From Streptomyces sp. HUAS CB01 (lineage in GTDB: Bacteria; Actinomycetota; Actinomycetes; Streptomycetales; Streptomycetaceae): a DNA stretch of 64,000 bases. A program made the translations under genes and the position numbers. Positions 1 to 64,000 of this stretch are shown here, piece after piece (positions within the stretch are counted from its first letter, which is position 1; every line of letters begins with the position of its first letter). The stretch spans positions 2,297,001 to 2,361,000 of the forward strand of contig NZ_CP129137.1 in the NCBI RefSeq assembly GCF_030406905.1. The letters are read 5' to 3'. A model generated the notes under the pieces. It did not search any database, was not told where the DNA came from, and saw only the letters and a list, made by a program, of their open reading frames with translations.

Positions 1-900
1 GATCGAGAAGCAGTCGTGGAGCTCGATGACGTCGACGTCCTCGATCCCGAGGCCGGACGCCTGGAACGCCCCGTGCGCCGCGGCCCGGGACATGGGCGTG
101 CCGACGACGTCGACGCAGGAACCCGAGGCGAAGGAGTCCGCGGTGTCGGTGGCCATCGCCTGCCCGGCGATCTCGACGGCCTTGTCGTGGAGGCCGTGTT
201 CGACGAGGAACCGCTCGGAGACGACGACGGCCGCGGCGGCCCCGTCGGAGGTGGGCGAGCACTGGAGTCGGGTGAGCGGAGGATGGACCGGCTTGTCGGC
301 GAGGATCTCGTCCACCTCGTACACCTCGCGGAACTGGGCGTACGGGTTGGCCGCCGAGTGCCGGTGGTTCTTGGCGGCGACCGCCGCGAGCTGCCGCTCG
401 GTGGTGCCGTGGCGCTCCATGTGCTCGCGGGCCGCGTTGCCGAAGATCTGGGCGGTGGGCGGTGTCCGGTCGAAGCCGTGGGCGGCGGCCATGATCCCGT
501 AGTGCCGGGCCACGGGTGAAGTGGCGAAGTCCCCGCCGTCCGCTCCCCCGCCGAGCGCTCCCTTCTTCATCTGCTCGAAGCCCAGCGCCAGTACGCAGTC
601 GCTCAGCCCGCCCGAGACGAACTGCCGCGCCATCATCAGGGCGGTGGAGCCGGTGGCGCAGTTGTTGTTGACGTTGTAGACGGGGACGCCGGTGAGGCCG
701 AGTTCGTACACCGCGCACTGCCCGGCCGTGGAGGGCTGGAAGCAGAACCCCACCGGGACCTGCTGGACGAGCTCGTACGGGATGCCGGCGTCGGCGAGGG
801 CCGCGGTGGCGGCCTCCTTCGCCATGTCCGGGTACCGCCAGTCCTTCGACTCGGGCTTCTCGAACTTCGTCATGCCGACGCCGACGATGTAGCTCTTCAC
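1..900 (-). CDS. Ltp-type thiolase / lipid-transfer protein (3' end outside window)
   Basis: The first 300 codons of a thiolase-fold protein of the Ltp (SCP2-thiolase-like) family; the C-terminus lies beyond the window. The GTG start at 900 has a GAAGGAG ribosome site about 8 bases upstream. Visible family marks are the nucleophile region NNNCATGS near residue 87 and the late motif ELHDCFS at the window edge. In actinobacteria such proteins act in the last steps of sterol side-chain beta-oxidation, often as retro-aldolases or thiolases with a DUF35 partner; that role is inferred from family and context. It lies 158 bp downstream of the acyl-CoA dehydrogenase on the same strand, probably in one transcript. 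Confidence 0.85.
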   Translation of the reverse strand, partial: MKSYIVGVGMTKFEKPESKDWRYPDMAKEAATAALADAGIPYELVQQVPVGFCFQPSTAGQCAVYELGLTGVPVYNVNNNCATGSTALMMARQFVSGGLSDCVLALGFEQMKKGALGGGADGGDFATSPVARHYGIMAAAHGFDRTPPTAQIFGNAAREHMERHGTTERQLAAVAAKNHRHSAANPYAQFREVYEVDEILADKPVHPPLTRLQCSPTSDGAAAAVVVSERFLVEHGLHDKAVEIAGQAMATDTADSFASGSCVDVVGTPMSRAAAHGAFQASGLGIEDVDVIELHDCFSI

Positions 901-1000
901 CGGGAGGACTCCTTCGGTCTCGGGGCGATCAGGGGCGGGGCGATCAAGGGCAGGACGACCACGGGCGGGGGGATCGAGGGGGCGGTCGGGGGCGGGGCGA

Positions 1001-1064
1001 CAGTCCCCGGGCTGTCGGTCCCCCGCCTGTCGGTCCCCGGGCTGTCAGTCCCGGGCTGTCAGTC
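1001..1064. repeat. Short GC-rich tandem repeat
   Basis: Four imperfect copies of a 14-20 base unit built on cccgggctgtcagtc lie between the Ltp thiolase and the acyl-CoA dehydrogenase and reach into the last codons of the latter. The bases just before (about 920-1000) are also low-complexity and rich in ggggcgatc. No function is visible. Confidence 0.6.
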
Positions 1065-3284
1065 CCGGGGCAGTCCGAGCAGGCGCTCGGCGACGACGTT
1101 GAGCTGGACCTGGGTGGTGCCGCCCGCGATCGTCAGACAGCGGGACATCAGCACTTCGTGCACGGCCCGTTCGCCCGGCCCCTCGCGCACCGCGCCTTCC
1201 GGGCCCAGCAGTTCGAGAGCCAGTTCGGCGACCTTCTGCCGGTGCACGGTCTGGACGAGTTTGCGCACCGAAGCGCCCGGCCCCGGCTCCATGCCGTCGA
1301 CCTGCAGGAGGGTGGTCCGCAGCCCGATGCAGCCGAGCGCCTGGGCCTCGGCGGCAAGGGCGCCGATCCGGACGCGGCAGGCGTCGTCGAGGCCGTCGCT
1401 CCGTGCGATGAGCTCCTCGAGCCCCGTGCCGAAGGTCAACTGGTCTGCCATGTGCACGCGTTCGTTGCCGAGGGTGTTGCGGGCGACGCGCCAGCCGTCG
1501 TTCACCTCGCCGACGACGGCGTCGGCGGGCAGCACAGCGCCGTCGAACCAGACCTCGTTGAACAGCGCCTCGCCGGTGATCTCCCGCAGCGGCCTGATGT
1601 CGATGCCGGCGGTGGCCTTCATGTCGACGAGGAAGTACGTGAGGCCCTTGTGCCTCGGCGCCTCGGGGTCGGTACGGGCGAGGAGGATGCCGTGGTCGGC
1701 GCTCTGCGCGGCGCTGGTCCACACCTTCTGGCCGGTGATCCGCCAGCGGCCGTCGGGCAGGCGCTCGGCGCGGGTGCGCAGGCTCGCCAGGTCGGAGCCG
1801 GCCGCGGGCTCGCTGAAGAGCTGGCACCAGCGGAGATCGCCGCGCAGGGTCGGCAGCACATAGCGGGCCCGCTGCTCGTCGGTGCCGTGGGCGATGAGGG
1901 ACGGCACCACCCAGGTGGCGATGCCCAGGTCCCCGATGCCGACCCCGGCGGCCCGCAGCTCCTCCTGGACGGCGAGTTGCCGCAGCGGACCGGCGCCGAG
2001 GCCGTACGGGGGAGGGAGGTGCGGAGCGGCGTGGCCGGTGGGGGCGAGTACGCGGCGGGCGGCGGGCGGCTCCAGTCCTCGGGCGGGGGCGATGGCCTCC
2101 CGGGCCTGCGCCTTGAACGACGCCGCCTCCGGCGGGAGTTCGAGGCGCAGTTCGCGGCGTGCGCCGTCGGCGGCGAACCGTACCGCGCGCAGCCGGTGTG
2201 CGTCGCCCGGCCCGAGGAGCTGCCGGGCGACGAGGGCCCGGCGCAGATGGAGGTGGGCGTCGTGTTCCCAGGTGAACCCGATGCCGCCGAGGATCTGGAT
2301 GCAGTCCTTGGCACAGCTGTACGCGGCGTCGAGGGCGGTCGCCGCGGCGAGCGCGGCGGCGAGGCCGGCTCCGGCGCTGGCGCTGGCGCCGGAGCCTCCG
2401 CGGGGGCTCACCTCGAGCCCTCCGCCGACGCCTCGCTCGGCGGCGCGGGCGGCGTCCCAGGTGAGGGCGCGGGCCTGCTCGACGCGGACGAGCATGTCCG
2501 CGCACAGGTGCTTGACGGCCTGGAAGCGCCCGATGGGCCGCCCGAACTGCTCGCGGACCTTCGCGTACTCGGTGGCGGTGTGCAGCGCCCACCCGGCCGT
2601 TCCGCAGGCCTCGGCGGCGAAGAGCACGGCCGCGAGGTCCGCCACGAGCCCGGGTGGGGCGTCGAGGACGCGGTCCGCGGGGACGGTGACCCCGTGCGCG
2701 GCGACCTCGGCGATGGGCCGGGTCGGGTCGGCGCTCTCCTGTACCCGTACGGCGAGGTCCCCGGCGTCCACGGCGAGCAGGACCGGGCCGGGGCTCGCGG
2801 CGAGGACGAGCAGATCCGCATCGGCACCGCCGAGCACCGGCGGCGCGGTGCCGTCGAGGAGGCGGTCTCCCCCGGCGGCGGCCGACACGGTGAGGCCACC
2901 GGCGCCGAGCGCCACGGCGCCGATGCGGCGGCCGTCGGCGAGCGCGGCGGCCAGGTCCGGACGCCCCGCGCGTTCCAGTACGGCGGAGGCGAGCACGTTC
3001 GGCAGGTACGGACCCGGCAGCGCGGCCCGGCCGGCCTCCTCCAGCACGACCGCGAGATCGAGCAGGGTGCCGCCCCCGCCGCCGCACTCCTCCGGCAGAT
3101 GCACGCCGTGCAGGCCCTGTTGGGCGGCCCCGTCCCAGTAGCCGGGCCTGCCCCGGTCCGCGGACCCGGGCGCGTCGAGCAGCTTGCGCACGGCCTCGGG
3201 CGGTACGGCGCGCGCGAGCCAGCGGCGCACGGACTCCGCGAGGGCACGCTGTTCGTGAGTGATCGCGATGCTTCCGCTCCCCAT
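1059..3284 (-). CDS. Two-domain acyl-CoA dehydrogenase, FadE34 type
   Basis: A 741-residue flavoenzyme, about twice the usual acyl-CoA dehydrogenase length. The N-terminal half (to about residue 370) is an acyl-CoA dehydrogenase-like domain. The C-terminal half carries the flavin and substrate region, with FSEPAAGSDLASL and ITGQKVWTSAAQSADHG. This fused layout matches mycobacterial FadE34 (ChsE3), which desaturates a sterol side-chain CoA thioester; the substrate here is inferred. The ATG at 3284 was chosen because the protein then begins MGSGSIAITHEQRAL, like the family. A TTG at 3311 is possible but would place the start inside the operator-like DNA. A KstR-type box and a second palindrome lie directly upstream. 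Confidence 0.85.
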   Translation of the reverse strand: MGSGSIAITHEQRALAESVRRWLARAVPPEAVRKLLDAPGSADRGRPGYWDGAAQQGLHGVHLPEECGGGGGTLLDLAVVLEEAGRAALPGPYLPNVLASAVLERAGRPDLAAALADGRRIGAVALGAGGLTVSAAAGGDRLLDGTAPPVLGGADADLLVLAASPGPVLLAVDAGDLAVRVQESADPTRPIAEVAAHGVTVPADRVLDAPPGLVADLAAVLFAAEACGTAGWALHTATEYAKVREQFGRPIGRFQAVKHLCADMLVRVEQARALTWDAARAAERGVGGGLEVSPRGGSGASASAGAGLAAALAAATALDAAYSCAKDCIQILGGIGFTWEHDAHLHLRRALVARQLLGPGDAHRLRAVRFAADGARRELRLELPPEAASFKAQAREAIAPARGLEPPAARRVLAPTGHAAPHLPPPYGLGAGPLRQLAVQEELRAAGVGIGDLGIATWVVPSLIAHGTDEQRARYVLPTLRGDLRWCQLFSEPAAGSDLASLRTRAERLPDGRWRITGQKVWTSAAQSADHGILLARTDPEAPRHKGLTYFLVDMKATAGIDIRPLREITGEALFNEVWFDGAVLPADAVVGEVNDGWRVARNTLGNERVHMADQLTFGTGLEELIARSDGLDDACRVRIGALAAEAQALGCIGLRTTLLQVDGMEPGPGASVRKLVQTVHRQKVAELALELLGPEGAVREGPGERAVHEVLMSRCLTIAGGTTQVQLNVVAERLLGLPRD

Positions 3285-3296
3285 GGAGCCGGAGAG

Positions 3297-3310
3297 TAGA
3301 ACACGTTCCA
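3297..3310. promoter_or_regulatory. KstR-type operator
   Basis: TAGAACACGTTCCA matches the KstR consensus TnnAACnnGTTnnA at every defined position. It ends 13 bases before the chosen start of the FadE34-type gene, so binding would block initiation. A KstR-like gene is present at 14989-15696. Confidence 0.75.
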
Positions 3311-3312
3311 AT

Positions 3313-3327
3313 CTGACGGAAGGTCAG
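3313..3327. promoter_or_regulatory. Second sterol-gene palindrome, copy 1
   Basis: CTGACGGAAGGTCAG is a 15-bp inverted repeat two bases from the KstR box. Similar 15-mers lie before the F420-type oxidoreductase, the aldehyde dehydrogenase and cyp125. It is probably an operator for a regulator not found in this window. Confidence 0.5.
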
Positions 3328-3487
3328 GTGCCGGACGGAATCGGCGCGCGGCCGGAGGACGTCACGCGGCGGCCGGTGCGGATTCCGCCGGACCGGGACG
3401 TGGTCGGCAGGGTTGAGCTGGGTCATCTGCCGGTCCGTGAGGCCCCGGTACCGCTCGCACAGCCGGCGTGACCGCTTCCCGGCCCTG

Positions 3488-3688
3488 TCACCGGAGTACT
3501 GCGGCGAGAGCCGCGGTCACGACGGCGATGAGCGTCAGGGAGGAGGCGAACGCGGTCGCAGCCCGCAGGATCGCGGCCGGATGCGCAGCCCCGTCCAGGC
3601 GGGCGAGCTTGCCCGCTCCGACGGCGACCAGAACGGCGAGGAGGAGGGCCACGGCGGCGGCGAGCAGGACGGTGGCGGGACCCGACAC
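3488..3688 (-). CDS. Small two-helix membrane protein
   Basis: A 66-residue peptide with two hydrophobic segments (about 3-25 and 42-64) separated by a short charged loop, so probably a hairpin in the membrane. The GTG start has AGGAG five bases upstream. It begins 25 bp after the stop of the helix-turn-helix gene on the same strand and is likely co-transcribed with it. No family is recognised; a role as membrane partner of the regulator is only a guess from adjacency. Confidence 0.6.
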   Translation of the reverse strand: MSGPATVLLAAAVALLLAVLVAVGAGKLARLDGAAHPAAILRAATAFASSLTLIAVVTAALAAVLR

Positions 3689-3712
3689 GACGGCTCCTGA
3701 TGCGTTGGGGTT

Positions 3713-4228
3713 TCAGGCTGATGCGTCGAAGATCCCGGAAGCGGTGTTCAGCGGGGTTCGGGCGGTCGAAGAAGAACACCGGCGAACAGGCGCCAAAACC
3801 GACGGCGCCCAAGGAGCGGCAGGGGTCAGAGGTACGGCGGGAAGTGGTCGGACAGCCGGCTCTCGAACTCCGGGCCGCGTCGCGTCCAGCACGGCCGGTG
3901 CGTTGCCGCCCGGGCGGGCGAGGGCCCGGAGCCGGAGGAGCGGGTCCGCCGGCGCCCTCAGAGCATGCGCCAAGGAGACGAGCGTGGCTTCGCTCGGTAC
4001 GGTCGCCCCGTTGAGTGCCTGGCTCGTCGTGGTGCGACCGAGCCGGGCGCGCCGGGCAAGTCCTCCTACGCTGAAGCCCCGTTCCACCCGCAGTCGCCGC
4101 AGCAGGCGCTTCAGGTCCTCCAGCTCCTCTCCGGAAGCCGGTTGCCGCCCTCCCCCCGTCGAAGGGGCCACACCGGCCGGTTCCGCGGTCCCGGCCTCGC
4201 CGGAGAGCACGGCCTGGTCCGTCTCCAT
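3713..4228 (-). CDS. Helix-turn-helix (XRE-like) protein
   Basis: A 171-residue protein. Residues about 30-95 read as an XRE-type DNA-binding fold: LKRLLRRLRVERGFSVGGLA, then a turn and RTTTSQALNGATVPS as recognition helix, then LVSLAHAL. The tail is Pro/Ala-rich and probably disordered. The ATG at 4228 is preceded only by a weak GGAC repeat. Streptomyces has many such proteins with an N-terminal helix-turn-helix followed by unrelated tails. The small membrane protein follows directly. Target genes are unknown. Confidence 0.65.
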   Translation of the reverse strand: METDQAVLSGEAGTAEPAGVAPSTGGGRQPASGEELEDLKRLLRRLRVERGFSVGGLARRARLGRTTTSQALNGATVPSEATLVSLAHALRAPADPLLRLRALARPGGNAPAVLDATRPGVREPAVRPLPAVPLTPAAPWAPSVLAPVRRCSSSTARTPLNTASGIFDASA

Positions 4229-4352
4229 GTCCGTCCGTCCGTCCACACCGACAGCCTGCACGACGGAGCCCGCCGCCGGGGGCCGATGCGCACGCCCGGC
4301 GGAGAATCGCGCGGAGCCGGACGCGGACCCGACAGCCCACCGGCCGGGCGGC

Positions 4353-4366
4353 AACGCGGTCGCGTT
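4353..4366. promoter_or_regulatory. Palindrome upstream of the helix-turn-helix gene
   Basis: AACGCGGTCGCGTT is a perfect inverted repeat about 125 bp upstream of the helix-turn-helix gene start, in the otherwise empty 4229-4506 interval. It may be an operator, but nothing else supports this. Confidence 0.3.
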
Positions 4367-4506
4367 CCCGGTGGGCGGAGCAGCGCGGGCGGGCCCGGAG
4401 CCGTCCCGGCGGGGCCCACGGGCGCGCCGGTGCGAGCGGCGCCACCGGCACGGCGGCCCCACCGCTGCCGAGAGGGCCGGAGACGGCCGGAGAGGGCACG
4501 CGGGTT

Positions 4507-4788
4507 TCAGACGGGGAACGAGAACGCCCGGCCGCCACCCTCCTTGACCGCCTCCACCGCCGCCTGGTGCACGGCCCGGCCCGCGTCCTCGTCGTCGGCG
4601 GGTACGGGGCTGCCCTGCACCGCGTACCAGTCGGTCGCCCCGGTGTGCTGCACGGTCACCTGCGCCAGGCCGTCGATCCACGTGGTGTGCACGGTCACGT
4701 CTCCCGTGATCGGACCACCCTCCGTGGTCATGACCCCGCCGGTGCCGGCGATGATCCCCTGAGTGGTCCACGTCGCCCAGGTGTCCAT
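4507..4788 (-). CDS. Conserved small protein of unknown function
   Basis: A 93-residue protein beginning MDTWATWTTQGIIAG. The ATG at 4788 was chosen because GCGGAGG lies just upstream; an upstream start at 4875 would add a Cys/His-rich stretch of doubtful reality. It shows alternating beta-type segments (DVTVHTTWIDGLAQVTVQHT) and an acidic stretch PADDEDAG, with no signal peptide or membrane helix. I do not recognise the family. It follows the truncated permease on the same strand after a 121-bp gap. Confidence 0.6.
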   Translation of the reverse strand: MDTWATWTTQGIIAGTGGVMTTEGGPITGDVTVHTTWIDGLAQVTVQHTGATDWYAVQGSPVPADDEDAGRAVHQAAVEAVKEGGGRAFSFPV

Positions 4789-4909
4789 GGCGCCTCCGCA
4801 GCAGTCGTCGTCCCGGGCGATCGCCGGGCAGCTCTCGTGCGTCTGTCCATCGTGTCCCCAATCCGGCCGGAGCACCCGTCGGCGCCCGGTCGCCGTCCGC
4901 GGGGCCCGT

Positions 4910-5365
4910 TCAGCCGGCCGGGGCGCCGCCCGTGGCGCGGAGCGGCGCGCGCCCTCCCGTACGCAGGAAGCGCGCCACGATCACGACCGGTCCGCCCACG
5001 AACTCGGCCGCGGTGAACTGCCGGCCCAGGAGCAGCGCCAGGATCACACCGAGCTCCACGACGAGATTGGTCGAGGCGATCTCGAAGGCCATGGCGGCGG
5101 TGAGGTTCGCGCCCTTGCGGAACAGCGACCGCGCCAGCGCGACGGCGGCGTACGAGCACGACGACGAGGCCGCGCCGAGTCCGGCCGCCACCGACAGGCT
5201 GCGGGGGCCGTCGTCGCCCGGCAGCGAGACCGCGGTGGCCCTCCGGACGACCGCCTGCACGACGGCGGACAGCGCGAAGCCCGGGATCACGGCCCACAGG
5301 ATCTCCCAGGCCGTGGATCCGGCGAGGGACAGGGCGTGCAGTACGGCGTGGAGCACGGCATCCAT
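4910..5365 (-). CDS. Half-length permease, YraQ/DUF318 family
   Basis: A 151-residue membrane protein that matches only the first half of the YraQ/ArsP-like permease family, whose members usually exceed 300 residues. The family core is plain: SSSCSYAAVALARSLFRKG followed by LTAAMAFEIASTNLVVELG. About four hydrophobic segments are present and the reading frame then ends in a Gly/Arg/Ala tail. No second half can be found in the 121 bp before the next gene. It could be a decayed permease or a half-size protein that works as a dimer. Full-length relatives move metalloid or organic solutes, but no substrate can be inferred here. Confidence 0.65.
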   Translation of the reverse strand: MDAVLHAVLHALSLAGSTAWEILWAVIPGFALSAVVQAVVRRATAVSLPGDDGPRSLSVAAGLGAASSSCSYAAVALARSLFRKGANLTAAMAFEIASTNLVVELGVILALLLGRQFTAAEFVGGPVVIVARFLRTGGRAPLRATGGAPAG

Positions 5366-5467
5366 GCCGGTCAGCCTGGCGGCACGGGCGGTCGGTGCGG
5401 CGCGCTGACCCGTCGGCGGGGCGCGCCCCGCCCGGACGGCGGCCCGCCCGGGCCCCCTACGATGTGA

Positions 5468-6190
<723 letters not shown>

Positions 6191-6223
6191 GGTACCGCAC
6201 CCGTCATCCCCTAGCATCGCGAC

Positions 6224-7195
6224 GTGCCGTACGACCTGAACCAGCCGCCATCCGGCCAGCACCGGCCCCGCCGTCTCCCGCCCCTGGCCCGGGGCGGGGC
6301 GTTCCTCACGATCGCCGCGCTGACGGCGGTGACGCTCTCCGGGTGCGGCGGTTCGAGCGGCCCCGGCGCCGCCCCCGTACCCGGCGGGCCGGAGGCGACG
6401 GGAGCCACGGCGTCCGCGGCTCCGTCCGCTTCCGCCCCCACGGCCGGCGGCCCCAGGACACCCGGGGAGTCGGGCACTCCGGGGACACCGTCGGACGCCA
6501 AGCCCTCCACTCCCGCCAGGGGCCCGCTCGCCGGGAAGGTCGTCGTGATCGACCCGGGGCACAACCCGGGGAACTTCCGCCACGCCCGCGAGATCAACCG
6601 GCTCGTGGACATCGGGACGAACCGTAAGGAGTGCGACACCACGGGCACGGCCACCAACGACGGTTACACCGAGGCCGCATTCACCCTCGATGTTTCACAC
6701 CGTCTTCGCACCCTGCTGGAGAAGCAGGGCGCAACGGTGCGATTCACCCAGGACGACGACCGGCCGTTCGGTCCCTGCGTGGACGAGCGGGCCCGGATCG
6801 GCAACGAGGCCGCCGCCGACGCCGCGGTCTCGATCCACGCCGACGGCTCGGGCAGCGGCAACCGCGGCTTCCATGTGATCCACCCCGCCCTGGTCGAGCG
6901 CGGCGCCGCCGACACCAAGGCAATCGTCGGCCCGTCCCGGGAACTGGCCGAGCGCATCGCCGGGAAGTTCGTGCGGGCCACGGGCAGCGCACCCTCCAAC
7001 TACGTGGGCGGCGGCACCGGGTTGGACGAGCGCGGGGACCTCGGGGGACTGAATCTGTCGACCGTTCCCAAGGTGTTCATCGAATGCGGGAACATGCGTG
7101 ACGCGAAGGACGCGGCCCTGCTGACGAGTTCGCAGTGGCGTCAGAAGGCGGCGCAGGGGATCGCCGAAGGCATCGGCAGCTACCTGCTGGGGTAG
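6224..7195 (+). CDS. N-acetylmuramoyl-L-alanine amidase, Amidase_3 family, exported
   Basis: A 323-residue cell-wall hydrolase cleaving the MurNAc-L-Ala bond of peptidoglycan. The N-terminus has an Arg-rich start, a hydrophobic stretch and TLSGCGGSS, a plausible lipobox, so it is probably a lipoprotein. A Pro/Ser/Thr/Gly linker (about 45-100) precedes the catalytic domain. The zinc ligands and catalytic Glu are visible in VVIDPGHNPG, YTEAAFTLD, AVSIHADGSG and KVFIECGNM. The start is GTG at 6224. It stands after the methyltransferase on the same strand. Confidence 0.88.
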   Translation: MPYDLNQPPSGQHRPRRLPPLARGGAFLTIAALTAVTLSGCGGSSGPGAAPVPGGPEATGATASAAPSASAPTAGGPRTPGESGTPGTPSDAKPSTPARGPLAGKVVVIDPGHNPGNFRHAREINRLVDIGTNRKECDTTGTATNDGYTEAAFTLDVSHRLRTLLEKQGATVRFTQDDDRPFGPCVDERARIGNEAAADAAVSIHADGSGSGNRGFHVIHPALVERGAADTKAIVGPSRELAERIAGKFVRATGSAPSNYVGGGTGLDERGDLGGLNLSTVPKVFIECGNMRDAKDAALLTSSQWRQKAAQGIAEGIGSYLLG

Positions 7196-7387
7196 ACCGG
7201 GCATCGGACCTACCGGCCGGGGCGGACGGGACGGGCGATAGATTCGTCTCCGCCGGGGACGGGGGCCGCACACCGGCTTCCACCGGCACCCGTACGATGG
7301 GGCCACCCCCGAGCTTCCGCGCCGTGCACCGCCGACCGGCGGCACCGACGACCGCCACGACGAGACGCAACCGACTAAGGACTACAC

Positions 7388-8182
7388 GTGAACATCCGCT
7401 CCCTCACTCGAGGCGATGGCGTGGTGATCGGAGCAGCGGTGGTGCTGTTCATCGCCTCGTTCCTCGACTTCGTCAGCGTCGACTGCCCGCGCGGCATCGA
7501 CTGCTCCTCGGCGGACCTGCCGAACGCCTGGGACTCGCTGGGCACGGTGATGTCCATCTACCTCGCCGGGATCATCGCCGCGGGGCTGATCATCGTCGGC
7601 CGCGCCATGCCGGGGCGCAAGGTCCTCGGCCTGGACATCGCGCAGTTCGGCGTCGCCCTGAGCGTCTTCGCCCTCTGGACCATGTTCTGGACGATCATCG
7701 ACATCACGGGCGACGCGGGCGCCGGCGCGATCCTCGGCCTGCTCGGCACCCTGCTGCTGGCCGCGGGCGCGATCGCCACTCCGCTCGTCCCCGCCCTCAA
7801 GGCCCCCCTGGTCGGCGCGCCCAAGCCGCAGACCCCGCAGCCCTACGGCGCCCAGCCGCAGGGCGGTTACGGCTACCCCGGCGCCCAGCAGCAGCCCTAC
7901 GGCGGCCAGCCCGGGCAGCAGCAGCCGTACGGGGGCCAGCAGCCCGGCCCCGCGCAGGGGCAGCCGCAGGGCGGCCCGGCCCCGGAGTTCTCGCCGTTCT
8001 GGTTCGCGGTGCCGGTGGCCCGGCCGCTGTACGCGGAGGACGGCTCCCCGACGCCGATCGCCGAACTGGCGCCCGGCACCTGGTACCTCGCGGTCGACCA
8101 GCGCGGCCCCGCCCTGGTGGCGCAGACGCAGGACGGCCGGCGCGGCGTCCTGCAGGACACCACGGGCATCCAGCGCGGCTGA
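7388..8182 (+). CDS. Four-helix membrane protein with Gln/Pro/Gly-rich linker (DUF5336-like)
   Basis: A 264-residue protein with about four transmembrane helices in residues 12-140, then a low-complexity linker (about 150-205) of repeated PYG, GQQQ and QPQGG units, then a C-terminal soluble segment with ELAPGTWYLAVDQRG. The layout resembles the DUF5336 proteins common in Streptomyces. Two Cys (VDCPRGIDCSS) lie in the first external loop and may form a disulfide. The function is unknown. A terminator follows directly. Confidence 0.7.
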   Translation: MNIRSLTRGDGVVIGAAVVLFIASFLDFVSVDCPRGIDCSSADLPNAWDSLGTVMSIYLAGIIAAGLIIVGRAMPGRKVLGLDIAQFGVALSVFALWTMFWTIIDITGDAGAGAILGLLGTLLLAAGAIATPLVPALKAPLVGAPKPQTPQPYGAQPQGGYGYPGAQQQPYGGQPGQQQPYGGQQPGPAQGQPQGGPAPEFSPFWFAVPVARPLYAEDGSPTPIAELAPGTWYLAVDQRGPALVAQTQDGRRGVLQDTTGIQRG

Positions 8183-8208
8183 CCCCGTCCCGCCCGGCGC
8201 ACAGCGCG

Positions 8209-8234
8209 GCCCCTCGCCCTTCCGGGCGGGGGGC
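8209..8234 (+). terminator. Hairpin terminator
   Basis: GCCCCTCGCCC and GGGCGGGGGGC pair over 11 bp around a ttcc loop, 26 bases after the membrane protein stop. It has no U-run, as is usual in Streptomyces. Confidence 0.65.
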
Positions 8235-8265
8235 TGTTGCCGTACAGTCGCCCCTGCACAGCGAA

Positions 8266-8280
8266 CTGACGGAGCGTCAG
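8266..8280. promoter_or_regulatory. Second sterol-gene palindrome, copy 2
   Basis: CTGACGGAGCGTCAG is a perfect 6-3-6 inverted repeat 24 bases before the start of the F420-type oxidoreductase. It is the best-formed of the four similar 15-mers in this window and probably an operator overlapping the promoter. Confidence 0.6.
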
Positions 8281-8304
8281 AACGCCGGAGAGGGGGCTGG
8301 GGTC

Positions 8305-9315
8305 ATGCGGCTCGGACTCGCACTCGGCTACTGGGGGCGCGGTCCTGACCCCGCGCAGACCGAACTCGCCGTGGAGGCGGAGCGACTCGGCTACGACTCC
8401 GTGTGGACGGCGGAGGCATGGGGCTCGGACGCGTTCACGCCGCTCACCTGGATCGCCGCGCGCACGAAGCGGATCCGGCTCGGCACGGCGGTGGCGCAGA
8501 TGGCGGCCCGTACGCCCACCGCCACCGCCATGCACGCGCTCACGCTCGACCATCTCTCGGGCGGGCGGATGCTCCTGGGCCTCGGCCTGTCGGGGCCGCA
8601 GGTCGTCGAGGGCTGGTACGGGCGCCCGTTCCCGAGGAGCCCGCTGACGGCGACGCGGGAGTACGTGGACGTCATCCGTCAGGTCCTGCGCCGCGAGGGG
8701 CCCGTGGAACTCGACGGCCGCTTCCATATGCTCCCGTACACCGGGGAGGACGGCACCGGCCTCGGCAAGGCGCTCAAGCCCATCACCCACCCTCTGCGCG
8801 CCGGACTGCCGGTGCTGCTGGGCGCCGAGGGGCCGAAGAACATCGCCCAGACGACCCGGATCGCGGACGGCTGGCTGCCGCTGTACTGGTCGCCGCTGCG
8901 GACGGACGTCCACGAGGCGTCGCTCACGGGCCTTCCGCCGGGATTCATGATCGCGCCGATGGCCCGCGCCCACGTCTGCGACGACGTCGCCGAGGGGCTG
9001 CTTCCGGTCAAGGCGATGCTGGGCTTCTACATCGGCGGCATGGGCCACGCCGCGCGCAACTTCCACGCCGATCTGATGGCGCGCATGGGCTACGAGCCGG
9101 AGGCCCGGCACATCCAGCGGCTGTTCGCCGAGGGCCGTCGCGAGGAGGCGGTGCTCGCCGTCCCCGACTCCTTCGCCGACGAGATCTCGCTCGTCGGGCC
9201 GCGGGAACGCATCGCCGAACGGCTGGAGTCATGGCGCAAGGGCCCGGTCACCGACCTGCTCGTGACCGCGCCGGACCCCCGCACCCTGAGGGTCCTGGCG
9301 GAGCTGAACGGCTAG
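8305..9315 (+). CDS. LLM-class F420-dependent oxidoreductase
   Basis: A 336-residue luciferase-like TIM-barrel protein. It starts MRLGLALGYWGRG and carries family blocks LGYDSVWTAEAWG, RIRLGTAVAQMAARTP and LDHLSGGRMLLGLGLSGPQ. Such enzymes use reduced or oxidised F420 as hydride carrier. Mycobacterial sterol regulons contain related F420 enzymes, which, with the shared 15-bp palindrome upstream, suggests a step in sterol or acyl-CoA catabolism; the substrate is unknown. The ATG at 8305 has GGAGAGGGGG upstream. It stands alone, with a 405-bp gene-free stretch after it. Confidence 0.85.
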   Translation: MRLGLALGYWGRGPDPAQTELAVEAERLGYDSVWTAEAWGSDAFTPLTWIAARTKRIRLGTAVAQMAARTPTATAMHALTLDHLSGGRMLLGLGLSGPQVVEGWYGRPFPRSPLTATREYVDVIRQVLRREGPVELDGRFHMLPYTGEDGTGLGKALKPITHPLRAGLPVLLGAEGPKNIAQTTRIADGWLPLYWSPLRTDVHEASLTGLPPGFMIAPMARAHVCDDVAEGLLPVKAMLGFYIGGMGHAARNFHADLMARMGYEPEARHIQRLFAEGRREEAVLAVPDSFADEISLVGPRERIAERLESWRKGPVTDLLVTAPDPRTLRVLAELNG

Positions 9316-9720
9316 CCGGGCCCTGTCCGCACGACGGCGCCGGCGGACCCCGACCGGGCCCTGACGGCCCCCTCGGGCAGCCGCATGGCCAGGCCGTGGC
9401 CGGAAGGGTCCACCGGCCCGGCACGGCACCTCGCCGCGTCGTCGCCACACCCGAGAAATCCGGTACGAGGGCGATCCTCCGCCGTGCGAGGCACCGCACC
9501 GGACGCCGGGAAGCTCCCGGCCGACCCTTCCGGCGACGGCACGTGGCCGTGTCTGACAAGTCGCGCCCGGCTCGCGACGCCTGGCACGCGCACTCGCTAC
9601 GTCGTCGGAGTCGTCCGAGTACGCCCCGTACGAGGACGACCCTCCGCCTTGCGATTGCACGCACCAGACGCCGCGAGCCCCGCCCTGCGGGCTGGACCGG
9701 CGCTATGTGCCAGACACGGC
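9316..9720. other. Gene-free interval with repeats
   Basis: These 405 bp hold no convincing gene. Two related 48-base segments (9461-9508 and 9626-9673, roughly four-fifths identical, both with tacgagg and cctccgcc) form a degenerate direct repeat. An 11-base inverted pair, GGCCGTGTCTG at 9545-9555 and its complement at 9711-9721, encloses the second copy. The pair may act as a bidirectional terminator between the convergent genes on either side. Confidence 0.5.
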
Positions 9721-10179
9721 CTAGAGGCGCCCACCGGTCATCCGGGTCACCGGGCCGTGGCCGCTGCGCTCGGAGCGCCGGCCCGCGAGGTAGGAGACCG
9801 CGCCCAGGGCCGTGGCGCCGGCCGTGGCGCCCGCCGCGATGAGCTTGCGGGCCTTCAGGACCGTCCACGCGGTCGTGGCCACGGACGCCACCTGCCCGGC
9901 GGCCGAACCGGCCCCCTTGAGGGCGGTGGTGGCCACGGAGCCCGCCGCGGTCGCGGCGCGTCCGACGCCGCTGCCCGCCGACTTGGCGGCGCGTGCCGCA
10001 CCGCTCCCCGCGTCCTCGGCGGCACGGCCGGTGGCCCTGCCCGCCGATTCCGCCTTCGCCGCGGTGCTCTCCGCGGCCTTCGCCGAGGACTCCTTGGCCT
10101 TGGCGGCGGTCGCCTTGGTCGCCTTGGTGGCACGGGTCGTCGTGCCGCTTCCGTTGTTGTTCGCGCTTGAGTTGGTCAT
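9721..10179 (-). CDS. Ala/Lys-rich protein of low complexity
   Basis: A 152-residue protein dominated by Ala, Lys, Thr and Gly. Residues about 12-60 (RATKATKATAAKAKESSAKA) look helical and basic, the middle has repeated AGSG and AGSVA segments, and the end has a possible membrane stretch around LIAAGATAGATALGAVSYLAG. The ATG at 10179 gives a natural start MTNSSANNNGSG, but upstream starts are open to 10275 and the ribosome site is weak. No family is recognised. It follows the lipoprotein-like gene on the same strand after 126 bp. Confidence 0.5.
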   Translation of the reverse strand: MTNSSANNNGSGTTTRATKATKATAAKAKESSAKAAESTAAKAESAGRATGRAAEDAGSGAARAAKSAGSGVGRAATAAGSVATTALKGAGSAAGQVASVATTAWTVLKARKLIAAGATAGATALGAVSYLAGRRSERSGHGPVTRMTGGRL

Positions 10180-10305
10180 GGCGTTCGAATTGCCGCTTCT
10201 GCCGGACACAAACGGGCCGGTGTCCCGCGGCCCGTGAGCCGGGCCGTGTTCGGGCGCGGAGCGCGGCCGGCCCACGAACGGGCGCGGCCCGCGGAACCGT
10301 GCCGG

Positions 10306-10884
10306 TCAGCCGCCGCTCAGCTGGGTGGCCGACGGTACCTTCTCCTTCACCACCGCGCCGGCGCTCCGGCCCGCGTCCTTGACCTGGTTGATGACGTTCT
10401 CGAAGGCGCCGACGTCGGCGTCGCCCACCTGTCCCTTGCGGATCTTGGAGCCGAGGCCCTTCAGGGACTCGATGCCCGCCGTGACCGGCGCGATCGCCTT
10501 CGAGAGCAACGGGTCGCCCTTGGCGTTGTCCGCCGCCGCCTTGAGCCTGTTGTACGCGAACGCGCCCGCCAGGCCGGCCTTCACGAGCGTGACCTTCCGG
10601 CCCTCCGCACCGTTCTGGAACTTCCCGGCCCGGTACGGCTTGACGATCCACTGGTAGATCGCGCCCGCCGCGAGTCCGGCGTTCGCCACGAACCGGGTCT
10701 TGGCGAACTTCTGCGCCTCCACCGTGTCCGTCGGCGTGGCCGCCGCGTCCGCCTCGTCCTCCCCGCCGCACGCCGCGGTGGCGCCGAGCAGCGCGCAGCA
10801 CAGCAGCAGGGCGACGGCCGCCCGGCGCAGCCGCCGGCCCGTCCTGGTGCGTGCCCGGCGGGCGGTCGTTGCCGGAGTCGGCAT
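10306..10884 (-). CDS. Putative lipoprotein of unknown function
   Basis: A 192-residue exported protein. It has a basic start, a hydrophobic core VALLLCCALLGATAACGG and a probable lipid-modified Cys. The mature part contains helical segments such as GLAAGAIYQWIVKPYRAGKF and KVTLVKAGLAGAFAYNRLKA, followed by SLKGLGSKIRKG. AGGAGG lies seven bases before the ATG. A similar protein in other actinobacteria has no assigned function to my knowledge. It diverges from the small membrane protein at 11066. Confidence 0.7.
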   Translation of the reverse strand: MPTPATTARRARTRTGRRLRRAAVALLLCCALLGATAACGGEDEADAAATPTDTVEAQKFAKTRFVANAGLAAGAIYQWIVKPYRAGKFQNGAEGRKVTLVKAGLAGAFAYNRLKAAADNAKGDPLLSKAIAPVTAGIESLKGLGSKIRKGQVGDADVGAFENVINQVKDAGRSAGAVVKEKVPSATQLSGG

Positions 10885-11065
10885 GGCAGTCCTCCTGGCC
10901 TCCCCGAGCTCCTGACCTCCCCGGGTCCGGCCTCCCGGGTCCGGGCCTCCCCGGACCGCCGCTCCCCGAGGCCTCTCGCGCCAGCGTCACCCAGCATCGG
11001 CCGTTGCGCCACTCGGGCGATTCCGTCCCGGGTTTGGTTCAACGAAGAACGGCAATCCGGTTGCC

Positions 11066-11359
11066 ATGTCTCCCCGCAGAAGTGGTAGCAACCAGGCGGC
11101 GACGATCATCATGGTGGTCGCCGATGTGATGGCCGTCATCATCGGCCTGTGGATCCTGATGTACCTGCTGGACGCGAACCGCGCCAACGACCTGGTCATC
11201 CTGATCCGGGACGTGGCCGGCTGGCTCGCCGGCTGGTCGCACGATCTGTTCACGTTCGACGAGGCGTGGGCGCGGGTCGTGGCGGGCTACGGCCTCGCCG
11301 CGGTCGTGTACCTCTTCGTCGGACACGCCGTGGCGGGCCGGCTGCGCCGCCACAGCTGA
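11066..11359 (+). CDS. Small membrane protein
   Basis: A 97-residue protein with a hydrophobic helix at about 12-35, an amphipathic middle (ILIRDVAGWLAGWSHDLFTF) and a second helix at about 72-90, ending in an Arg-rich tail GRLRRHS. It has no known domain. The ATG at 11066 begins MSPRRSGSN. It is convergent with the alpha/alpha-barrel gene, and a hairpin lies between them. Confidence 0.65.
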   Translation: MSPRRSGSNQAATIIMVVADVMAVIIGLWILMYLLDANRANDLVILIRDVAGWLAGWSHDLFTFDEAWARVVAGYGLAAVVYLFVGHAVAGRLRRHS

Positions 11360-11402
11360 CCCCCTCCCCCGCGCGGTCGTCGCACCGACGCACCTGGGCC
11401 GG

Positions 11403-11451
11403 GTCCGACAGACAGCCACGCCCTCCGGGCGGACGGCGCCATCTGTCGGAC
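11403..11451. terminator. Bidirectional hairpin between convergent genes
   Basis: GTCCGACAGA (11403-11412) and TCTGTCGGAC (11442-11451) pair perfectly over 10 bp around a GC-rich loop. The hairpin lies between the stops of the small membrane protein and of the alpha/alpha-barrel gene. Confidence 0.55.
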
Positions 11452-11456
11452 ACCGC

Positions 11457-12551
11457 CTACCGGCAGCACTCCGGTTCGAGGCCGCGCGGAAGCCGCTCCC
11501 CGCCGAACACCGCGGTGGTCGCCTCGTCGCCCCCCAGGGCGGCCACCGCGAGCAGCAGCGAACCCGCCGTCCAGGTGGTGAGTTCCTCCGGCCACACGGC
11601 GCGGTTGCCCTCGAAGACGTAACCCGTCCAGTACATGCCGCCGTCGGCGCGCAGGTGCTTGATGGACTGCAGGATCTCCAGCGCCCGGTCGGACTCCCCC
11701 ACCGCCCAGAGCGCCAGGGCCAGTTCGCAGCTCTCGCCGCCCGTCACCCACGGGTTGGGCAGTACGCACCGCACCCCGAGCCCGGGGACCACGAACGCGT
11801 CCCAGCGCGCGTCGATCCTGGCCTTCGCCTCGTCGCCGGTGAGGGCGCCGCCGAGGACCGGGTAGTACCAGTCCATCGAGTACTGCGACTTGTCGAGGAA
11901 GCGGTCCTGGTGCCGGCGGATCGCGTGCCCGAGGGCTCCGGTCGCCAACTCCCAGTCCGGCTGCGGCTCCTCGCGCTCCTCGGCGATGGCGAGGGCGCAG
12001 CGCAGCGCGTGGAAGATCGACGAACTCCCGGTCAGCAGCGCGTCGTCGACCGCCGCGCCGCCGTCCTCGGGTGCCTCGCGCTTCCAGCCGATCTGGCCGC
12101 CGGGCTGCTGGAGCCGGAGCACGAACTCGATCGCCGCGTGGACGGACGGCCACATCCGGTCCAGGAACACGTCGTCCCCGGTCGCCAGGTAGTGGTGCCA
12201 GACGCCGACGGCCAGGTAGGCGCAGAAGTTGGTCTCGCGGCTCCGGTCGGTGGGCCGGTCGGCCTCGCCGTCGTGGTACGCGGCGTACCAGGAGCCGTCG
12301 TCGTTCTGATGGCGTGCCAGCCACTCGTAGGCGCGGGCCGCCGCGGTGTGCTCGCCCGCCGCGTCCAGGGCCATCGCGGCCTCGGTGTGGTCCCACGGGT
12401 CGAGGTGGTGTCCCCGGAACCAGGGGATCGCCCCGTCCTCGCGCTGGACGGCGAGGATGCCGGCGACGGTCTCGGCGGCCTGTTCGGCGGTGAGGACCCC
12501 GGGCAGGACGAGATGCTCGGTACGCCCTTGGCGGCGCCAGGGCACGGTCAC
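11457..12551 (-). CDS. Prenyltransferase-like alpha/alpha-barrel protein
   Basis: A 364-residue cytoplasmic protein made of helical repeats of the kind annotated as prenyltransferase/squalene oxidase repeats or glycoside-hydrolase-type barrels: QREDGAIPWFRGHHLDPWDH, RHQNDDGSWYAAY and SIKHLRADGGMYWTGYVFEG. No terpene-cyclase DxDD motif is seen. The GTG start at 12551 overlaps the methyltransferase stop by 4 bp (GTGA), so translation is coupled. With the methyltransferase and glycosyltransferase it forms a three-gene unit, which suggests modification of a glycan or glycolipid. The reaction is unknown. Confidence 0.7.
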   Translation of the reverse strand: MTVPWRRQGRTEHLVLPGVLTAEQAAETVAGILAVQREDGAIPWFRGHHLDPWDHTEAAMALDAAGEHTAAARAYEWLARHQNDDGSWYAAYHDGEADRPTDRSRETNFCAYLAVGVWHHYLATGDDVFLDRMWPSVHAAIEFVLRLQQPGGQIGWKREAPEDGGAAVDDALLTGSSSIFHALRCALAIAEEREEPQPDWELATGALGHAIRRHQDRFLDKSQYSMDWYYPVLGGALTGDEAKARIDARWDAFVVPGLGVRCVLPNPWVTGGESCELALALWAVGESDRALEILQSIKHLRADGGMYWTGYVFEGNRAVWPEELTTWTAGSLLLAVAALGGDEATTAVFGGERLPRGLEPECCR

Positions 12552-13279
12552 GCGTCGGCCTTCGGGAGGTGCGGCTTGGTCGCGTACACCACGAAGCTCT
12601 TGCCGACGAGCGGGTTCAGCGCCTGCTCGGCGACCCTGGTGAGCAGGGGCTTCTTCATGATGTCCCAGACCAGGAGCTTGTGGTAGGCGCGCACCGGCAG
12701 CGCCTTGTCGTTGTCGACGCCGAACGCGCACTTCAGCCACCAGTACGGCGAGTGCAGGGCGTGCGCGTGGTGGGTGCCGTACGGCTTGAGGCCCGCCTCG
12801 CGGATCCTGCCGACGAGTTCGTCGGCCTTGTAGATGCGGATGTGGCCGCCCTCGACCTCGTGGTACTCGTCGGACAGCGCCCAGCAGATCTTCTCGGGAC
12901 CGTAGCGGGGCACGGTGACGGTGATCCGGCCGCCGGGCCTGAGCACGCGGACCATCTCGGCGAGGACGCCCTTGTCGTCCGGGATGTGCTCCATCACCTC
13001 GGAGATGATGACGACGTCGAACGACTCGTCGGGGAAGGGCAGGTTGAGCGCGTCGCCCTCCATCGCGGTGGCGCTCGCGCCCTCGGGCGCCTCGCCGGCC
13101 TCCTTCATCGCCGCGAACCACTTGGCGACCTCGCGGATCTCCTCGCGGTTCCGGTCGAGGGCCACGACCCTGGCTCCGCGCCGGTAGCACTCGAACGCGT
13201 GCCGGCCGGCACCGCAGCCGAGGTCCAGCACGCGGTCGCCCGGGGCGAGCGGAAAGCGGGAGAAGTCGACGGTCAGCAC
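12548..13279 (-). CDS. Class I SAM-dependent methyltransferase
   Basis: A 243-residue Methyltransf_11-type enzyme. Motif I is VLDLGCGAGRHAF near residue 18, followed by an acidic ribose contact VVALDRN and motifs SFDVVIISEVMEHIPD and LRPGGRITVTVP. The GTG start at 13279 has GAAGGG upstream. It lies 121 bp after the glycosyltransferase and overlaps the barrel-protein gene, so the three are one transcription unit. The substrate is unknown but is probably a product of the glycosyltransferase. Confidence 0.82.
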   Translation of the reverse strand: MLTVDFSRFPLAPGDRVLDLGCGAGRHAFECYRRGARVVALDRNREEIREVAKWFAAMKEAGEAPEGASATAMEGDALNLPFPDESFDVVIISEVMEHIPDDKGVLAEMVRVLRPGGRITVTVPRYGPEKICWALSDEYHEVEGGHIRIYKADELVGRIREAGLKPYGTHHAHALHSPYWWLKCAFGVDNDKALPVRAYHKLLVWDIMKKPLLTRVAEQALNPLVGKSFVVYATKPHLPKADA

Positions 13280-13400
13280 GAGGTCTGCCCTTCCGGGTGG
13301 GTCACGGCGCCCTCGCTGGGGGCGCGCTTTGCAGATGGTGCGGGCCCGCCGTCCGCACCCGCGGAGCGGGTCCTCGCCCGCGGTGCGGAACGCCGGGTGT

Positions 13401-14714
13401 TCATCGGGCACCGGCCGGGGCCGGACGTGCCGCGATGGCCTCGCGGTAGAGCTGCGCCGTGCCCTGGGCCGCGCGGGCCCAGGTGAAGCGGGACAGGACG
13501 CGGGCCCGCCCGGCCGTGCCGATACGGCGGCGCAGGTCGGCGTCCCCGAGGAGCCGGCCGAGCGCGCCGGCGAGGGCGTGGGCGTCGCCGGGCGGCACGG
13601 CGAGGCAGGTCTCGCCGTCGGGACCGGTGACCTCCGGGATGGCGCCGCCGGTCGTGGCGACCAGCGGGGTGCCGGTGGCCATCGCCTCGGCGGCCGGCAG
13701 CGAGAAACCCTCGTACAGCGACGGCACACAGGCCACCTGGGCGCCGCGCACGAGGTCCACCAGCTCCTGGTCGGAGATGCCCTTCACGAACCGCACGGCG
13801 TCCCCGAGCCCGTACCGCTCGATCATCCGGGCCACGGGTCCGTCCTCGGCGCGCTTGCCGACGACGACGAGATGGGCGTCCGGCTGCTCGGTACGGAGCT
13901 TGGCGAGCGCCTCCACGAGGTACACCAGGCCCTTGAGGGGCACGTCGGCGCTCGACGTCGTCACGATCCGGCCGGGCACCTCGGCCACCGACGGGTCCGG
14001 CGAGAAGAGATCGGTGTCGGCGCCGATGTGCACGACCCGGACCCGCTCCGGGCGGACGCCGAGGTGCTCGACGATCTCCTGCTCGGAGGAGCCGGAGACG
14101 GTGAGGACGTTCGGCAGCCGGCGCGCGACCCTCTTCTGCATCCGGGTGAAGCCGTACCAGCGGCGCACCGACGCCCGGCGGCGCCAGTCCTGCGCGGCGT
14201 CGAGCTCCAACTGCCGGTCGACGGTGATGGGGTGGTGGATGGTGGTGACGAGCGGCGCGCCGAGGTCGCCGAGCAGCCCGTACCCGAGGGTCTGGTTGTC
14301 GTGGACGACGTCGAACTCGCCCCGGCGCGCCAGCAGATGGCGCCGTGCGCGCAGCGAGAACGTCAGCGGCTCCGGGAAGCCCCCGGTCCACATCGTGGCG
14401 ACCTCGACCCCGTCGATCCAGTCGCGGTACTCGTCGCGCCCGGGCGTGCGGAAGGGGTCGGGCTGCCGGTACAGGTCGAGGCTGGGCAGCTCGGTGAGCG
14501 GCACGCCCTCGTCGAGGACGGGGAAGGGCTGGGCGCCGATCACCTCGACGCGGTGACCGAGGCGGGCGAGCTCCCGCGACAGATGGCGTACGTAGACGCC
14601 CTGGCCCCCGCAGAACGGGTTGCCCTTGTAGGTGAGGAGCGCGATGCGCAGTGGTCGGTCACCGGCACCGGACGCACCCCCACGGGGCCCGGCCGCTATG
14701 GCCTCAGCGGTCAC
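13401..14714 (-). CDS. Glycosyltransferase family 4
   Basis: A 437-residue GT-B fold enzyme. The N-terminal acceptor domain starts RIALLTYKGNPFCGGQGVYV, and the C-terminal nucleotide-sugar domain has the EX7E motif in YEGFSLPAAEAMATGTPLVA. It is expected to transfer a sugar from an NDP donor to a lipid or small-molecule acceptor in the cytoplasm. Its promoter region is shared with the divergent KstR-like gene and holds a KstR-type box, so it may be under the same control. It is first in the glycosyltransferase, methyltransferase, barrel-protein unit. Confidence 0.85.
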   Translation of the reverse strand: MTAEAIAAGPRGGASGAGDRPLRIALLTYKGNPFCGGQGVYVRHLSRELARLGHRVEVIGAQPFPVLDEGVPLTELPSLDLYRQPDPFRTPGRDEYRDWIDGVEVATMWTGGFPEPLTFSLRARRHLLARRGEFDVVHDNQTLGYGLLGDLGAPLVTTIHHPITVDRQLELDAAQDWRRRASVRRWYGFTRMQKRVARRLPNVLTVSGSSEQEIVEHLGVRPERVRVVHIGADTDLFSPDPSVAEVPGRIVTTSSADVPLKGLVYLVEALAKLRTEQPDAHLVVVGKRAEDGPVARMIERYGLGDAVRFVKGISDQELVDLVRGAQVACVPSLYEGFSLPAAEAMATGTPLVATTGGAIPEVTGPDGETCLAVPPGDAHALAGALGRLLGDADLRRRIGTAGRARVLSRFTWARAAQGTAQLYREAIAARPAPAGAR

Positions 14715-14768
14715 CTACGGCCCCCTTCTCACTCCACTTTCGCCGGAGCGTAACCGCTCGCGCTAATC

Positions 14769-14782
14769 TAGAACAAGTTCCA
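14769..14782. promoter_or_regulatory. KstR-type operator in the kstR / glycosyltransferase promoter
   Basis: TAGAACAAGTTCCA fits TnnAACnnGTTnnA at every defined position. It is followed by a direct repeat CTTGATCG (14785-14792 and 14795-14802). The site would allow autoregulation of the KstR-like gene and control of the divergent glycosyltransferase. Confidence 0.75.
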
Positions 14783-14988
14783 CACTTGATCGTTCTTGAT
14801 CGCTCAAGGAGCATCGAATCTACCGGCAGGTAGCGCTGCTGTGAGGCCCGGAGCAGGTGATTCGCGCCACGGCGCGGAGCCCTGCCATGCTGGGCCCTCC
14901 GCGGCTCCCGAGGCGGGAATGCAGCACGGATCCGGACAGCGGGCCGGGAAGGGCCCCTGGAGCGGGGACGGGGACGGGGACGGAAGAG

Positions 14989-15696
14989 ATGAGCGCGGAA
15001 GCCAGGCCGGCGGTTCCGGCGGCCCCACCCCTGACGGAGCGCCAGGAGGCCAGGCGCCGTCGCATCCTGCACGCCACCGCGCAGCTGGCGAGCCGCGGCG
15101 GTTTCGACGCCGTGCAGATGCGCGAGGTCGCCGAGGCCGCCGGGGTCGCGCTCGGCACGCTGTACCGCTACTTCCCCTCCAAGGTGCACCTGCTCGTGGC
15201 CACGATGCAGGACCAGCTCCAGCATCTGCACACCACCCTGCGCAAGCGCCCGCCGGTCGCGGACAGCGCGGCGCAGCGGGTGGCCGAGACCCTGATGCGG
15301 GCGTTCCGCGCACTGCAGCGCGAACCGCATCTGGCGGACGCGATGGTGCGGGCGCTGACGTTCGCCGACCGCAGCGTCAGCCCCGAGGTCGACACGGTCT
15401 CGCGCCAGACCACGGCGATCATCCTGGACGCGATGGGCCTGGAGAACCCGACACCCGAACAGCTCTCCGCCGTCCGGGTCATCGAGCACACCTGGCACTC
15501 GGCCCTGATCACCTGGCTGTCGGGCCGCGCCTCGATCGCCCAGGTGAAGATCGACATCGAGACGGTCTGCCGTCTGATCGACCTCACGGACCCGGAACGG
15601 CCGCCCGGCGGACGGACCGGCCGGAGCACGGACCCGCGGACCGGCCGGAGCGGGCGTCAGGAGACCGGCCGGAGCGGGCGTCAGGAGACCGGCTGA
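14989..15696 (+). CDS. kstR: TetR-family sterol catabolism repressor, KstR-like
   Basis: A 235-residue TetR repressor. The helix-turn-helix region GGFDAVQMREVAEAAGVALG and the following LYRYFPSKVHLLV are very close to mycobacterial KstR as I know it, and the ligand domain keeps the EHTWHSALITWLSGRAS stretch. KstR represses sterol catabolism genes and is released by a sterol-CoA metabolite. The ATG at 14989 was chosen over GTG at 14857 because the latter adds a Pro/Gly-rich leader. The last 25 residues are a tandem GRSGRQETG repeat. Its 3' end overlaps the convergent TPR gene by 16 bp. Matching KstR boxes occur at several promoters in this window. Confidence 0.85.
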   Translation: MSAEARPAVPAAPPLTERQEARRRRILHATAQLASRGGFDAVQMREVAEAAGVALGTLYRYFPSKVHLLVATMQDQLQHLHTTLRKRPPVADSAAQRVAETLMRAFRALQREPHLADAMVRALTFADRSVSPEVDTVSRQTTAIILDAMGLENPTPEQLSAVRVIEHTWHSALITWLSGRASIAQVKIDIETVCRLIDLTDPERPPGGRTGRSTDPRTGRSGRQETGRSGRQETG

Positions 15697-16553
15697 AGCG
15701 CGCTCCAGCCGCGCCCGCCGGCGACCTGCCCCGACCACACGTCGAGGATCCGTCCGGCCTCTTCCGGCGGCGCCGCGAGCGCGATCTCCTGCTCCCCCGC
15801 GTGGACGCTGTCTCCCCCGTACTCGACGGTCCCCTCGCTGCAGCATCTGCAGTGCAGGACGAAGCCCCTCTTGGGCTCGGCGCCGAAGCCCTCCTCCGCG
15901 AAAAGCCCCACCAGGGCGTGGACGTCCGCCGCCTCGGCCGCGTGCACGGTCACCACCAGGGTGGGCAGGGGTGAGGGCTCGAAGAGGACCAGTTCGTCGA
16001 AGACGGCGATCCGCTGCCCGTCGACCACCCGCTCCCCCTTCGGCTCCCCGTCGTGCACGACGACCTCGCCGAACCGCCGGCCGCCGGTGAAGGGCACGCT
16101 GACCACCTGCGCCCTGGTGGGGCAGAGCCGCCGCGCCCACACGACCTCCTGCCCGCCGTCCGTCTCCAGCCGCACACAGGCCATGCCGAAGGCGCCGTCG
16201 ACGTCGATCGGTCCCTCCCCCTCCGGTACCGGGACGCCGAAACCCTCCCAGGCGTCGCGGGCCACCTCCCACTCGCGCAGGATCGTCGCCGCGATGCCGA
16301 GGTTCCAGAACGCCGGATCGCCCTCGCCCCGCGGGGCCCGGGCCGCCGCCTCGCGGCCGAGCGCGTAGGCCTTCGGCCAGTCCCGCAGGAACTTGTACGC
16401 GAGGGCCGCGTCGTACCACCACGCGCCGCCGGCCTTCTCGTCCGGGAAGTGGGCGAGCACCTGCTCGTACGTCTCCGCGCACCGCCGCCACTCCTCGGCC
16501 CCGAAGGCCTCCCTGGCGCGTTCGAGCAGCCGCCTGGCCTCTGCTTTCTCCAT
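15681..16553 (-). CDS. TPR-repeat protein
   Basis: A 290-residue cytoplasmic protein. Residues 1-100 read as tetratricopeptide-like helices (ARRLLERAREAFGAEEWRRC, WWYDAALAYKFLRDWPKAYA). The second half is beta-rich, with a Cys cluster in FVLHCRCCSEGTVEYGG that could bind metal. The ATG at 16553 was chosen because upstream sequence is Arg/Ser-rich shadow. Its stop lies inside the last codons of the convergent KstR-like gene. It follows the ferredoxin by 37 bp on the same strand and may be transcribed with it. The function is unknown. Confidence 0.75.
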   Translation of the reverse strand: MEKAEARRLLERAREAFGAEEWRRCAETYEQVLAHFPDEKAGGAWWYDAALAYKFLRDWPKAYALGREAAARAPRGEGDPAFWNLGIAATILREWEVARDAWEGFGVPVPEGEGPIDVDGAFGMACVRLETDGGQEVVWARRLCPTRAQVVSVPFTGGRRFGEVVVHDGEPKGERVVDGQRIAVFDELVLFEPSPLPTLVVTVHAAEAADVHALVGLFAEEGFGAEPKRGFVLHCRCCSEGTVEYGGDSVHAGEQEIALAAPPEEAGRILDVWSGQVAGGRGWSALQPVS

Positions 16554-16590
16554 GTTCCCCACCCTGATCGCGGTACCGGACCGCTGGAGG

Positions 16591-16824
16591 CTACTCCTCG
16601 GGCGGGAACACCGCCTCACCACTCCCCGGCAGCCGGATCGAGATCGCCTCGACCGGGCAGCCCTCCGCCGCCGCGAGGATGTCCTCGTTCGCGTCGGTCT
16701 CCGGCTCGGTGGGGTGCGACTGGCGCGCCGCGTCCAGCTTGAAGCCGTCCGGCGCGCTGCTGACACACATCCCCGAACCGATGCACACACCCCGGTCGAC
16801 CTCGACCTGCCAGCGGTCACCCAT
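16591..16824 (-). CDS. 3Fe-4S ferredoxin
   Basis: A 77-residue ferredoxin. Three cysteines, C14, C20 and C56 (CIGSGMC and GCPVEA), fit the 3Fe-4S pattern C-x5-C...C-P found in ferredoxins that feed actinobacterial cytochromes P450. The fourth cysteine of 4Fe-4S proteins is absent. The start overlaps the stop of the aldehyde dehydrogenase gene (TGATG), so the two are coupled. It is a natural electron donor candidate for CYP125 at 28615-29868, which has no ferredoxin gene beside it. Confidence 0.88.
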   Translation of the reverse strand: MGDRWQVEVDRGVCIGSGMCVSSAPDGFKLDAARQSHPTEPETDANEDILAAAEGCPVEAISIRLPGSGEAVFPPEE

Positions 16825-18287
16825 CAGCTCTCGCTCCCGTATCCGGACGGCAAATGCACCATTTTGTGCTCAAAGTACTCACCGTATCCCTCGGGACCGA
16901 ACTCCCGCCCCAGCCCGGAGTTCTTGTATCCGCCGAACGGGCCAAGCATGTCGAGGCTGAACGTGTTGACGTTGTACGTGCCGGTCCTGACGCGTCCCGC
17001 GAAGTCGATGCCGTGTTCGACGTCGGCCGTCCAGACGCTGCCGCTGAGGCCGTACTCGGAGTCGTTCGCGATCGCGGCGGCCTCGTTCTCGTCGCCGTAC
17101 GGCAGCAGGCAGACGACGGGGCCGAAGATCTCCTCGCGCGCGATCCGCATCGCGTTGTCGACGCCGCCGAAGAGCGTCGGCTCGACGTACCAGCCGCGGT
17201 CGAGGCCGGCCGGACGGCCGCCGCCGGCGAGGACCTTGGCACCTTCCTCCTGGCCGATCGCGATGTAGTCGAGCGACCTCTGCTGCTGGCGGCGGGCGAC
17301 GAGCGGGCCCACCTGGGTCGCCGGGTCCAGCGGGTCGCCGGTCACCAGCGCCCCGGCCGCCGCGGCGAAGGCGTCGGCGTACTCGTCGTAGCGGGCGCGC
17401 GGGACGAGGATGCGGGTCTGGGCCACACAGGCCTGGCCGTTGTTCATCCAGGCCGCCGGGACGATGCCCTGGACGGCCGCGTCCGGGTCCGCGTCCGGCA
17501 GGATCACCGCGGCGGACTTGCCGCCGAGTTCCAGGGTGACGCGGGTGAGGTTGCGGGCGGCGACCTCCATCACCCGCCTGCCGGCCGCGACCGAACCGGT
17601 GAAGGAGACCTTGTCGACGCCGGGGTGCCCGACGAGGTACTCGCTGACCTCGCGGTCGGCGGGGAGGATCGACAGCACGCCCTCGGGCAGACCCGCCTCA
17701 CGCACGATGTCGGCCAGGATGTAGGCGTCGAGCGGGGATTCGGGCGAGGGCTTCAGGACCACGGCGCAGCCGGCGAGCAGGGCGGGCGCGAGCTTGGCCG
17801 CGGCGACGAACTGCGGGACGTTCCACGGGGCGACGGCCGCGACCACGCCGACCGGTTCGCGCCGGACGAGGAGCGGGCCGAGGACCCCGCCGCGCCGCTC
17901 CTCGTAGGTGAAGTCGCGGGCGACGGTGATGGCCGCGTCCCAGACCATCATGGCGCCGAGCGCCTGGGCCAGGACGCTCCAGGAGTAGGGCGACCCGTTC
18001 TGCGAGCTGATCGAGCGGGCGATCTCCTCGTGCCGTACGGCGATCGCGTCCTTGATCCTGCCGACGACCTCGATGCGCTCCTCGAGCGGCGTCCTCGGCC
18101 AGGGACCGCGGTCGAAGGCGGCCCGTGCGGCTGCCACGGCACGGTCCACGTCGGCCTGCGAGGCGTGCGGGACGCGCCCGATGACCTGCTCGGTGTGCGG
18201 CGAGACGACCTCGATGGTGTCCGTGCCGAGGGGATCGACCAGCTCCCCGCCGATGAAGAGTTTTCCGTGCTCGACCAGTTCGGTCAT
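16824..18287 (-). CDS. NAD(P)-dependent aldehyde dehydrogenase
   Basis: A 487-residue aldehyde dehydrogenase of normal length. The catalytic Glu lies in TLELGGKSAAVIL (about residue 256) and the catalytic Cys in NNGQACVAQTR (about 290), with the cofactor-binding FTGSVAAGRRV just before. It is coupled to the ferredoxin gene, and its promoter carries a degenerate copy of the 15-bp sterol-gene palindrome. A likely role is oxidation of the aldehyde made after CYP125 attack on the sterol side chain, but other aldehydes are possible. Confidence 0.88.
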   Translation of the reverse strand: MTELVEHGKLFIGGELVDPLGTDTIEVVSPHTEQVIGRVPHASQADVDRAVAAARAAFDRGPWPRTPLEERIEVVGRIKDAIAVRHEEIARSISSQNGSPYSWSVLAQALGAMMVWDAAITVARDFTYEERRGGVLGPLLVRREPVGVVAAVAPWNVPQFVAAAKLAPALLAGCAVVLKPSPESPLDAYILADIVREAGLPEGVLSILPADREVSEYLVGHPGVDKVSFTGSVAAGRRVMEVAARNLTRVTLELGGKSAAVILPDADPDAAVQGIVPAAWMNNGQACVAQTRILVPRARYDEYADAFAAAAGALVTGDPLDPATQVGPLVARRQQQRSLDYIAIGQEEGAKVLAGGGRPAGLDRGWYVEPTLFGGVDNAMRIAREEIFGPVVCLLPYGDENEAAAIANDSEYGLSGSVWTADVEHGIDFAGRVRTGTYNVNTFSLDMLGPFGGYKNSGLGREFGPEGYGEYFEHKMVHLPSGYGSES

Positions 18288-18333
18288 GACGACTGCCTCC
18301 CGCGACCCCGGCTCTCCGAGCCCTCCAACTTTC

Positions 18334-18348
18334 CTGACGGTGTTTCAG
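18334..18348. promoter_or_regulatory. Second sterol-gene palindrome, copy 3 (degenerate)
   Basis: CTGACGGTGTTTCAG agrees with the 8266 copy at 12 of 15 positions and lies 47 bases before the aldehyde dehydrogenase start. Confidence 0.4.
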
Positions 18349-18535
18349 AAATGCCAACCGAATGAACAGATACCAGTTCCCGCCGGAGGAGTCCACGGCC
18401 GGAACCCGCCCCCGGGAAGGAGGCGCGCGGACACGGATCCGATCCCGGAGGCGACCTCGGACGCGGACCGACACCACCGGCCGCGACCCCGCACACCGCC
18501 GAACCCTTTGCAATAAGGTCGACTTGGGCGACCAT

Positions 18536-18549
18536 TGGAACGGGTTCTC
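18536..18549. promoter_or_regulatory. Probable KstR-type operator before the metallo-hydrolase
   Basis: TGGAACGGGTTCTC keeps AAC and GTT with the right spacing and differs from TnnAACnnGTTnnA only at the last base. It lies 34 bases before the metallo-hydrolase start. Confidence 0.5.
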
Positions 18550-18582
18550 GTTCCTGGGCCCGGCCGCGAGGATGGGGAGCCG

Positions 18583-19623
18583 ATGACGCGGGTGACGGAG
18601 CACGGCGGCGGTGTGTGGTCCCTCAAGGTCCCCATCCCGGACAACCCCCTGGGCCACACCCTGGTCCACGTCCTCGACACCGGCCGCGGGCCCGTCCTCG
18701 TCGACACCGGATGGGACGACCCCGCGTCCTGGACGGAGCTCTCGGACGGCCTCGCCGAGCTCGGCCTCGCGCCGGCCGACGTCCACGGCGTACTCGTCAC
18801 CCACCACCACCCCGACCACCACGGGCTGTCCGGCAGGGTCCGCGAGGCGTCCGGCGCGTGGATCGCGATGCACGCGGCGGACATCGCCGTCGTCCGCCGC
18901 ACGCGGGAGGCCCGGCCCGGGGCCTGGCTCGACTACCTGGCCGGGAAGCTCGCCGCCGTCGGCGCACCGGAGGAGCACCTCGCCCCGCTGCTCGCGGCCC
19001 GCGAGAGCGGCCGGGCGCGGACCCTTCCCGGGCTGCGGGCGGCCCTCCCCGACCGCGAGATCGCACCCGGCGAGCTGCTGGACCTCGCCGGGCGGCGACT
19101 GCGGGCCGTCTGGACTCCCGGCCACACGCCCGGCCATGTGTGCCTGCACCTGGAGGAGGACCATCCGGCGAACCTCCCCGGCCGGGGCCGCCTGTTCTCC
19201 GGCGACCATCTGCTCCCCGGCATCAGCCCCCACATCGGCCTGTACGAGGATCCCGACGACTCCACGGTCACCGACCCCCTCGGCGACTACCTGGACTCCC
19301 TGGAACGCGTGGGCCGTCTCGGCGCCGCCGAGGTGCTCCCGGCGCACCAGCACCCCTTCACCGACGCCACGGCCCGGGTCCGGGAGCTCCTCGCCCACCA
19401 CGAGGAGCGGCTGACCGGGCTGCTGTCCCTCCTCGCCGCACCGCTCACCCCCTGGCGGCTGGCCGAGCGCATGGAGTGGAACCGGCCGTGGGACGAGATC
19501 CCCTACGGCTCCCGCACCATCGCCGTCTCGGAGGCCGAGGCCCATCTGCGGCGCCTGGTGAAGCTGGGCCGCGTGGAGGCGGTGCCGGGCAGCGACCCGG
19601 TGGCGTACGTCGCGGTGGGCTGA
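18583..19623 (+). CDS. Metallo-beta-lactamase-fold hydrolase
   Basis: A 346-residue MBL-fold protein. The metal site is clear: THHHPDHHG at residues 73-81, then WTPGHTPGHVC and LFSGDHLLPG, and a late His in LPAHQHPF. The C-terminal 80 residues (from about 265) look like a winged-helix-type cap, as in LACTB2-like and thioesterase-like members. The ATG at 18583 has GGGGAG upstream; a TTG at 18535 is within the operator. The KstR-like box suggests it belongs to the sterol regulon, perhaps as a CoA-thioester or lactone hydrolase. That is inference. Confidence 0.82.
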   Translation: MTRVTEHGGGVWSLKVPIPDNPLGHTLVHVLDTGRGPVLVDTGWDDPASWTELSDGLAELGLAPADVHGVLVTHHHPDHHGLSGRVREASGAWIAMHAADIAVVRRTREARPGAWLDYLAGKLAAVGAPEEHLAPLLAARESGRARTLPGLRAALPDREIAPGELLDLAGRRLRAVWTPGHTPGHVCLHLEEDHPANLPGRGRLFSGDHLLPGISPHIGLYEDPDDSTVTDPLGDYLDSLERVGRLGAAEVLPAHQHPFTDATARVRELLAHHEERLTGLLSLLAAPLTPWRLAERMEWNRPWDEIPYGSRTIAVSEAEAHLRRLVKLGRVEAVPGSDPVAYVAVG

Positions 19624-19892
19624 GCCGGCGGGGTGCGGGCGACGGCGGGCCCGGACCGCACCGGGGCCCAGGTGAACCGGACTCTCACGCCGGGGATGAC
19701 GGACCCGCCGGGATCCGCACGGACCGGACCCGTCGCGGAAGCCGCCGGGCTGAACCGAGCCACGCCCGAGCCGGAGCGCCACCCCGGTACCGCCGGGTCC
19801 CGCCAAGATCCACCGCGAGGCACGGTGGGCACGGCCGCCGGGGCTCATGCCGCACCCGGCCGCCCGTCCCGAGGGACGGGGATTACGGGCCG
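19624..19892. other. Gene-free interval before the riboswitch
   Basis: About 270 bp of GC-rich sequence after the metallo-hydrolase, with no supported gene. The promoter of the cobalamin operon must lie towards its right end, but no clear -10/-35 pair stands out. Confidence 0.4.
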
Positions 19893-20085
19893 GTAGAGTG
19901 TGCGAGTCGTCATCACACCCGTACGGGGGGAAGCCGGTGCGAATCCGGCGCTGACCCGCAGCCGTGAGCCGCCGTCGCAGGCGGTGAGTCGGAATGCCCC
20001 GTACCGGCCGTGACCGGCTCGTGCCATCGGGACCGGCCCGCTGGCAGGCACCGTCGAGGAATACGGGGCCGGAGCCTGGTACCTC
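19893..20085 (+). promoter_or_regulatory. Cobalamin (B12) riboswitch
   Basis: The conserved core is easily read: AAGCCGGTGCGAATCCGGCG, then CTGACCCGCAGCCGTGA (19931-19967), GAGTCGGAATGCC near 19986, and the B12-box region GGGGCCGGAGCCTGG near 20064. Adenosylcobalamin binding is expected to fold the leader and block expression of the five-gene transport operon, whose first start codon is 45 bp further on. Confidence 0.92.
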
Positions 20086-20129
20086 AGCGTGCCTGTGCCC
20101 GGCTCCCCGCAGGAGAGGCCCAGCCCGCC

Positions 20130-21389
20130 ATGTCCGTTCGCCGCAGCGCAGCAGCGCTCGCCGCCGCTTCCGCCGTGCTCTGCGCGGCCGCTGCCCCCGC
20201 GGCGACGGCCGCCCCCACGCCCTCCCCCTCGGCCGCGCTCCCGGCCGGGCTGTACGGCACGAAGGACCCGACCTACGACGGTGTGTGGCGGCAGTCGCTG
20301 GCGCTGCTCGCCCAGGACGTCGTCAAGACCGTGCCCGCCGAGCAGGCCGTCGACTGGCTCACCGGGCAGCAGTGCGACAACGGCGGCTTCGCCTCCTACC
20401 GTGCCGACGCGTCCCGGCCGTGCGACGCGAAGACGATGCTGGACACCAACGCCACCGCCGCCGCGGTGCAGGCCCTGCGTGCCCTCGGCGGCCACGGGGA
20501 CGCCGTGGACAAGGGCCTCGAGTGGCTGAAGTCGGTGCAGAACGAGGACGGCGGCTGGAGCTACAACCCCGGCATGCCCTCCGACGCGAACTCCACGTCC
20601 GTCGTGATCGGCGCCTTCGCCGCGGCGAAGGCGCGGCCCGGCGAGGTGAAGTCGAAGAGCGGCAGGAGCCCGTTCGACGCGCTGGTCACGTTCGCCGTGC
20701 CGTGCGCGGACAAGACCGGCGGCGGCGCGTTCGCCTACCAGCCCGACAAGACCGGCAAGCTGCTCGCCAACGGCGACGCCACCGCGGCCGCCGTGCTCGC
20801 CGGGCTGGGCCGCGGACTGGTCGTCTCCGGCCCGGAGCCGGACGGTTCCCCCGCCGCCTGCGACTCCCCGGCGAAGGCCACCCCCGAGCAGTCGGCCCGC
20901 AACGGCGCCGCGTACCTGGCCAGGACGCTGGCGAAGACCGGCCACCTGGACTCGCCGCCGATGCCCGGCGCCACCGACCCGGCGCCGCTGCCCGACTTCG
21001 GCAACACCGCGGACGCGGTCCTCGCGCTCTCCGCCGCCGGGCACGGCGACAAGGCGGACAAGTCGGTCCAGTGGCTGGAGAAGAACTCCGCCGCCTGGGC
21101 GAAGGACGGCGGCCCGGCCGCGTACGCGCAGCTGATCCTCGCCGCGCACGCCCACGGCGACGACCCGCGGGACTTCGGCGGCGCCGACCTCGTCCGGCAG
21201 CTGAACGCGACCGGTCCCGCGCCGGTCTCCACCACCGCGCCGCCCGCCCCGAGGGCGCAGGGCGAGGCCGGCGAGGAGCACAAGGGCGGCGACAGCGCCG
21301 GCATCTGGTGGATCGTCGGGGCCGGTCTCGCCGCCGGAGCCGGCATCGGCATCCTGATCAGCGGCCGCAGGAAGAACAAGCAGCAGTGA
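20130..21389 (+). CDS. Secreted, anchored alpha/alpha-barrel protein resembling intrinsic factor
   Basis: A 419-residue exported protein. A signal peptide (about 1-30, ending PAATAAPT) is followed by an alpha/alpha barrel of prenyltransferase/terpene-cyclase type repeats (LTGQQCDNGGFASY, SVQNEDGGWSYNPG), a Pro/Ala/Gly linker and one C-terminal membrane helix (IWWIVGAGLAAGAGIGILIS) with a basic tail. No cyclase DxDD motif is seen. The barrel fold, export and riboswitch control recall the B12-binding alpha-domain of transcobalamin and intrinsic factor. A role in catching cobalamin at the cell surface is inference. Its stop overlaps the next start by 4 bp. Confidence 0.8.
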   Translation: MSVRRSAAALAAASAVLCAAAAPAATAAPTPSPSAALPAGLYGTKDPTYDGVWRQSLALLAQDVVKTVPAEQAVDWLTGQQCDNGGFASYRADASRPCDAKTMLDTNATAAAVQALRALGGHGDAVDKGLEWLKSVQNEDGGWSYNPGMPSDANSTSVVIGAFAAAKARPGEVKSKSGRSPFDALVTFAVPCADKTGGGAFAYQPDKTGKLLANGDATAAAVLAGLGRGLVVSGPEPDGSPAACDSPAKATPEQSARNGAAYLARTLAKTGHLDSPPMPGATDPAPLPDFGNTADAVLALSAAGHGDKADKSVQWLEKNSAAWAKDGGPAAYAQLILAAHAHGDDPRDFGGADLVRQLNATGPAPVSTTAPPAPRAQGEAGEEHKGGDSAGIWWIVGAGLAAGAGIGILISGRRKNKQQ

Positions 21390-22069
21390 TACGCAGGCGG
21401 CTGACCGCGCTCCTCCTCGTGCTCGGCGCCGTGCTGACGGTGCCGGGCACGGCGGGACAGGCCCACGCGGCCGGTTACCGGTACTGGTCGTTCTGGCAGT
21501 CCGGCGGCGCGGCCTGGGCCTACGCCACCCAGGGGCCGGCGACGGCGAGGCCCGCCGACGGCACGGTGGACGGATACCGCTTCTCCGTCAGTTCCGACTC
21601 GCAGGACTCGGCGAAGCCGCGTACCGCTCCCTCCTTCTCGGAGCTGTGCGCGGACACGCCCGCGAAGCCCGGCACCAAGCGGGTCGGCGTCGTGGTCGAC
21701 TTCGGCACCGGGGCGGACGCCCCGTCCGGTGAACGGCCCCCGTCCACGCCGGCGTCCGGCTGTGCCGTGGTCCCCTCGGACGCGACCAGCGCGGAGGCCC
21801 TGGCGGCGGTGGCCAAGCCCCTCCGCTACAACGCGGACGCGCTGCTGTGCGCGATCTCCGGATATCCGAGGACGGGCTGCGGCGAGCAGGTCTCGGCCGG
21901 GGACCCGGCGCCCGACGAGCCCGGCGCGTCCTCGCCGTCGGCCGGGAAGACCGCCGGGACGGCCGGGCGGGCGGGCGACGAGGGCCCCTCTCTCGGGCTC
22001 TTCGCCGGTATCGCCGCCGTCCTCGCGCTGGGCGGGGCGGCTTTCCGGCAGTCGCGTCGCCGCGGATGA
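21386..22069 (+). CDS. Secreted, anchored partner protein in the B12 operon (SCO2322-like)
   Basis: A 227-residue protein with a signal peptide (LTALLLVLGAVLTVPG, cleavage near QAHA-AG), a soluble domain of about 140 residues starting GYRYWSFWQSGGAAWAYATQ and holding four Cys (two in ALLCAISGYPRTGCGE), a Gly/Ser/Ala-rich linker and a C-terminal helix LGLFAGIAAVLALGGAAF with RQSRRRG tail. It resembles the Streptomyces family named after SCO2322, whose function is not known to me. GTGA overlaps join it to both neighbours. It may be the second half of a surface cobalamin receptor. Confidence 0.72.
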   Translation: MIRRRLTALLLVLGAVLTVPGTAGQAHAAGYRYWSFWQSGGAAWAYATQGPATARPADGTVDGYRFSVSSDSQDSAKPRTAPSFSELCADTPAKPGTKRVGVVVDFGTGADAPSGERPPSTPASGCAVVPSDATSAEALAAVAKPLRYNADALLCAISGYPRTGCGEQVSAGDPAPDEPGASSPSAGKTAGTAGRAGDEGPSLGLFAGIAAVLALGGAAFRQSRRRG

Positions 22070-23493
22070 CCGGTCCGCCTGTGCCCGCGCCGCCGGACGG
22101 TCCCGAGCAGCCGGCCGGACTCCGGCTGCTCGGCGGCGTCCCGCGCCCCCGGCCGGCCGGCCCGGAGCCGGGCACGCACCCGGGCCCCGGAAGCGGGCGG
22201 AGCGACGGGAGCGGTGCCGTGCGCGAACGCGGTGGGAACGGACGCGCGGAAGGCGAACGCGGTGCGCGCGAAATCGGTGCGGGCCGTCCCGGGGAGACCG
22301 AACGCGGTGCGGGCCGGCCCGGGGAGGGCCGGCTCGGTGAGAGCGGGCGCCGTGGGTTCGGCCGTGCCCCGCGGCAGCGCCGGCCGCTCGGCGGGGCCCT
22401 GCGCGCTCCGCGCGCCGCCCGGAGCAACGCGCTGCACGCCGGCGCCTGGTGGGTCTGGGCGCTCGGCCTCGCCACCGCCGCCTCACGGACGACCAACCCC
22501 CTCCTCCTCGGGATGCTGGTGGGCGTCGCCGGGTACGTCGTGGCGGCCCGGCGCACCGACGCGCCCTGGGCCCGTTCGTACGGCGCCTTCGTCAAGCTGG
22601 GCCTCGCCGTGATCGCCGTCCGGCTGGTGTTCTCCGTCGCCCTCGGTTCACCCGTCCCGGGCACCCACGTCCTGGTCACGCTGCCCGAGGTGCCCCTGCC
22701 GGACTGGGCGCAGGGCGTCAGGATCGGCGGCCGGGTGACGGCGGAGCAGGTGGTGTTCGCGCTGTACGACGGGGCGAAGCTGGCGACCCTGCTGATCTGC
22801 CTCGGCGCGGCGAACGCGCTCGCGAACCCGGCCCGGCTGCTGAAGTCGCTACCGGGTGCGCTGTACGAGGCGGGGGTCGCGGTCGTCGTCGCCATGACGT
22901 TCGCACCGAACATGGTCGCCGACGTGTTCCGGCTCCGTACCGCGCGGAGGCTGCGGGGGCGGCCGACCGGCGGGGTGAAGGCCGTCCTGCAGATCGGGTT
23001 GCCGGTCCTGGAGGGGGCGCTGGAGCGGTCGGTCGCGGTCGCCGCGTCCATGGACGCGCGCGGCTACGGCCGTACCGCGCGGGTGCCGCCCGCCGTGCGG
23101 CACACCACCACCGCGCTCACCCTCGGCGGGCTGCTCGGTGTGTGCGCCGGTTCGTACGGGCTGCTCGCCGCGGAGGGCGCGGGGTACGGACTCCCCGTGC
23201 TGCTGGGCGGGTTCACGGCGGCGCTCGGCGGGCTGTGGCTCGGTGGCCGGCGCCAGGTCCGCACCCGCTACCGCCCGGACCGGTGGGGTCCGCGGGCCTG
23301 GCTGGTGGCGGGTTCCGGCGTCGTCGTGGCGGCGCTGATGATCCGCGCGGGTGCGTACGAGCCCGCCGCGCTGCATCCCGGTGTCGTACCCCTGACCGCG
23401 CCGGCCCTGCCGCTGTGGCCCGCCGCGGCCGTCCTGGTGGGCCTGCTGCCCGCGTTCGTCGCCCCCGTGCCGCCGAAGGAGCCCTCGTCATGA
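22066..23493 (+). CDS. ECF transporter T component (CbiQ-like) with long disordered N-terminus
   Basis: A 475-residue protein. The C-terminal 350 residues form an EcfT membrane protein with about six hydrophobic segments and the coupling-helix motif SMDARGYGR, which docks on the ATPases. The first 115 residues are unusual: a Gly/Arg/Glu/Pro-rich disordered extension with repeats such as GAGRPGETERGAGRPGEG. EcfT proteins are usually about 250 residues. The ATG at 22066 overlaps the previous stop (ATGA). With the A-A and S proteins it completes an ECF vitamin importer, here for cobalamin by riboswitch context. Confidence 0.85.
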   Translation: MTGPPVPAPPDGPEQPAGLRLLGGVPRPRPAGPEPGTHPGPGSGRSDGSGAVRERGGNGRAEGERGAREIGAGRPGETERGAGRPGEGRLGESGRRGFGRAPRQRRPLGGALRAPRAARSNALHAGAWWVWALGLATAASRTTNPLLLGMLVGVAGYVVAARRTDAPWARSYGAFVKLGLAVIAVRLVFSVALGSPVPGTHVLVTLPEVPLPDWAQGVRIGGRVTAEQVVFALYDGAKLATLLICLGAANALANPARLLKSLPGALYEAGVAVVVAMTFAPNMVADVFRLRTARRLRGRPTGGVKAVLQIGLPVLEGALERSVAVAASMDARGYGRTARVPPAVRHTTTALTLGGLLGVCAGSYGLLAAEGAGYGLPVLLGGFTAALGGLWLGGRRQVRTRYRPDRWGPRAWLVAGSGVVVAALMIRAGAYEPAALHPGVVPLTAPALPLWPAAAVLVGLLPAFVAPVPPKEPSS

Positions 23494-25418
23494 TCCGCTT
23501 CGAGAACGTCTCGGTGACGTACGGCGACGCCGGGGGGCCGCCGACGGTCTCCGGGGTGGACCTCACCGTCCCTGAGGGCGAGCTCGTCCTGCTGGTCGGG
23601 CCCTCGGGAGTCGGCAAGTCGACACTGCTGGGGGCGGTCTCCGGGCTGGTGCCGCACTTCACGGGCGGCACGCTGCGCGGCCGGGTGACGGTCGACGGGC
23701 GCGACACCCGCACCCACAGGCCGCGCGAACTCGCCGACGTCGTCGGCACGGTGGGTCAGGATCCGCTCGCGCACTTCGTCACCGACACCGTCGAGGACGA
23801 GCTGGCGTACGGCATGGAGTCGCTGGGGCTGGCGCCCGACGTGATGCGCCGCCGGGTCGAGGAGACGCTGGACCTGCTGGGGCTGGCGGAGCTGCGCGAC
23901 CGTCCCCTCTCGACCCTCTCGGGCGGGCAGCGGCAGCGGGTCGCGATCGGGTCCGTGCTGACCCCGCACCCGAAGGTGCTGGTCCTCGACGAGCCGACGT
24001 CTGCGCTCGACCCGGCCGCGGCGGAGGAGGTGCTGGCGGTGCTGCAGCGGCTCGTCCACGACCTGGGGACGACGGTCCTGATGGCCGAGCACCGGCTGGA
24101 GCGGGTGGTGCAGTACGCGGACCGGGTCGTCCTGATGCCCGCGCCCGGCGAGCCCCCGGTGGCCGGCGCCCCGGCCGACGTCATGTCGTTCTCGCCCGTC
24201 CGCCCCCCGGTCGTCACCCTCGGCCGTCTCGCGGGCTGGTCCCCCCTCCCCCTCTCCGTCCGCGACGCCCGCCGCCGCGCGGGCGCACTGCGCGAACGAC
24301 TGGCGGGCGCGAGCGCGCCCGGCTCGCGCCCGCCGGGCGGTTCGGCGGGCGGGCCCGGTCACCCGCCGACGACCCGGACGTCCGCGCCGGCCGGCGCGGA
24401 CGCGGCCGGGGCCGCCCCCGAACCGAGCGGCACCTCGGCACCGCAGGCACCCCCAGCCGCGGGGCCGGGCACCACAGGAGCCCGCGCGGCCGCCGGGGGC
24501 CCCGCCGAGCGGGCTCCCGGCGCGGCGGAATCGGCGCGTGACGCTGCCGGCGCCGGTCGCGTTCGCCGGGCCGCCGGGGGACGCCGAGGGCTGGGCGCCC
24601 TCTTCCCGTGGGCCGGGCGACGGCGGTCGGCGCGGGGCGGGGAGCCCGCCGCGGAGGCCCATGACCCGGCCGTGCTCGCGGAGGTCACGCGCCTCGGGGT
24701 GCGGCGCGGACGGGTCGAGGCGCTGCGGCGGGTCGATCTGGTGGTCGCGCCCGGGGAGACCGTCGCGCTCATGGGCCGTAACGGCGCCGGGAAGTCGACG
24801 CTGCTGGGCAGCCTCGTCGGCATGGTCGAACCGGCGTCGGGGACGGTCCGGGTCGGTGGGCGCACGCCGCACCGCACCCCGCCGGCCCAGCTGGTACGAC
24901 GGGTCGCGCTCGTCCCCCAGGAACCCCGGGACCTGCTGTACGCCGACACGGTCGGGGCCGAGTGCGCCGCCGCGGACGCGGACGCCGGGGCCGTGCCGGG
25001 AACCTGCCGGGACCTGGTCTCCACGCTGCTCCCGGGAGTGGCGGACGACACCCATCCGCGCGATCTGTCCGAAGGGCAGCGGCTGGCGCTCGCCCTCGCG
25101 ATCGTGCTGGCCGCCCGCCCTCCGCTGCTCCTGCTCGACGAGCCGACCCGCGGTCTCGACTACGCGGCGAAGTCGCGGCTCGTCACCGTGCTGCGCGGTC
25201 TCACGGCCGAGGGCCACGGCATCGTGATGGCCACCCACGACGTGGAGCTCGCCGCCGAGATCGCGGACCGTGTGGTGATCCTCGCGGGCGGCGAGGTCGT
25301 GGCGGACGGCCCGACGGCCGACGTGGTCGTCTCGTCCCCCGCCTTCGCCCCCCAGGTCGCCAAGATCCTCGCCCCCCAGCCGTGGCTCACCGTCGCCCAG
25401 GTGGAGGCCGCCCTGTGA
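23490..25418 (+). CDS. ECF transporter fused double ATPase
   Basis: A 642-residue protein joining two ABC ATPase domains. Domain 1 has Walker A GPSGVGKST (about 37-45), signature LSGGQRQR and Walker B VLVLDEPTSALD. Domain 2, after a disordered Pro/Ala/Gly linker of about 130 residues, has GRNGAGKST, LSEGQRLALA and LLLLDEPTRGLD. Both sites look intact. It powers the EcfT/S complex from the cytoplasmic side. It starts with ATGA overlap after EcfT and its stop overlaps the S-component start. Confidence 0.92.
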   Translation: MIRFENVSVTYGDAGGPPTVSGVDLTVPEGELVLLVGPSGVGKSTLLGAVSGLVPHFTGGTLRGRVTVDGRDTRTHRPRELADVVGTVGQDPLAHFVTDTVEDELAYGMESLGLAPDVMRRRVEETLDLLGLAELRDRPLSTLSGGQRQRVAIGSVLTPHPKVLVLDEPTSALDPAAAEEVLAVLQRLVHDLGTTVLMAEHRLERVVQYADRVVLMPAPGEPPVAGAPADVMSFSPVRPPVVTLGRLAGWSPLPLSVRDARRRAGALRERLAGASAPGSRPPGGSAGGPGHPPTTRTSAPAGADAAGAAPEPSGTSAPQAPPAAGPGTTGARAAAGGPAERAPGAAESARDAAGAGRVRRAAGGRRGLGALFPWAGRRRSARGGEPAAEAHDPAVLAEVTRLGVRRGRVEALRRVDLVVAPGETVALMGRNGAGKSTLLGSLVGMVEPASGTVRVGGRTPHRTPPAQLVRRVALVPQEPRDLLYADTVGAECAAADADAGAVPGTCRDLVSTLLPGVADDTHPRDLSEGQRLALALAIVLAARPPLLLLDEPTRGLDYAAKSRLVTVLRGLTAEGHGIVMATHDVELAAEIADRVVILAGGEVVADGPTADVVVSSPAFAPQVAKILAPQPWLTVAQVEAAL

Positions 25419-26344
25419 ACACCGGCGACGCACCCGGCCGCCACGACCCGCGCGAACACCCCGGCCGAACCGACCACCACGACTCACACGCGCACCCCGG
25501 CCGGCTCACGATCGCGTCCCGGAGCGCCCGGCCCGTCCGCCTCGGCCCCCGCGCCGTCACCGCCCTCGCCCTCATCAGCGCGATCGGGGTCGTCGCCTTC
25601 GGCTGGCCGCTGCTCGCCGACGGGGACGCCGCCGTCGCCGGCCACGCCCAGGACGCTCCCTGGCTGTTCGCCGCCCTGCTCCCCCTCCTCGTCGGTGTGG
25701 TGGTCGCCACCATCGCCGACGGCGGCATGGACGCGAAGGCCGTCGCCATGCTCGGGGTGCTCGCCGCGGTCGGTGCGGCGCTGCGGCCGCTCGGCGCGGG
25801 CACGGCGGGGCTGGAGCCGATGTTCTTCCTGATGGTGCTGAGCGGCCGGGTCCTGGGGCCGGGCTTCGGCTTCGTCCTCGGCTCGGTGACGATGTTCGCG
25901 TCCGCGCTGCTCACGGGCGGGGTCGGCCCGTGGATGCCGTTCCAGATGCTCTCCATGGGCTGGTTCACGATGGGCGCGGGCCTGCTGCCGGGCGCGGACC
26001 GGCTCAGGGGCCGTGCGGAGCTGCTGATGCTCGCGGGGTACGGTTTCGCCGCGGCGTTCGCGTACGGCACGGTCATGAACCTCTACGGCTGGACGCTCGT
26101 GACGGGCCTCGCCTCCGGCATCTCGTTCCGGGAGGGTGCGCCGGTGGCCGAGAACCTGGTCCGCTTCGGCGCGTACGTCCTCGCCACCTCCCTCGGCTGG
26201 GACCTGGGCCGGGCGGTCCTCACCGTCGTCCTGACCCTCGCGGTGGGCCCGACGCTGCTGAAGGCGCTCCGCCGGGCGACCCGGCGGGCCGCGTTCGAGG
26301 CCCAGGTCACATTCGACCCGGCCAAAACCTCCCCGGAGGGGTGA
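25415..26344 (+). CDS. ECF transporter S component, probably cobalamin-specific
   Basis: A 309-residue integral membrane protein with a 45-residue His/Arg-rich cytoplasmic N-terminus and about six to seven hydrophobic segments (for example ALALISAIGVVAFGWPLLA and LFAALLPLLVGVVVATIADG). The small-residue-rich block SGRVLGPGFGFVLGSVTMFA is typical of ECF substrate-binding subunits. The GTG start overlaps the ATPase stop. Specificity for cobalamin is inferred from the riboswitch; the layout recalls CbrT-type B12 importers. It ends the operon. Confidence 0.85.
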   Translation: MNTGDAPGRHDPREHPGRTDHHDSHAHPGRLTIASRSARPVRLGPRAVTALALISAIGVVAFGWPLLADGDAAVAGHAQDAPWLFAALLPLLVGVVVATIADGGMDAKAVAMLGVLAAVGAALRPLGAGTAGLEPMFFLMVLSGRVLGPGFGFVLGSVTMFASALLTGGVGPWMPFQMLSMGWFTMGAGLLPGADRLRGRAELLMLAGYGFAAAFAYGTVMNLYGWTLVTGLASGISFREGAPVAENLVRFGAYVLATSLGWDLGRAVLTVVLTLAVGPTLLKALRRATRRAAFEAQVTFDPAKTSPEG

Positions 26345-26354
26345 GGCGGCCCAC

Positions 26355-26368
26355 AGGACTTTGGTCCC
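26355..26368. promoter_or_regulatory. DosR/DevR-like box 1
   Basis: AGGACTTTGGTCCC; on the other strand GGGACCAAAGTCCT, close to the DosR core GGGACTnnAGTCCC. It lies about 280 bp before the transglycosylase gene. Confidence 0.45.
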
Positions 26369-26458
26369 GGAACTATCGGCCTTCGTAGCCGTCGTCCGAG
26401 GACGCGGGTTCCCGGCCCACCACTCCCCACCTGCCCATAAACCGCATATGTCCGGTTT

Positions 26459-26472
26459 GGGACCTTCGGCCC
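26459..26472. promoter_or_regulatory. DosR/DevR-like box 2
   Basis: GGGACCTTCGGCCC, preceded by TTT, resembles the half-sites of DosR/OsdR boxes. An inverted repeat AAACCG...CGGTTT (26439-26458) lies directly upstream. The rest of 26345-26645 shows no gene. Confidence 0.45.
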
Positions 26473-26645
26473 TCGATGCCCCCTCTACGTCGTAACTACG
26501 GCGTGAGCCCGGTCACGGCACGGGGTCCCCGGGGCTGGCTACAACTGTTCCCGTCGCAAGGTGCAGCAGGGCCTGGAAGCCCGGCACACGAGCCCCGCTC
26601 GGCCCGCCCCTCGCGACCCGGTGTCCCCGAACGTTAGGTAAGCCC

Positions 26646-27047
26646 TTGTCCCGCTCGCTGATCACCCGCATCTCCACCCGCAGCAAGTCCCTCGCCGCCG
26701 GTACCGCCGTGCTTCTGGGTGCGGCCGGCGCGGTCATGGGGACGACGTCGACGGCCTCGGCCGCGACGCCGCAGGAGATCGCGAAGCAGATGATGCCCGC
26801 CGCGCAGTTCCAGTGCTTCGACAAGATCGTCTCGCACGAGTCGAACTGGGACCACACGGCCACCAACGCCTCCTCCGGCGCCTACGGCCTGGTCCAGGCC
26901 CTGCCGGGCGGCAAGATGTCCTCCGCCGGCGCCGACTGGAAGACCAACCCGAAGACCCAGATCAAGTGGGGTCTGGACTACATGAACGAGCGCTACGGCA
27001 GCCCGTGCGGCGCCTGGAACTTCTGGCAGGCCAACCACTGGTACTGA
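26646..27047 (+). CDS. Small secreted transglycosylase-like protein
   Basis: A 133-residue exported protein. A signal peptide (SLAAGTAVLLGAAGAVMG, cleavage after STASA) is followed by an SLT-like lysozyme fold: FDKIVSHESNWDHTATN holds the likely catalytic Glu, and SSGAYGLVQALPGGKM and GLDYMNERYG complete the pattern. Two Cys may form a disulfide. It probably cuts peptidoglycan glycan strands during growth or germination. The start is TTG at 26646, since no ATG or GTG keeps the signal peptide. The two DosR-like boxes upstream hint at control by hypoxia or dormancy. Confidence 0.82.
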   Translation: MSRSLITRISTRSKSLAAGTAVLLGAAGAVMGTTSTASAATPQEIAKQMMPAAQFQCFDKIVSHESNWDHTATNASSGAYGLVQALPGGKMSSAGADWKTNPKTQIKWGLDYMNERYGSPCGAWNFWQANHWY

Positions 27048-27094
27048 GCCGACCGGACGGCGGACGACGGACTGCCGCGCACAGCGGACCCGGG

Positions 27095-27127
27095 CCCCGG
27101 GCCGACGCACCACGCGTCGGCCCGGGG
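27095..27127 (+). terminator. Hairpin terminator
   Basis: CCCCGGGCCGACGC and GCGTCGGCCCGGGG pair perfectly over 14 bp around accac and are followed by tctt. It lies between the convergent transglycosylase and thiolase genes. Confidence 0.8.
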
Positions 27128-27183
27128 TCTTCGCCGTCCCCGTGGGACCCGGCCGTCCCGCCGGCCCACGACGCCCGGAGCGC

Positions 27184-28368
<1,185 letters not shown>

Positions 28369-28418
28369 TCAGCACCGGCGCGGGGTGTCCCGGTACCCCG
28401 CACGCAAGAACCGCAAGA

Positions 28419-28442
28419 AGAACTAGTACGCGTTCTAGTTCT
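28419..28442. promoter_or_regulatory. 24-bp near-perfect palindrome with KstR-like core
   Basis: AGAACTAG and CTAGTTCT flank a core so that 11 of 12 base pairs are symmetric. The inner TAGTACGCGTTCTA (28424-28437) differs from the KstR consensus at one defined base. It lies between fadA5 and cyp125. Confidence 0.6.
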
Positions 28443-28520
28443 CTAGCAGTCTTATGAGGGTTACCCCAGGTACGCAAGGCTCCTGCACGCAACAGTTCCC
28501 GCCACGAGTCTTGCCAGTTG

Positions 28521-28534
28521 TAGAACCCGTTACT
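28521..28534. promoter_or_regulatory. KstR-like site near cyp125
   Basis: TAGAACCCGTTACT keeps T..AAC..GTT and differs from the consensus only at the final base. It lies about 80 bp before the cyp125 start. Confidence 0.5.
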
Positions 28535-28549
28535 ACCTTGCGGGCAATT

Positions 28550-28564
28550 CTGATGGGTCGTCAG
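28550..28564. promoter_or_regulatory. Second sterol-gene palindrome, copy 4
   Basis: CTGATGGGTCGTCAG, extended to TTCTGA...TCAGAA, lies 50 bases before the cyp125 start and matches the palindrome at 8266 in its outer arms. Confidence 0.5.
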
Positions 28565-28614
28565 AACCTTGCAGCCGCCGCACAGCTGTCCAGCCGCGAG
28601 ACCTGGAGTTGCCG

Positions 28615-29868
28615 ATGCCGTGCCCCCATCTCCCCGAAGGGTTCGACGCCACCGACCCCGACCTGCTGCAGAGCCGTGTCCCCCTCCCCGAGTTCGCCCG
28701 GTTGCGGCAGACGGCTCCCGTCTGGTGGTGCCCGCAGCCACGCGGCGTCACCGGCTTCGACGACGAGGGCTACTGGGTGGTCACCCGGCACACGGACGTC
28801 AAGTACGTGTCCACCCGCCCCGAGTTGTACTCGTCCAGCGAGAACACCGCTGTCATCCGCTTCAACGAGCACATCAGCCGCGACCAGATCGAGGCGCAGC
28901 GGCTGATCATGCTCAACATGGACCCGCCCGAGCACACGCGGGTCCGGCAGATAGTCCAGCGCGGCTTCACCCCGCGCGCCGTACGCGGACTGGAGTCGGC
29001 GCTGCGGGACCGCGCCCGGCGGATCGTCGAGGAGGCGAGGGAGGCCGCCGGGGGCAGCGCGGACGGCAGCTTCGACTTCGTCACCCGGATCGCCGTCGAA
29101 CTCCCGCTGCAGGCCATCGCCGAACTCATCGGCGTACCGCAGGAGGACCGGGCGCGGATCTTCGACTGGTCGAACAAGATGGTGGCGTACGACGACCCGG
29201 AGTACGCGATCACGGAGGAGATCGGCGCCGAGGCCGCCATGGAGCTGATCGGCTACTCCATGAACCTGGCGGCCGCGCGCAAGGAGTGCCCGGCGAAGGA
29301 CATCGTCACCCAGCTCGTCGCCGCCGAGGGCGAAGGCAACCTCTCCTCCGACGAGTTCGGCTTCTTCGTGCTGCTGCTCGCGGTGGCGGGCAACGAGACG
29401 ACCCGCAACGCGATCAGCCACGGCATGCACGCCTTCCTCACCCACCCCGGCCAGTGGGAGCTCTACAAGCGGGAGCGGCCGGCGACCGCGGCCGAGGAGA
29501 TCGTCCGCTGGGCCACGCCCGTGGTCTCCTTCCAGCGGACGGCGACCCAGGACACCGAACTCGGCGGCCAGAAGATCAGGAAGGGCGACCGGGTGGGCCT
29601 CTTCTACTCCTCCGCGAACAACGACCCCGAGGTCTTCGAGAACCCGGGGACGTTCGACATCACCCGCGACCCCAACCCGCACCTCGGTTTCGGCGGCGGA
29701 GGCCCTCACTTCTGCCTCGGCAAGTCCCTGGCCATCCAGGAGATCGACCTCATCTTCAACGCCGTCGCCGACACCCTGCCGGACCTGCGCCTGGCCGGCG
29801 ACCCGCGCAGGCTGCGCGCCGCGTGGCTGAACGGGATCAAGGAACTCCGGGTGGGCGTCGGCGGCTGA
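28615..29868 (+). CDS. cyp125: Cytochrome P450 CYP125, steroid C26 monooxygenase
   Basis: A 417-residue P450 closely matching CYP125, which hydroxylates and further oxidises the terminal carbon of the sterol side chain. The I-helix is LAVAGNETTRNAI, the ExxR helix is AEEIVRW, and the haem loop is FGGGGPHFCLG with ligand C367. CYP125-like segments include LIMLNMDPPEHTRVR and VELPLQAIAELIGVPQEDR. The ATG at 28615 has TGGAG seven bases upstream. It diverges from fadA5 and likely takes electrons from the 3Fe-4S ferredoxin at 16591-16824. Confidence 0.92.
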   Translation: MPCPHLPEGFDATDPDLLQSRVPLPEFARLRQTAPVWWCPQPRGVTGFDDEGYWVVTRHTDVKYVSTRPELYSSSENTAVIRFNEHISRDQIEAQRLIMLNMDPPEHTRVRQIVQRGFTPRAVRGLESALRDRARRIVEEAREAAGGSADGSFDFVTRIAVELPLQAIAELIGVPQEDRARIFDWSNKMVAYDDPEYAITEEIGAEAAMELIGYSMNLAAARKECPAKDIVTQLVAAEGEGNLSSDEFGFFVLLLAVAGNETTRNAISHGMHAFLTHPGQWELYKRERPATAAEEIVRWATPVVSFQRTATQDTELGGQKIRKGDRVGLFYSSANNDPEVFENPGTFDITRDPNPHLGFGGGGPHFCLGKSLAIQEIDLIFNAVADTLPDLRLAGDPRRLRAAWLNGIKELRVGVGG

Positions 29869-29971
29869 CGCGCGAGGCCACCGGCCGGCGCAGGCGCGCG
29901 ACGCACGCGGTGAGCCCCACAGCCGCGAGGCGCGCAGACCGGTCGTCCTCCAGCCGGGGACGCACGCAGCC

Positions 29972-30015
29972 GTGGGAGGCGGGGTCCATCCCCTGCGCCC
30001 GCCCCCGCCTCCCAC
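29972..30015 (+). terminator. Hairpin terminator after cyp125
   Basis: GTGGGAGGCGGGG (29972-29984) and CCCCGCCTCCCAC (30003-30015) pair perfectly over 13 bp with an 18-base loop. The remaining 29869-30181 interval has no gene. Confidence 0.6.
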
Positions 30016-30181
30016 CCGGACCGCACGCCGGACACGGCCGGCCCGGCCCGGCCGGGTCCGGCCGGGTCCGCCCGAGTCGCCCTCCGGTTGCGGCGATCTT
30101 ATGATGGATGATCCCTGTATCAACCACTTCACCAAAGGGGCCGTTTCACCTCGTTCGCCGAGAAATCAGAGGTGGCTGCGG

Positions 30182-31405
30182 ATGATCCGTCTCAGAGTCG
30201 TGTCGGCGATCCTCGCCGCCCTGCTGCTCGTCGCCACGGGCCTCTCCGGCGCACAGGCGCAGACCGTGCGCCCGGAATTCGATCCCGCCGTGACGGAGGC
30301 CCTCGACAAGGCCGTCACCGACACCATGGCGAGAGCCGGGATCCCGGGTGTGATCGTCGGCGTCCGGGTCCCCGGCCGCGGCACGTACGAGAAGTCGTTC
30401 GGCGTGGCCGACAAGTCCTCCGGCACACCGATGAAGACCGATCTGCACATGCGGATCGGCAGCGTCACCAAGACCTTCACGGTCACGGGCCTGCTGCAAC
30501 TCGTCGACCAGGGCAGGGTCGGGCTGGACGATCCCGTCGGCAAGTACGTCGAGGGCGTCCCCGGCGGCAACCGGATCACCCTGCGCCAGCTCGCCGACAT
30601 GCGCAGCGGCCTGTTCAACTACACCGAGGACGACAAGTGGGAGAAGACCCTCGAGGCCGACCCCCAGCAGACGTTCACACCTCGGCAGTTGCTCGCGTAC
30701 GCGTTCGCGCACCCGCCGAACTTCCCGCCCGGCACCAAGTGGGAGTACAGCAACACGAACACGGTGCTGCTCGGGCTGGTGATCCAGGAGGTCACCGGAC
30801 AGCAGCTGGAGGACTACCTCCGGCAGCGCGTCTTCGCGCCACTGCGGCTCGACCGGACCTCGTTCCCGACGGACGACGCGATGCCAGAGCCCTACGCCCA
30901 CGGCTACACCGACTACACGAAGTCCGGCGCCACCACGGCCACTCCGTCCGGCGGCACGGTCGACGCCACCCACTGGAACCCGTCCTGGGCCTGGGCGGCC
31001 GGCGCCGTGATCTCCGACCTCGACGACCTGCACACCTGGTTGCCGGCCCTGGCCGACGGCCGGCTGCTCGACCCCGGCACGCAGAAGGAACGTCTGCGGT
31101 TCGGGCCGACGACGATCCCTCAAGTCCAGTACGGACTGGGCATCATGCGGGTGGGTGGCTGGATCGGTCACAACGGGGAGCTCCCCGGCTACGAGACGCT
31201 CGCCCTGCAACTGCCGTCCCAGCGGGCCACACTCGTGATCCTGGTCAACTCCGACACCGACCACCGCGGCCAGTCGCTGAGCACGATGCTCGGGCGCGCC
31301 GTCACCGAGGTGGTGACACCGCGCAACGTGTTCGACCTGCCGACCGCGCCCCAGTCCGAGAAGAGCAGCCCGCCCCCGTCACGGACACCGTCACCGACGT
31401 CCTAG
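30182..31405 (+). CDS. Secreted serine hydrolase, beta-lactamase/DD-peptidase family
   Basis: A 407-residue exported enzyme with a signal peptide (about 1-26, ending GAQAQ). Catalytic motifs are SVTK (S94, K97), YSN in KWEYSNTNTV and HNG in GWIGHNGELPG, matching class C beta-lactamase and R61-like DD-carboxypeptidase enzymes. It ends in a Ser/Pro-rich tail that could span the wall. Substrates may be D-Ala-D-Ala peptides or esters. The ATG at 30182 is preceded by GAGGTGG. Its stop overlaps the convergent gene by 15 bp. Confidence 0.85.
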   Translation: MIRLRVVSAILAALLLVATGLSGAQAQTVRPEFDPAVTEALDKAVTDTMARAGIPGVIVGVRVPGRGTYEKSFGVADKSSGTPMKTDLHMRIGSVTKTFTVTGLLQLVDQGRVGLDDPVGKYVEGVPGGNRITLRQLADMRSGLFNYTEDDKWEKTLEADPQQTFTPRQLLAYAFAHPPNFPPGTKWEYSNTNTVLLGLVIQEVTGQQLEDYLRQRVFAPLRLDRTSFPTDDAMPEPYAHGYTDYTKSGATTATPSGGTVDATHWNPSWAWAAGAVISDLDDLHTWLPALADGRLLDPGTQKERLRFGPTTIPQVQYGLGIMRVGGWIGHNGELPGYETLALQLPSQRATLVILVNSDTDHRGQSLSTMLGRAVTEVVTPRNVFDLPTAPQSEKSSPPPSRTPSPTS

Positions 31406-32032
31406 CGTGCGCGCGCGTCGCGCACGCAGGGCGACGACCGTCCCGGCGGCACCGGCCAGCAGCAGCCCGCCGGCCACCAGCGGGGCCGCGGGCGGGCCGG
31501 ACGCGGACGGCCGGGCGCTCGCGGACGGCCCGGCACTTGTGGCGGCGGCCCTGGAGGGTGCCGGGCTCGTGGCAGCCGTGGTGGGCTCGACGGCGCCGGG
31601 TGCGGCGGAGACGCCGGGCCCGGCGCCGGCCGGCGGGGTGGACGGCGACGCCGGGGTCCCCGGGGAGACGGTGACCTCCTCCTCGTCACGGCCGAGCCCG
31701 GGATGTCCGGCCTCCACGGTGATCCTCCAGCGGCCGGGCGGCAGTGCCTCGGCGGTGTTCCAGCCGGTCCTCGTGGCGGGGTCGCGGACCAGCCTCCAGG
31801 GGCCGGCGGTCCGCCCGTCGGCGGCGACCGCGTTCACGGTCGCGGCCACCCGACCGTCGACGGGGTCGTTGTCGTTCTCCCAGACGACGGTCGTCCGCAC
31901 CCGGCCGAAGTCGTGTCCGGTGATCTCCACCTTCAGCGTGTCCCCATGGGCCCGGGCGTCGGTGGCGGCGGTCAGGGCGAAGGCGGGTCCGGCCAGGGCG
32001 GCGGCGATGACGGCACGAACGGTTCGGTGCAT
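31391..32032 (-). CDS. Exported protein with C-terminal membrane anchor
   Basis: A 213-residue protein. It has a signal peptide (VIAAALAGPAFALTA, cleavage near DARA-HG), a beta-sandwich-like domain of about 95 residues (DTLKVEITGHDFGRVRTTVV, WRITVEAGHPGLG), a Ser/Pro/Thr/Ala-rich stalk of about 60 residues and a C-terminal helix PLVAGGLLLAGAAGTVVALRA with an Arg tail. The layout is that of a wall-spanning surface protein. No family is recognised. It follows the metalloprotease gene on the same strand by 103 bp. Confidence 0.7.
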   Translation of the reverse strand: MHRTVRAVIAAALAGPAFALTAATDARAHGDTLKVEITGHDFGRVRTTVVWENDNDPVDGRVAATVNAVAADGRTAGPWRLVRDPATRTGWNTAEALPPGRWRITVEAGHPGLGRDEEEVTVSPGTPASPSTPPAGAGPGVSAAPGAVEPTTAATSPAPSRAAATSAGPSASARPSASGPPAAPLVAGGLLLAGAAGTVVALRARRARTLGRR

Positions 32033-32135
32033 GGCGATGGGCTCCAGGGTGCGGGCGGCGGGGCGGGACGAGGGCGGCCGGCGGGCACACGTGCCCACCG
32101 GCCGCAACTCGGTCGTGCGGGACGGCCGGGAAGGC

Positions 32136-34211
32136 TCAGGACGCCTTCTGGACCGTCCACACCTGCGCCGGCGCACCGGTGGCGTGCTGGAGCTCGATCA
32201 GCCACGACCCGTAGTACGGGCGGTTGCTGACACCGAGGACGTAGCCGCTGTCGCCGGCGGAGACGGTCACCCCGCCGCCGCTGCCCGTGATCCGCCACCG
32301 CTGGGCCGCGATGTCCCGGCAGGGCTGCTGCGCGACCCACATCCCCGGGCCGGGAGTGCCGCCGGCCTGGAGGCACTTGCCCGAGACGGCGGACCGGATG
32401 CGGCTGTGGCCGGCGCCGGCGGTGTCGAAGTACCACTGCTGCTGGGCGTACCCGGTGCGCTGCGAACCGACGAGGACCGTGTTGTCCGCGCTGTGCCCGC
32501 CCCAGATCTCGGCGGCCGTTCCGGTGGCGCCGTTGGTGAGCAGCCGGCGCGTGCCGGGCGTCGGGGTCGTCCCCCCGCCACCGCCGCCGGTGGTGGTGCG
32601 GAACGCGGTCGCCCTGCCGCGCCCGCTGTCCCGGCCGGAGGCGTCCCGCACCGACACGGACACGGTGTAGTCGGTGCCGGGCCTCAGGTTGTAGAGCCGG
32701 GCGCTGGTCGTCTGCACCCAGCCGAGCGGCTGGTCGCCGAGGAAGATCTGGTACCAGGCCGCCCCGTTCACCGCCGGCCAGCTCGCGACGGCGGAGTCGG
32801 GCGCGATCTGTCCGACGGTGACGGCCGGTCCGGTGCCGGAGCCGTTCGTGGGAGCCGGGGTCGGTGTCGGCCGGGGCGTGGGGGTGGTCGGGCCCGGGTT
32901 CGGGGTGGTGCCGGTGGCGGCGCGCATCAGGAACTGGCTGTCCGCGATGTTCCAGTGCGTGGCCAGATAGCTGCCCGGCCGGGGGTTGGTGTGGAAGTAG
33001 TCGTCGTGGTTGCAGTCCAGCCGGTTCTCGTACTTCCCGTCCTGGCAGATGCTGCGCATCTTCGGGTAGTACGGGCTGTCCGAGTAGCACATGACGTCCC
33101 ACTCGTCGGTGCAGTGCGCGCCGCGGGAGGTGTTGGGGGCGCTGTTGTTCACGGCGCCCAGGTTGTGGCCGAGTTCGTGCGCGGCCGTGTGGCCGCCCCA
33201 GCAGCCGGTGTCGGTACGGCCGTAGGAGGGGCCGAAGTTGCTGAGGTTGTTCTGGCCGGGACGCTCGTCCCCGGCGAAGGTGCCGATGCCGCAGTAGACC
33301 TGCGCGTCCGCGAAGATCATGTACTTGCGGTCACGGCGGTCGAGGCCCTTCGCGGCGAGCGCCCTGTTGGTGGCGCTGAACTCGGCGAGCGCGGAGGCCG
33401 GGAGCTCGATGTTGAGCACGGTCGGGGTGCAGTCGGCGGCCGTCACGTACCGGATGTGCCGGACGCCACCGGTGTCCTTGGCGCTCTCCGAGTAGATGAG
33501 GTCGGCGTCGGCGGCCCACTTGCGGAACGACGCGAAGTACTGCGCGTACCGGTCGTTCCCGGGGGCGTGGACGTACACGACCTGGACCCGGTTGCCGCTG
33601 CTGCCGTCACCCTCGCACTGCACGGCCTGCCCGGCGGGCCCGTTCGCCGCGCCGGCCGTGGTCCCGGAACCCCCGGCGGCGGGCGGGCCGCCGGCCTTGC
33701 GGGCGGACGCGTCCAGCGCGGGGGTGGAGGTACGCGGCAGCTCGCCGCCGGAGGGCCTGGCGCCGCCGGTCCGTGTCGGGTCCTGGGCGGGGGCGGCCGT
33801 CCTCACCGCGGGCGGGGTGTCCTTCTTGATGTCGACGCCCTTCGGAGGGGCGTCGGGGCCGTGGGTGCAGTGACCGCTCGTCGTGCGGTACACCCCCGCG
33901 CACGGATCCCCCTCGGGCGCGGGCTTCAGCCCTTCGTAGACCAGACCCCGCTCCGGGTCGCTCCGGGGAACGTCCTCGATGGGCTCGGGTTCCTTCTCCC
34001 GGGCCGGCTCCTTGGCCGGTTCCGTGGCCACGGCCGCGTCGGCGCCGTTCTCCCCCTGGGCGAGCGGAAGCGGTCGTTCCGCGTTCGCGCCCTGCAGCGA
34101 CTCGTAGGCCACTCCCCCGATGACCGCCATCACGGCGACGGCGGCCGTGCCGAATATGAGCCGGCGGGATCTGTGGCGCTGGGGCTTCTCGAGTCTTCGA
34201 CGTCCGGGCAA
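32136..34211 (-). CDS. Secreted zinc metalloprotease with Fn3 and ricin-type lectin domains
   Basis: A 691-residue extracellular protein: an Arg-rich start, one membrane or signal helix (LIFGTAAVAVMAVIGGVAY), a long disordered region, a protease domain, a Pro/Thr linker, a fibronectin III domain (VGQIAPDSAVASWPAVNGAA) and a C-terminal ricin B-type trefoil (GKCLQAGG, QPCRDIAAQRWRI). The zinc site is AAHELGHNLGAVNNSAP with a Met-turn-like DVMCYSD. The third metal ligand may be the His in GAHCTDE. TTG at 34211 was chosen because GGAAGAGG lies upstream; the frame is open to 34310. The lectin suggests binding to glycans or wall. Confidence 0.8.
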   Translation of the reverse strand: MPGRRRLEKPQRHRSRRLIFGTAAVAVMAVIGGVAYESLQGANAERPLPLAQGENGADAAVATEPAKEPAREKEPEPIEDVPRSDPERGLVYEGLKPAPEGDPCAGVYRTTSGHCTHGPDAPPKGVDIKKDTPPAVRTAAPAQDPTRTGGARPSGGELPRTSTPALDASARKAGGPPAAGGSGTTAGAANGPAGQAVQCEGDGSSGNRVQVVYVHAPGNDRYAQYFASFRKWAADADLIYSESAKDTGGVRHIRYVTAADCTPTVLNIELPASALAEFSATNRALAAKGLDRRDRKYMIFADAQVYCGIGTFAGDERPGQNNLSNFGPSYGRTDTGCWGGHTAAHELGHNLGAVNNSAPNTSRGAHCTDEWDVMCYSDSPYYPKMRSICQDGKYENRLDCNHDDYFHTNPRPGSYLATHWNIADSQFLMRAATGTTPNPGPTTPTPRPTPTPAPTNGSGTGPAVTVGQIAPDSAVASWPAVNGAAWYQIFLGDQPLGWVQTTSARLYNLRPGTDYTVSVSVRDASGRDSGRGRATAFRTTTGGGGGGTTPTPGTRRLLTNGATGTAAEIWGGHSADNTVLVGSQRTGYAQQQWYFDTAGAGHSRIRSAVSGKCLQAGGTPGPGMWVAQQPCRDIAAQRWRITGSGGGVTVSAGDSGYVLGVSNRPYYGSWLIELQHATGAPAQVWTVQKAS

Positions 34212-34340
34212 TTCGTTCGCACCTCTTCCTTGGTCAGGGAACGGTGCGCGGATCTTGCCAGACGCAAAACGGGAACATTCATGGGCAAAGAGGGCCGGGA
34301 GTCCCGTCACTGGCCGTACGAAATTGATGAACCATCAAAA

Positions 34341-34357
34341 GACTTACGCTGTAAGTC
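34341..34357. promoter_or_regulatory. Palindromic operator-like site upstream of the metalloprotease
   Basis: GACTTACGCTGTAAGTC is a perfect 7-3-7 inverted repeat in a locally AT-richer stretch 130 bp before the metalloprotease start. Its shape is that of a TetR-family operator, but no such regulator is adjacent. The rest of 34212-34663 has no supported gene. Confidence 0.5.
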
Positions 34358-34663
34358 AGTTACACGCGTCAACCGCATGTGGTCCAGTCCTGTTCAGGAA
34401 TTTCGTGACCCAATCGAGATCCGCGTTGGGGTTTGCCTTGAGTGGGTTTCAATCCGCCGCTACACGAGGCGAGTTGGAGTGATCACGAACAGTGCGCCCC
34501 GGCCCCGGCGACGGGATGGGGATGCATCGGCGGACCGAGTGTCCGGTGGGCCGGCTCAAAGCCTCGTCAGGAACGCGGGTCGGTGCCCGACGGCAGGCGC
34601 CGCCGGGTCGTCATGGCTCAGACCGGAGCCCCGCGGACCGCCTTCCCCGGGGCGGGACGGACG

Positions 34664-34702
34664 GAAGCCCCCGAAGACCCTTGCCGGGTCTTCGGGGGCT
34701 TC
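34664..34702 (-). terminator. Strong hairpin terminator
   Basis: A perfect 17-bp stem, GAAGCCCCCGAAGACCC against GGGTCTTCGGGGGCTTC, with a five-base loop, 27 bp beyond the stop of the FG-GAP protein gene on the minus strand. Confidence 0.88.
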
Positions 34703-34729
34703 CTCGTGTCGACTACACGCCGCAGGCGC

Positions 34730-36931
34730 CTACTTGGCCGCGTAGCCGAAGCGGCCGCCGGTCGGCGGGAGACCGCCCGCACCGGGCTTGTGGGTGGTCA
34801 CGGCTGCCTTCGTGCCGCCGCTCACGTTCGGCCAGGGCAGGACGTGGACCGCGCCGAGGGCGGGGCCGTACGGCATGCCGACGTACAGGTTCGTGCCGGT
34901 GAAGGTGAGGCTCCTGCCGACGTGCTGGCCGGCGCCGGGGGTGCCGGGCAGGCCCGCGGGGTTGCCCGCCTCGATCCAGACGTCGGAGTCGCCCGCCGTG
35001 CCGAGGAGCGGGAACGTCTGGACCGCTCCCGCGCCCGCCGCCGTGCCGACGGTCTCGCCGGGGATGCCGACCGCGACCCGCAGCGTCGAGACGGTGCTCG
35101 TCGCCCGCGGTGCGGTGTTGACTGCGGTGACCTTCTCGCCGAAGCGGTCGCCGGTCTCGGCGGTGCCGGACAGGGTGTCGTCCGCGGTTCCCTGCCAGAG
35201 CGCGTCGACCTCGCTGAAGGCGCCCGCGGCGGTGATGCGGAAGGTGACGACGCGGCCCGCGTCGGTCTTCTCGGCGCCGTCCACGTCCAGGGCCTCACCG
35301 GGCGAGCCGACGGCGAGGAACGAGTCCGTGGCGGTCGCGGCGCCCGACGGACGGTACTCGACCAGGGACAGCGAGGCGCCGAACTCGTCGCCCGCCTCGG
35401 CGGCGCCGGAGACGGTGTCGAGGTCCTGGTCGAGACCGAACAGCGGGGTGGGAACGCCGTCCGCGCCACCGTGCTTGAAGACCGCCACGCCACCGGAGTC
35501 CGCCAGGGTGCCGATCGCCTCGTCGGGGTTGCCGATGGCGATGTGGTGGGCATTGCCCGCGACGCTGGTGCCGAAGCGGTCGTTCGCCTCCGCGTTGCCC
35601 GGGACATCCGGCTTGTCCTGGTGTACGGCGACGTTGGTGGCGCCGCGCACGTAGAACGCGCTGCCCGCCTTGGCGACGGACCCGAGGGTCTCGCCGGGAA
35701 CGCCGATCACCAGGTACGGCTCGCCCGCGGCGGTCCGCCCGGCGGCGACGGCGTGGCCCATACGGTCGCCGTTCTCGCCGGCCGAGGCCGCCATGGCGCC
35801 CGTGCCGGTGCCCTGCTCGAAGTGGACGCCCTTCGTGGCACCCGTGCCGATGCCGCCGGCGGCGCCGTAGAAGACGTCGACCATGCCCGCGTCGGGCGCC
35901 GTGCCGAGGTCCTCGGAGGGGGTGCCGACGACCAGGTCGGTGTAGCCGTCCTCGTTGTGGTCGACGGTGGCGAGGGCCTCACCGAACCAGTCGCCCTCCT
36001 CGGCGCCGCCCGGCACCCAGTCGAGGTCCTGGTTGATCTCGGCGGTGCCCTTGCCGCCGCCGTACACGATCCGGACCACACCGGCCCCGTCGTCGGCGCC
36101 GACGACGGCCTTGGGATCGGAGATCGCGATGTCCTCGATGCCGTCACCGTTGAAGTCGGTGATGCGCGTGGCACCGGCCTTGGAGTTCACCCAGGAGGCC
36201 AGGTCGTCGACACGGGCGGCGACGCCGCCGGTACGGGTCTCGGTCGCCTCCGCACCGAAACAACCGCTCTGCCAGGACTGGCTGGTGAGGGCCGCCAGGG
36301 TGGCCGTACCGCCCGTCACGCGGACCACGGGACCGCCGGAGTCGCCGCTGCACGCGGCCGCGCCGTTCTTGCCGGTGACGCCGGCCGTGGTGGCGGCCGC
36401 AGAGTCCACCGTGTACGTGCCGGTGTGCAGCTTCAGCGGCGCCCACTCGTCCTTGGTTCGGCCGTAGCCCGCGAACGTCAGCTCCTCGCCCGCGGACGGA
36501 GCTGTGGTGGCCAGGGCGACGGGCGTGACGTTGGTGACCGGGCGGTTGAGGCGGGCCAGGACCACATCGCGGTCGGTGCGCGGGACCAGCTCCACGACGC
36601 GGCGCTCGGCACCCTGGGTGCCGGTCAGGTCGGTGCGGCCGATGACGGCGGTGGTCTTCTGCTTCGGGGCACCGGCGGACACGGCGAGGCCCGCGACCGG
36701 GTCGTCGGCGAAACAACTGGCCGCGGTGAGCAGCCACTCGGCGTCGACCAGCACGGCGGAGCAGCCCCGGGCCGTGTCGCCGATGTCGAGGCGCGCCGTG
36801 AAGGCGAAGGCACTGCCGGTGGGGACGGTGCCGCCGGTGACGGCGGAAGCGGGTACGGCGCTCAGAGCGAGGGGGACCGCGGTCAGAGCGGTGGCCAGCG
36901 CGGTGAAGCGCAGGGGTCTGGAGTACGGCAT
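34730..36931 (-). CDS. Trypsin-like (S1) domain with FG-GAP repeats, paralog A
   Basis: A 733-residue secreted protein with a signal peptide (about 1-30), an S1-fold domain (31-260) and then FG-GAP/integrin-alpha-like repeats (DFNGDGIEDIAISDP, DHNEDGYTDLVVGTP) that build a beta-propeller. The Ser motif CSGDSGGPV and Asp region RDVVLARL are intact, but the catalytic His is replaced: LLTAASCF (S72) instead of TAAHC. It is therefore probably inactive or unusual as a protease. The same substitution occurs in paralogs B and C at 44397 and 46107. It ends at a strong terminator. Confidence 0.88.
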   Translation of the reverse strand: MPYSRPLRFTALATALTAVPLALSAVPASAVTGGTVPTGSAFAFTARLDIGDTARGCSAVLVDAEWLLTAASCFADDPVAGLAVSAGAPKQKTTAVIGRTDLTGTQGAERRVVELVPRTDRDVVLARLNRPVTNVTPVALATTAPSAGEELTFAGYGRTKDEWAPLKLHTGTYTVDSAAATTAGVTGKNGAAACSGDSGGPVVRVTGGTATLAALTSQSWQSGCFGAEATETRTGGVAARVDDLASWVNSKAGATRITDFNGDGIEDIAISDPKAVVGADDGAGVVRIVYGGGKGTAEINQDLDWVPGGAEEGDWFGEALATVDHNEDGYTDLVVGTPSEDLGTAPDAGMVDVFYGAAGGIGTGATKGVHFEQGTGTGAMAASAGENGDRMGHAVAAGRTAAGEPYLVIGVPGETLGSVAKAGSAFYVRGATNVAVHQDKPDVPGNAEANDRFGTSVAGNAHHIAIGNPDEAIGTLADSGGVAVFKHGGADGVPTPLFGLDQDLDTVSGAAEAGDEFGASLSLVEYRPSGAATATDSFLAVGSPGEALDVDGAEKTDAGRVVTFRITAAGAFSEVDALWQGTADDTLSGTAETGDRFGEKVTAVNTAPRATSTVSTLRVAVGIPGETVGTAAGAGAVQTFPLLGTAGDSDVWIEAGNPAGLPGTPGAGQHVGRSLTFTGTNLYVGMPYGPALGAVHVLPWPNVSGGTKAAVTTHKPGAGGLPPTGGRFGYAAK

Positions 36932-37053
36932 GTGTTCGTGTCCTGAGTTCGGGGTGTGACGTCCGGCAGCGGCCGGACGTCGGTTCGTTCGTGGAGATGT
37001 CGAGGAGGCCGGTGTCGCCGGCACGACCGGCGACAGGGCCGGCCGGCGGGGTC

Positions 37054-37587
37054 TCACATGTACTGGAAGTAGCGGTCGAACCAGACCGGGGGCAGGTCCT
37101 CGTCGTCGCCGTCGTCCCAGCCGTGTTCGGCCGCCAGGGCCTCCAGGAGCGGCTCGGCGGACATCTGCTCGAGGACGGAGCGGCCGTCGTACGGCTCCAG
37201 GAGGAGCTCGACGGGGACGAGGACGCAGCCCGACGCGGTGCAGACGCCGTCGAGCCAGGTCAGGAACTCCTCGGTGAGGCCCTGTTCGGATCCGGGCATG
37301 CCCGTCCCGCCCGTCCCGGCCGTGACGAAGCCGCCGAAGTTGCTCAGCAGGACCCACAGCGGCCGCTCGAGACCGGTCGCCTCCGCGGGAACCGTGATTC
37401 CGCCGTAGTGACTGGTGTCCTGGGTGAGGCCGCCGGAGCAGGCCGGCCCGAAGCGCTCCTCAAGGGCGCGCACGAGCCCGGCGAAACGGTTGCCCGCCGT
37501 GACCAGGTCGAAGTGGGGTGGGCGTTCCAGGTGGTCCGGATCGTCGTACTCCCTCAGGAGCGCCCGGATTTCGTCCGTGGCCGGCAT
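37054..37587 (-). CDS. Soluble acidic protein, possibly immunity-like
   Basis: A 177-residue cytoplasmic protein, acidic (EYDDPDH, WDDGDDEDLPP), with alternating helices and strands: EIRALLREYDDPDHLERPPH at the start and PLWVLLSNFGGFVTAG in the middle. There is no signal peptide. AAGGA precedes the ATG. Its composition and place next to a toxin island recall immunity proteins, but no family is recognised. It follows the left arm copy of the duplicated secreted-protein gene by 40 bp and precedes paralog A of the FG-GAP proteins. Confidence 0.6.
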   Translation of the reverse strand: MPATDEIRALLREYDDPDHLERPPHFDLVTAGNRFAGLVRALEERFGPACSGGLTQDTSHYGGITVPAEATGLERPLWVLLSNFGGFVTAGTGGTGMPGSEQGLTEEFLTWLDGVCTASGCVLVPVELLLEPYDGRSVLEQMSAEPLLEALAAEHGWDDGDDEDLPPVWFDRYFQYM

Positions 37588-37616
37588 GGTCGGATCCTTC
37601 GTGTGGTGCCCGCGTA

Positions 37617-38284
37617 TGGATCGGGCGTCAGCCGGTGACGCGGAGTTCGACGAGGACGGACTGGGGTCCGCCGACGGTGCCTTCGCCGACGGATTCGAAG
37701 CCGTCTTCGGGGATGGTGACGGTGGTGGTCTGGCCGTTGGCGGTGAGGTCGGCTTTGACGGGGTGGTCGCCGGTGCCGATGGCGAAGACGCGGGGGAGTT
37801 CGAGGGTGAGGTAGCCGCTGGTGGAGTTGGCCTGGAAGCAGTACATCTCGTCGCGTCCGGCGGCGGGGTCCTTGACGGTCATGACCTGGATCTGGTTGGC
37901 GCTCTGGCCGCATTCGGCGAGGACGATGTGTCCGTCGCCCTTCTTCAGGAGGATGCCCTTGTCGGCGAGGATCTTCGCGGCGTTGGGGTAGGTGAAGTCC
38001 TCGACCGCGAAGGGCGGTGTGTCGCCGGCGGTGCCGGCGGTGGCCGGGGAGGCGGGGGTCGAGGCGAAGGCGAGGGTGGTCACCCCCGCGAGAGCGGTGA
38101 ACGTGCCGATGAGGCCGGCGATCAGACGCCGGCGAACACGAGATATCACCCGGGAATTCCTTTCGGGACAGTGCGCGCGGCGACGCCAAAGCCCCGAAGT
38201 CCCAGTATCCCCCTGGACTTCGCTTCCCCCCGCACAGCTGACTGGTCATCAAACTGAGTGCCGACGAAGGATAACCCACCACCA
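37617..38284. repeat. Left arm of 668-bp inverted repeat
   Basis: Reverse complement of 43710-44377 with, as far as I can compare by eye, one mismatch just after the gene stop. It contains a whole secreted-protein gene plus about 135 bp upstream of it. Weaker similarity (gccacagtt) continues past the outer end. Confidence 0.9.
37628..38149 (-). CDS. Small secreted protein, left copy
   Basis: A 173-residue exported protein, identical in sequence to the product at 43845-44366. It has a signal peptide (about 1-40, LIAGLIGTFTALAGVTTLAF then ASTPASPATA), then a beta-rich mature domain with two Cys (VLAECGQSANQIQV and EMYCFQANS), likely a disulfide. The end is strand-rich (TTTVTIPEDGFESVGEG). GTG start with AAGGA upstream. 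No family is recognised. In both arms it lies first, ahead of genes of the FG-GAP group, so it may be secreted with them. Confidence 0.8.
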   Translation of the reverse strand: MISRVRRRLIAGLIGTFTALAGVTTLAFASTPASPATAGTAGDTPPFAVEDFTYPNAAKILADKGILLKKGDGHIVLAECGQSANQIQVMTVKDPAAGRDEMYCFQANSTSGYLTLELPRVFAIGTGDHPVKADLTANGQTTTVTIPEDGFESVGEGTVGGPQSVLVELRVTG

Positions 38285-38427
38285 CACCAACCAAACTGTG
38301 GCGGGGGTCACAGGCAGGCCGTGCATGTCCGAGGATGAATCCGAAGTGCCGACCGGTGAGTTGATGCACGCTTCTTCATCGCGCGCAGGTGACGGTGAGG
38401 CACCGGCCGCGACGACGACAGGCAAAG

Positions 38428-38460
38428 CGGCCCCAGGCGGACAGACTTCGCCTGGGGCCG
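38428..38460 (-). terminator. Terminator of the toxin/immunity operon
   Basis: CGGCCCCAGGCG and CGCCTGGGGCCG pair perfectly over 12 bp around a nine-base loop, 27 bp beyond the last immunity-like gene of the minus-strand operon. Confidence 0.8.
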
Positions 38461-38487
38461 ATTCACATCAGGGGGAGCGTGTCGGCC

Positions 38488-38934
38488 CTACTCTTCTCCG
38501 GAGTCACCGACTCCCGCATGGAGGGAGTGATACTGCGCATACATGCGCGCCAGCGCCGGCACGTCGTCCCGCACTGCCAGAAAATCGAGCAGCAGAGAGA
38601 GCAGGCGGTCTACCGCCTCACGCTCCTGTTCCGAGGTCGAACCATCGAGCTTGTTCCAGCCCCAGGAACCGATACCGGGCAGCGCTTCGTCGAGGACGAG
38701 CGCCTGCCACCCGAAGCCGGAGCATTCACCCCTGCGCACGACCAGCCACTCGGTGAATCCGCGCAGCAGCCCGCCCAAGCGGGCCTCATCGAATCCGATG
38801 AGGAACATCACCGCGCTCTTGTACGAGCCGTCGAGCCCGTAGAGCCCCGGCCGAGCGCCAACCCCTTCGAAGTACTTCCTGTCGTTGCCAGAGTTCCTCC
38901 TTTCCGACGACGCCCTTCCAGCTGGTGTGGCCAC
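38488..38934 (-). CDS. Immunity-like protein, paralog 2
   Basis: A 148-residue soluble protein clearly paralogous to the product of 38947-39375: ARPGLYGLDGSYKSAVMFLI against ARPGIYGLNGTYHPTAMLLL, then GGLLRGFTEWLVVRRGE against GGLLRGFREWLVVRKGE. The N-terminal 25 residues differ and no good ribosome site precedes the GTG start, so the 5' end may be rearranged. It begins 12 bp after its paralog. Tandem immunity paralogs are common behind polymorphic toxins and may protect against toxins of other strains. Confidence 0.68.
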   Translation of the reverse strand: MATPAGRASSERRNSGNDRKYFEGVGARPGLYGLDGSYKSAVMFLIGFDEARLGGLLRGFTEWLVVRRGECSGFGWQALVLDEALPGIGSWGWNKLDGSTSEQEREAVDRLLSLLLDFLAVRDDVPALARMYAQYHSLHAGVGDSGEE

Positions 38935-38946
38935 GCTCGGTCCGCG

Positions 38947-39375
38947 TTACCGTCCGATCTGCAGAGACTGGTACTTCGCGTACATGCGGGCCAGCGAATC
39001 ACTGTCGTCGCGTACGTCCAGGAATTCCAGGACGAGCGAGAAGAGGTGATCCACAGCCCGCTGGTCCTGCTCCGGTTCCAGACGTCCCCAGTTCCGGAGA
39101 CTGACACCGGGCAACGACTCCTGGAACACGAGCGCATACCACACGGCGCTGGAGGGTTCGCCCTTGCGCACGACCAGCCACTCCCTGAAACCCCGCAGCA
39201 GGCCACCGTCCCGAGCCAAGTCGAATCCGAGAAGGAGCATGGCGGTGGGGTGGTACGTACCGTTCAGACCGTAGATCCCCGGCCTGGCCCGGAGATGTTC
39301 GATGAGCTGCTTGTCAGCCACGCGGCTCCTGAATTCGAGGGTGTTGACGTCGAACCCGTCCCACTGGCCCTGCAC
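38947..39375 (-). CDS. Immunity-like protein, paralog 1
   Basis: A 142-residue soluble protein with helices and strands and no signal peptide. It shares about half its residues with the next gene. The GTG start has GAGGA upstream. It lies 97 bp after the first immunity candidate, with a hairpin between, so it may be read through or have its own promoter. Its exact family is not recognised; an immunity role is inferred from position behind the ALF-repeat toxin and from tandem duplication. Confidence 0.7.
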   Translation of the reverse strand: MQGQWDGFDVNTLEFRSRVADKQLIEHLRARPGIYGLNGTYHPTAMLLLGFDLARDGGLLRGFREWLVVRKGEPSSAVWYALVFQESLPGVSLRNWGRLEPEQDQRAVDHLFSLVLEFLDVRDDSDSLARMYAKYQSLQIGR

Positions 39376-39420
39376 TTGGCATCCTCATACTTCACATCTT
39401 CCACGCGGAGTTCCGCCCTG

Positions 39421-39456
39421 TGCGGGCTCGCTGGACCGGAGTCCGGCGAGCCCGCA
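39421..39456 (-). terminator. Hairpin after the coupled immunity gene
   Basis: TGCGGGCTCGCTGGAC and GTCCGGCGAGCCCGCA pair over 16 positions with one G-T wobble and a cgga loop. It may terminate or attenuate the toxin-immunity transcript before the two paralogous genes. Confidence 0.7.
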
Positions 39457-39472
39457 CTTTCCGGGTCGGTCC

Positions 39473-39832
39473 CTACACCGCCATGGAATGCGCCAGCAAG
39501 GCCTTCTCTTCGAGGAGGGTTGCCACGTGCGGAGGTGTCAGGGCGACGGTCCCGCCCGCGCGCTCCAGCAGGACGAGCGAGGTGGCCAGCAGACCGTGGG
39601 CCAGCCCGTGCAGCACCTCGTTCCGGGTCGAGGCGTACAGCTCGTGCAGGCCCTCGACGAAGACCCGGAACTGCTCCGGGTCCACGTCACATCCACCCTG
39701 ATCGTTCGGGGTCAGTCCCGACGGCAACTCCAGGAACTCGGCCGCGCCATGGGCCAGGGAGGCGTAGAGCCGGCCACTGTGGTAGCCGGCGTCCCAGAGC
39801 GTCTCGCCGTCGAGTTCGAAGGGGTAACTCAA
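39473..39832 (-). CDS. Immunity protein candidate coupled to ALF-repeat toxin 1
   Basis: A 119-residue soluble helical protein (MSYPFELDGETLWDAGYHSG at the start, EQFRVFVEGLHELYASTRNE in the middle). Its ATG overlaps the toxin stop by 4 bp, the standard arrangement for a toxin and its cognate immunity protein. No signal peptide is present, as expected for a protein that neutralises the toxin inside the producer or incoming toxin in kin. No family is recognised. Confidence 0.7.
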   Translation of the reverse strand: MSYPFELDGETLWDAGYHSGRLYASLAHGAAEFLELPSGLTPNDQGGCDVDPEQFRVFVEGLHELYASTRNEVLHGLAHGLLATSLVLLERAGGTVALTPPHVATLLEEKALLAHSMAV

Positions 39833-42800
39833 TCTGCGATCTCCAGTCTTAGGTCCAGATCGGGGTGGTCCTGCCTGAGCTGCGCGAAGCGCTGCTCCAG
39901 CGCGGCCCGGAAGCGGCTGTCCATGCCGGACTTGGTGAACCTGAAGCCAATGGGAGCATTCTCATACCCAGGAAGAAGCTTCCGGCACTTGAGGTAGTTG
40001 GCGAGCTTCGTGTCCACGTGCTTCTTGAGCCAGTCGGACTCACCGTAGATCGCGGTCCTCAGCTCCCACATCACACCCTTTTCGAACAGATCGATGTCGG
40101 TGATGATATTCCCCGTGTCGGGGTCGTAGACCTTGTGGTCGGTCAGGCCTTCAAGGCACTCGTAGTCATCACTGCTCGACCGTGCGAACGAGAAGGACGA
40201 TGTGAAACTCGACCTGCTGACGTTGCCGGCCCTGCTGGCCTTGCTGACCACCCTGCAGCCGCGCTTCAGCAGCTTGAGGCCGTCGTAGGCCTTCTCCAGT
40301 GCCTTCAGCTTGGCGCCAATGAGGACGTCCGCGGCGAGGCTTGAGCAGTGCTCGAAGTCCTTGTTGTCGAGGCAGGCTTCGAGTTCGGTGAGGCCGGTGA
40401 GTTCGGACGTGACTCCCCAGAGCTGTTCCATGGCGTCGCCGAATTCGTCGCCCATGGAGAGGATGTCGCAGCCGATTTCGTTGTGCTGGCACCAGCGGGC
40501 GAATTCCTGCGGATCACAGGGGACGATGGCCTGGCCGCAGCGGTACATCTTCCGGGCGCGGTAGCCGGGGTCGTTCATCGCCTTCTGCTTGGCGGCGATG
40601 GCCGCCTTACGGCGGGCTTCCTCCTCCTCGCGGTGCTTCTTGACGGCGATGGTGAACGCCTCGGTGGCCGCCTTGAGAGCGGCCTTGGCGTCCTCGCCCG
40701 CGGCGATCGAGGACTGGCGTGCCTGCTCGGCGGCGATCCAGGCGCTGGAGGCCGATGCCTGGGCCATCTCCGAGGAGAGCGTGGCGTCCGTGGCGGAACG
40801 GGCGGCGTCCTCGGCAGCGATGTTGGCCTGGTTGGCGGCGTTGCGGGCGGTGGTGGCGGAAGCGGCGGCGCTGGCCGCCGACGCCTCGGCGTCCTTGGCA
40901 TGCTCCGCGGCCTCCTCCGCGTGGTCCTTGGCCTCGGCGGCCGAGGCGTCGGCCTTCTTCGCCCACTGGTTGGCCTCCGCGGACGCCTTGCGGGCGAGGG
41001 CGGCGACCTTCTGAGCGGTGGCGGCGTTCTGCTGCGCGGTGGCCGCGATCTTCGCCGCCTCCGCGATCAGCTTCTGGACCCCGGCCACATGCGTGGCGGA
41101 CAGATGGTCCTTACGGGCCGCCTTGTACTGACCGGAGCCGATGAAGGCGTGCAGGGTCTGCGGGGAGCCCTCCAGAGCGATCCGGGCGGCGGACCTGACC
41201 TCCGGCCCGCCGGAAGCATTCAGCTGGGCCGCCTTGACCCGCTCGTCCTGGGTCCGCGCCGTGAACTGCGTCTTGATCAGGAACTCGCTGTACTTCTTCG
41301 GGTCCCCGCTGTTCAGCGCCGTACGGCCGGCGTCGGTGAGGACGGGGCCGGCACCGGAGATGGCCTGCGCGATCGCCACCCGCATGTTCTGGGCCGCGGC
41401 CTGGTACTGCCCACTGGTGGTGAACGCCGTGACCGCGGCGGCGTCGCCGTCGAGCGCGGTCTCGGCAGCCGCCCGCACCCCCGCGACCTCACTCTCCTCG
41501 GCCAGCCGCTCGACGTAGGAGCGCTCGTCCTGCTCCTTCGCCGTCGTCCAGCCGGTGCGCAGGTAGTCGATGACGACCTCGTCGGGGCCGGCCAGTGCGG
41601 CTTCGGCCGCGCCCCGTCCCCAGGCCGTGCCGTTCTTCATCGCCAGCACGGCGAGGGCGCGGCCCTGGTCCGCCACGGCCGCCGGATCGGCGCCGGGCTC
41701 GGCCGCCTCGGCGACCAGCCGGGCCCGCTCCGCGTCCCGGTCCTTGACCGCCTGCTCGAACGCCGCACGGGCCGCCGTCTTCGTGGCGTCCGCCGCCTTC
41801 TGGTCCCTGGCTCGCTCGATACCGGCGTTCGTACGGCCCAGCAGTTCCTCGGCCTCCACCTCTCGCGCGAGGGTGTAGACCTGCTGTGCCTTGACCACCG
41901 CGGCCGTCGCCGCGTTCGCCGCGTCGGTCGCCGCATTCGCGTGCGCCGTCGACTTCGCCGCCGCGGTGGCCGCGTCACCCGCGTGCTCGGCCGCGTCGTC
42001 GGCCGCCGCGGCCGCGTTGTTCGCGTGCTTGGCGGCCGACCGGGTCGCGTCACGTGCCTCACCGGCGGCCTTCGCCGCCTTGCGCGCCAGCGCCTCGGCG
42101 GCAGCAGCCGCGCGATTCGCCTCGGCGGCGTGCCGCTTGGTTGCCGCTGCCGCGGCCCGCGCCTGGGCAGCCGCCGCGCTGGACTCGCCGGCATAGTTGC
42201 TCGCCTCGACCGCCGCGTTGGCCGCGAGGTTCGCGTTGGCACCCGCACCCGCGGCGGACGCCGCCGCATCCCCGGCGGCGGTGGCCGCCTTCGACGCCTG
42301 GTCGGCCGCGTCAGCGGCGAGGTCGGCACCCTTGGCAGCGGTACGTGCGTTCTCGGCGGCCACCCGCGCCGCATCCGCGTTCCGCTCGTCCACCGCGGCA
42401 TCCGCCGCCGCACCACGCGCGCGCGACGCGGCCTGCGAGGCACCCGCCGCCGCGGCGGCCGCCTGGGACGCCGCGTTCGCTGCGACCCGCGCCGAGTTGT
42501 TCGCCGCACGCGAGGCGTCGATCGCCTGCTGTGCGGACGCCGCCGCCTGCGAGGCCGCCTTCGCCGCACGACCGGCCGCGCGCGCCGCCTTCGCCGTGTC
42601 GTCCTTCGCGGCCTCGGCCTCGGCCGCGGCCTTCAGCGCGGCTTCCTTGGCGAGCTTCGCCGCCTCGATCGCCTTCGCCGACTCGGTCTTCGCCGAAGCG
42701 GTCTCCTTCGCGGCCTGCCGGCCGGCCTCCTTCGCCTGCTCGGCGAGCTGGGCGACGGTGGCGTGCTCCTGGTCCTTGTCACGCGCGACGAACTGGCCGA

Positions 42801-43452
42801 CCTCCAGGAACTCCCGGATGTCCGCAGGGGTACCGGCCAGGGCGAGCTGCCCCGCCGCACGGACGTTGGTCCCGCCCACGCTGATGACCTGCACCAACTG
42901 CACCCGCTCGTCCTGCTCGCGCTGGGTGTACTGCCCTTCGCGCAGGAACGTGCGGACGTCGTCCGGCGAACCGTTCAGCGCGGCCCGCCCCGCGTCCGCG
43001 ACGATCGGGCCACTGGTACTGATGATCCGTGCGACATGAACACGCTGGTCCTGCTCCCACGGGTCTTCCCAGCCGTCGTCCAGGAAGTCCTTCAACTCGT
43101 CGGGAGTGCCGGACAGCGCTGCTCGCGCGGCGGCCATCAGCTCCGTACCGCCGACGCTGGCAAGCTGCGCGGCGGACACCCGCTCGTCCTGGAGCGAGAG
43201 CCCGTCCGCGGCCGCCAGGAACGCCTGCACCTCGGCATCGCTGCCGGTCAAGGCCGCCTCAGCAGCCGCCTTGACCCCCGGCCCGCCCGCCTTCCAGTGG
43301 TCGACCACCAGACCACGGTCGGTCGGGGTCGCCTCCGCCAGAGCGGCGACCTGCCCGGGGCCCGCAGCCGGTGCCGCGACCGCGGCCGGTGCGGAACCGA
43401 GCAATCCGACTATGAGCGCCAGTGGGAGTAAACCGAGGGCGACGGCACGCAT
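39829..43452 (-). CDS. ALF-repeat polymorphic toxin 1
   Basis: A giant secreted protein of about 1,207 residues. A signal peptide (MRAVALGLLPLALIVGLLG, cleavage near AVAA) is followed by short ALF-type repeats (AARAALSGTPDELKDFLDDG, AGRAALNGSPDDVRTFLREG), an Ala-rich coiled coil of about 350 residues, a second ALF block, another coil, a Cys-rich pre-toxin segment (MYRCGQAIVPCDPQEFARWC) and a C-terminal domain of about 110 residues. The latter has IITDIDLFEKGVMWELRTAI and LLPGYENAPIGFRFT, and may be a nuclease-like toxin; its activity is not established. ATG at 43452 is chosen for the signal peptide; the frame is open to a TTG at 43509. Confidence 0.82.
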   Translation of the reverse strand: MRAVALGLLPLALIVGLLGSAPAAVAAPAAGPGQVAALAEATPTDRGLVVDHWKAGGPGVKAAAEAALTGSDAEVQAFLAAADGLSLQDERVSAAQLASVGGTELMAAARAALSGTPDELKDFLDDGWEDPWEQDQRVHVARIISTSGPIVADAGRAALNGSPDDVRTFLREGQYTQREQDERVQLVQVISVGGTNVRAAGQLALAGTPADIREFLEVGQFVARDKDQEHATVAQLAEQAKEAGRQAAKETASAKTESAKAIEAAKLAKEAALKAAAEAEAAKDDTAKAARAAGRAAKAASQAAASAQQAIDASRAANNSARVAANAASQAAAAAAGASQAASRARGAAADAAVDERNADAARVAAENARTAAKGADLAADAADQASKAATAAGDAAASAAGAGANANLAANAAVEASNYAGESSAAAAQARAAAAATKRHAAEANRAAAAAEALARKAAKAAGEARDATRSAAKHANNAAAAADDAAEHAGDAATAAAKSTAHANAATDAANAATAAVVKAQQVYTLAREVEAEELLGRTNAGIERARDQKAADATKTAARAAFEQAVKDRDAERARLVAEAAEPGADPAAVADQGRALAVLAMKNGTAWGRGAAEAALAGPDEVVIDYLRTGWTTAKEQDERSYVERLAEESEVAGVRAAAETALDGDAAAVTAFTTSGQYQAAAQNMRVAIAQAISGAGPVLTDAGRTALNSGDPKKYSEFLIKTQFTARTQDERVKAAQLNASGGPEVRSAARIALEGSPQTLHAFIGSGQYKAARKDHLSATHVAGVQKLIAEAAKIAATAQQNAATAQKVAALARKASAEANQWAKKADASAAEAKDHAEEAAEHAKDAEASAASAAASATTARNAANQANIAAEDAARSATDATLSSEMAQASASSAWIAAEQARQSSIAAGEDAKAALKAATEAFTIAVKKHREEEEARRKAAIAAKQKAMNDPGYRARKMYRCGQAIVPCDPQEFARWCQHNEIGCDILSMGDEFGDAMEQLWGVTSELTGLTELEACLDNKDFEHCSSLAADVLIGAKLKALEKAYDGLKLLKRGCRVVSKASRAGNVSRSSFTSSFSFARSSSDDYECLEGLTDHKVYDPDTGNIITDIDLFEKGVMWELRTAIYGESDWLKKHVDTKLANYLKCRKLLPGYENAPIGFRFTKSGMDSRFRAALEQRFAQLRQDHPDLDLRLEIAD

Positions 43453-43709
43453 TCCGCGCAATGCCCCTCCCGTAACGCCCGCTACCGGTCCATGAAGTCT
43501 TCGTTTCAAGAATCGCTCGTCTCATACGGCCGGCAACTCTATTGAGGCTGCCGGACATTGATGAATCGAGATCATAAGCGGAGGGGGGACAGCCCACAGG
43601 AGAAGCACAGTCGAGGCAAAGCACCCGTCAACTCGACTATCCGCAGGGCGGTTTGGTTGTGGCCTTCGTAATCGCCATCCTTGTGATGCCTGCCACAGTT
43701 CGGTCGCTC

Positions 43710-44377
43710 TGGTGGTGGGTTATCCTTCGTCGGCACTCAGTTTGATGACCAGTCAGCTGTGCGGGGGGAAGCGAAGTCCAGGGGGATACTGGGACTTCGG
43801 GGCTTTGGCGTCGCCGCGCGCACTGTCCCGAAAGGAATTCCCGGGTGATATCTCGTGTTCGCCGGCGTCTGATCGCCGGCCTCATCGGCACGTTCACCGC
43901 TCTCGCGGGGGTGACCACCCTCGCCTTCGCCTCGACCCCCGCCTCCCCGGCCACCGCCGGCACCGCCGGCGACACACCGCCCTTCGCGGTCGAGGACTTC
44001 ACCTACCCCAACGCCGCGAAGATCCTCGCCGACAAGGGCATCCTCCTGAAGAAGGGCGACGGACACATCGTCCTCGCCGAATGCGGCCAGAGCGCCAACC
44101 AGATCCAGGTCATGACCGTCAAGGACCCCGCCGCCGGACGCGACGAGATGTACTGCTTCCAGGCCAACTCCACCAGCGGCTACCTCACCCTCGAACTCCC
44201 CCGCGTCTTCGCCATCGGCACCGGCGACCACCCCGTCAAAGCCGACCTCACCGCCAACGGCCAGACCACCACCGTCACCATCCCCGAAGACGGCTTCGAA
44301 TCCGTCGGCGAAGGCACCGTCGGCGGACCCCAGTCCGTCCTCGTCGAACTCCGCGTCACCGGCTGACCCCCGATCCA
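43710..44377. repeat. Right arm of 668-bp inverted repeat
   Basis: Inverted copy of 37617-38284. Identity starts at tggtggtgggtt and ends at cccgatcca after the secreted-protein stop, with one mismatch noted. The two arms enclose about 5.4 kb holding the toxin operon. Confidence 0.9.
43845..44366 (+). CDS. Small secreted protein, right copy
   Basis: A 173-residue exported protein identical to that at 37628-38149, with the same signal peptide, two-Cys beta-rich mature domain and GTG start behind AAGGA. Here it is followed after 30 bp by paralog B of the trypsin-like/FG-GAP proteins, on the same strand, and diverges from the toxin gene. Identity at DNA level over the whole gene implies recent duplication or gene conversion. 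Confidence 0.8.
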   Translation: MISRVRRRLIAGLIGTFTALAGVTTLAFASTPASPATAGTAGDTPPFAVEDFTYPNAAKILADKGILLKKGDGHIVLAECGQSANQIQVMTVKDPAAGRDEMYCFQANSTSGYLTLELPRVFAIGTGDHPVKADLTANGQTTTVTIPEDGFESVGEGTVGGPQSVLVELRVTG

Positions 44378-44396
44378 CGTGCTGAAGGATTCCATC

Positions 44397-45935
44397 GTGT
44401 CTGCAAGACGCACCCGCGCCGCCGTCGTGGCGAGCGCCGTTACGGCCCTGGCAGTCGGCAGCGTCTTCACTGCCGCCCCCGTCCACGCCGTCACCGGCAC
44501 CCCTGTCGCGGCCAACGCCCACGCGTTCACCGCGAAGATCGAGTTCGGCGACAGCGAGGACACCGAGCGTGCTTGCTCCGGTGTACTGGTGGACCCCCGC
44601 TGGGTCGTCACCGCCGCCTCCTGCTTCACCGGCGGCCTCACCCATCTCACCCCCGGCAAGCCCGCCGAGAAGACGACCGTCACCGTCGGCCGCACCGACC
44701 TGACCCAGACCACGGTCGGGGCCACCCGGAACGCGGTCGCACTCGTGCCGCACCCCGACCGGGACCTGGTCATGGTGAAGCTGGCCACCGGTGTCGCCGG
44801 CGTGAAGCCGGTCGCCCTGGCCGCCAAGCCGGTCACGGCCGGCGAAAGCGTCCAGGCGGCCGGGTTCGGCCGTACGAAGACGACCTGGGTCCCCGACAAG
44901 CTGCACACCGCGCCGTTCACCGCGGCGGGCGACAGCTCGGCGGACGTCGCCCTGACCGCCACGGGCGACGCCGCCATCTGCCAGGGAGACGCCGGCGGCC
45001 CCGTCCTGCGGCAAGCGGGCGCCACCCAGGAGCTGGTCGCCGTCACCAGCAGGTCGTGGCAGGGCGGCTGCCTCGGTACGCCGTCGACGGAGACCCGCAC
45101 GGGAGCCGTCGCGACCCGTGTGGACGACGTGCGTCCGTGGATCACGAGCACGGCATTCGCCGCCCCGGGCGACATGAACGGCGACAACAAGCCCGACCTC
45201 GTGGCGGTCGACGACCTCGGCAAGCTGCGCCTCTACCCCGGGACGGGCACCGGCGCCCTCGGCTCGCCCACCTACATCGGTTCCGGTGGTTGGTCGGGGG
45301 CCGCTGTGACGCACCGCGGTGACTGGACCGGGGACGCCATGGAGGACATCGTCGCCATCGTCGGTGGCGAGCTGCGCGTCTACCCCAACCGCGGCGACGG
45401 CTCCCTCGCCGCTCCGATCAAGATCGGCAGCGGCCTGCCCGCCACCTCCAAGCTCGTCGGCGTCGGCGACGTCACCCGCGACGGGCAGCCCGACCTCGTC
45501 ATCTCGTACAACGACAAGCTGTACCGGTACGACGGCGTCAGCGGCCCCACCCCGTCCGTCGCCGCACCCGTCCTCATCGGCAACAGCGGCTGGAACGTCA
45601 TGACCCTGACGGCACCGGGCGACGCCGACAAGGACGGCCGGGTCGATCTGCTCGCCCGGGACACCCGTGACGGCGTCCTGTACCACTACCTCGGGCTGTC
45701 CAACGGAACGTTCGGCTCGCGGACCGAGTACGGGCGCGCGTACACCGTCACCAACCGGCCCCTGATCGCCGGCGCCTCCGACGCCAACCTCGACGGTGTC
45801 GCCGACATGTGGACCAGCGCGGGTGACGGCACCCTGTGGTTCTACAAGGGCGGTACCTCGATCCACGGCCCGGTCGACGGTCCGAGCACCAAGGTCGGCA
45901 CCGGCGCGTGGGACACCATCCGCTCCATCAGCTGA
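44397..45935 (+). CDS. Trypsin-like (S1) pseudo-protease with FG-GAP repeats, paralog B
   Basis: A 512-residue secreted protein with a signal peptide (about 1-30, VHAVTGTP after cleavage), S1 domain and VCBS/FG-GAP repeats (DMNGDNKPDLVAVDD, DVTRDGQPDLVISYN, DADKDGRVDLLARDT). The catalytic His is Ser (VVTAASCF) and the catalytic Ser is Ala (CQGDAGGPVL), so it cannot be a serine protease. GTG at 44397 has AAGGA upstream; the frame opens at 44379. It follows the right-arm secreted protein closely. It probably binds a ligand or a wall component. Confidence 0.88.
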   Translation: MSARRTRAAVVASAVTALAVGSVFTAAPVHAVTGTPVAANAHAFTAKIEFGDSEDTERACSGVLVDPRWVVTAASCFTGGLTHLTPGKPAEKTTVTVGRTDLTQTTVGATRNAVALVPHPDRDLVMVKLATGVAGVKPVALAAKPVTAGESVQAAGFGRTKTTWVPDKLHTAPFTAAGDSSADVALTATGDAAICQGDAGGPVLRQAGATQELVAVTSRSWQGGCLGTPSTETRTGAVATRVDDVRPWITSTAFAAPGDMNGDNKPDLVAVDDLGKLRLYPGTGTGALGSPTYIGSGGWSGAAVTHRGDWTGDAMEDIVAIVGGELRVYPNRGDGSLAAPIKIGSGLPATSKLVGVGDVTRDGQPDLVISYNDKLYRYDGVSGPTPSVAAPVLIGNSGWNVMTLTAPGDADKDGRVDLLARDTRDGVLYHYLGLSNGTFGSRTEYGRAYTVTNRPLIAGASDANLDGVADMWTSAGDGTLWFYKGGTSIHGPVDGPSTKVGTGAWDTIRSIS

Positions 45936-46106
45936 CCTGCCGCCTCTCTCTTGCGGCTCCAACCGGTCGCGACGGCCAGGAGCACGGCATCGGGCCCGGG
46001 GAACACCGGCCCCCGCCAATGGCTCCTGGCCGTTCGCCGACGTCCGGTCACAGGCCGACCAGCCGTAGCGACTTCCTGCATGAACACAATGAACGAGAAG
46101 AGACAC

Positions 46107-48248
46107 GTGTCTGAGAGACCTCCGCACGCGACCGTGATGACGGGCCTCATGGCCGTCACCGTGGCCGCCGGTACGCTCGCCACCGCGATCGCACCCGCCC
46201 ACGCCGTCACCGGCACCCCTGTCGCGGGCAGCGCCTACGCGTTCACCGCGAAGATCGAGATCGGTGACAGCGAGGACACCGAGCGCGCCTGCACGGGCGC
46301 CCTGGTCGACGCCCAGTGGGTACTGACCGCCGCCTCCTGCTTCACCGGCGGTCTCAGCGAACTCGCCCCCGGCAAGCCCGCCGAGAAGACCGTCGCCACC
46401 ATCGGCCGCACCGACCTGGCCACCACCGGCGGCCACGTCGCCGAGATCATCGACCTCGTCCCGCGTGCGGGCCGCGACCTGGTCATGGCGCGGCTCGCCC
46501 AGCCCGCCACCGGCATCACCCCGGTCAGGATGTCGGCGACCCCGGCGGCACCTGGCGACACGCTCACGGTCGCCGGATACGGACGTACCAAGGCCGAGTG
46601 GGTGCCCAACAAGCTCCACACGGGCTCGTTCGCCGTCAACTCGGTCACCGACACGGACGTGAACGTCGCGGGCAAGACTGCGGGCGACGCCATCTGCAAG
46701 GGCGACACCGGAGCCCCGCTCCTGCGCGACAACAACGGCACACCCGAACTCGTCGCCGTCAGCAGCCGTTCCTGGCAAGGCGGATGCCTCGGCACCGACA
46801 CCGCAGAAACCCGCACCGACGCCATCGCCTCCCGCGCCGACAACATCACCCTCGGCAACCGCCTCACGGCCGGTCAGCGGCTGCTCCCCGGCGACAGCCT
46901 CGCCTCGACCGGCGCCCGCCTGACCATGCAGACCGACGGCAACCTGGTCATCACCCACCTCGGCGGCAGGACCCTTTGGTCCACCGGCACCACGGGCAAC
47001 CCCGGGGCGACCGCCCGTCTCGAAGCAGGAGGCAACCTCGTCGTACGCAACGCCGCCGACACCACGACCCTGTGGGAGTCCAGGACCACCGCCACAGGTG
47101 GGTACGTCCTGCTGCGCGAGGGCGGCGACCTCACCGTCTACTCCGCACAGAACCAGTCGCAGTGGTCGAGCAACAGTGCTCCGCGCCACGATTACAACAG
47201 CGACGGCCGCAGCGACATGGCCGCCTGGTACGACTTCGCGGGCGGCAACGACAACATCTACACCTTCCTCGCCGCTGCCGACGGCGCCGTCCCCGCTCCC
47301 AAGCGCGGCTACACGTCCCCCGTCGGCGCCTGGGAGGCGAAGAATCACAAGCTCGTCACCGGCGACTTCAACGGCGACGGCACCGGCGACATCGCCGCTC
47401 TCCTCGGCTACAGCGACACCAGCGTCAAGCTGTGGACCTTCCTCGGCAAGCCCGACGGCACCTTCGCCGACCCGGTCCAGGGGTGGAGCAGCCCGGCCGG
47501 CGGCCCCTTCCACAAGTCCTACATGACTCCGCAGTCCGGTGACTTCAACGGTGACGGCCGCGACGACGTCGCCGTCTGGTACGCCTACCCCGACGGCACC
47601 ACCAAGATCTGGACGTACCTCTCCACCACGACCGGTACCTTCAGCGCCCCGACCAGCTCCTGGTCCGCCCCCACCGGCACCTGGGCACGCGCCCGCGCCA
47701 AGTTCGTCACCGGCGACTTCAACGGCGACGGCCGCGACGACCTCAGCGCCTTCTACGGCCAGGGCGACGACAGCATCAAGACGTACGTCTTCAATGCCCA
47801 GCCGGGCGGCGGCTTCGCAGCCCCCGTCGCGTGGTGGCAGACCACCGCTCTGGACTGGAGCCGCACCTACCCGCACTCCGGCGACTTCAACGGCGACGGC
47901 CGAGACGACGCCACCGTCTGGTACGACTACGCCGACGGCAGTGACAAGACCTCGACCGTCCTCTCGGAGAACGTCGCCGGCGCCGACCGTTTCGGCGCGG
48001 CCAAGGTCACCCTCAACAGCGCCGGCGGCCTGGACATCACCCGCTCACAGCTCGTCGTCGGGGACTACAACGGCGACGGCCGTGACGACCTGTCGATCAT
48101 GCACAACCTGGCCGACAACAGCGTGAAGATGTGGACCTGGACCGCCCGTCCGGACACCCTCTTCAACGCCGGCCTGGCCGGCTACACCGTCCCGCTCAGC
48201 AGCTGGGACTACTCCCTCTCCCGCTTCACCAACACCTACAACCACTAG
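46107..48248 (+). CDS. Trypsin-like pseudo-protease with bulb-lectin and FG-GAP domains, paralog C
   Basis: A 713-residue secreted protein: signal peptide, S1-fold domain, then a bulb-type mannose-binding lectin domain (RLTMQTDGNLVITHLGGRTL, ARLEAGGNLVVRN), then five or so FG-GAP repeats (DFNGDGTGDIAALLG, DFNGDGRDDVAVWYA). The triad is lost: VLTAASCF replaces the His, and CKGDTGAPLL has Thr in place of Ser. GTG at 46107 was set by alignment with paralog B (VSERPP against VSARRT). It follows B by 171 bp. The lectin points to sugar binding on cell surfaces or biomass. Confidence 0.87.
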   Translation: MSERPPHATVMTGLMAVTVAAGTLATAIAPAHAVTGTPVAGSAYAFTAKIEIGDSEDTERACTGALVDAQWVLTAASCFTGGLSELAPGKPAEKTVATIGRTDLATTGGHVAEIIDLVPRAGRDLVMARLAQPATGITPVRMSATPAAPGDTLTVAGYGRTKAEWVPNKLHTGSFAVNSVTDTDVNVAGKTAGDAICKGDTGAPLLRDNNGTPELVAVSSRSWQGGCLGTDTAETRTDAIASRADNITLGNRLTAGQRLLPGDSLASTGARLTMQTDGNLVITHLGGRTLWSTGTTGNPGATARLEAGGNLVVRNAADTTTLWESRTTATGGYVLLREGGDLTVYSAQNQSQWSSNSAPRHDYNSDGRSDMAAWYDFAGGNDNIYTFLAAADGAVPAPKRGYTSPVGAWEAKNHKLVTGDFNGDGTGDIAALLGYSDTSVKLWTFLGKPDGTFADPVQGWSSPAGGPFHKSYMTPQSGDFNGDGRDDVAVWYAYPDGTTKIWTYLSTTTGTFSAPTSSWSAPTGTWARARAKFVTGDFNGDGRDDLSAFYGQGDDSIKTYVFNAQPGGGFAAPVAWWQTTALDWSRTYPHSGDFNGDGRDDATVWYDYADGSDKTSTVLSENVAGADRFGAAKVTLNSAGGLDITRSQLVVGDYNGDGRDDLSIMHNLADNSVKMWTWTARPDTLFNAGLAGYTVPLSSWDYSLSRFTNTYNH

Positions 48249-48304
48249 AAGCGGCTGACGATCGAGGACCCCGGCGGCGCCCCGGCCGCCGGTGTCCTGT
48301 CGTC

Positions 48305-48595
48305 TCAGGCGGAGCCGAGGAGGCCGTCGCTCGCGGCGGCCTTGACGAAGGCCGTGAAGGCGGCCGGGGTGAGGGTGAGACGGGGGCCGTCGGGGACCTT
48401 GGAGTCGCGGACGGCGACGAGGTGGGGGGCTTCGGCGATCTCGACGCAGTCGCCGCCCTGGTCGCCGCTGTAGCTGGACTTGCGCCAGGTGGCGCCGCCC
48501 AGGGGGGCGCACTCGACGCATTCGCCGCCCTGGTCGCTGCTGTAGCTGGACTTACGCCAACGAGCGCCCGTCAGACGAGAGTTGCGACTCTCCAT
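48305..48595 (-). CDS. DUF397 protein
   Basis: A 96-residue protein with two DUF397 units, the first partial: ARWRKSSYSSDQGGECVECA and ATWRKSSYSGDQGGDCVEIA, followed by VAVRDSKVPDGPRLTLTPAA. GGAGGAGC stands before the ATG. Its start lies 44 bp inside the regulator gene. DUF397 proteins in Streptomyces are encoded next to WhiJ-like regulators and act with them in developmental control. Confidence 0.88.
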   Translation of the reverse strand: MESRNSRLTGARWRKSSYSSDQGGECVECAPLGGATWRKSSYSGDQGGDCVEIAEAPHLVAVRDSKVPDGPRLTLTPAAFTAFVKAAASDGLLGSA

Positions 48596-49403
48596 AGTGC
48601 TCCTCCATCGTGCGCCGGATCAGCGCGGCCGAGTCCTTGATGGACAGGGCGGCGGCTTGGAGGTGATCGTAACGGAGCGAGCAGTCCTTGACCGTGTCCG
48701 GATTGGCTGTCGGATGCCCCGTACCATAGCCCTCGGTGTAGACGATGGCCGGATCGTCCGCGAAGCGGTAGAGGGTGAACGAGCCTGTGAGGCCTGCGTG
48801 GGCTCCTGCCGAGAACGGCAACACCTGAACGTTCACCAACGGGGCGTCCTCGAACGACAACAGCCGGGCCAGTTGCCCCCACATCGCCTCGGGGCCGCCG
48901 ATCTCCTGGCGCAGCGCCGTCTCCCCGAGGATCACCCAGAGCACCGGCGGCTGCTCCTTCTCCAGGATGCGCTGCCGCGCGAGCCTGACCGTCGTGCGAT
49001 CGTCGAGCTTGCGGCGGTCCATCGCCCCGAGCACGGCGCGTGCGTAGGCGTCGGTCTGCAACAGGCCGTGCACCATGTGCGTCTGGAAAGTGGCGATCTC
49101 GGTCGCGCGCGCCTCCAACTCCGCCACCTGTTGGAACCAAGCGGGCAGCTGGCTGCGCAGCACCAGCCCCACCAGCCTGGACAGCAGCCCACCCGTCCCC
49201 AGCGCCGCGTCCACCCGTTCGCTGAAGGCCTCCGTCGGCAGCTTCCGCGCCGTTTCGATCTGGCCGACGAGAGAGCCCGTGTAGTTGATGACGTCGCCCA
49301 GTTGCCTCTGCGTGAGTCCGGCCGCTTCGCGGTGGCGGCGCAGCTCGTAGCCGTAGTAGTCGAGCGGCGAGGCGCTCGGGTCGAGGATGCTGATGTGGGC
49401 CAC
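48552..49403 (-). CDS. XRE regulator with DUF5753, WhiJ-like
   Basis: A 283-residue regulator. The helix-turn-helix (about 18-70) contains RHREAAGLTQRQLGDVINYT and GSLVGQIETARKLP; the rest is a DUF5753 ligand-type domain (ILEKEQPPVLWVILGETALR, ALSIKDSAALIRRTMEEHYG). The start is GTG at 49403, with GAGGGGG upstream. It overlaps the DUF397 gene and diverges from the anti-sigma-type ATPase, completing the conserved WhiJ-type trio. It likely regulates the locus itself. Confidence 0.88.
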   Translation of the reverse strand: MAHISILDPSASPLDYYGYELRRHREAAGLTQRQLGDVINYTGSLVGQIETARKLPTEAFSERVDAALGTGGLLSRLVGLVLRSQLPAWFQQVAELEARATEIATFQTHMVHGLLQTDAYARAVLGAMDRRKLDDRTTVRLARQRILEKEQPPVLWVILGETALRQEIGGPEAMWGQLARLLSFEDAPLVNVQVLPFSAGAHAGLTGSFTLYRFADDPAIVYTEGYGTGHPTANPDTVKDCSLRYDHLQAAALSIKDSAALIRRTMEEHYGESQLSSDGRSLA

Positions 49404-49499
49404 GCCGTACCCCCTCGTGCGCGGACAACTCCGTCCACCACAGGACTGGTTGTATTCGGTCGCTAGCCGAGCGTAGCTGTCGGCCTCCACGCTCGTGGC

Positions 49500-49922
49500 G
49501 TGAACGAACACATCACCCCCACGTCCACCCCCACCCCCGCCTCCCAGTACGGCATGCGGTTCACCGTCGGAGCGCACTCCGCCCGCCATGTGCGCCGGAT
49601 CCTCCGCAGCTACCTCGGCCTGTGGGGCATGCCGGGCCTCGCCGACGACGCCTCTCTCGCTCTCACCGAGCTGCTGGCCAACGTCGCACGCCATGTCCCC
49701 GACCGGCGCTGCGCGCTGCTGATCGAGCGCGGCCCGGAGGGCGTGCGCGTGGAGGTGCGCGACGAGTCCCCCGTACTCCCCCGGCTGCTGAGCGCGTCAT
49801 CGGAGGACGAGTCCGGACGCGGGCTGGCGCTGCTGGACGCGGTGGTGCACACGTGGGGCGTCTCGCAGACGGGCGCGCCGGGGAAGACGGTCTGGTTCGA
49901 GTGCCGTCGTCACGTGCCGTGA
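49500..49922 (+). CDS. Anti-sigma-factor-type ATP-binding protein
   Basis: A 140-residue single-domain GHKL ATPase of the RsbW/SpoIIAB-like type. The N-box is LALTELLANVARHV, G1 is VEVRDESPVLP, and G2 is GRGLALLDAVV. Streptomyces encodes many, often beside XRE/DUF397 pairs. GTG at 49500 begins MNEHITPT. It probably binds a sigma factor or partner protein. The partner is unknown. Confidence 0.83.
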   Translation: MNEHITPTSTPTPASQYGMRFTVGAHSARHVRRILRSYLGLWGMPGLADDASLALTELLANVARHVPDRRCALLIERGPEGVRVEVRDESPVLPRLLSASSEDESGRGLALLDAVVHTWGVSQTGAPGKTVWFECRRHVP

Positions 49923-50029
49923 CGGTCCCGGTGGACGCACACGCCGGGCGTGCCGGTTCGGATGAGCGGCGATGAGTTCCGGTCGCGGCGGTAGTCCTAC
50001 CTCCGAACACACTCTGCGGAAGGGGACCG

Positions 50030-51184
50030 ATGAGCGGCCTGCGCGAGACCCTCATGAGACATGTCGGCGACGGATCGGTGCCGGGCGCCGTGGGGCTGGT
50101 GGCGCGCGGCGACCGGGTGGAGGTGGCTGCCGTCGGGAACGTCGATGTCGACGGCAGCGCCCCGATGGCCAGGGATTCGATCTTCCGGATCGCTTCGGTC
50201 ACCAAGCCGGTCGTCGCCGCGGCGGTCATGCTGCTGGTCGACGAGGGCCGGCTCGCACTGGACGACGCGGTCGCTCCGTGGCTGCCGGAGCTTGCGTCGC
50301 CCGTGGTCGTCCGTACGCCGTCCGGTCCCGTCGACGACGTCGTCCCGGCGGCCAGGCTCATCACCGTGTTCGACCTGCTCAACTCCTGCGCCGGATACGG
50401 GTTCCCGTCCGACTTCTCGCTGCCGGCGCTCGCACCGCTGTTCAGCGAGCTGAAACAGGGACCGCCGCAGCCGCAGGGCGTTCCGGCGCCGGACGCCTGG
50501 ATGGCGGCGCTGGCCCGGATCCCGCTGCTGCACCAGCCCGGCGAGACATGGCTGTACAACACCTGCTCCGACATCCAGGGCGTACTGGTCTCCCGGGTCA
50601 CAGGGCGCCCGCTGCCCGAGTTCCTGGCCGAGCGGCTGTTCGAGCCGCTCGGAATGGCCGACACGGGATTCGCCGTACCGGCGGGCAAGCTGGACCGCTT
50701 CACCAGCCACTACCGGCCCGACGACCCCGGCGGGCTCGTACTCGTCGACGGAGCCGACGCGGACGGGCAGTGGAGCAGTTTGCCCGCGTTCCCGTCCGGC
50801 GCCGGCGGCCTGGTCTCGACGGTCGACGACTGGTGTGCCTTCGGCCGGATGCTGCTCGCCGAAGGCACCTTCGGAAGACGCCGGCTGCTGTCCCCCGAGT
50901 CCGTACGCCTGATGACCGGCGACCGGCTGACCAAGGCCCAGCGCGAGGGAAGCGATCTGTTCCTGGAGGGCCAGAGCTGGGGCTTCGGCGGGGCGGTCGA
51001 CATCGAGACCACCCGGCCGTGGAACGTACCCGGCCGCTACGGCTGGGTCGGCGGCACCGGCACCACCGCGCACATCGTCCCGGCCACCGGGACCGTGAGC
51101 GTCATGTTCAGCCAGGTGGCGATGACCGGGCCGACGCCGCCCGTGCTGATGAGGGACTTCTGGCGGTACGCGGCCGCTTACTGA
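50030..51184 (+). CDS. Cytoplasmic serine hydrolase, beta-lactamase family
   Basis: A 384-residue enzyme with SVTK (S56, K59), a Tyr motif LYNTCSD and WVGGTGTTAH near the C-terminus. No signal peptide is seen, unlike the enzyme at 30182. Such class C-like hydrolases include esterases and amidases such as EstB. The ATG at 50030 follows GGAAGGGG. It stands alone between the WhiJ-type trio and the O-methyltransferase. The substrate is unknown. Confidence 0.85.
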   Translation: MSGLRETLMRHVGDGSVPGAVGLVARGDRVEVAAVGNVDVDGSAPMARDSIFRIASVTKPVVAAAVMLLVDEGRLALDDAVAPWLPELASPVVVRTPSGPVDDVVPAARLITVFDLLNSCAGYGFPSDFSLPALAPLFSELKQGPPQPQGVPAPDAWMAALARIPLLHQPGETWLYNTCSDIQGVLVSRVTGRPLPEFLAERLFEPLGMADTGFAVPAGKLDRFTSHYRPDDPGGLVLVDGADADGQWSSLPAFPSGAGGLVSTVDDWCAFGRMLLAEGTFGRRRLLSPESVRLMTGDRLTKAQREGSDLFLEGQSWGFGGAVDIETTRPWNVPGRYGWVGGTGTTAHIVPATGTVSVMFSQVAMTGPTPPVLMRDFWRYAAAY

Positions 51185-51360
51185 AGGTCACGGCCGAATG
51201 GCGCGCCGGCCTCGGTCGGGGGATGCTGGCTGAACGCGACGATCCACCCGGGGAGGCGCCGCATCGGCGTCTCCCCGGGCCCGAGCCGGGCGTGCGGCGC
51301 CGGGCAGGGGCCGTGCGCGCCGAGAAGCTCGCCGTGGGCGGTGGGAGCCGGCCCGGGATG

Positions 51361-51395
51361 CGTATCCCCGCCCGGGAGTTCGGACTTGGGATACG
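51361..51395 (+). promoter_or_regulatory. Inverted repeat before the O-methyltransferase start
   Basis: CGTATCCC (51361-51368) and GGGATACG (51388-51395) can pair. The second arm ends eight bases before the ATG, where no ribosome site is seen. It could be an operator or an RNA hairpin that hides the start. Confidence 0.4.
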
Positions 51396-51403
51396 TTTCC
51401 CGT

Positions 51404-52072
51404 ATGTCTGAACAGCAATGGAACGCCGTTGACGCCTACTTGACCGACCTGCTGGTTCCCGAGGACGACGCCCTGAGGTCCGCCGTGGCCGCGAGCGACG
51501 CGGCCGGTCTGCCGCAGATCGCCGTCGCGCCCAACCAGGGCAAGCTGCTGCACCTGCTGGCCCTCACCCAGGGCGCGACGAGGATCCTGGAGATCGGCAC
51601 GCTCGGGGGCTACAGCACCATCTGGCTCGGCCGGGCACTGCCGGCCGACGGACAGCTCGTCTCGCTCGAGTACAGCGACGCGCACGCGGACGTGGCCCGC
51701 GCCAACCTCGCCCGCGCGGGGCTGGACAAGAACGTCGAGGTGCGGGTCGGTCCCGCGCTCGACAGCCTCGCCGCACTGGAGGCCGAGGGCACCGCCCCGT
51801 TCGACTTCTTCTTCATCGACGCCGACAAGGCCAACAACCCCCACTACGTGGAGGGGGCGCTGAAGCTGTCCCACCCGGGCAGCGTCATCGTCGTCGACAA
51901 CGTCGTCCGCGACGGCTCGGTCCTCGACGCGGAGAGCGAGGACCCCGCGATCGTGGGGACCCGCCGGATGTTCGAGCTGGTCTCGGAGCACCCGCGGCTC
52001 ACGGCTACCGCCGTCCAGACGGTGGGCGCGCGCGGGTACGACGGCCTCCTGCTGGCCCGCGTCACGGGCTGA
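51404..52072 (+). CDS. O-methyltransferase, PF01596 family
   Basis: A 222-residue SAM-dependent O-methyltransferase of the catechol / caffeoyl-CoA type. SAM motif RILEIGTLGGYSTIWLG near residue 57, metal-binding DADKANNPHY near 140 and VIVVDNVVRDGSV. It probably methylates a catechol-like hydroxyl using a divalent metal. The ATG at 51404 has no clear ribosome site, and the mRNA could be leaderless or structured. Confidence 0.87.
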   Translation: MSEQQWNAVDAYLTDLLVPEDDALRSAVAASDAAGLPQIAVAPNQGKLLHLLALTQGATRILEIGTLGGYSTIWLGRALPADGQLVSLEYSDAHADVARANLARAGLDKNVEVRVGPALDSLAALEAEGTAPFDFFFIDADKANNPHYVEGALKLSHPGSVIVVDNVVRDGSVLDAESEDPAIVGTRRMFELVSEHPRLTATAVQTVGARGYDGLLLARVTG

Positions 52073-52180
52073 GCCCGGGCGGGGCCCCGCCGGTCGGGGC
52101 GGCGGGCGCCGGGTGCGCCGTCCGCCGCCCCCGCCGGGTCGGGGCGCCGGGCGGCCCGCGCCCGCCCTATCCTGCACCTC

Positions 52181-52507
52181 ATGAGCGTCGTGAAGATCAA
52201 TGTGCTGACCGTCCCGGCCGACCAGCGTGAGGCCCTGGAGCAGCGGTTCGCCGCTCGTGCGGGGGCCGTGGAGTCCTCGGACGGCTTCGAGTGGTTCGAG
52301 CTTCTCCGCCCGCTGGAGGGCACCGACGACTACCTCGTCTACACCCGCTGGCGCAGCGAGGAGGACTTCCAGAACTGGATGTCCGGCCCGATGCAGGCCG
52401 CCCACCGCGGCGAGGGCGGCGGGGGCGAACGCCCGAAGCCGGCCGCGACGGGTTCGACCCTGTGGTCCTTCGAGGTGGTCCAGCAGGCGGCACCGAAGCA
52501 GGGCTGA
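52181..52507 (+). CDS. Antibiotic biosynthesis monooxygenase-fold protein (HmoA-like)
   Basis: A 108-residue ABM-domain protein: VVKINVLTVPADQREALEQR, GFEWFELLRPLEGTDDYLVY, TRWRSEEDFQNWMSGPMQAA and a conserved His. The pattern is closest to small haem-degrading monooxygenases of the IsdG/HmoA type, which free iron from haem. That function is inferred from motif resemblance. A terminator follows. Confidence 0.75.
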   Translation: MSVVKINVLTVPADQREALEQRFAARAGAVESSDGFEWFELLRPLEGTDDYLVYTRWRSEEDFQNWMSGPMQAAHRGEGGGGERPKPAATGSTLWSFEVVQQAAPKQG

Positions 52508-52541
52508 ACAGACACCGGCAGCCCGCCCGCCGAAACCCTCC

Positions 52542-52565
52542 AGGGCCGGCCCTCGCGCCGGCCCT
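52542..52565 (+). terminator. Hairpin terminator
   Basis: AGGGCCGGC and GCCGGCCCT pair over 9 bp around cctcgc, 35 bp after the monooxygenase stop. Confidence 0.6.
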
Positions 52566-52724
52566 GACGATGCGTCCGGCGGGTCCACCGGGCGTCGGGG
52601 CAGACGGTGCCCACGGCGACGCGTTCCGCCGGTCACATCCATGTCCGCACGTCGTGATCATGCAGTTAAGCTCCTCAAGCCGACAGTCGGCGCCCGGGAG
52701 TTGACCACTCCCGGTTCAGGGGGG

Positions 52725-55700
52725 GTGAGCTCTCTCTTGCAGCAACTCGGAATACGTTCCAGACGGGGGACACGGAGAGCTGGGCACGCGAGACGCGGGC
52801 TGCTCACAGGCCTGTTGTCGGTCGCGTGCCTCGTGGGACTCATCGGTCCGGCGCCCGTACGGGCCTCCGCCGCGGACACCGGTACGACCAGCGCCGTACA
52901 GGCCGTCACGACAGACCGGATGCGCGTACTGCGCTACTGGAAGATCGGCGGTCCGGGGGTCAAGGCCGCCGCTGAAGTGGCCTTGGCGGGCAGTGACCAG
53001 GACGTACAGCGGTTCCTGACGGAACTGAGCACCACCTCGCTCCAGGACGACCGCGTAGCGGCGGCCCAAGTGGCCAGTGTGGGCGGCGGGAACACGATCG
53101 AAGCCGCCCGGAAGGCGCTGAGCGGTTCCCCCGAGGCTCTTCGGAGCTTCCTCGACTTCGGCTGGCGGACGCCCCTGGAGCAGGACGAGCGCGTCCGCGT
53201 CGCCCAGATCATGGACAGCGGCGGCCCCGGCGTGGTCGAGGCCGGACGGGCGGCCCTCAACGGCACGCCCGAAGACGTCAGGAAGTTCCTGACCGAGGGG
53301 CAGTACGCGCAGCGCGAGCAGGACGAGCGGGTCCAGGTGGCCCAGATCCTCAGCACGGGAGGCTCCGCGGTCCGCGCGGCCGGTCAGCTCGCCCTGAAGG
53401 GGACGCCTGCCGACATCCGGGAGTTCCTGGATGTCGGCCAGCACGTGGCCCGGTCACGTGACCAGGAGTACCTGACGGTCACGCAGCTCGCGGCGCTGGC
53501 CAAGGAGGCCGGGCGCCAGGCGGCGGCCGAGACGGCTGCCGCCAAGGAGACCTCGAAGCGTGCCGTCGAGGCCTCGAAGCTCGCCAAGGAGGCCGCCCTG
53601 AGGGCCGCCGACGAGGCGGAGAAGACCAAGAACGACGCCAACAAGGCCGCCGGAGCGGCGGCCCGGGCGGCAACCGCCGCCGGGCAGGCCGCGGCTGCCG
53701 CGCAGAAGGCCATCGACTCCGCCCGCGCCGCCAACAACTCCGCACGTGTGGCCGCGAACGCCGCCGCCCAGGCAGCCGCTGCGGCGGCGGGTGCGGCTCG
53801 GGCAGCGTCCCGCGCCCGCGGCGCCGCAGCCGCGGCAGCCACCGACGCCGGAAACGCCGCCGCGGCGCGCAAGGCCGCCGACGAGGCCGACGCGGCCGCC
53901 AAGGGAGCCGAGGACGGCGCCGCCGCGGCCGCGCAGGCCGAGATCGCCGCGAACGCCGCCGGTGATGCCGCGCTCGCCGCCGCCGGAGCGGGTCTCAACT
54001 CCGCCGCCGCCGCCGACGCGGCCGTCCAGGCCAGCAGCTACGCGAACCAGAGCGACGCACGCGCCGCCCAGGCCCGTGCCGCGGCGGCGCAGGCGCGCCG
54101 TCACGCCAACGAGGCTTCCCGCGCCGCCAATGCCGCCGTGGCGCTGGCGCAGAAGGCGGCCAAGGCGGCGGGCGAGTCGAGGGCAGCCGCGACATCGGCT
54201 GCCAAGCACGCCCGGGAGGCAGCGAAGGCCGCTCGCGAGGCGGCCGTGAACGCCGGGCAGGCCGCCACCGCCGCGGCCAAGTCCACGGCCCATGCCAAGG
54301 CCGCCCAGCAGGCCGCCGACGAGGCCTCCGCGTACGTGGAGAAGGCCAGGGCCACCTTCGCGATCGCACGCGAGGTCGAGGCTGCGGAGATCCTCGCCCG
54401 TACCAACGCCGGGATCGAGCGGGCCCGCGACCTCAAGGAGCGCCGGCAGGCGAGCAAGGCCGAGCAGTCCGAGGTCGCGGAGAAGGCGCAGGAGCGCGCC
54501 GCCGAGGCGCAGCGACTCGCCGCGGAGGCGGGCGTGCCGGGCGCCGACACGCAGGCAGTGGTCGGCAAGGGCCGCAGGCTCGCCGTGCTCACCATGCAGG
54601 ACGGCGGTCCGTGGAGCCGGGCCGCGGCACAGGCCGCGGTCGCCGGGGCCGACGAGCACGTTCTCGACTACGTCCGTACCCGATGGAAGGAGGCCGCGGA
54701 ACAGGACGCCCGGGACCGGGTCGCCCTGCTCTCCACCGACAGTCCGCTGAAGGCGGTCCGCGACGCCGCGGACGAGGCCCTCAAGGGCGACGCGGCCACG
54801 GTGACCGCGTTCCTCGCTTCGGGTCAGTACGAGGCGGGACGCCAGGACTACCGCATTCGCACGGCACAGATCATCTCCGGCGGCGGTCCGGTCCTGCAGG
54901 AGGCCGGGCGGGCAGCTCTCGCCAAGAACACCCTGGAGGGGTTCCGCGAGTTCCTCGGTGAGGGCCAGTACACGGCCCGGAGCCAGGACGAGCGGGTACG
55001 CGCCGCACAGCTGATCTCCGTGGGAGGCGACGAGGTCAAGTCGGGGGCGCGGGTCGCCCTCGAGGGCCCGGCCGACCTGCTGCACGAGTTCATCCAGTCC
55101 GGGCAGTACACCGCCCAGCGCAAGGACATGCTGACGGCCACCCATGTCGCGCAGGTCCAGAAGCTGATCGCGGAGTCGGCCAGGACGGCGGCCCTCGCCC
55201 AGCAGGAGGCTGCCGAGGCCAACCGGGTCGCCGCAGTGGCCCGTAAGGCCGCGGACGATGCCAAGCGGTACGCCGATGCCGCGAAGGCCTCGGCGGAGTC
55301 GGCGAAGAACCACGCGGCGGACGCCGACAGGTCGGCCGACGCTGCGGAGGCGTCGGCCGCACAGGCCGCCGCGTCGGCGAAGACCGCGCGGGACGCCGCC
55401 GCCTCGGCACAGCGTTCGGCGACCGAGGCGGCCGCTTCGGCCGCTGACGCCACCCTCTCGTCGGAAATGGCGCACGCGTCCGCGGCCACCGCATGGGCCG
55501 AGGCTGACAAGGCCCGTGCCTCCGCCACCGCAGCGGGCAAGGACGCCAAGGCGGCCCTCGAAGCCAGCAAGAGCGCCTTCGCGACCGCTGCCGCCAAGCT
55601 GAAGGCCGAGGCGGAGCAGCAGCGCACCGAGCTCCGGCGACAGAACGAGACCGGGTTCCAGCGCATGCAGCGCTGCGGGCTGCTGGACTGCCCGCCGGAG

Positions 55701-56756
55701 AACGACCCGTTCCACTGCGACAAGAAGCCCCCGAGCGACCCCTTCTGTCTCTCGCTCGCCATGTCGAAGAAGGTGGCGCCTTACGCGGAGGCGATGTTCG
55801 AGCTGGGCAAGGCCATCATCGGCCTCGACCAGCTCGAGGAGTGCATGGACTACGACCTGTGGGCCTGCACGGAGTTGATGCGTGACGTCACCATCTCCAG
55901 CAAGCTGCGCCTGCTCAAGGGCGCGTACGAGACCCTGCGCGCGGTCGAGCGGATCATCGTCTGCGAGACCTGCTTCCTCGCCGGCACGAAGGTGCTCATG
56001 GCGGATGGCGGGAGGCGGAGCATCGAGCGGATCCGGCTCGGGGACAAGGTCCTCGCGAAGGACCCGGTCTCCGGGAAGTCGGGCCCTCGCAAGGTCACGC
56101 GGCTGATCGTCACCGAGCACGACAAGCACTTCAACACGCTGACGATCCGGACCCGGCAGGGGGCCGCGAAGCTCACCGCCACCTTCGAGCACCCGTTCTG
56201 GAGCCCGTCGAAGAAGCAGTGGGTCAGGGCTGTCGACCTGCGTCCAGGCATGACCCTGCTCAGCAGTGACGGCACCACCGTGGCCGTAACGGCGAACCGC
56301 GCCTACTCCCGAGAGGCCAGGACGTACAACCTCACGGTCGACGACCTGCACACGTACTACGTGCTGGCCGGCACCACGCCGGTGCTGGTGCACAACGCCG
56401 GATGCAAGCACGTCGCACTCGGCCGAACGGAGACCCCAGACAACCCGTTCTCCCTCGAGGAATTCGCGATGGAGCACGGTGCCGACATGTACAAGCACTG
56501 GCCCGACGGCAAGCAGTGGTACAACCACGTGAAGGACTTCCTGGCCAAGGACTCGACGGCCCGCATCTCCTTCAACCTGGACGGAATCGACGATCCGGTG
56601 GAAGCCGCGGCGCGGGGGAAGTCCGTCAATCCCGCCAACGACTTCGAAGGCCTCACGGACTGGGAGCTGCACGAGATCAGCCAGTCCCCCGACGCATGGG
56701 CCAGGATCACTTGGTACAAGGGAGGAAAGAAGGTTGACAACCCGTTCAAGAAGTGA
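52725..56756 (+). CDS. ALF-repeat polymorphic toxin 2 with HINT domain
   Basis: A secreted protein of about 1,343 residues, built like toxin 1: signal segment (LLTGLLSVACLVGLIG), ALF repeats (AARKALSGSPEALRSFLDFG), Ala-rich coils, second ALF block and a Cys-rich segment. It then has a HINT autoprocessing domain, from ETCFLAGTKVLMADGG (nucleophile Cys) through TATFEHPFW to VLVHN, and a C-terminal toxin of about 118 residues (HWPDGKQWYNHVKDFL, DWELHEISQSPDAWARITWY). HINT should release the toxin by cleavage. The toxin family was not assigned. GTG at 52725 is a choice; ATG at 52641 is also in frame. Confidence 0.83.
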   Translation: MSSLLQQLGIRSRRGTRRAGHARRGLLTGLLSVACLVGLIGPAPVRASAADTGTTSAVQAVTTDRMRVLRYWKIGGPGVKAAAEVALAGSDQDVQRFLTELSTTSLQDDRVAAAQVASVGGGNTIEAARKALSGSPEALRSFLDFGWRTPLEQDERVRVAQIMDSGGPGVVEAGRAALNGTPEDVRKFLTEGQYAQREQDERVQVAQILSTGGSAVRAAGQLALKGTPADIREFLDVGQHVARSRDQEYLTVTQLAALAKEAGRQAAAETAAAKETSKRAVEASKLAKEAALRAADEAEKTKNDANKAAGAAARAATAAGQAAAAAQKAIDSARAANNSARVAANAAAQAAAAAAGAARAASRARGAAAAAATDAGNAAAARKAADEADAAAKGAEDGAAAAAQAEIAANAAGDAALAAAGAGLNSAAAADAAVQASSYANQSDARAAQARAAAAQARRHANEASRAANAAVALAQKAAKAAGESRAAATSAAKHAREAAKAAREAAVNAGQAATAAAKSTAHAKAAQQAADEASAYVEKARATFAIAREVEAAEILARTNAGIERARDLKERRQASKAEQSEVAEKAQERAAEAQRLAAEAGVPGADTQAVVGKGRRLAVLTMQDGGPWSRAAAQAAVAGADEHVLDYVRTRWKEAAEQDARDRVALLSTDSPLKAVRDAADEALKGDAATVTAFLASGQYEAGRQDYRIRTAQIISGGGPVLQEAGRAALAKNTLEGFREFLGEGQYTARSQDERVRAAQLISVGGDEVKSGARVALEGPADLLHEFIQSGQYTAQRKDMLTATHVAQVQKLIAESARTAALAQQEAAEANRVAAVARKAADDAKRYADAAKASAESAKNHAADADRSADAAEASAAQAAASAKTARDAAASAQRSATEAAASAADATLSSEMAHASAATAWAEADKARASATAAGKDAKAALEASKSAFATAAAKLKAEAEQQRTELRRQNETGFQRMQRCGLLDCPPENDPFHCDKKPPSDPFCLSLAMSKKVAPYAEAMFELGKAIIGLDQLEECMDYDLWACTELMRDVTISSKLRLLKGAYETLRAVERIIVCETCFLAGTKVLMADGGRRSIERIRLGDKVLAKDPVSGKSGPRKVTRLIVTEHDKHFNTLTIRTRQGAAKLTATFEHPFWSPSKKQWVRAVDLRPGMTLLSSDGTTVAVTANRAYSREARTYNLTVDDLHTYYVLAGTTPVLVHNAGCKHVALGRTETPDNPFSLEEFAMEHGADMYKHWPDGKQWYNHVKDFLAKDSTARISFNLDGIDDPVEAAARGKSVNPANDFEGLTDWELHEISQSPDAWARITWYKGGKKVDNPFKK

Positions 56757-57156
56757 CGATGCCAGCTCCTCCGTACTGTTCAGCTCCGACCGCGTTTTCA
56801 GGGTCTGGCGTTACGGATCCGGACATTCGCAGCTGCTGCTCCGTGCGGCTCCGGACTCCGCGCACCCGATGCGTCTGGACCTCCTCTTCGAGGGTGTGGA
56901 CGCCATGCAGCTGGTGACCCGCTACGAAGCCCTGGAACTCCATACGTTCGATGAGGAGGAGACCGGGCGCATCTTCGAGTTGTCCGGTGTGCCCGCCCGG
57001 TGGAGATCGGACCGGCTCGTCCTCGGTCTCCGGTCCAGGAGCGGTGCGGGCTATGTGCAGTGTCTGAAGGTGTCCGCTCTCCTCGGCGGCACGAACGTCC
57101 TCGGGCCCGACGATCCGTCCGAGTCGGTCGACGTCGTCTGGAGTCTGCGCGGCTGA
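56734..57156 (+). CDS. Immunity protein candidate for toxin 2
   Basis: A 140-residue soluble protein, strand-rich (VFRVWRYGSGHSQLLLRAAP, FEGVDAMQLVTRYEALELHT). It begins with TTG at 56734, 23 bp inside the toxin gene, behind GGGAGG, so the two are translated together. A beta-sandwich-like pattern and lack of a signal peptide fit an immunity role. No family is recognised. A strong hairpin terminator follows. Confidence 0.7.
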   Translation: MTTRSRSDDASSSVLFSSDRVFRVWRYGSGHSQLLLRAAPDSAHPMRLDLLFEGVDAMQLVTRYEALELHTFDEEETGRIFELSGVPARWRSDRLVLGLRSRSGAGYVQCLKVSALLGGTNVLGPDDPSESVDVVWSLRG

Positions 57157-57180
57157 CACCACGTGAGCACAGACCGAGGG

Positions 57181-57209
57181 GCCCCGCCGGAACGTCGTTC
57201 CGGCGGGGC
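57181..57209. terminator. Bidirectional hairpin terminator
   Basis: GCCCCGCCGGAAC and GTTCCGGCGGGGC pair perfectly over 13 bp around gtc, between the convergent immunity and serpin genes. Confidence 0.85.
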
Positions 57210-57238
57210 TCCGCGCTGTTCGGCGAGGGTGGAACGCG

Positions 57239-58522
57239 TCAGGACCCCGCGCCCGGGGCCACCGGCCGACGCGGTGCCGGTGGGAGCGGCGGTGGAGGCG
57301 GGAAGCCGCCCCGCGGGCCGCCGCCGGGTGCCGGGTCACCCGCTGGGGCGGTCGACTGCCAGGCGGCGAAGAGGGGAAGCCGGCCGGAGGCGTCGAGCAC
57401 GACGATGCCGAACGGGCGGTCGTAGGCGAGCCGGAGGGTCCGAACGGGGCGGGGCGCGCCGCCCGCGCGGGCGAGGACCGCCGTCACGGCCGCCGCCTCC
57501 ACGCCGAGTTCCGCAATCGTGAGGACGGCCTCCTGGACGACCGTCGAGATCGCGAGCGGCTCGGGCGACAGTCCGGAGAAGTCGGCGAGCGGTGTGGTCG
57601 CCTGCCGTACGCCCAGCGCCGGCAGTTGGGGTGTGACGTCCGTCGTCGTCCGCAGGGCGAGGCGGGGCACGGCGAGGCTGACGGCCTCCGCGTCGACGGG
57701 TGCGCACGCCTCGCGCGGGGCCCAGGCCGCGGGCAGTACCTCCGCCGGTCCGGCGCCCGGTGCGCCCAGGACGAGCCGGACGACCGCCCCCGCGGCACCC
57801 TCGCAGCGCAGTTGGGCGACCTGGGCCGGGCCCGTGGTCCACGCGTCGCCGGGGGCCAGCCGCCGGTGCATCGTCGGCACCTGGTGCGGGGTTCCCGTGG
57901 CGTCCGTGAAGGGGGCGGGCCTGGTCGCGTGGGCGGGAAAGGGCGTCTTCCAACGGGCCTTCAGCGCCAGGACGTTGACCAGCGCGAGCAGCGTCTCCGC
58001 GGGGATCGGGACGGGCAGCTTCTCGATCTGCCCGCCCGTCGTCTCCTTCACCCAGGCGTCGATCTCGTCCTGGCCGTCGCCGAGTCGGCCGAATCCGATG
58101 CCGGGCAGCGCCTCCCGGTAGGCCCGGTACAGGGGGATTCTGCTCCACACCCGGGTCGCGACGGCCAGCGCGTCCGTCCCGGCGAGCTCACCGGCCGCGC
58201 AGGTGACGGCCTCGGCCGCGTCGTGGCCGGCCACGCCGAGCAGCGCCCGCAGTTCCTCCGCGGTGCCGCCGCCCGCGCCCGCCGCCACCGCGCCGAGCGC
58301 GAGCCACAGCCCGGCGGGCGAGCAGACGAAGTCGCCCTGCCCGTCGAACTCCCGCAGCCAACGCTCCCCGACGGCCTGGACCGCCCTCGCGTTCCCGGGG
58401 CGGGTCGCGTTCCCCGGGTGGGTCGCCTTCCCGGGGTGGGTCGCCCTCCCGGGGTACGGGCCCGTCGGGACCGGCGGCCCGGGTGTCTCGTCCTGCCGTT
58501 CCGTTCCCGCCGCGTCGTCCAC
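57239..58522 (-). CDS. Serpin-family protein
   Basis: A 427-residue protein with serpin blocks: DFVCSPAGLWLALGAVAAGA, ETLLALVNVLALKARWKTPF, the hinge LTIAELGVEAAAVTAV and the closing strand YDRPFGIVVLDASGRLPLFA. Serpins trap serine or cysteine proteases by suicide inhibition. The reactive loop follows the hinge (LARAGGAPRP). No signal peptide is obvious, so it may act inside the cell. The N-terminus has a tandem hexapeptide repeat (PGKATH type), and the C-terminus has a Pro-rich tail. GTG at 58522 follows AGGGGGCGG. Confidence 0.85.
   Translation of the reverse strand: MDDAAGTERQDETPGPPVPTGPYPGRATHPGKATHPGNATRPGNARAVQAVGERWLREFDGQGDFVCSPAGLWLALGAVAAGAGGGTAEELRALLGVAGHDAAEAVTCAAGELAGTDALAVATRVWSRIPLYRAYREALPGIGFGRLGDGQDEIDAWVKETTGGQIEKLPVPIPAETLLALVNVLALKARWKTPFPAHATRPAPFTDATGTPHQVPTMHRRLAPGDAWTTGPAQVAQLRCEGAAGAVVRLVLGAPGAGPAEVLPAAWAPREACAPVDAEAVSLAVPRLALRTTTDVTPQLPALGVRQATTPLADFSGLSPEPLAISTVVQEAVLTIAELGVEAAAVTAVLARAGGAPRPVRTLRLAYDRPFGIVVLDASGRLPLFAAWQSTAPAGDPAPGGGPRGGFPPPPPLPPAPRRPVAPGAGS
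58390..58461. repeat. Four 18-bp tandem repeats in the serpin gene
   Basis: Units close to ccttcccggggtgggtcg, in frame, encode a repeated hexapeptide near the serpin N-terminus. The copy number may vary between strains. Confidence 0.75.
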
Positions 58523-58631
58523 CGCAACCGCCCCCTGTCGCCCGCGTACTCCCGCTTCCGGGGTGCAGTGTGCCAGGGGGCGGCCGGGGCGTGGCGGATC
58601 AGGCCCGTGCGCGCACGGCGGCCGGGGTGCC

Positions 58632-60401
<1,770 letters not shown>

Positions 60402-60475
60402 TCATACGCACGCGGGGCCCCATATCGTCGATCATGGTGCCCCGCTGGTGTCCCGCCCTCCGCCGGGCCGCTTCG

Positions 60476-61543
60476 TCAGGCCGCGTCCCCGGAGCCTGCC
60501 GCACCCCTGGAGCCTGCCGCGCGGCGCCGGAGCCCGGGGTTCGCGAGCGCGGGCGGGGTCCAGACTCCGTCCGGCGGGTAGACGTCGGTCCCGGGAGGCA
60601 CGATGTCGTCGATCCGGTCGAGGACGGCGTCGTCCAGCTCCACCGAGAGGCCCTGGAGCGTGCTCCTCAGCTGCTCCATCGTGCGCGGGCCGATGATCAC
60701 CGAGGTGACGGCCGGGTGCGCGAGCGGGAAGGCGACGGCCAGCTGCGGCAGCGTGCATCCCACTTCCCCGGCCAGCGCCACGAGCCGTTCGACGGCGTCC
60801 AGCTTCGCGGCGGTCCGCGGCGCCGACGGGTCGAAGCGGTCCGGGTGCAGGGTCGGACGGCCGCTGCTCAGATCGAGGGCCCGGCCTTTCCGGTATCGGC
60901 CGGTCAGGAAGCCGGAGGCCAGCGGACTCCAGGTCAGCACCCCCATGCCCAGGCGCTGGGCCACCGGCAGCACATGCCTCTCGACGCCCCGGGCCAGCAG
61001 CGAGTAGGGCGGCTGCTCGGTGCGGAACCGCTGGAGCCCGCGCTCGCGCGCGACGTGGTGCGCCTCGACGATCTCGTCCGCGGGGAACGTGGAGCAGCCG
61101 AACGCCCTGACCTTGCCCTGGCGGACGAGATCGGTCAGCGCGGACAGCGTCTCCTCCACGTCGGTCGTGTGGTCGGGGCGGTGCACCTGGTAGAGGTCGA
61201 TCCGGTCCGTGCCCAGCCGGCGCAGGCTGTCCTCCACCTCCCGCACGATCCAGCGCCGTGAGTTGCCGCCCCGGTTGGGGCCTTCGCCCATGGGGAAGTG
61301 GACCTTGGTCGCGAGCACGACGTCGTCGCGGCGGCCCCGCAGCGCCTTGCCGACGATGGTCTCCGACTCCCCTGCCGAGTACATGTCGGCCGTGTCGACG
61401 AAGTTGATCCCCTCGTCGAGCGCCGCGTGGATGATCCGGACGCACTCGTCGTGGTCCGCGTTGCCGACGGAGCCGAACATCATGGTGCCGAGGCAGTAGG
61501 GACTGACCTGGATGCCGGTTCCGCCCAGAATCCGGTGACGCAT
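60476..61543 (-). CDS. Aldo/keto reductase
   Basis: A 355-residue NADPH-type aldo/keto reductase TIM barrel. The tetrad is visible: Asp and Tyr in NFVDTADMYSAGESE, Lys in ATKVHF and His in LYQVHRPDHT. C-terminal SVIIGPRTMEQLRSTL binds the cofactor. It resembles the YhdN/GSP69-type oxidoreductases for sugars and aldehydes. The ATG at 61543 follows AAGGAG. It diverges from the GNAT gene around a perfect palindrome. Confidence 0.9.
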   Translation of the reverse strand: MRHRILGGTGIQVSPYCLGTMMFGSVGNADHDECVRIIHAALDEGINFVDTADMYSAGESETIVGKALRGRRDDVVLATKVHFPMGEGPNRGGNSRRWIVREVEDSLRRLGTDRIDLYQVHRPDHTTDVEETLSALTDLVRQGKVRAFGCSTFPADEIVEAHHVARERGLQRFRTEQPPYSLLARGVERHVLPVAQRLGMGVLTWSPLASGFLTGRYRKGRALDLSSGRPTLHPDRFDPSAPRTAAKLDAVERLVALAGEVGCTLPQLAVAFPLAHPAVTSVIIGPRTMEQLRSTLQGLSVELDDAVLDRIDDIVPPGTDVYPPDGVWTPPALANPGLRRRAAGSRGAAGSGDAA

Positions 61544-61590
61544 ACAACGCTCCTTGCCGGTGGGCCTGTTGGGGACGGCGCGAACGCTAT

Positions 61591-61612
61591 GCGTTGGAGC
61601 GCGCTCCAACGC
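61591..61612. promoter_or_regulatory. Perfect 22-bp palindrome between reductase and GNAT genes
   Basis: The left arm is GCGTTGGAGCG and the right arm its exact complement. The inner TTGGAGCGCGCTCCAA has the shape of a TetR- or MerR-class operator. It lies 47 bp before the reductase start and could control both genes. No regulator gene is adjacent. Confidence 0.7.
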
Positions 61613-61694
61613 AAGCGCTGCCGACGCCCGTCCCGCGCCCGCCGGCCCGTAAATGGTTCGCGGCGCGGCCGGACGATCGGGTACAGAGGTCGGC

Positions 61695-62216
61695 ATGACG
61701 CGATGGACCGTGCTCCCCGAGCGCTTCGACACCCCCGACGCCACCGCCCTGCGGCGCGACTACTACGCCGATGTGGCGAGCAGCTACTGGGGACGGCCCG
61801 CCACGGAAGCGGAGGTCGACGAGGGTCTCGCGGACGACGGCGTGGCGCGGCTCGCCTCCCCCACCGGTGAGTTCGTCGTCGGACGCCATGACGGGGCGGC
61901 GGCGGGCTGCGGCGGGGTGCTGCTGCTGGACGCCGAACGGGCCGAGCTGACACGGGTGTTCGTCCGCCCTGCGTTCCGCGGGACGGGCGGCGGCGCGGCC
62001 CTGCTCACGGCCCTGGAGGACGCGGCCCGGCGGCTCGGGGCGCGGCGGATGGTGCTCAACACACGGCTGGACCTGCTCGGGGCCCGCGCCCTCTACGCAC
62101 GGCAGGGCTACCGGGAGATCCCCGCGTACTGCGAGGGGCCGTACATGGACGTCTGGTACGGCAAGGAGCTGGTGGACCGGGACGGGGCCGCGGCCGAAGG
62201 GAACGCGGCCGCCTGA
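61695..62216 (+). CDS. GNAT-family N-acetyltransferase
   Basis: A 173-residue acetyltransferase. The acetyl-CoA loop is VRPAFRGTGGGAALLTALE (motif A, R/QxxGxG/A), preceded by AELTRVFV and followed by MVLNTRLDLLGARALYARQG. The ATG at 61695 gives a natural start MTRWTVLPERF. The acceptor is unknown. It diverges from the aldo/keto reductase and is followed by tandem repeats. Confidence 0.85.
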   Translation: MTRWTVLPERFDTPDATALRRDYYADVASSYWGRPATEAEVDEGLADDGVARLASPTGEFVVGRHDGAAAGCGGVLLLDAERAELTRVFVRPAFRGTGGGAALLTALEDAARRLGARRMVLNTRLDLLGARALYARQGYREIPAYCEGPYMDVWYGKELVDRDGAAAEGNAAA

Positions 62217-62237
62217 GCGGGCCGTCCCGGCGGGAAC

Positions 62238-62400
62238 GGTGCGCGACCACCCGCACCGGGGCCGCCACCGGGGAAGGTGGTGCGCGACCACCCGCACCGG
62301 GGCCGCCACCGGGGAAGGTGGTGCGCGACCACCCGCACCGGGGCCGCCACCGGGGGAAGGTGGTACGCGGCCGCCCGCACCGGGGCCGCCACGGAGGAGG
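62238..62400. repeat. Four tandem repeats of 41-42 bp
   Basis: Copies begin at 62238, 62279, 62320 and 62362; the first three are nearly identical and the fourth diverged. Each contains gcgcgaccacccgcaccggg and gccgccaccgggg. The length is not a multiple of three, so the array is non-coding. It lies between the convergent GNAT and MFS genes. Confidence 0.85.
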
Positions 62401-62475
62401 GCGAGGCGGCCGCCTGCCGATCTGGGCCGAGCCGCCGACCTGGGCCAGCCCCTTCCGGCGCCCCCTGCGGCCCGC

Positions 62476-64000
62476 TCAGTGCGTGGGGAAGTTCCAGGCC
62501 TGGTGGTCCCGGTGCGGTTCACTGCCGGAGGGGCGCTCACCGTCGGAGCCGCACAGCTCGGCCGTCAGTTCCTTCACCAGCTGCGCGAGGTCGGTGGGCC
62601 GGTCCGGTCCCCACCAGTCGCCCAGCAACTCCGCCATCGACTCCTCCCGCGCCGCCGACAGCTTCGCGGTCGCGTCCACACCCTTGTCTGTGAGCATCAG
62701 CGACAGGCCCTCCCGCCGGGCCAGCCCGCGCTCCTCCACCTCGCGTGACGCGTCGGTGACGGCCCTGATCGGTACGTCGGTGGCCTCGGCGAGCCGGGCC
62801 GGCTCCACCAGCCCGTGACGCTTGATGCGCAGCAGGAGCCAGCTCGCCGCCGGGCTGATGTCGAGCCCCGAGCCGGCGGTGATCTTGACGTAGACCGCCT
62901 TGCGGCCCTCGCGTGAACCGAGGAGGGACAGCGCGCGGGCGCACTCGTCGTACGACGACCGCTGGACGGGGTTCGGGGCGATGGTCTCGCTGACCTCGGG
63001 TGCGGTGACGGAGCCGCGCAGCTTGTCCTCGCGGAGGAAGAAGGCGAGGACGAAGCCGACGACGACGACCGGCGCCGCGTAGAGGAAGACGTCGGTGATG
63101 GAGGTCGAGAACGCCTGGATGACCGCCCGGCGCAGTCCGGGGGGCAGCAGGGTGATGGTGTGCGAGTCGGCGGCGAGCCGTTCGGGGCTGGCCCCGGGCG
63201 GCAGCGTGCGGCCGGCGAGCGCCTCGGCGAGGAGTTCGCGCAGCCGGCCGGTGAAGAGGGTGCCGAAGAGCGCGACGCCGAACGAGGCGCCGATGGAGCG
63301 GAAGAAGGTGGCGCCGGAGGTGGCGACCCCGAGGTCCTCGTACCCGACCGCGTTCTGCACCGCCAGCACCAGCACCTGCATGACCAGGCCGAGTCCGGAG
63401 CCGAAGACGAAGAAGTAGCCGCTCACCTCCCAGGTCGGGGTGTCCGGCTCCAGCTGGTGGAGCAGGAGGAGGCCGACGGCGGTCACGGCGGTGCCGGCGA
63501 TCGGGAAGACCTTCCACCGGCCCGTCCGGCTGACGATCTGCCCGGACACGGTGGAGGTGATGAGCAGTCCGATCACCATCGGCAGCATGTGGACGCCGGA
63601 CATGGTGGGGGTGATGCCCTGGACGATCTGCAGGAACGTGGGCAGGTACGTCAGCGCGCCGAACATCGCGAACCCGACGATGAAGCTGATGGCGGAGACG
63701 AGCGTGAACGTGCGGTTCCGGAACAGCTTCAGCGGCAGTACGGGCTCGGCGGCGCGGCGCTCGGTCCGGACGAAGGCGAGGAGGAACAGCACTCCGAGCG
63801 CGGCCAGGACGATGATCTGCGGCGAGTCCCAGGCCCAGGTGGTGCCGCCGAGCGAGGCGACCAGGACCAGGCAGGTCGCGACGGCCGCGATCAGGACCGT
63901 CCCCAGGTAGTCGATGGTGTGGTGGGTCCGGCGGACGGGGATGCGCAGGACGGCGGCGATGACGAAGAGTGCGACCACACCGATGGGCAGGTTGATGTAG
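62476..64000 (-). CDS. MFS drug exporter fused to a MarR-like winged helix (5' end outside window)
   Basis: The C-terminal 507 residues of a 14-helix DHA2 (EmrB/QacA) exporter; the start lies beyond the window. Helices such as IDYLGTVLIAAVATCLVLVA and TLVSAISFIVGFAMFGALTY are clear. After the last helix (FLYAAPVVVVGFVLAFFLRE) comes a cytoplasmic domain of about 150 residues that reads as a MarR-type winged helix: LLLRIKRHGLVEPARLAEAT and EERGLARREGLSLMLTDKG. Such fusions occur in Streptomyces. The domain may sense the drug or bind DNA at the membrane. Confidence 0.85.
   Translation of the reverse strand, partial: YINLPIGVVALFVIAAVLRIPVRRTHHTIDYLGTVLIAAVATCLVLVASLGGTTWAWDSPQIIVLAALGVLFLLAFVRTERRAAEPVLPLKLFRNRTFTLVSAISFIVGFAMFGALTYLPTFLQIVQGITPTMSGVHMLPMVIGLLITSTVSGQIVSRTGRWKVFPIAGTAVTAVGLLLLHQLEPDTPTWEVSGYFFVFGSGLGLVMQVLVLAVQNAVGYEDLGVATSGATFFRSIGASFGVALFGTLFTGRLRELLAEALAGRTLPPGASPERLAADSHTITLLPPGLRRAVIQAFSTSITDVFLYAAPVVVVGFVLAFFLREDKLRGSVTAPEVSETIAPNPVQRSSYDECARALSLLGSREGRKAVYVKITAGSGLDISPAASWLLLRIKRHGLVEPARLAEATDVPIRAVTDASREVEERGLARREGLSLMLTDKGVDATAKLSAAREESMAELLGDWWGPDRPTDLAQLVKELTAELCGSDGERPSGSEPHRDHQAWNFPTH

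Follow-up and report, generated by a model that had tools for sequence, protein, structure and literature searches.

The operon examined here raises the question of what two secreted, membrane-anchored proteins do beside an ECF-type importer behind a cobalamin riboswitch. It lies in a 64,000-nucleotide stretch of Streptomyces sp. HUAS CB01 DNA (the window, here meaning the whole stretch analyzed), part of an 8.1-Mb genome with six cobalamin riboswitch matches, the window's included. The operon probably encodes a B12-repressible corrinoid scavenging system in which genes 1 and 2 form a split, rotated binder resembling transcobalamin and intrinsic factor. The features identified were as follows.

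19880-20016, + strand: cobalamin riboswitch aptamer RF00174 (cmscan, 40.8 bits; E value, 7.1e-7)
20130-21389, + strand: gene 1 (SCO2321 family), alpha/alpha toroid protein, secreted and anchored in the membrane, 419 aa (NCBIfam NF053823)
20244-21212, + strand: toroid region of gene 1, halves A-B (half-profiles)
21386-22069, + strand: gene 2 (SCO2322 family), beta-domain protein, secreted and anchored in the membrane, 227 aa (NCBIfam NF040672)
21479-21634, + strand: C-terminal half of the beta-domain (W-x-Y-W ... G-x-v-d-G-W/Y), encoded first (half-profile Ch, residues 32-83, 42 bits)
21674-21883, + strand: N-terminal half of the beta-domain (VVVD ... C ... LLCAI-G), encoded second (half-profile Nh, residues 97-166, 25 bits)
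22066-23493, + strand: gene 3, CbiQ/EcfT-like transmembrane coupling protein, 475 aa (CbiQ match)
23490-25418, + strand: gene 4, fused EcfA-A' ATPase, 642 aa (ABC_tran, two stretches)
25415-26344, + strand: gene 5, ECF S component, 309 aa (PF12822 ECF_trnsprt)

The riboswitch score exceeded the curated gathering score of 31.5 bits, and RF00174 was the sole Rfam match at gathering score in the 64-kb window. An earlier reading made from the sequence alone (the sequence-only reading) had called this riboswitch with a start at 19893, which is 13 bases late. The aptamer ends 113 nt ahead of the gene 1 start codon. Genes 1 to 5 span 20130-26344 and are joined, as had also been read from the sequence, by exact 4-bp overlaps at every junction. 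The leader RNA folded no better than shuffled sequences (z, -1.0). Scanned neighbors of the other five riboswitch sites in this genome were a BtuFCD-type ABC importer, CbiM, CbiB with CobA, NrdA, and CobN; the best models for the ABC importer scored below their cut-offs. As CobI is encoded in the genome (219 bits), the strain is a predicted B12 producer. The accessible text of an S. lividans reannotation gives two cobalamin riboswitches, neither of which precedes an operon of the SCO2321/SCO2322 type (PMC8079986).

Gene 1 was a clear member of NCBIfam SCO2321_fam (607.5 bits; cut-off, 300) and carried squalene-cyclase/prenyltransferase repeats (Pfam SQHop_cyclase_C/Prenyltrans); its signal-like N terminus and C-terminal membrane segment were judged by eye. 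In squalene-hopene-type cyclases, DxDD is the catalytic motif. A motif search found no DxDD in gene 1, which together with the Pfam matches bears out the prenyltransferase-type repeats lacking this motif that had been described before. The pattern D.DD[TS] occurred in 2 of the 174 toroid family sequences examined, and gene 1 scored 26 bits against TIGR hopene_cyclase (cut-off, 431). A cyclase function for the toroid was rejected on the absence of DxDD from gene 1.

Gene 2 scored 221.3 bits against NCBIfam SCO2322_fam (cut-off, 85) and 33.3 bits against GPS-CTERM. Searches with Pfam profiles gave no matches, PF28005 being precomputed for relatives; a sequence search of the PDB gave none either, and PHROGs returned nothing informative. 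The AlphaFold model was poor (pLDDT, 64), with no matches among solved folds, and the fold assigned to gene 2 is therefore a prediction from homology. DUF4430 (PF14478) did not match window gene 2 up to an E value of 1, nor was it found elsewhere in the genome; among 10 distant relatives, one matched at an E value of 0.48. Profile-profile comparison of the gene 2 family with DUF4430 (hhalign, 25/30 DUF4430 sequences, run without a shuffled control) returned a probability of 63.5% (P = 6.8e-5). An ordinary DUF4430 domain was ruled out for gene 2, as Pfam gave no match.

For the transporter, an S component and an ATPase pair were recovered: gene 5 matched PF12822 at 33.7 bits (cut-off, 30.7), and gene 4 carried two ABC domains, scoring 285 to 288 bits with ECF_ATPase models, below their equivalog cut-offs. 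Gene 3 scored 16.6 bits against CbiQ and fell short of the cut-off (25 bits); its homologues at the equivalent position in three relatives reached 36.0 to 38.9 bits, above it. A profile of 17 gene 5 relatives searched against the PDB gave one chance match and no known vitamin S component, the solved CbrT included. Parts resembling an S component were fused to a toroid in L103, P0263, and P0264, with scores around the Pfam cut-offs for the S-part, and these fusions point to contact between toroid and S component.

The two extracellular proteins have an unusual internal arrangement. Half-profiles for the beta-domain were built from 39 normal-order domains, with no permuted sequences included. 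They placed the C-terminal half ahead of the N-terminal half (C-N) in window gene 2 and in all 120 listed relatives. Across 53 locus proteins, 43 were N-C, nine were C-N (eight from the window's genus and one from G062), and one, a distant fusion protein in L087, was a tandem N-C-N-C; the 20 loci sampled from the class gave 16 C-N, two N-C, and two without an assignment. Judged by the order of its halves, the beta-domain of gene 2 is circularly permuted. A tandem N-C-N-C that loses its outer halves becomes C-N, the usual path to a circular permutant, and the beta-domain may have arisen through such a duplication. In gene 1, half-profile A scored 143.1 bits (residues 39 to 256) and half-profile B 82.9 bits (residues 218 to 361), and the order A-B was again that of all 120 listed relatives. 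Among the 53 locus proteins, B-A was assigned to 39, A-B to 13, and neither to one, although toroid repeats cross-match, which makes the call for any one diverged protein less reliable. By this measure, the gene 1 toroid is circularly rotated relative to the form in distant relatives.

Relatives in which the two parts are joined point to the role of gene 2. Five fetched loci encoded a toroid and a second domain fused in the order found in transcobalamin. In a Foldseek search, the AlphaFold model of one such fusion, P0241, matched transcobalamin, haptocorrin, and intrinsic factor across its two domains (E values, 7e-10 to 8e-8), with an rmsd of 13 to 15 Å, so that domain orientation was not reproduced, and with identities of 12 to 15%. 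In this model, which is of a normal-order homologue and not of window gene 2, a helix at residues 387 to 394 was followed by strands at 398 to 403 and 406 to 412. Because of the fusions and the P0241 fold match, the SCO2322-family gene 2 is taken as the probable counterpart of the beta-domain. The sequence-only reading had placed the toroid in the fold class of intrinsic factor and transcobalamin; the two-domain match supports this, whereas by Z score the toroid taken by itself fitted squalene cyclases best, slightly above the transcobalamin type. A PDB sequence search with profile A5 likewise matched cyclases and not transcobalamin.

To gauge conservation, 296 evenly sampled Actinomycetota genomes were searched, among which related genomes are not independent; the SCO2322 profile matched 40 genomes (10 over the cut-off) and the SCO2321 profile 59 (nine over the cut-off). 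In a class sample, SCO2322-type genes were present in 92 of 246 genomes, representing 42 of the 103 genera; within the window's genus, 116 of 121 genomes had the SCO2321 toroid. Regions were fetched for 55 relatives, the five other riboswitch sites of this genome, and 20 class loci, the 55 and the 20 having been picked for a match to gene 1 or 2 and thus not a random sample. At most of the 55 loci and at 17 of the 20, genes 3 to 5 were next to the gene for the toroid or the one for the beta-domain. The recurrence of this gene set in distant relatives argues that the association is not due to chance.

The riboswitch was conserved with the genes. At 45 of the 55 loci, a same-strand cobalamin match lay no more than 1 kb away (single-genome E value, ≤0.001), and by our own count of the listing 22 of these 45 reached the gathering score. 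In L103 and L124, a match headed a longer operon with DUF4430, and in L126 it lay just beyond the fetched stretch; L105 and L099, without a match, were near a contig end. L082 had a weak AdoCbl match only (E value, 0.27), L075 had none, and three Streptomyces loci (L108, L109, and L112) had none even at an E value of 1. A riboswitch core box was upstream in six of nine Streptomyces loci including the window (five of the eight others) and missing in three. Scanning of 19 of the 20 class loci gave 12 adjacent matches over the gathering score (four RF00174, five RF01482, and three RF01689) and four more below it; L179, L180, and L181 had no riboswitch upstream. The presence of three riboswitch families ahead of the same genes suggests that B12 control has been maintained, not accidentally inherited. 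In G134, G102, G166, and G284, the toroid gene stood at a different site from gene 2 and the transporter. A separate riboswitch match accompanied each part, so that the toroid is tied to B12 in its own right.

Toroids also occurred with another type of second domain. Among the 59 toroid-positive genomes, an SCO2322-type domain was found in 36 and DUF4430 in 17, both together in three of these, and neither in nine at those cut-offs; iterated profiles found an SCO2322-type domain in seven of these nine. Within the 59, the two types strongly tended to exclude each other (Fisher, 2.2e-5), an effect that was not significant across all 296 genomes (p = 0.11). In 13 of the 16 genomes checked (of 17), toroid and DUF4430 genes were on one contig and strand, 1 to 5.1 kb apart; 34 of the 51 DUF4430 genomes had no toroid match. 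SCO2322-type and DUF4430 domains were read as two versions of one beta-domain role.

Need for B12 among carriers was assessed in 78 genomes selected because gene 1 or gene 2 matched; inspection of the complete operon covered part of this set. CobI scored over its cut-off in 18 genomes, leaving 60 without; 25 of the 60 had weaker CobI matches, which were taken for related methyltransferases. A B12-type acyl-CoA mutase was encoded by 49 of the 60, and the 11 without it included eight small genomes of one family. The lack of CobI over its cut-off together with retention of the mutase fits scavenging. A need to scavenge is not universal, as the window's genus makes B12.

Several other explanations bear on this pattern. 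The sequence-only reading had proposed that genes 1 and 2 jointly capture cobalamin for the ECF importer; shared loci and fusions support the pairing, but 27 of the 57 genomes that have a permuted beta-domain yielded no toroid match, and G401, counted among the 30 positives, had a short tail match only. The two-part clamp therefore seems not to be required everywhere. Gene 2 might instead be the sole receptor for the ECF module, with the toroid an optional accessory that acts as a store or as a clamp at low concentrations. We consider this possible but unlikely: in L171, L172, L176 to L179, L184, and L186, the beta-domain gene is directly followed by genes 3 to 5 with no toroid, and solo SLBB domains are on record (PMC1796856), yet gene 1 is near constant in the window's genus, toroid-beta fusions and riboswitches on unlinked toroid genes exist, and diverged toroids could escape a Streptomyces-based profile. 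More doubtful is an importer of the same kind for another ligand, be it cobinamide, another cobamide, a lower-ligand precursor, or cobalt. The riboswitch as such indicates only that B12 represses the operon, and a cobalamin importer would be partly redundant in a genome with CobI and with riboswitch loci for the BtuFCD-type importer and CbiM. Against this reading are the transcobalamin-like two-domain match of P0241 and the 60 of 78 chosen genomes that, without CobI over the cut-off, would need a finished corrin ring, which an importer of cobalt or a lower ligand would not supply.

That the reversed halves of gene 2 are an artefact of reading frame, assembly error, or spurious matches is very improbable: the N-half match in the window is modest at 25 bits, but the reversed order recurs in every listed relative and in nine fetched loci against 43 of normal order and one N-C-N-C, the half-profiles contained no permuted sequences, and the four invariant cysteines in each of the two alignments (A1, of normal order, and A4) can be paired by eye. 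The half-profile order in the window and its relatives was taken to rule it out. A toroid acting as a surface enzyme, related to terpene cyclases or prenyltransferases, whose product or substrate the transporter would carry, would account for toroid sequences and toroid-only structures matching squalene-hopene cyclases best. It is scarcely credible for a protein without DxDD, in a family where D.DD[TS] is so rare, given that toroids are fused to transcobalamin-like beta-domains and that B12 riboswitches precede the toroid alone.

In the scavenging system preferred here, genes 1 and 2 would lie on the outer face of the membrane as separately anchored toroid (alpha) and beta-grasp (beta) halves, which would clasp a corrinoid between them and deliver it to the gene 5 product, the S component. 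The CbiQ/EcfA-A' module (genes 3 and 4) would toggle the S component with ATP, and sufficient cobalamin in the cell would let the riboswitch turn the operon off. We lean slightly toward a more specific version, a doubly permuted split intrinsic factor with an origin of the beta-domain by N-C-N-C duplication of an SLBB domain of transcobalamin type, of which the L087 fusion would be a surviving example, a separate rotation of the toroid, a corrinoid clamp serving the ECF module, and about half of the permuted-beta lineages relying on the beta-domain alone. If correct, these proposals would give a function to two families, one almost universal in the window's genus and the other in 42 of 103 class genera, would explain the B12 supply of many B12-dependent actinobacteria without CobI, and would offer, in a soil bacterium amenable to genetics, a system that works much like human intrinsic factor. 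The natural circular permutant and its probable duplication intermediate also document a ligand-binding beta-grasp domain whose half order changed while the operon did not.

Genes 1 and 2 belong to families (NCBIfam SCO2321_fam and SCO2322_fam, Pfam PF28005) that carry no function. Literature searching, which did not extend to subscription journals, yielded nothing relevant on SCO2321 to SCO2325 and, for transcobalamin-like bacterial proteins, a single match on the idea, in Burroughs et al. 2007. That study predicted secreted toroid+SLBB proteins associated with CbiO and CbiQ to be B12 scavengers in low-GC Gram-positives, planctomycetes, and some archaea, and the text available also describes solo SLBB domains (PMC1796856). 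These toroid+SLBB/DUF4430 systems resemble the present one in their secreted toroid, SLBB-type domain, and operons with a CbiO-like ATPase and CbiQ-like protein, and many owners lack CobI over the cut-off. They differ in that window gene 2 is unmatched by Pfam DUF4430 and circularly permuted and that the window operon is preceded by a riboswitch, a word absent from the accessible text of that paper. ECF-CbrT of Lactobacillus delbrueckii shares an ECF module and an S component for a corrinoid, as predicted for the window, but gene 5 relatives show no sequence match to the CbrT S component in the PDB; as far as that paper was accessible, transcobalamin appears in its references only (PMC5997447). 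Kang et al. 2017 proposed that the ECF modules found behind riboswitches in acI actinobacteria transport cobalamin; these likewise combine a cobalamin/AdoCbl riboswitch with ECF genes in actinobacteria without B12 synthesis, but extracellular proteins are unmentioned in the text available (PMC5301498). In L171, L172, and L186, from genomes of 1.3 to 2.2 Mb, an AdoCbl riboswitch and ECF genes are accompanied by an SCO2322-type gene. The accessible part of a beta-grasp survey names circular permutation for the E1 UFD domain only (PMC1949818). As far as the literature search reaches, the new points are the reading of the SCO2322 family as a beta-domain, its permutation and tandem relative, the toroid rotation, and the association of SCO2321/SCO2322 genes with riboswitch and transporter across the phylum.

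Compared with transcobalamin, haptocorrin, and intrinsic factor themselves, the common plan is a secreted alpha/alpha toroid followed by a C-terminal beta-grasp domain, an order that the fused relatives share on a single chain. The window instead encodes two membrane-anchored chains, both circularly rotated and of very low sequence identity to the animal proteins, and its system, with predicted corrinoid binding, adjoins an ECF importer and not a receptor.

In the window, the operon is flanked by a metallo-hydrolase gene immediately upstream of the riboswitch and, downstream, by a gene for a short protein, followed next by a thiolase gene and then a P450 gene:
18535-19623, same strand as the riboswitch, Strvi_7410-family metallo-hydrolase (674 bits)
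26646-27047, short protein whose C-terminal domain is of the aggregation-promoting-factor type (135 bits)
27184-28353, - strand, thiolase
28609-29868, + strand, P450

Among the relative loci, L171, L172 and L186 lie in genomes of 1.3 to 2.2 Mb that carry an AdoCbl riboswitch, an SCO2322-type gene and ECF genes. In these three genomes no toroid gene was found, CobI, a marker of B12 synthesis, had no match, and acyl-CoA mutase was likewise not found.

Two loci were present in the Streptomyces genome G171, where L090 (about 6134-12369) occurs alongside the permuted operon L091 and comprises a normal-order beta-domain, genes 3 to 5 and a toroid. A DUF4430 match lies near L090, and riboswitch matches were identified on both strands at this locus. 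Additional toroid-like proteins were encoded near the Streptomyces operons of L107 (12672-14390; 97 bits to the toroid profile) and L109 (1-824; 101 bits).

Toroids were also found fused to other domains. An S-component-like membrane part and a toroid form a single chain in L103 (G218; 5754-7340) and in proteins P0263 and P0264. In L087 (G247), one protein (8454-11282) joins a toroid, two tandem beta-domains and three cell-wall-binding CWB2 repeats, a predicted surface-displayed version of the toroid/beta-domain pair.
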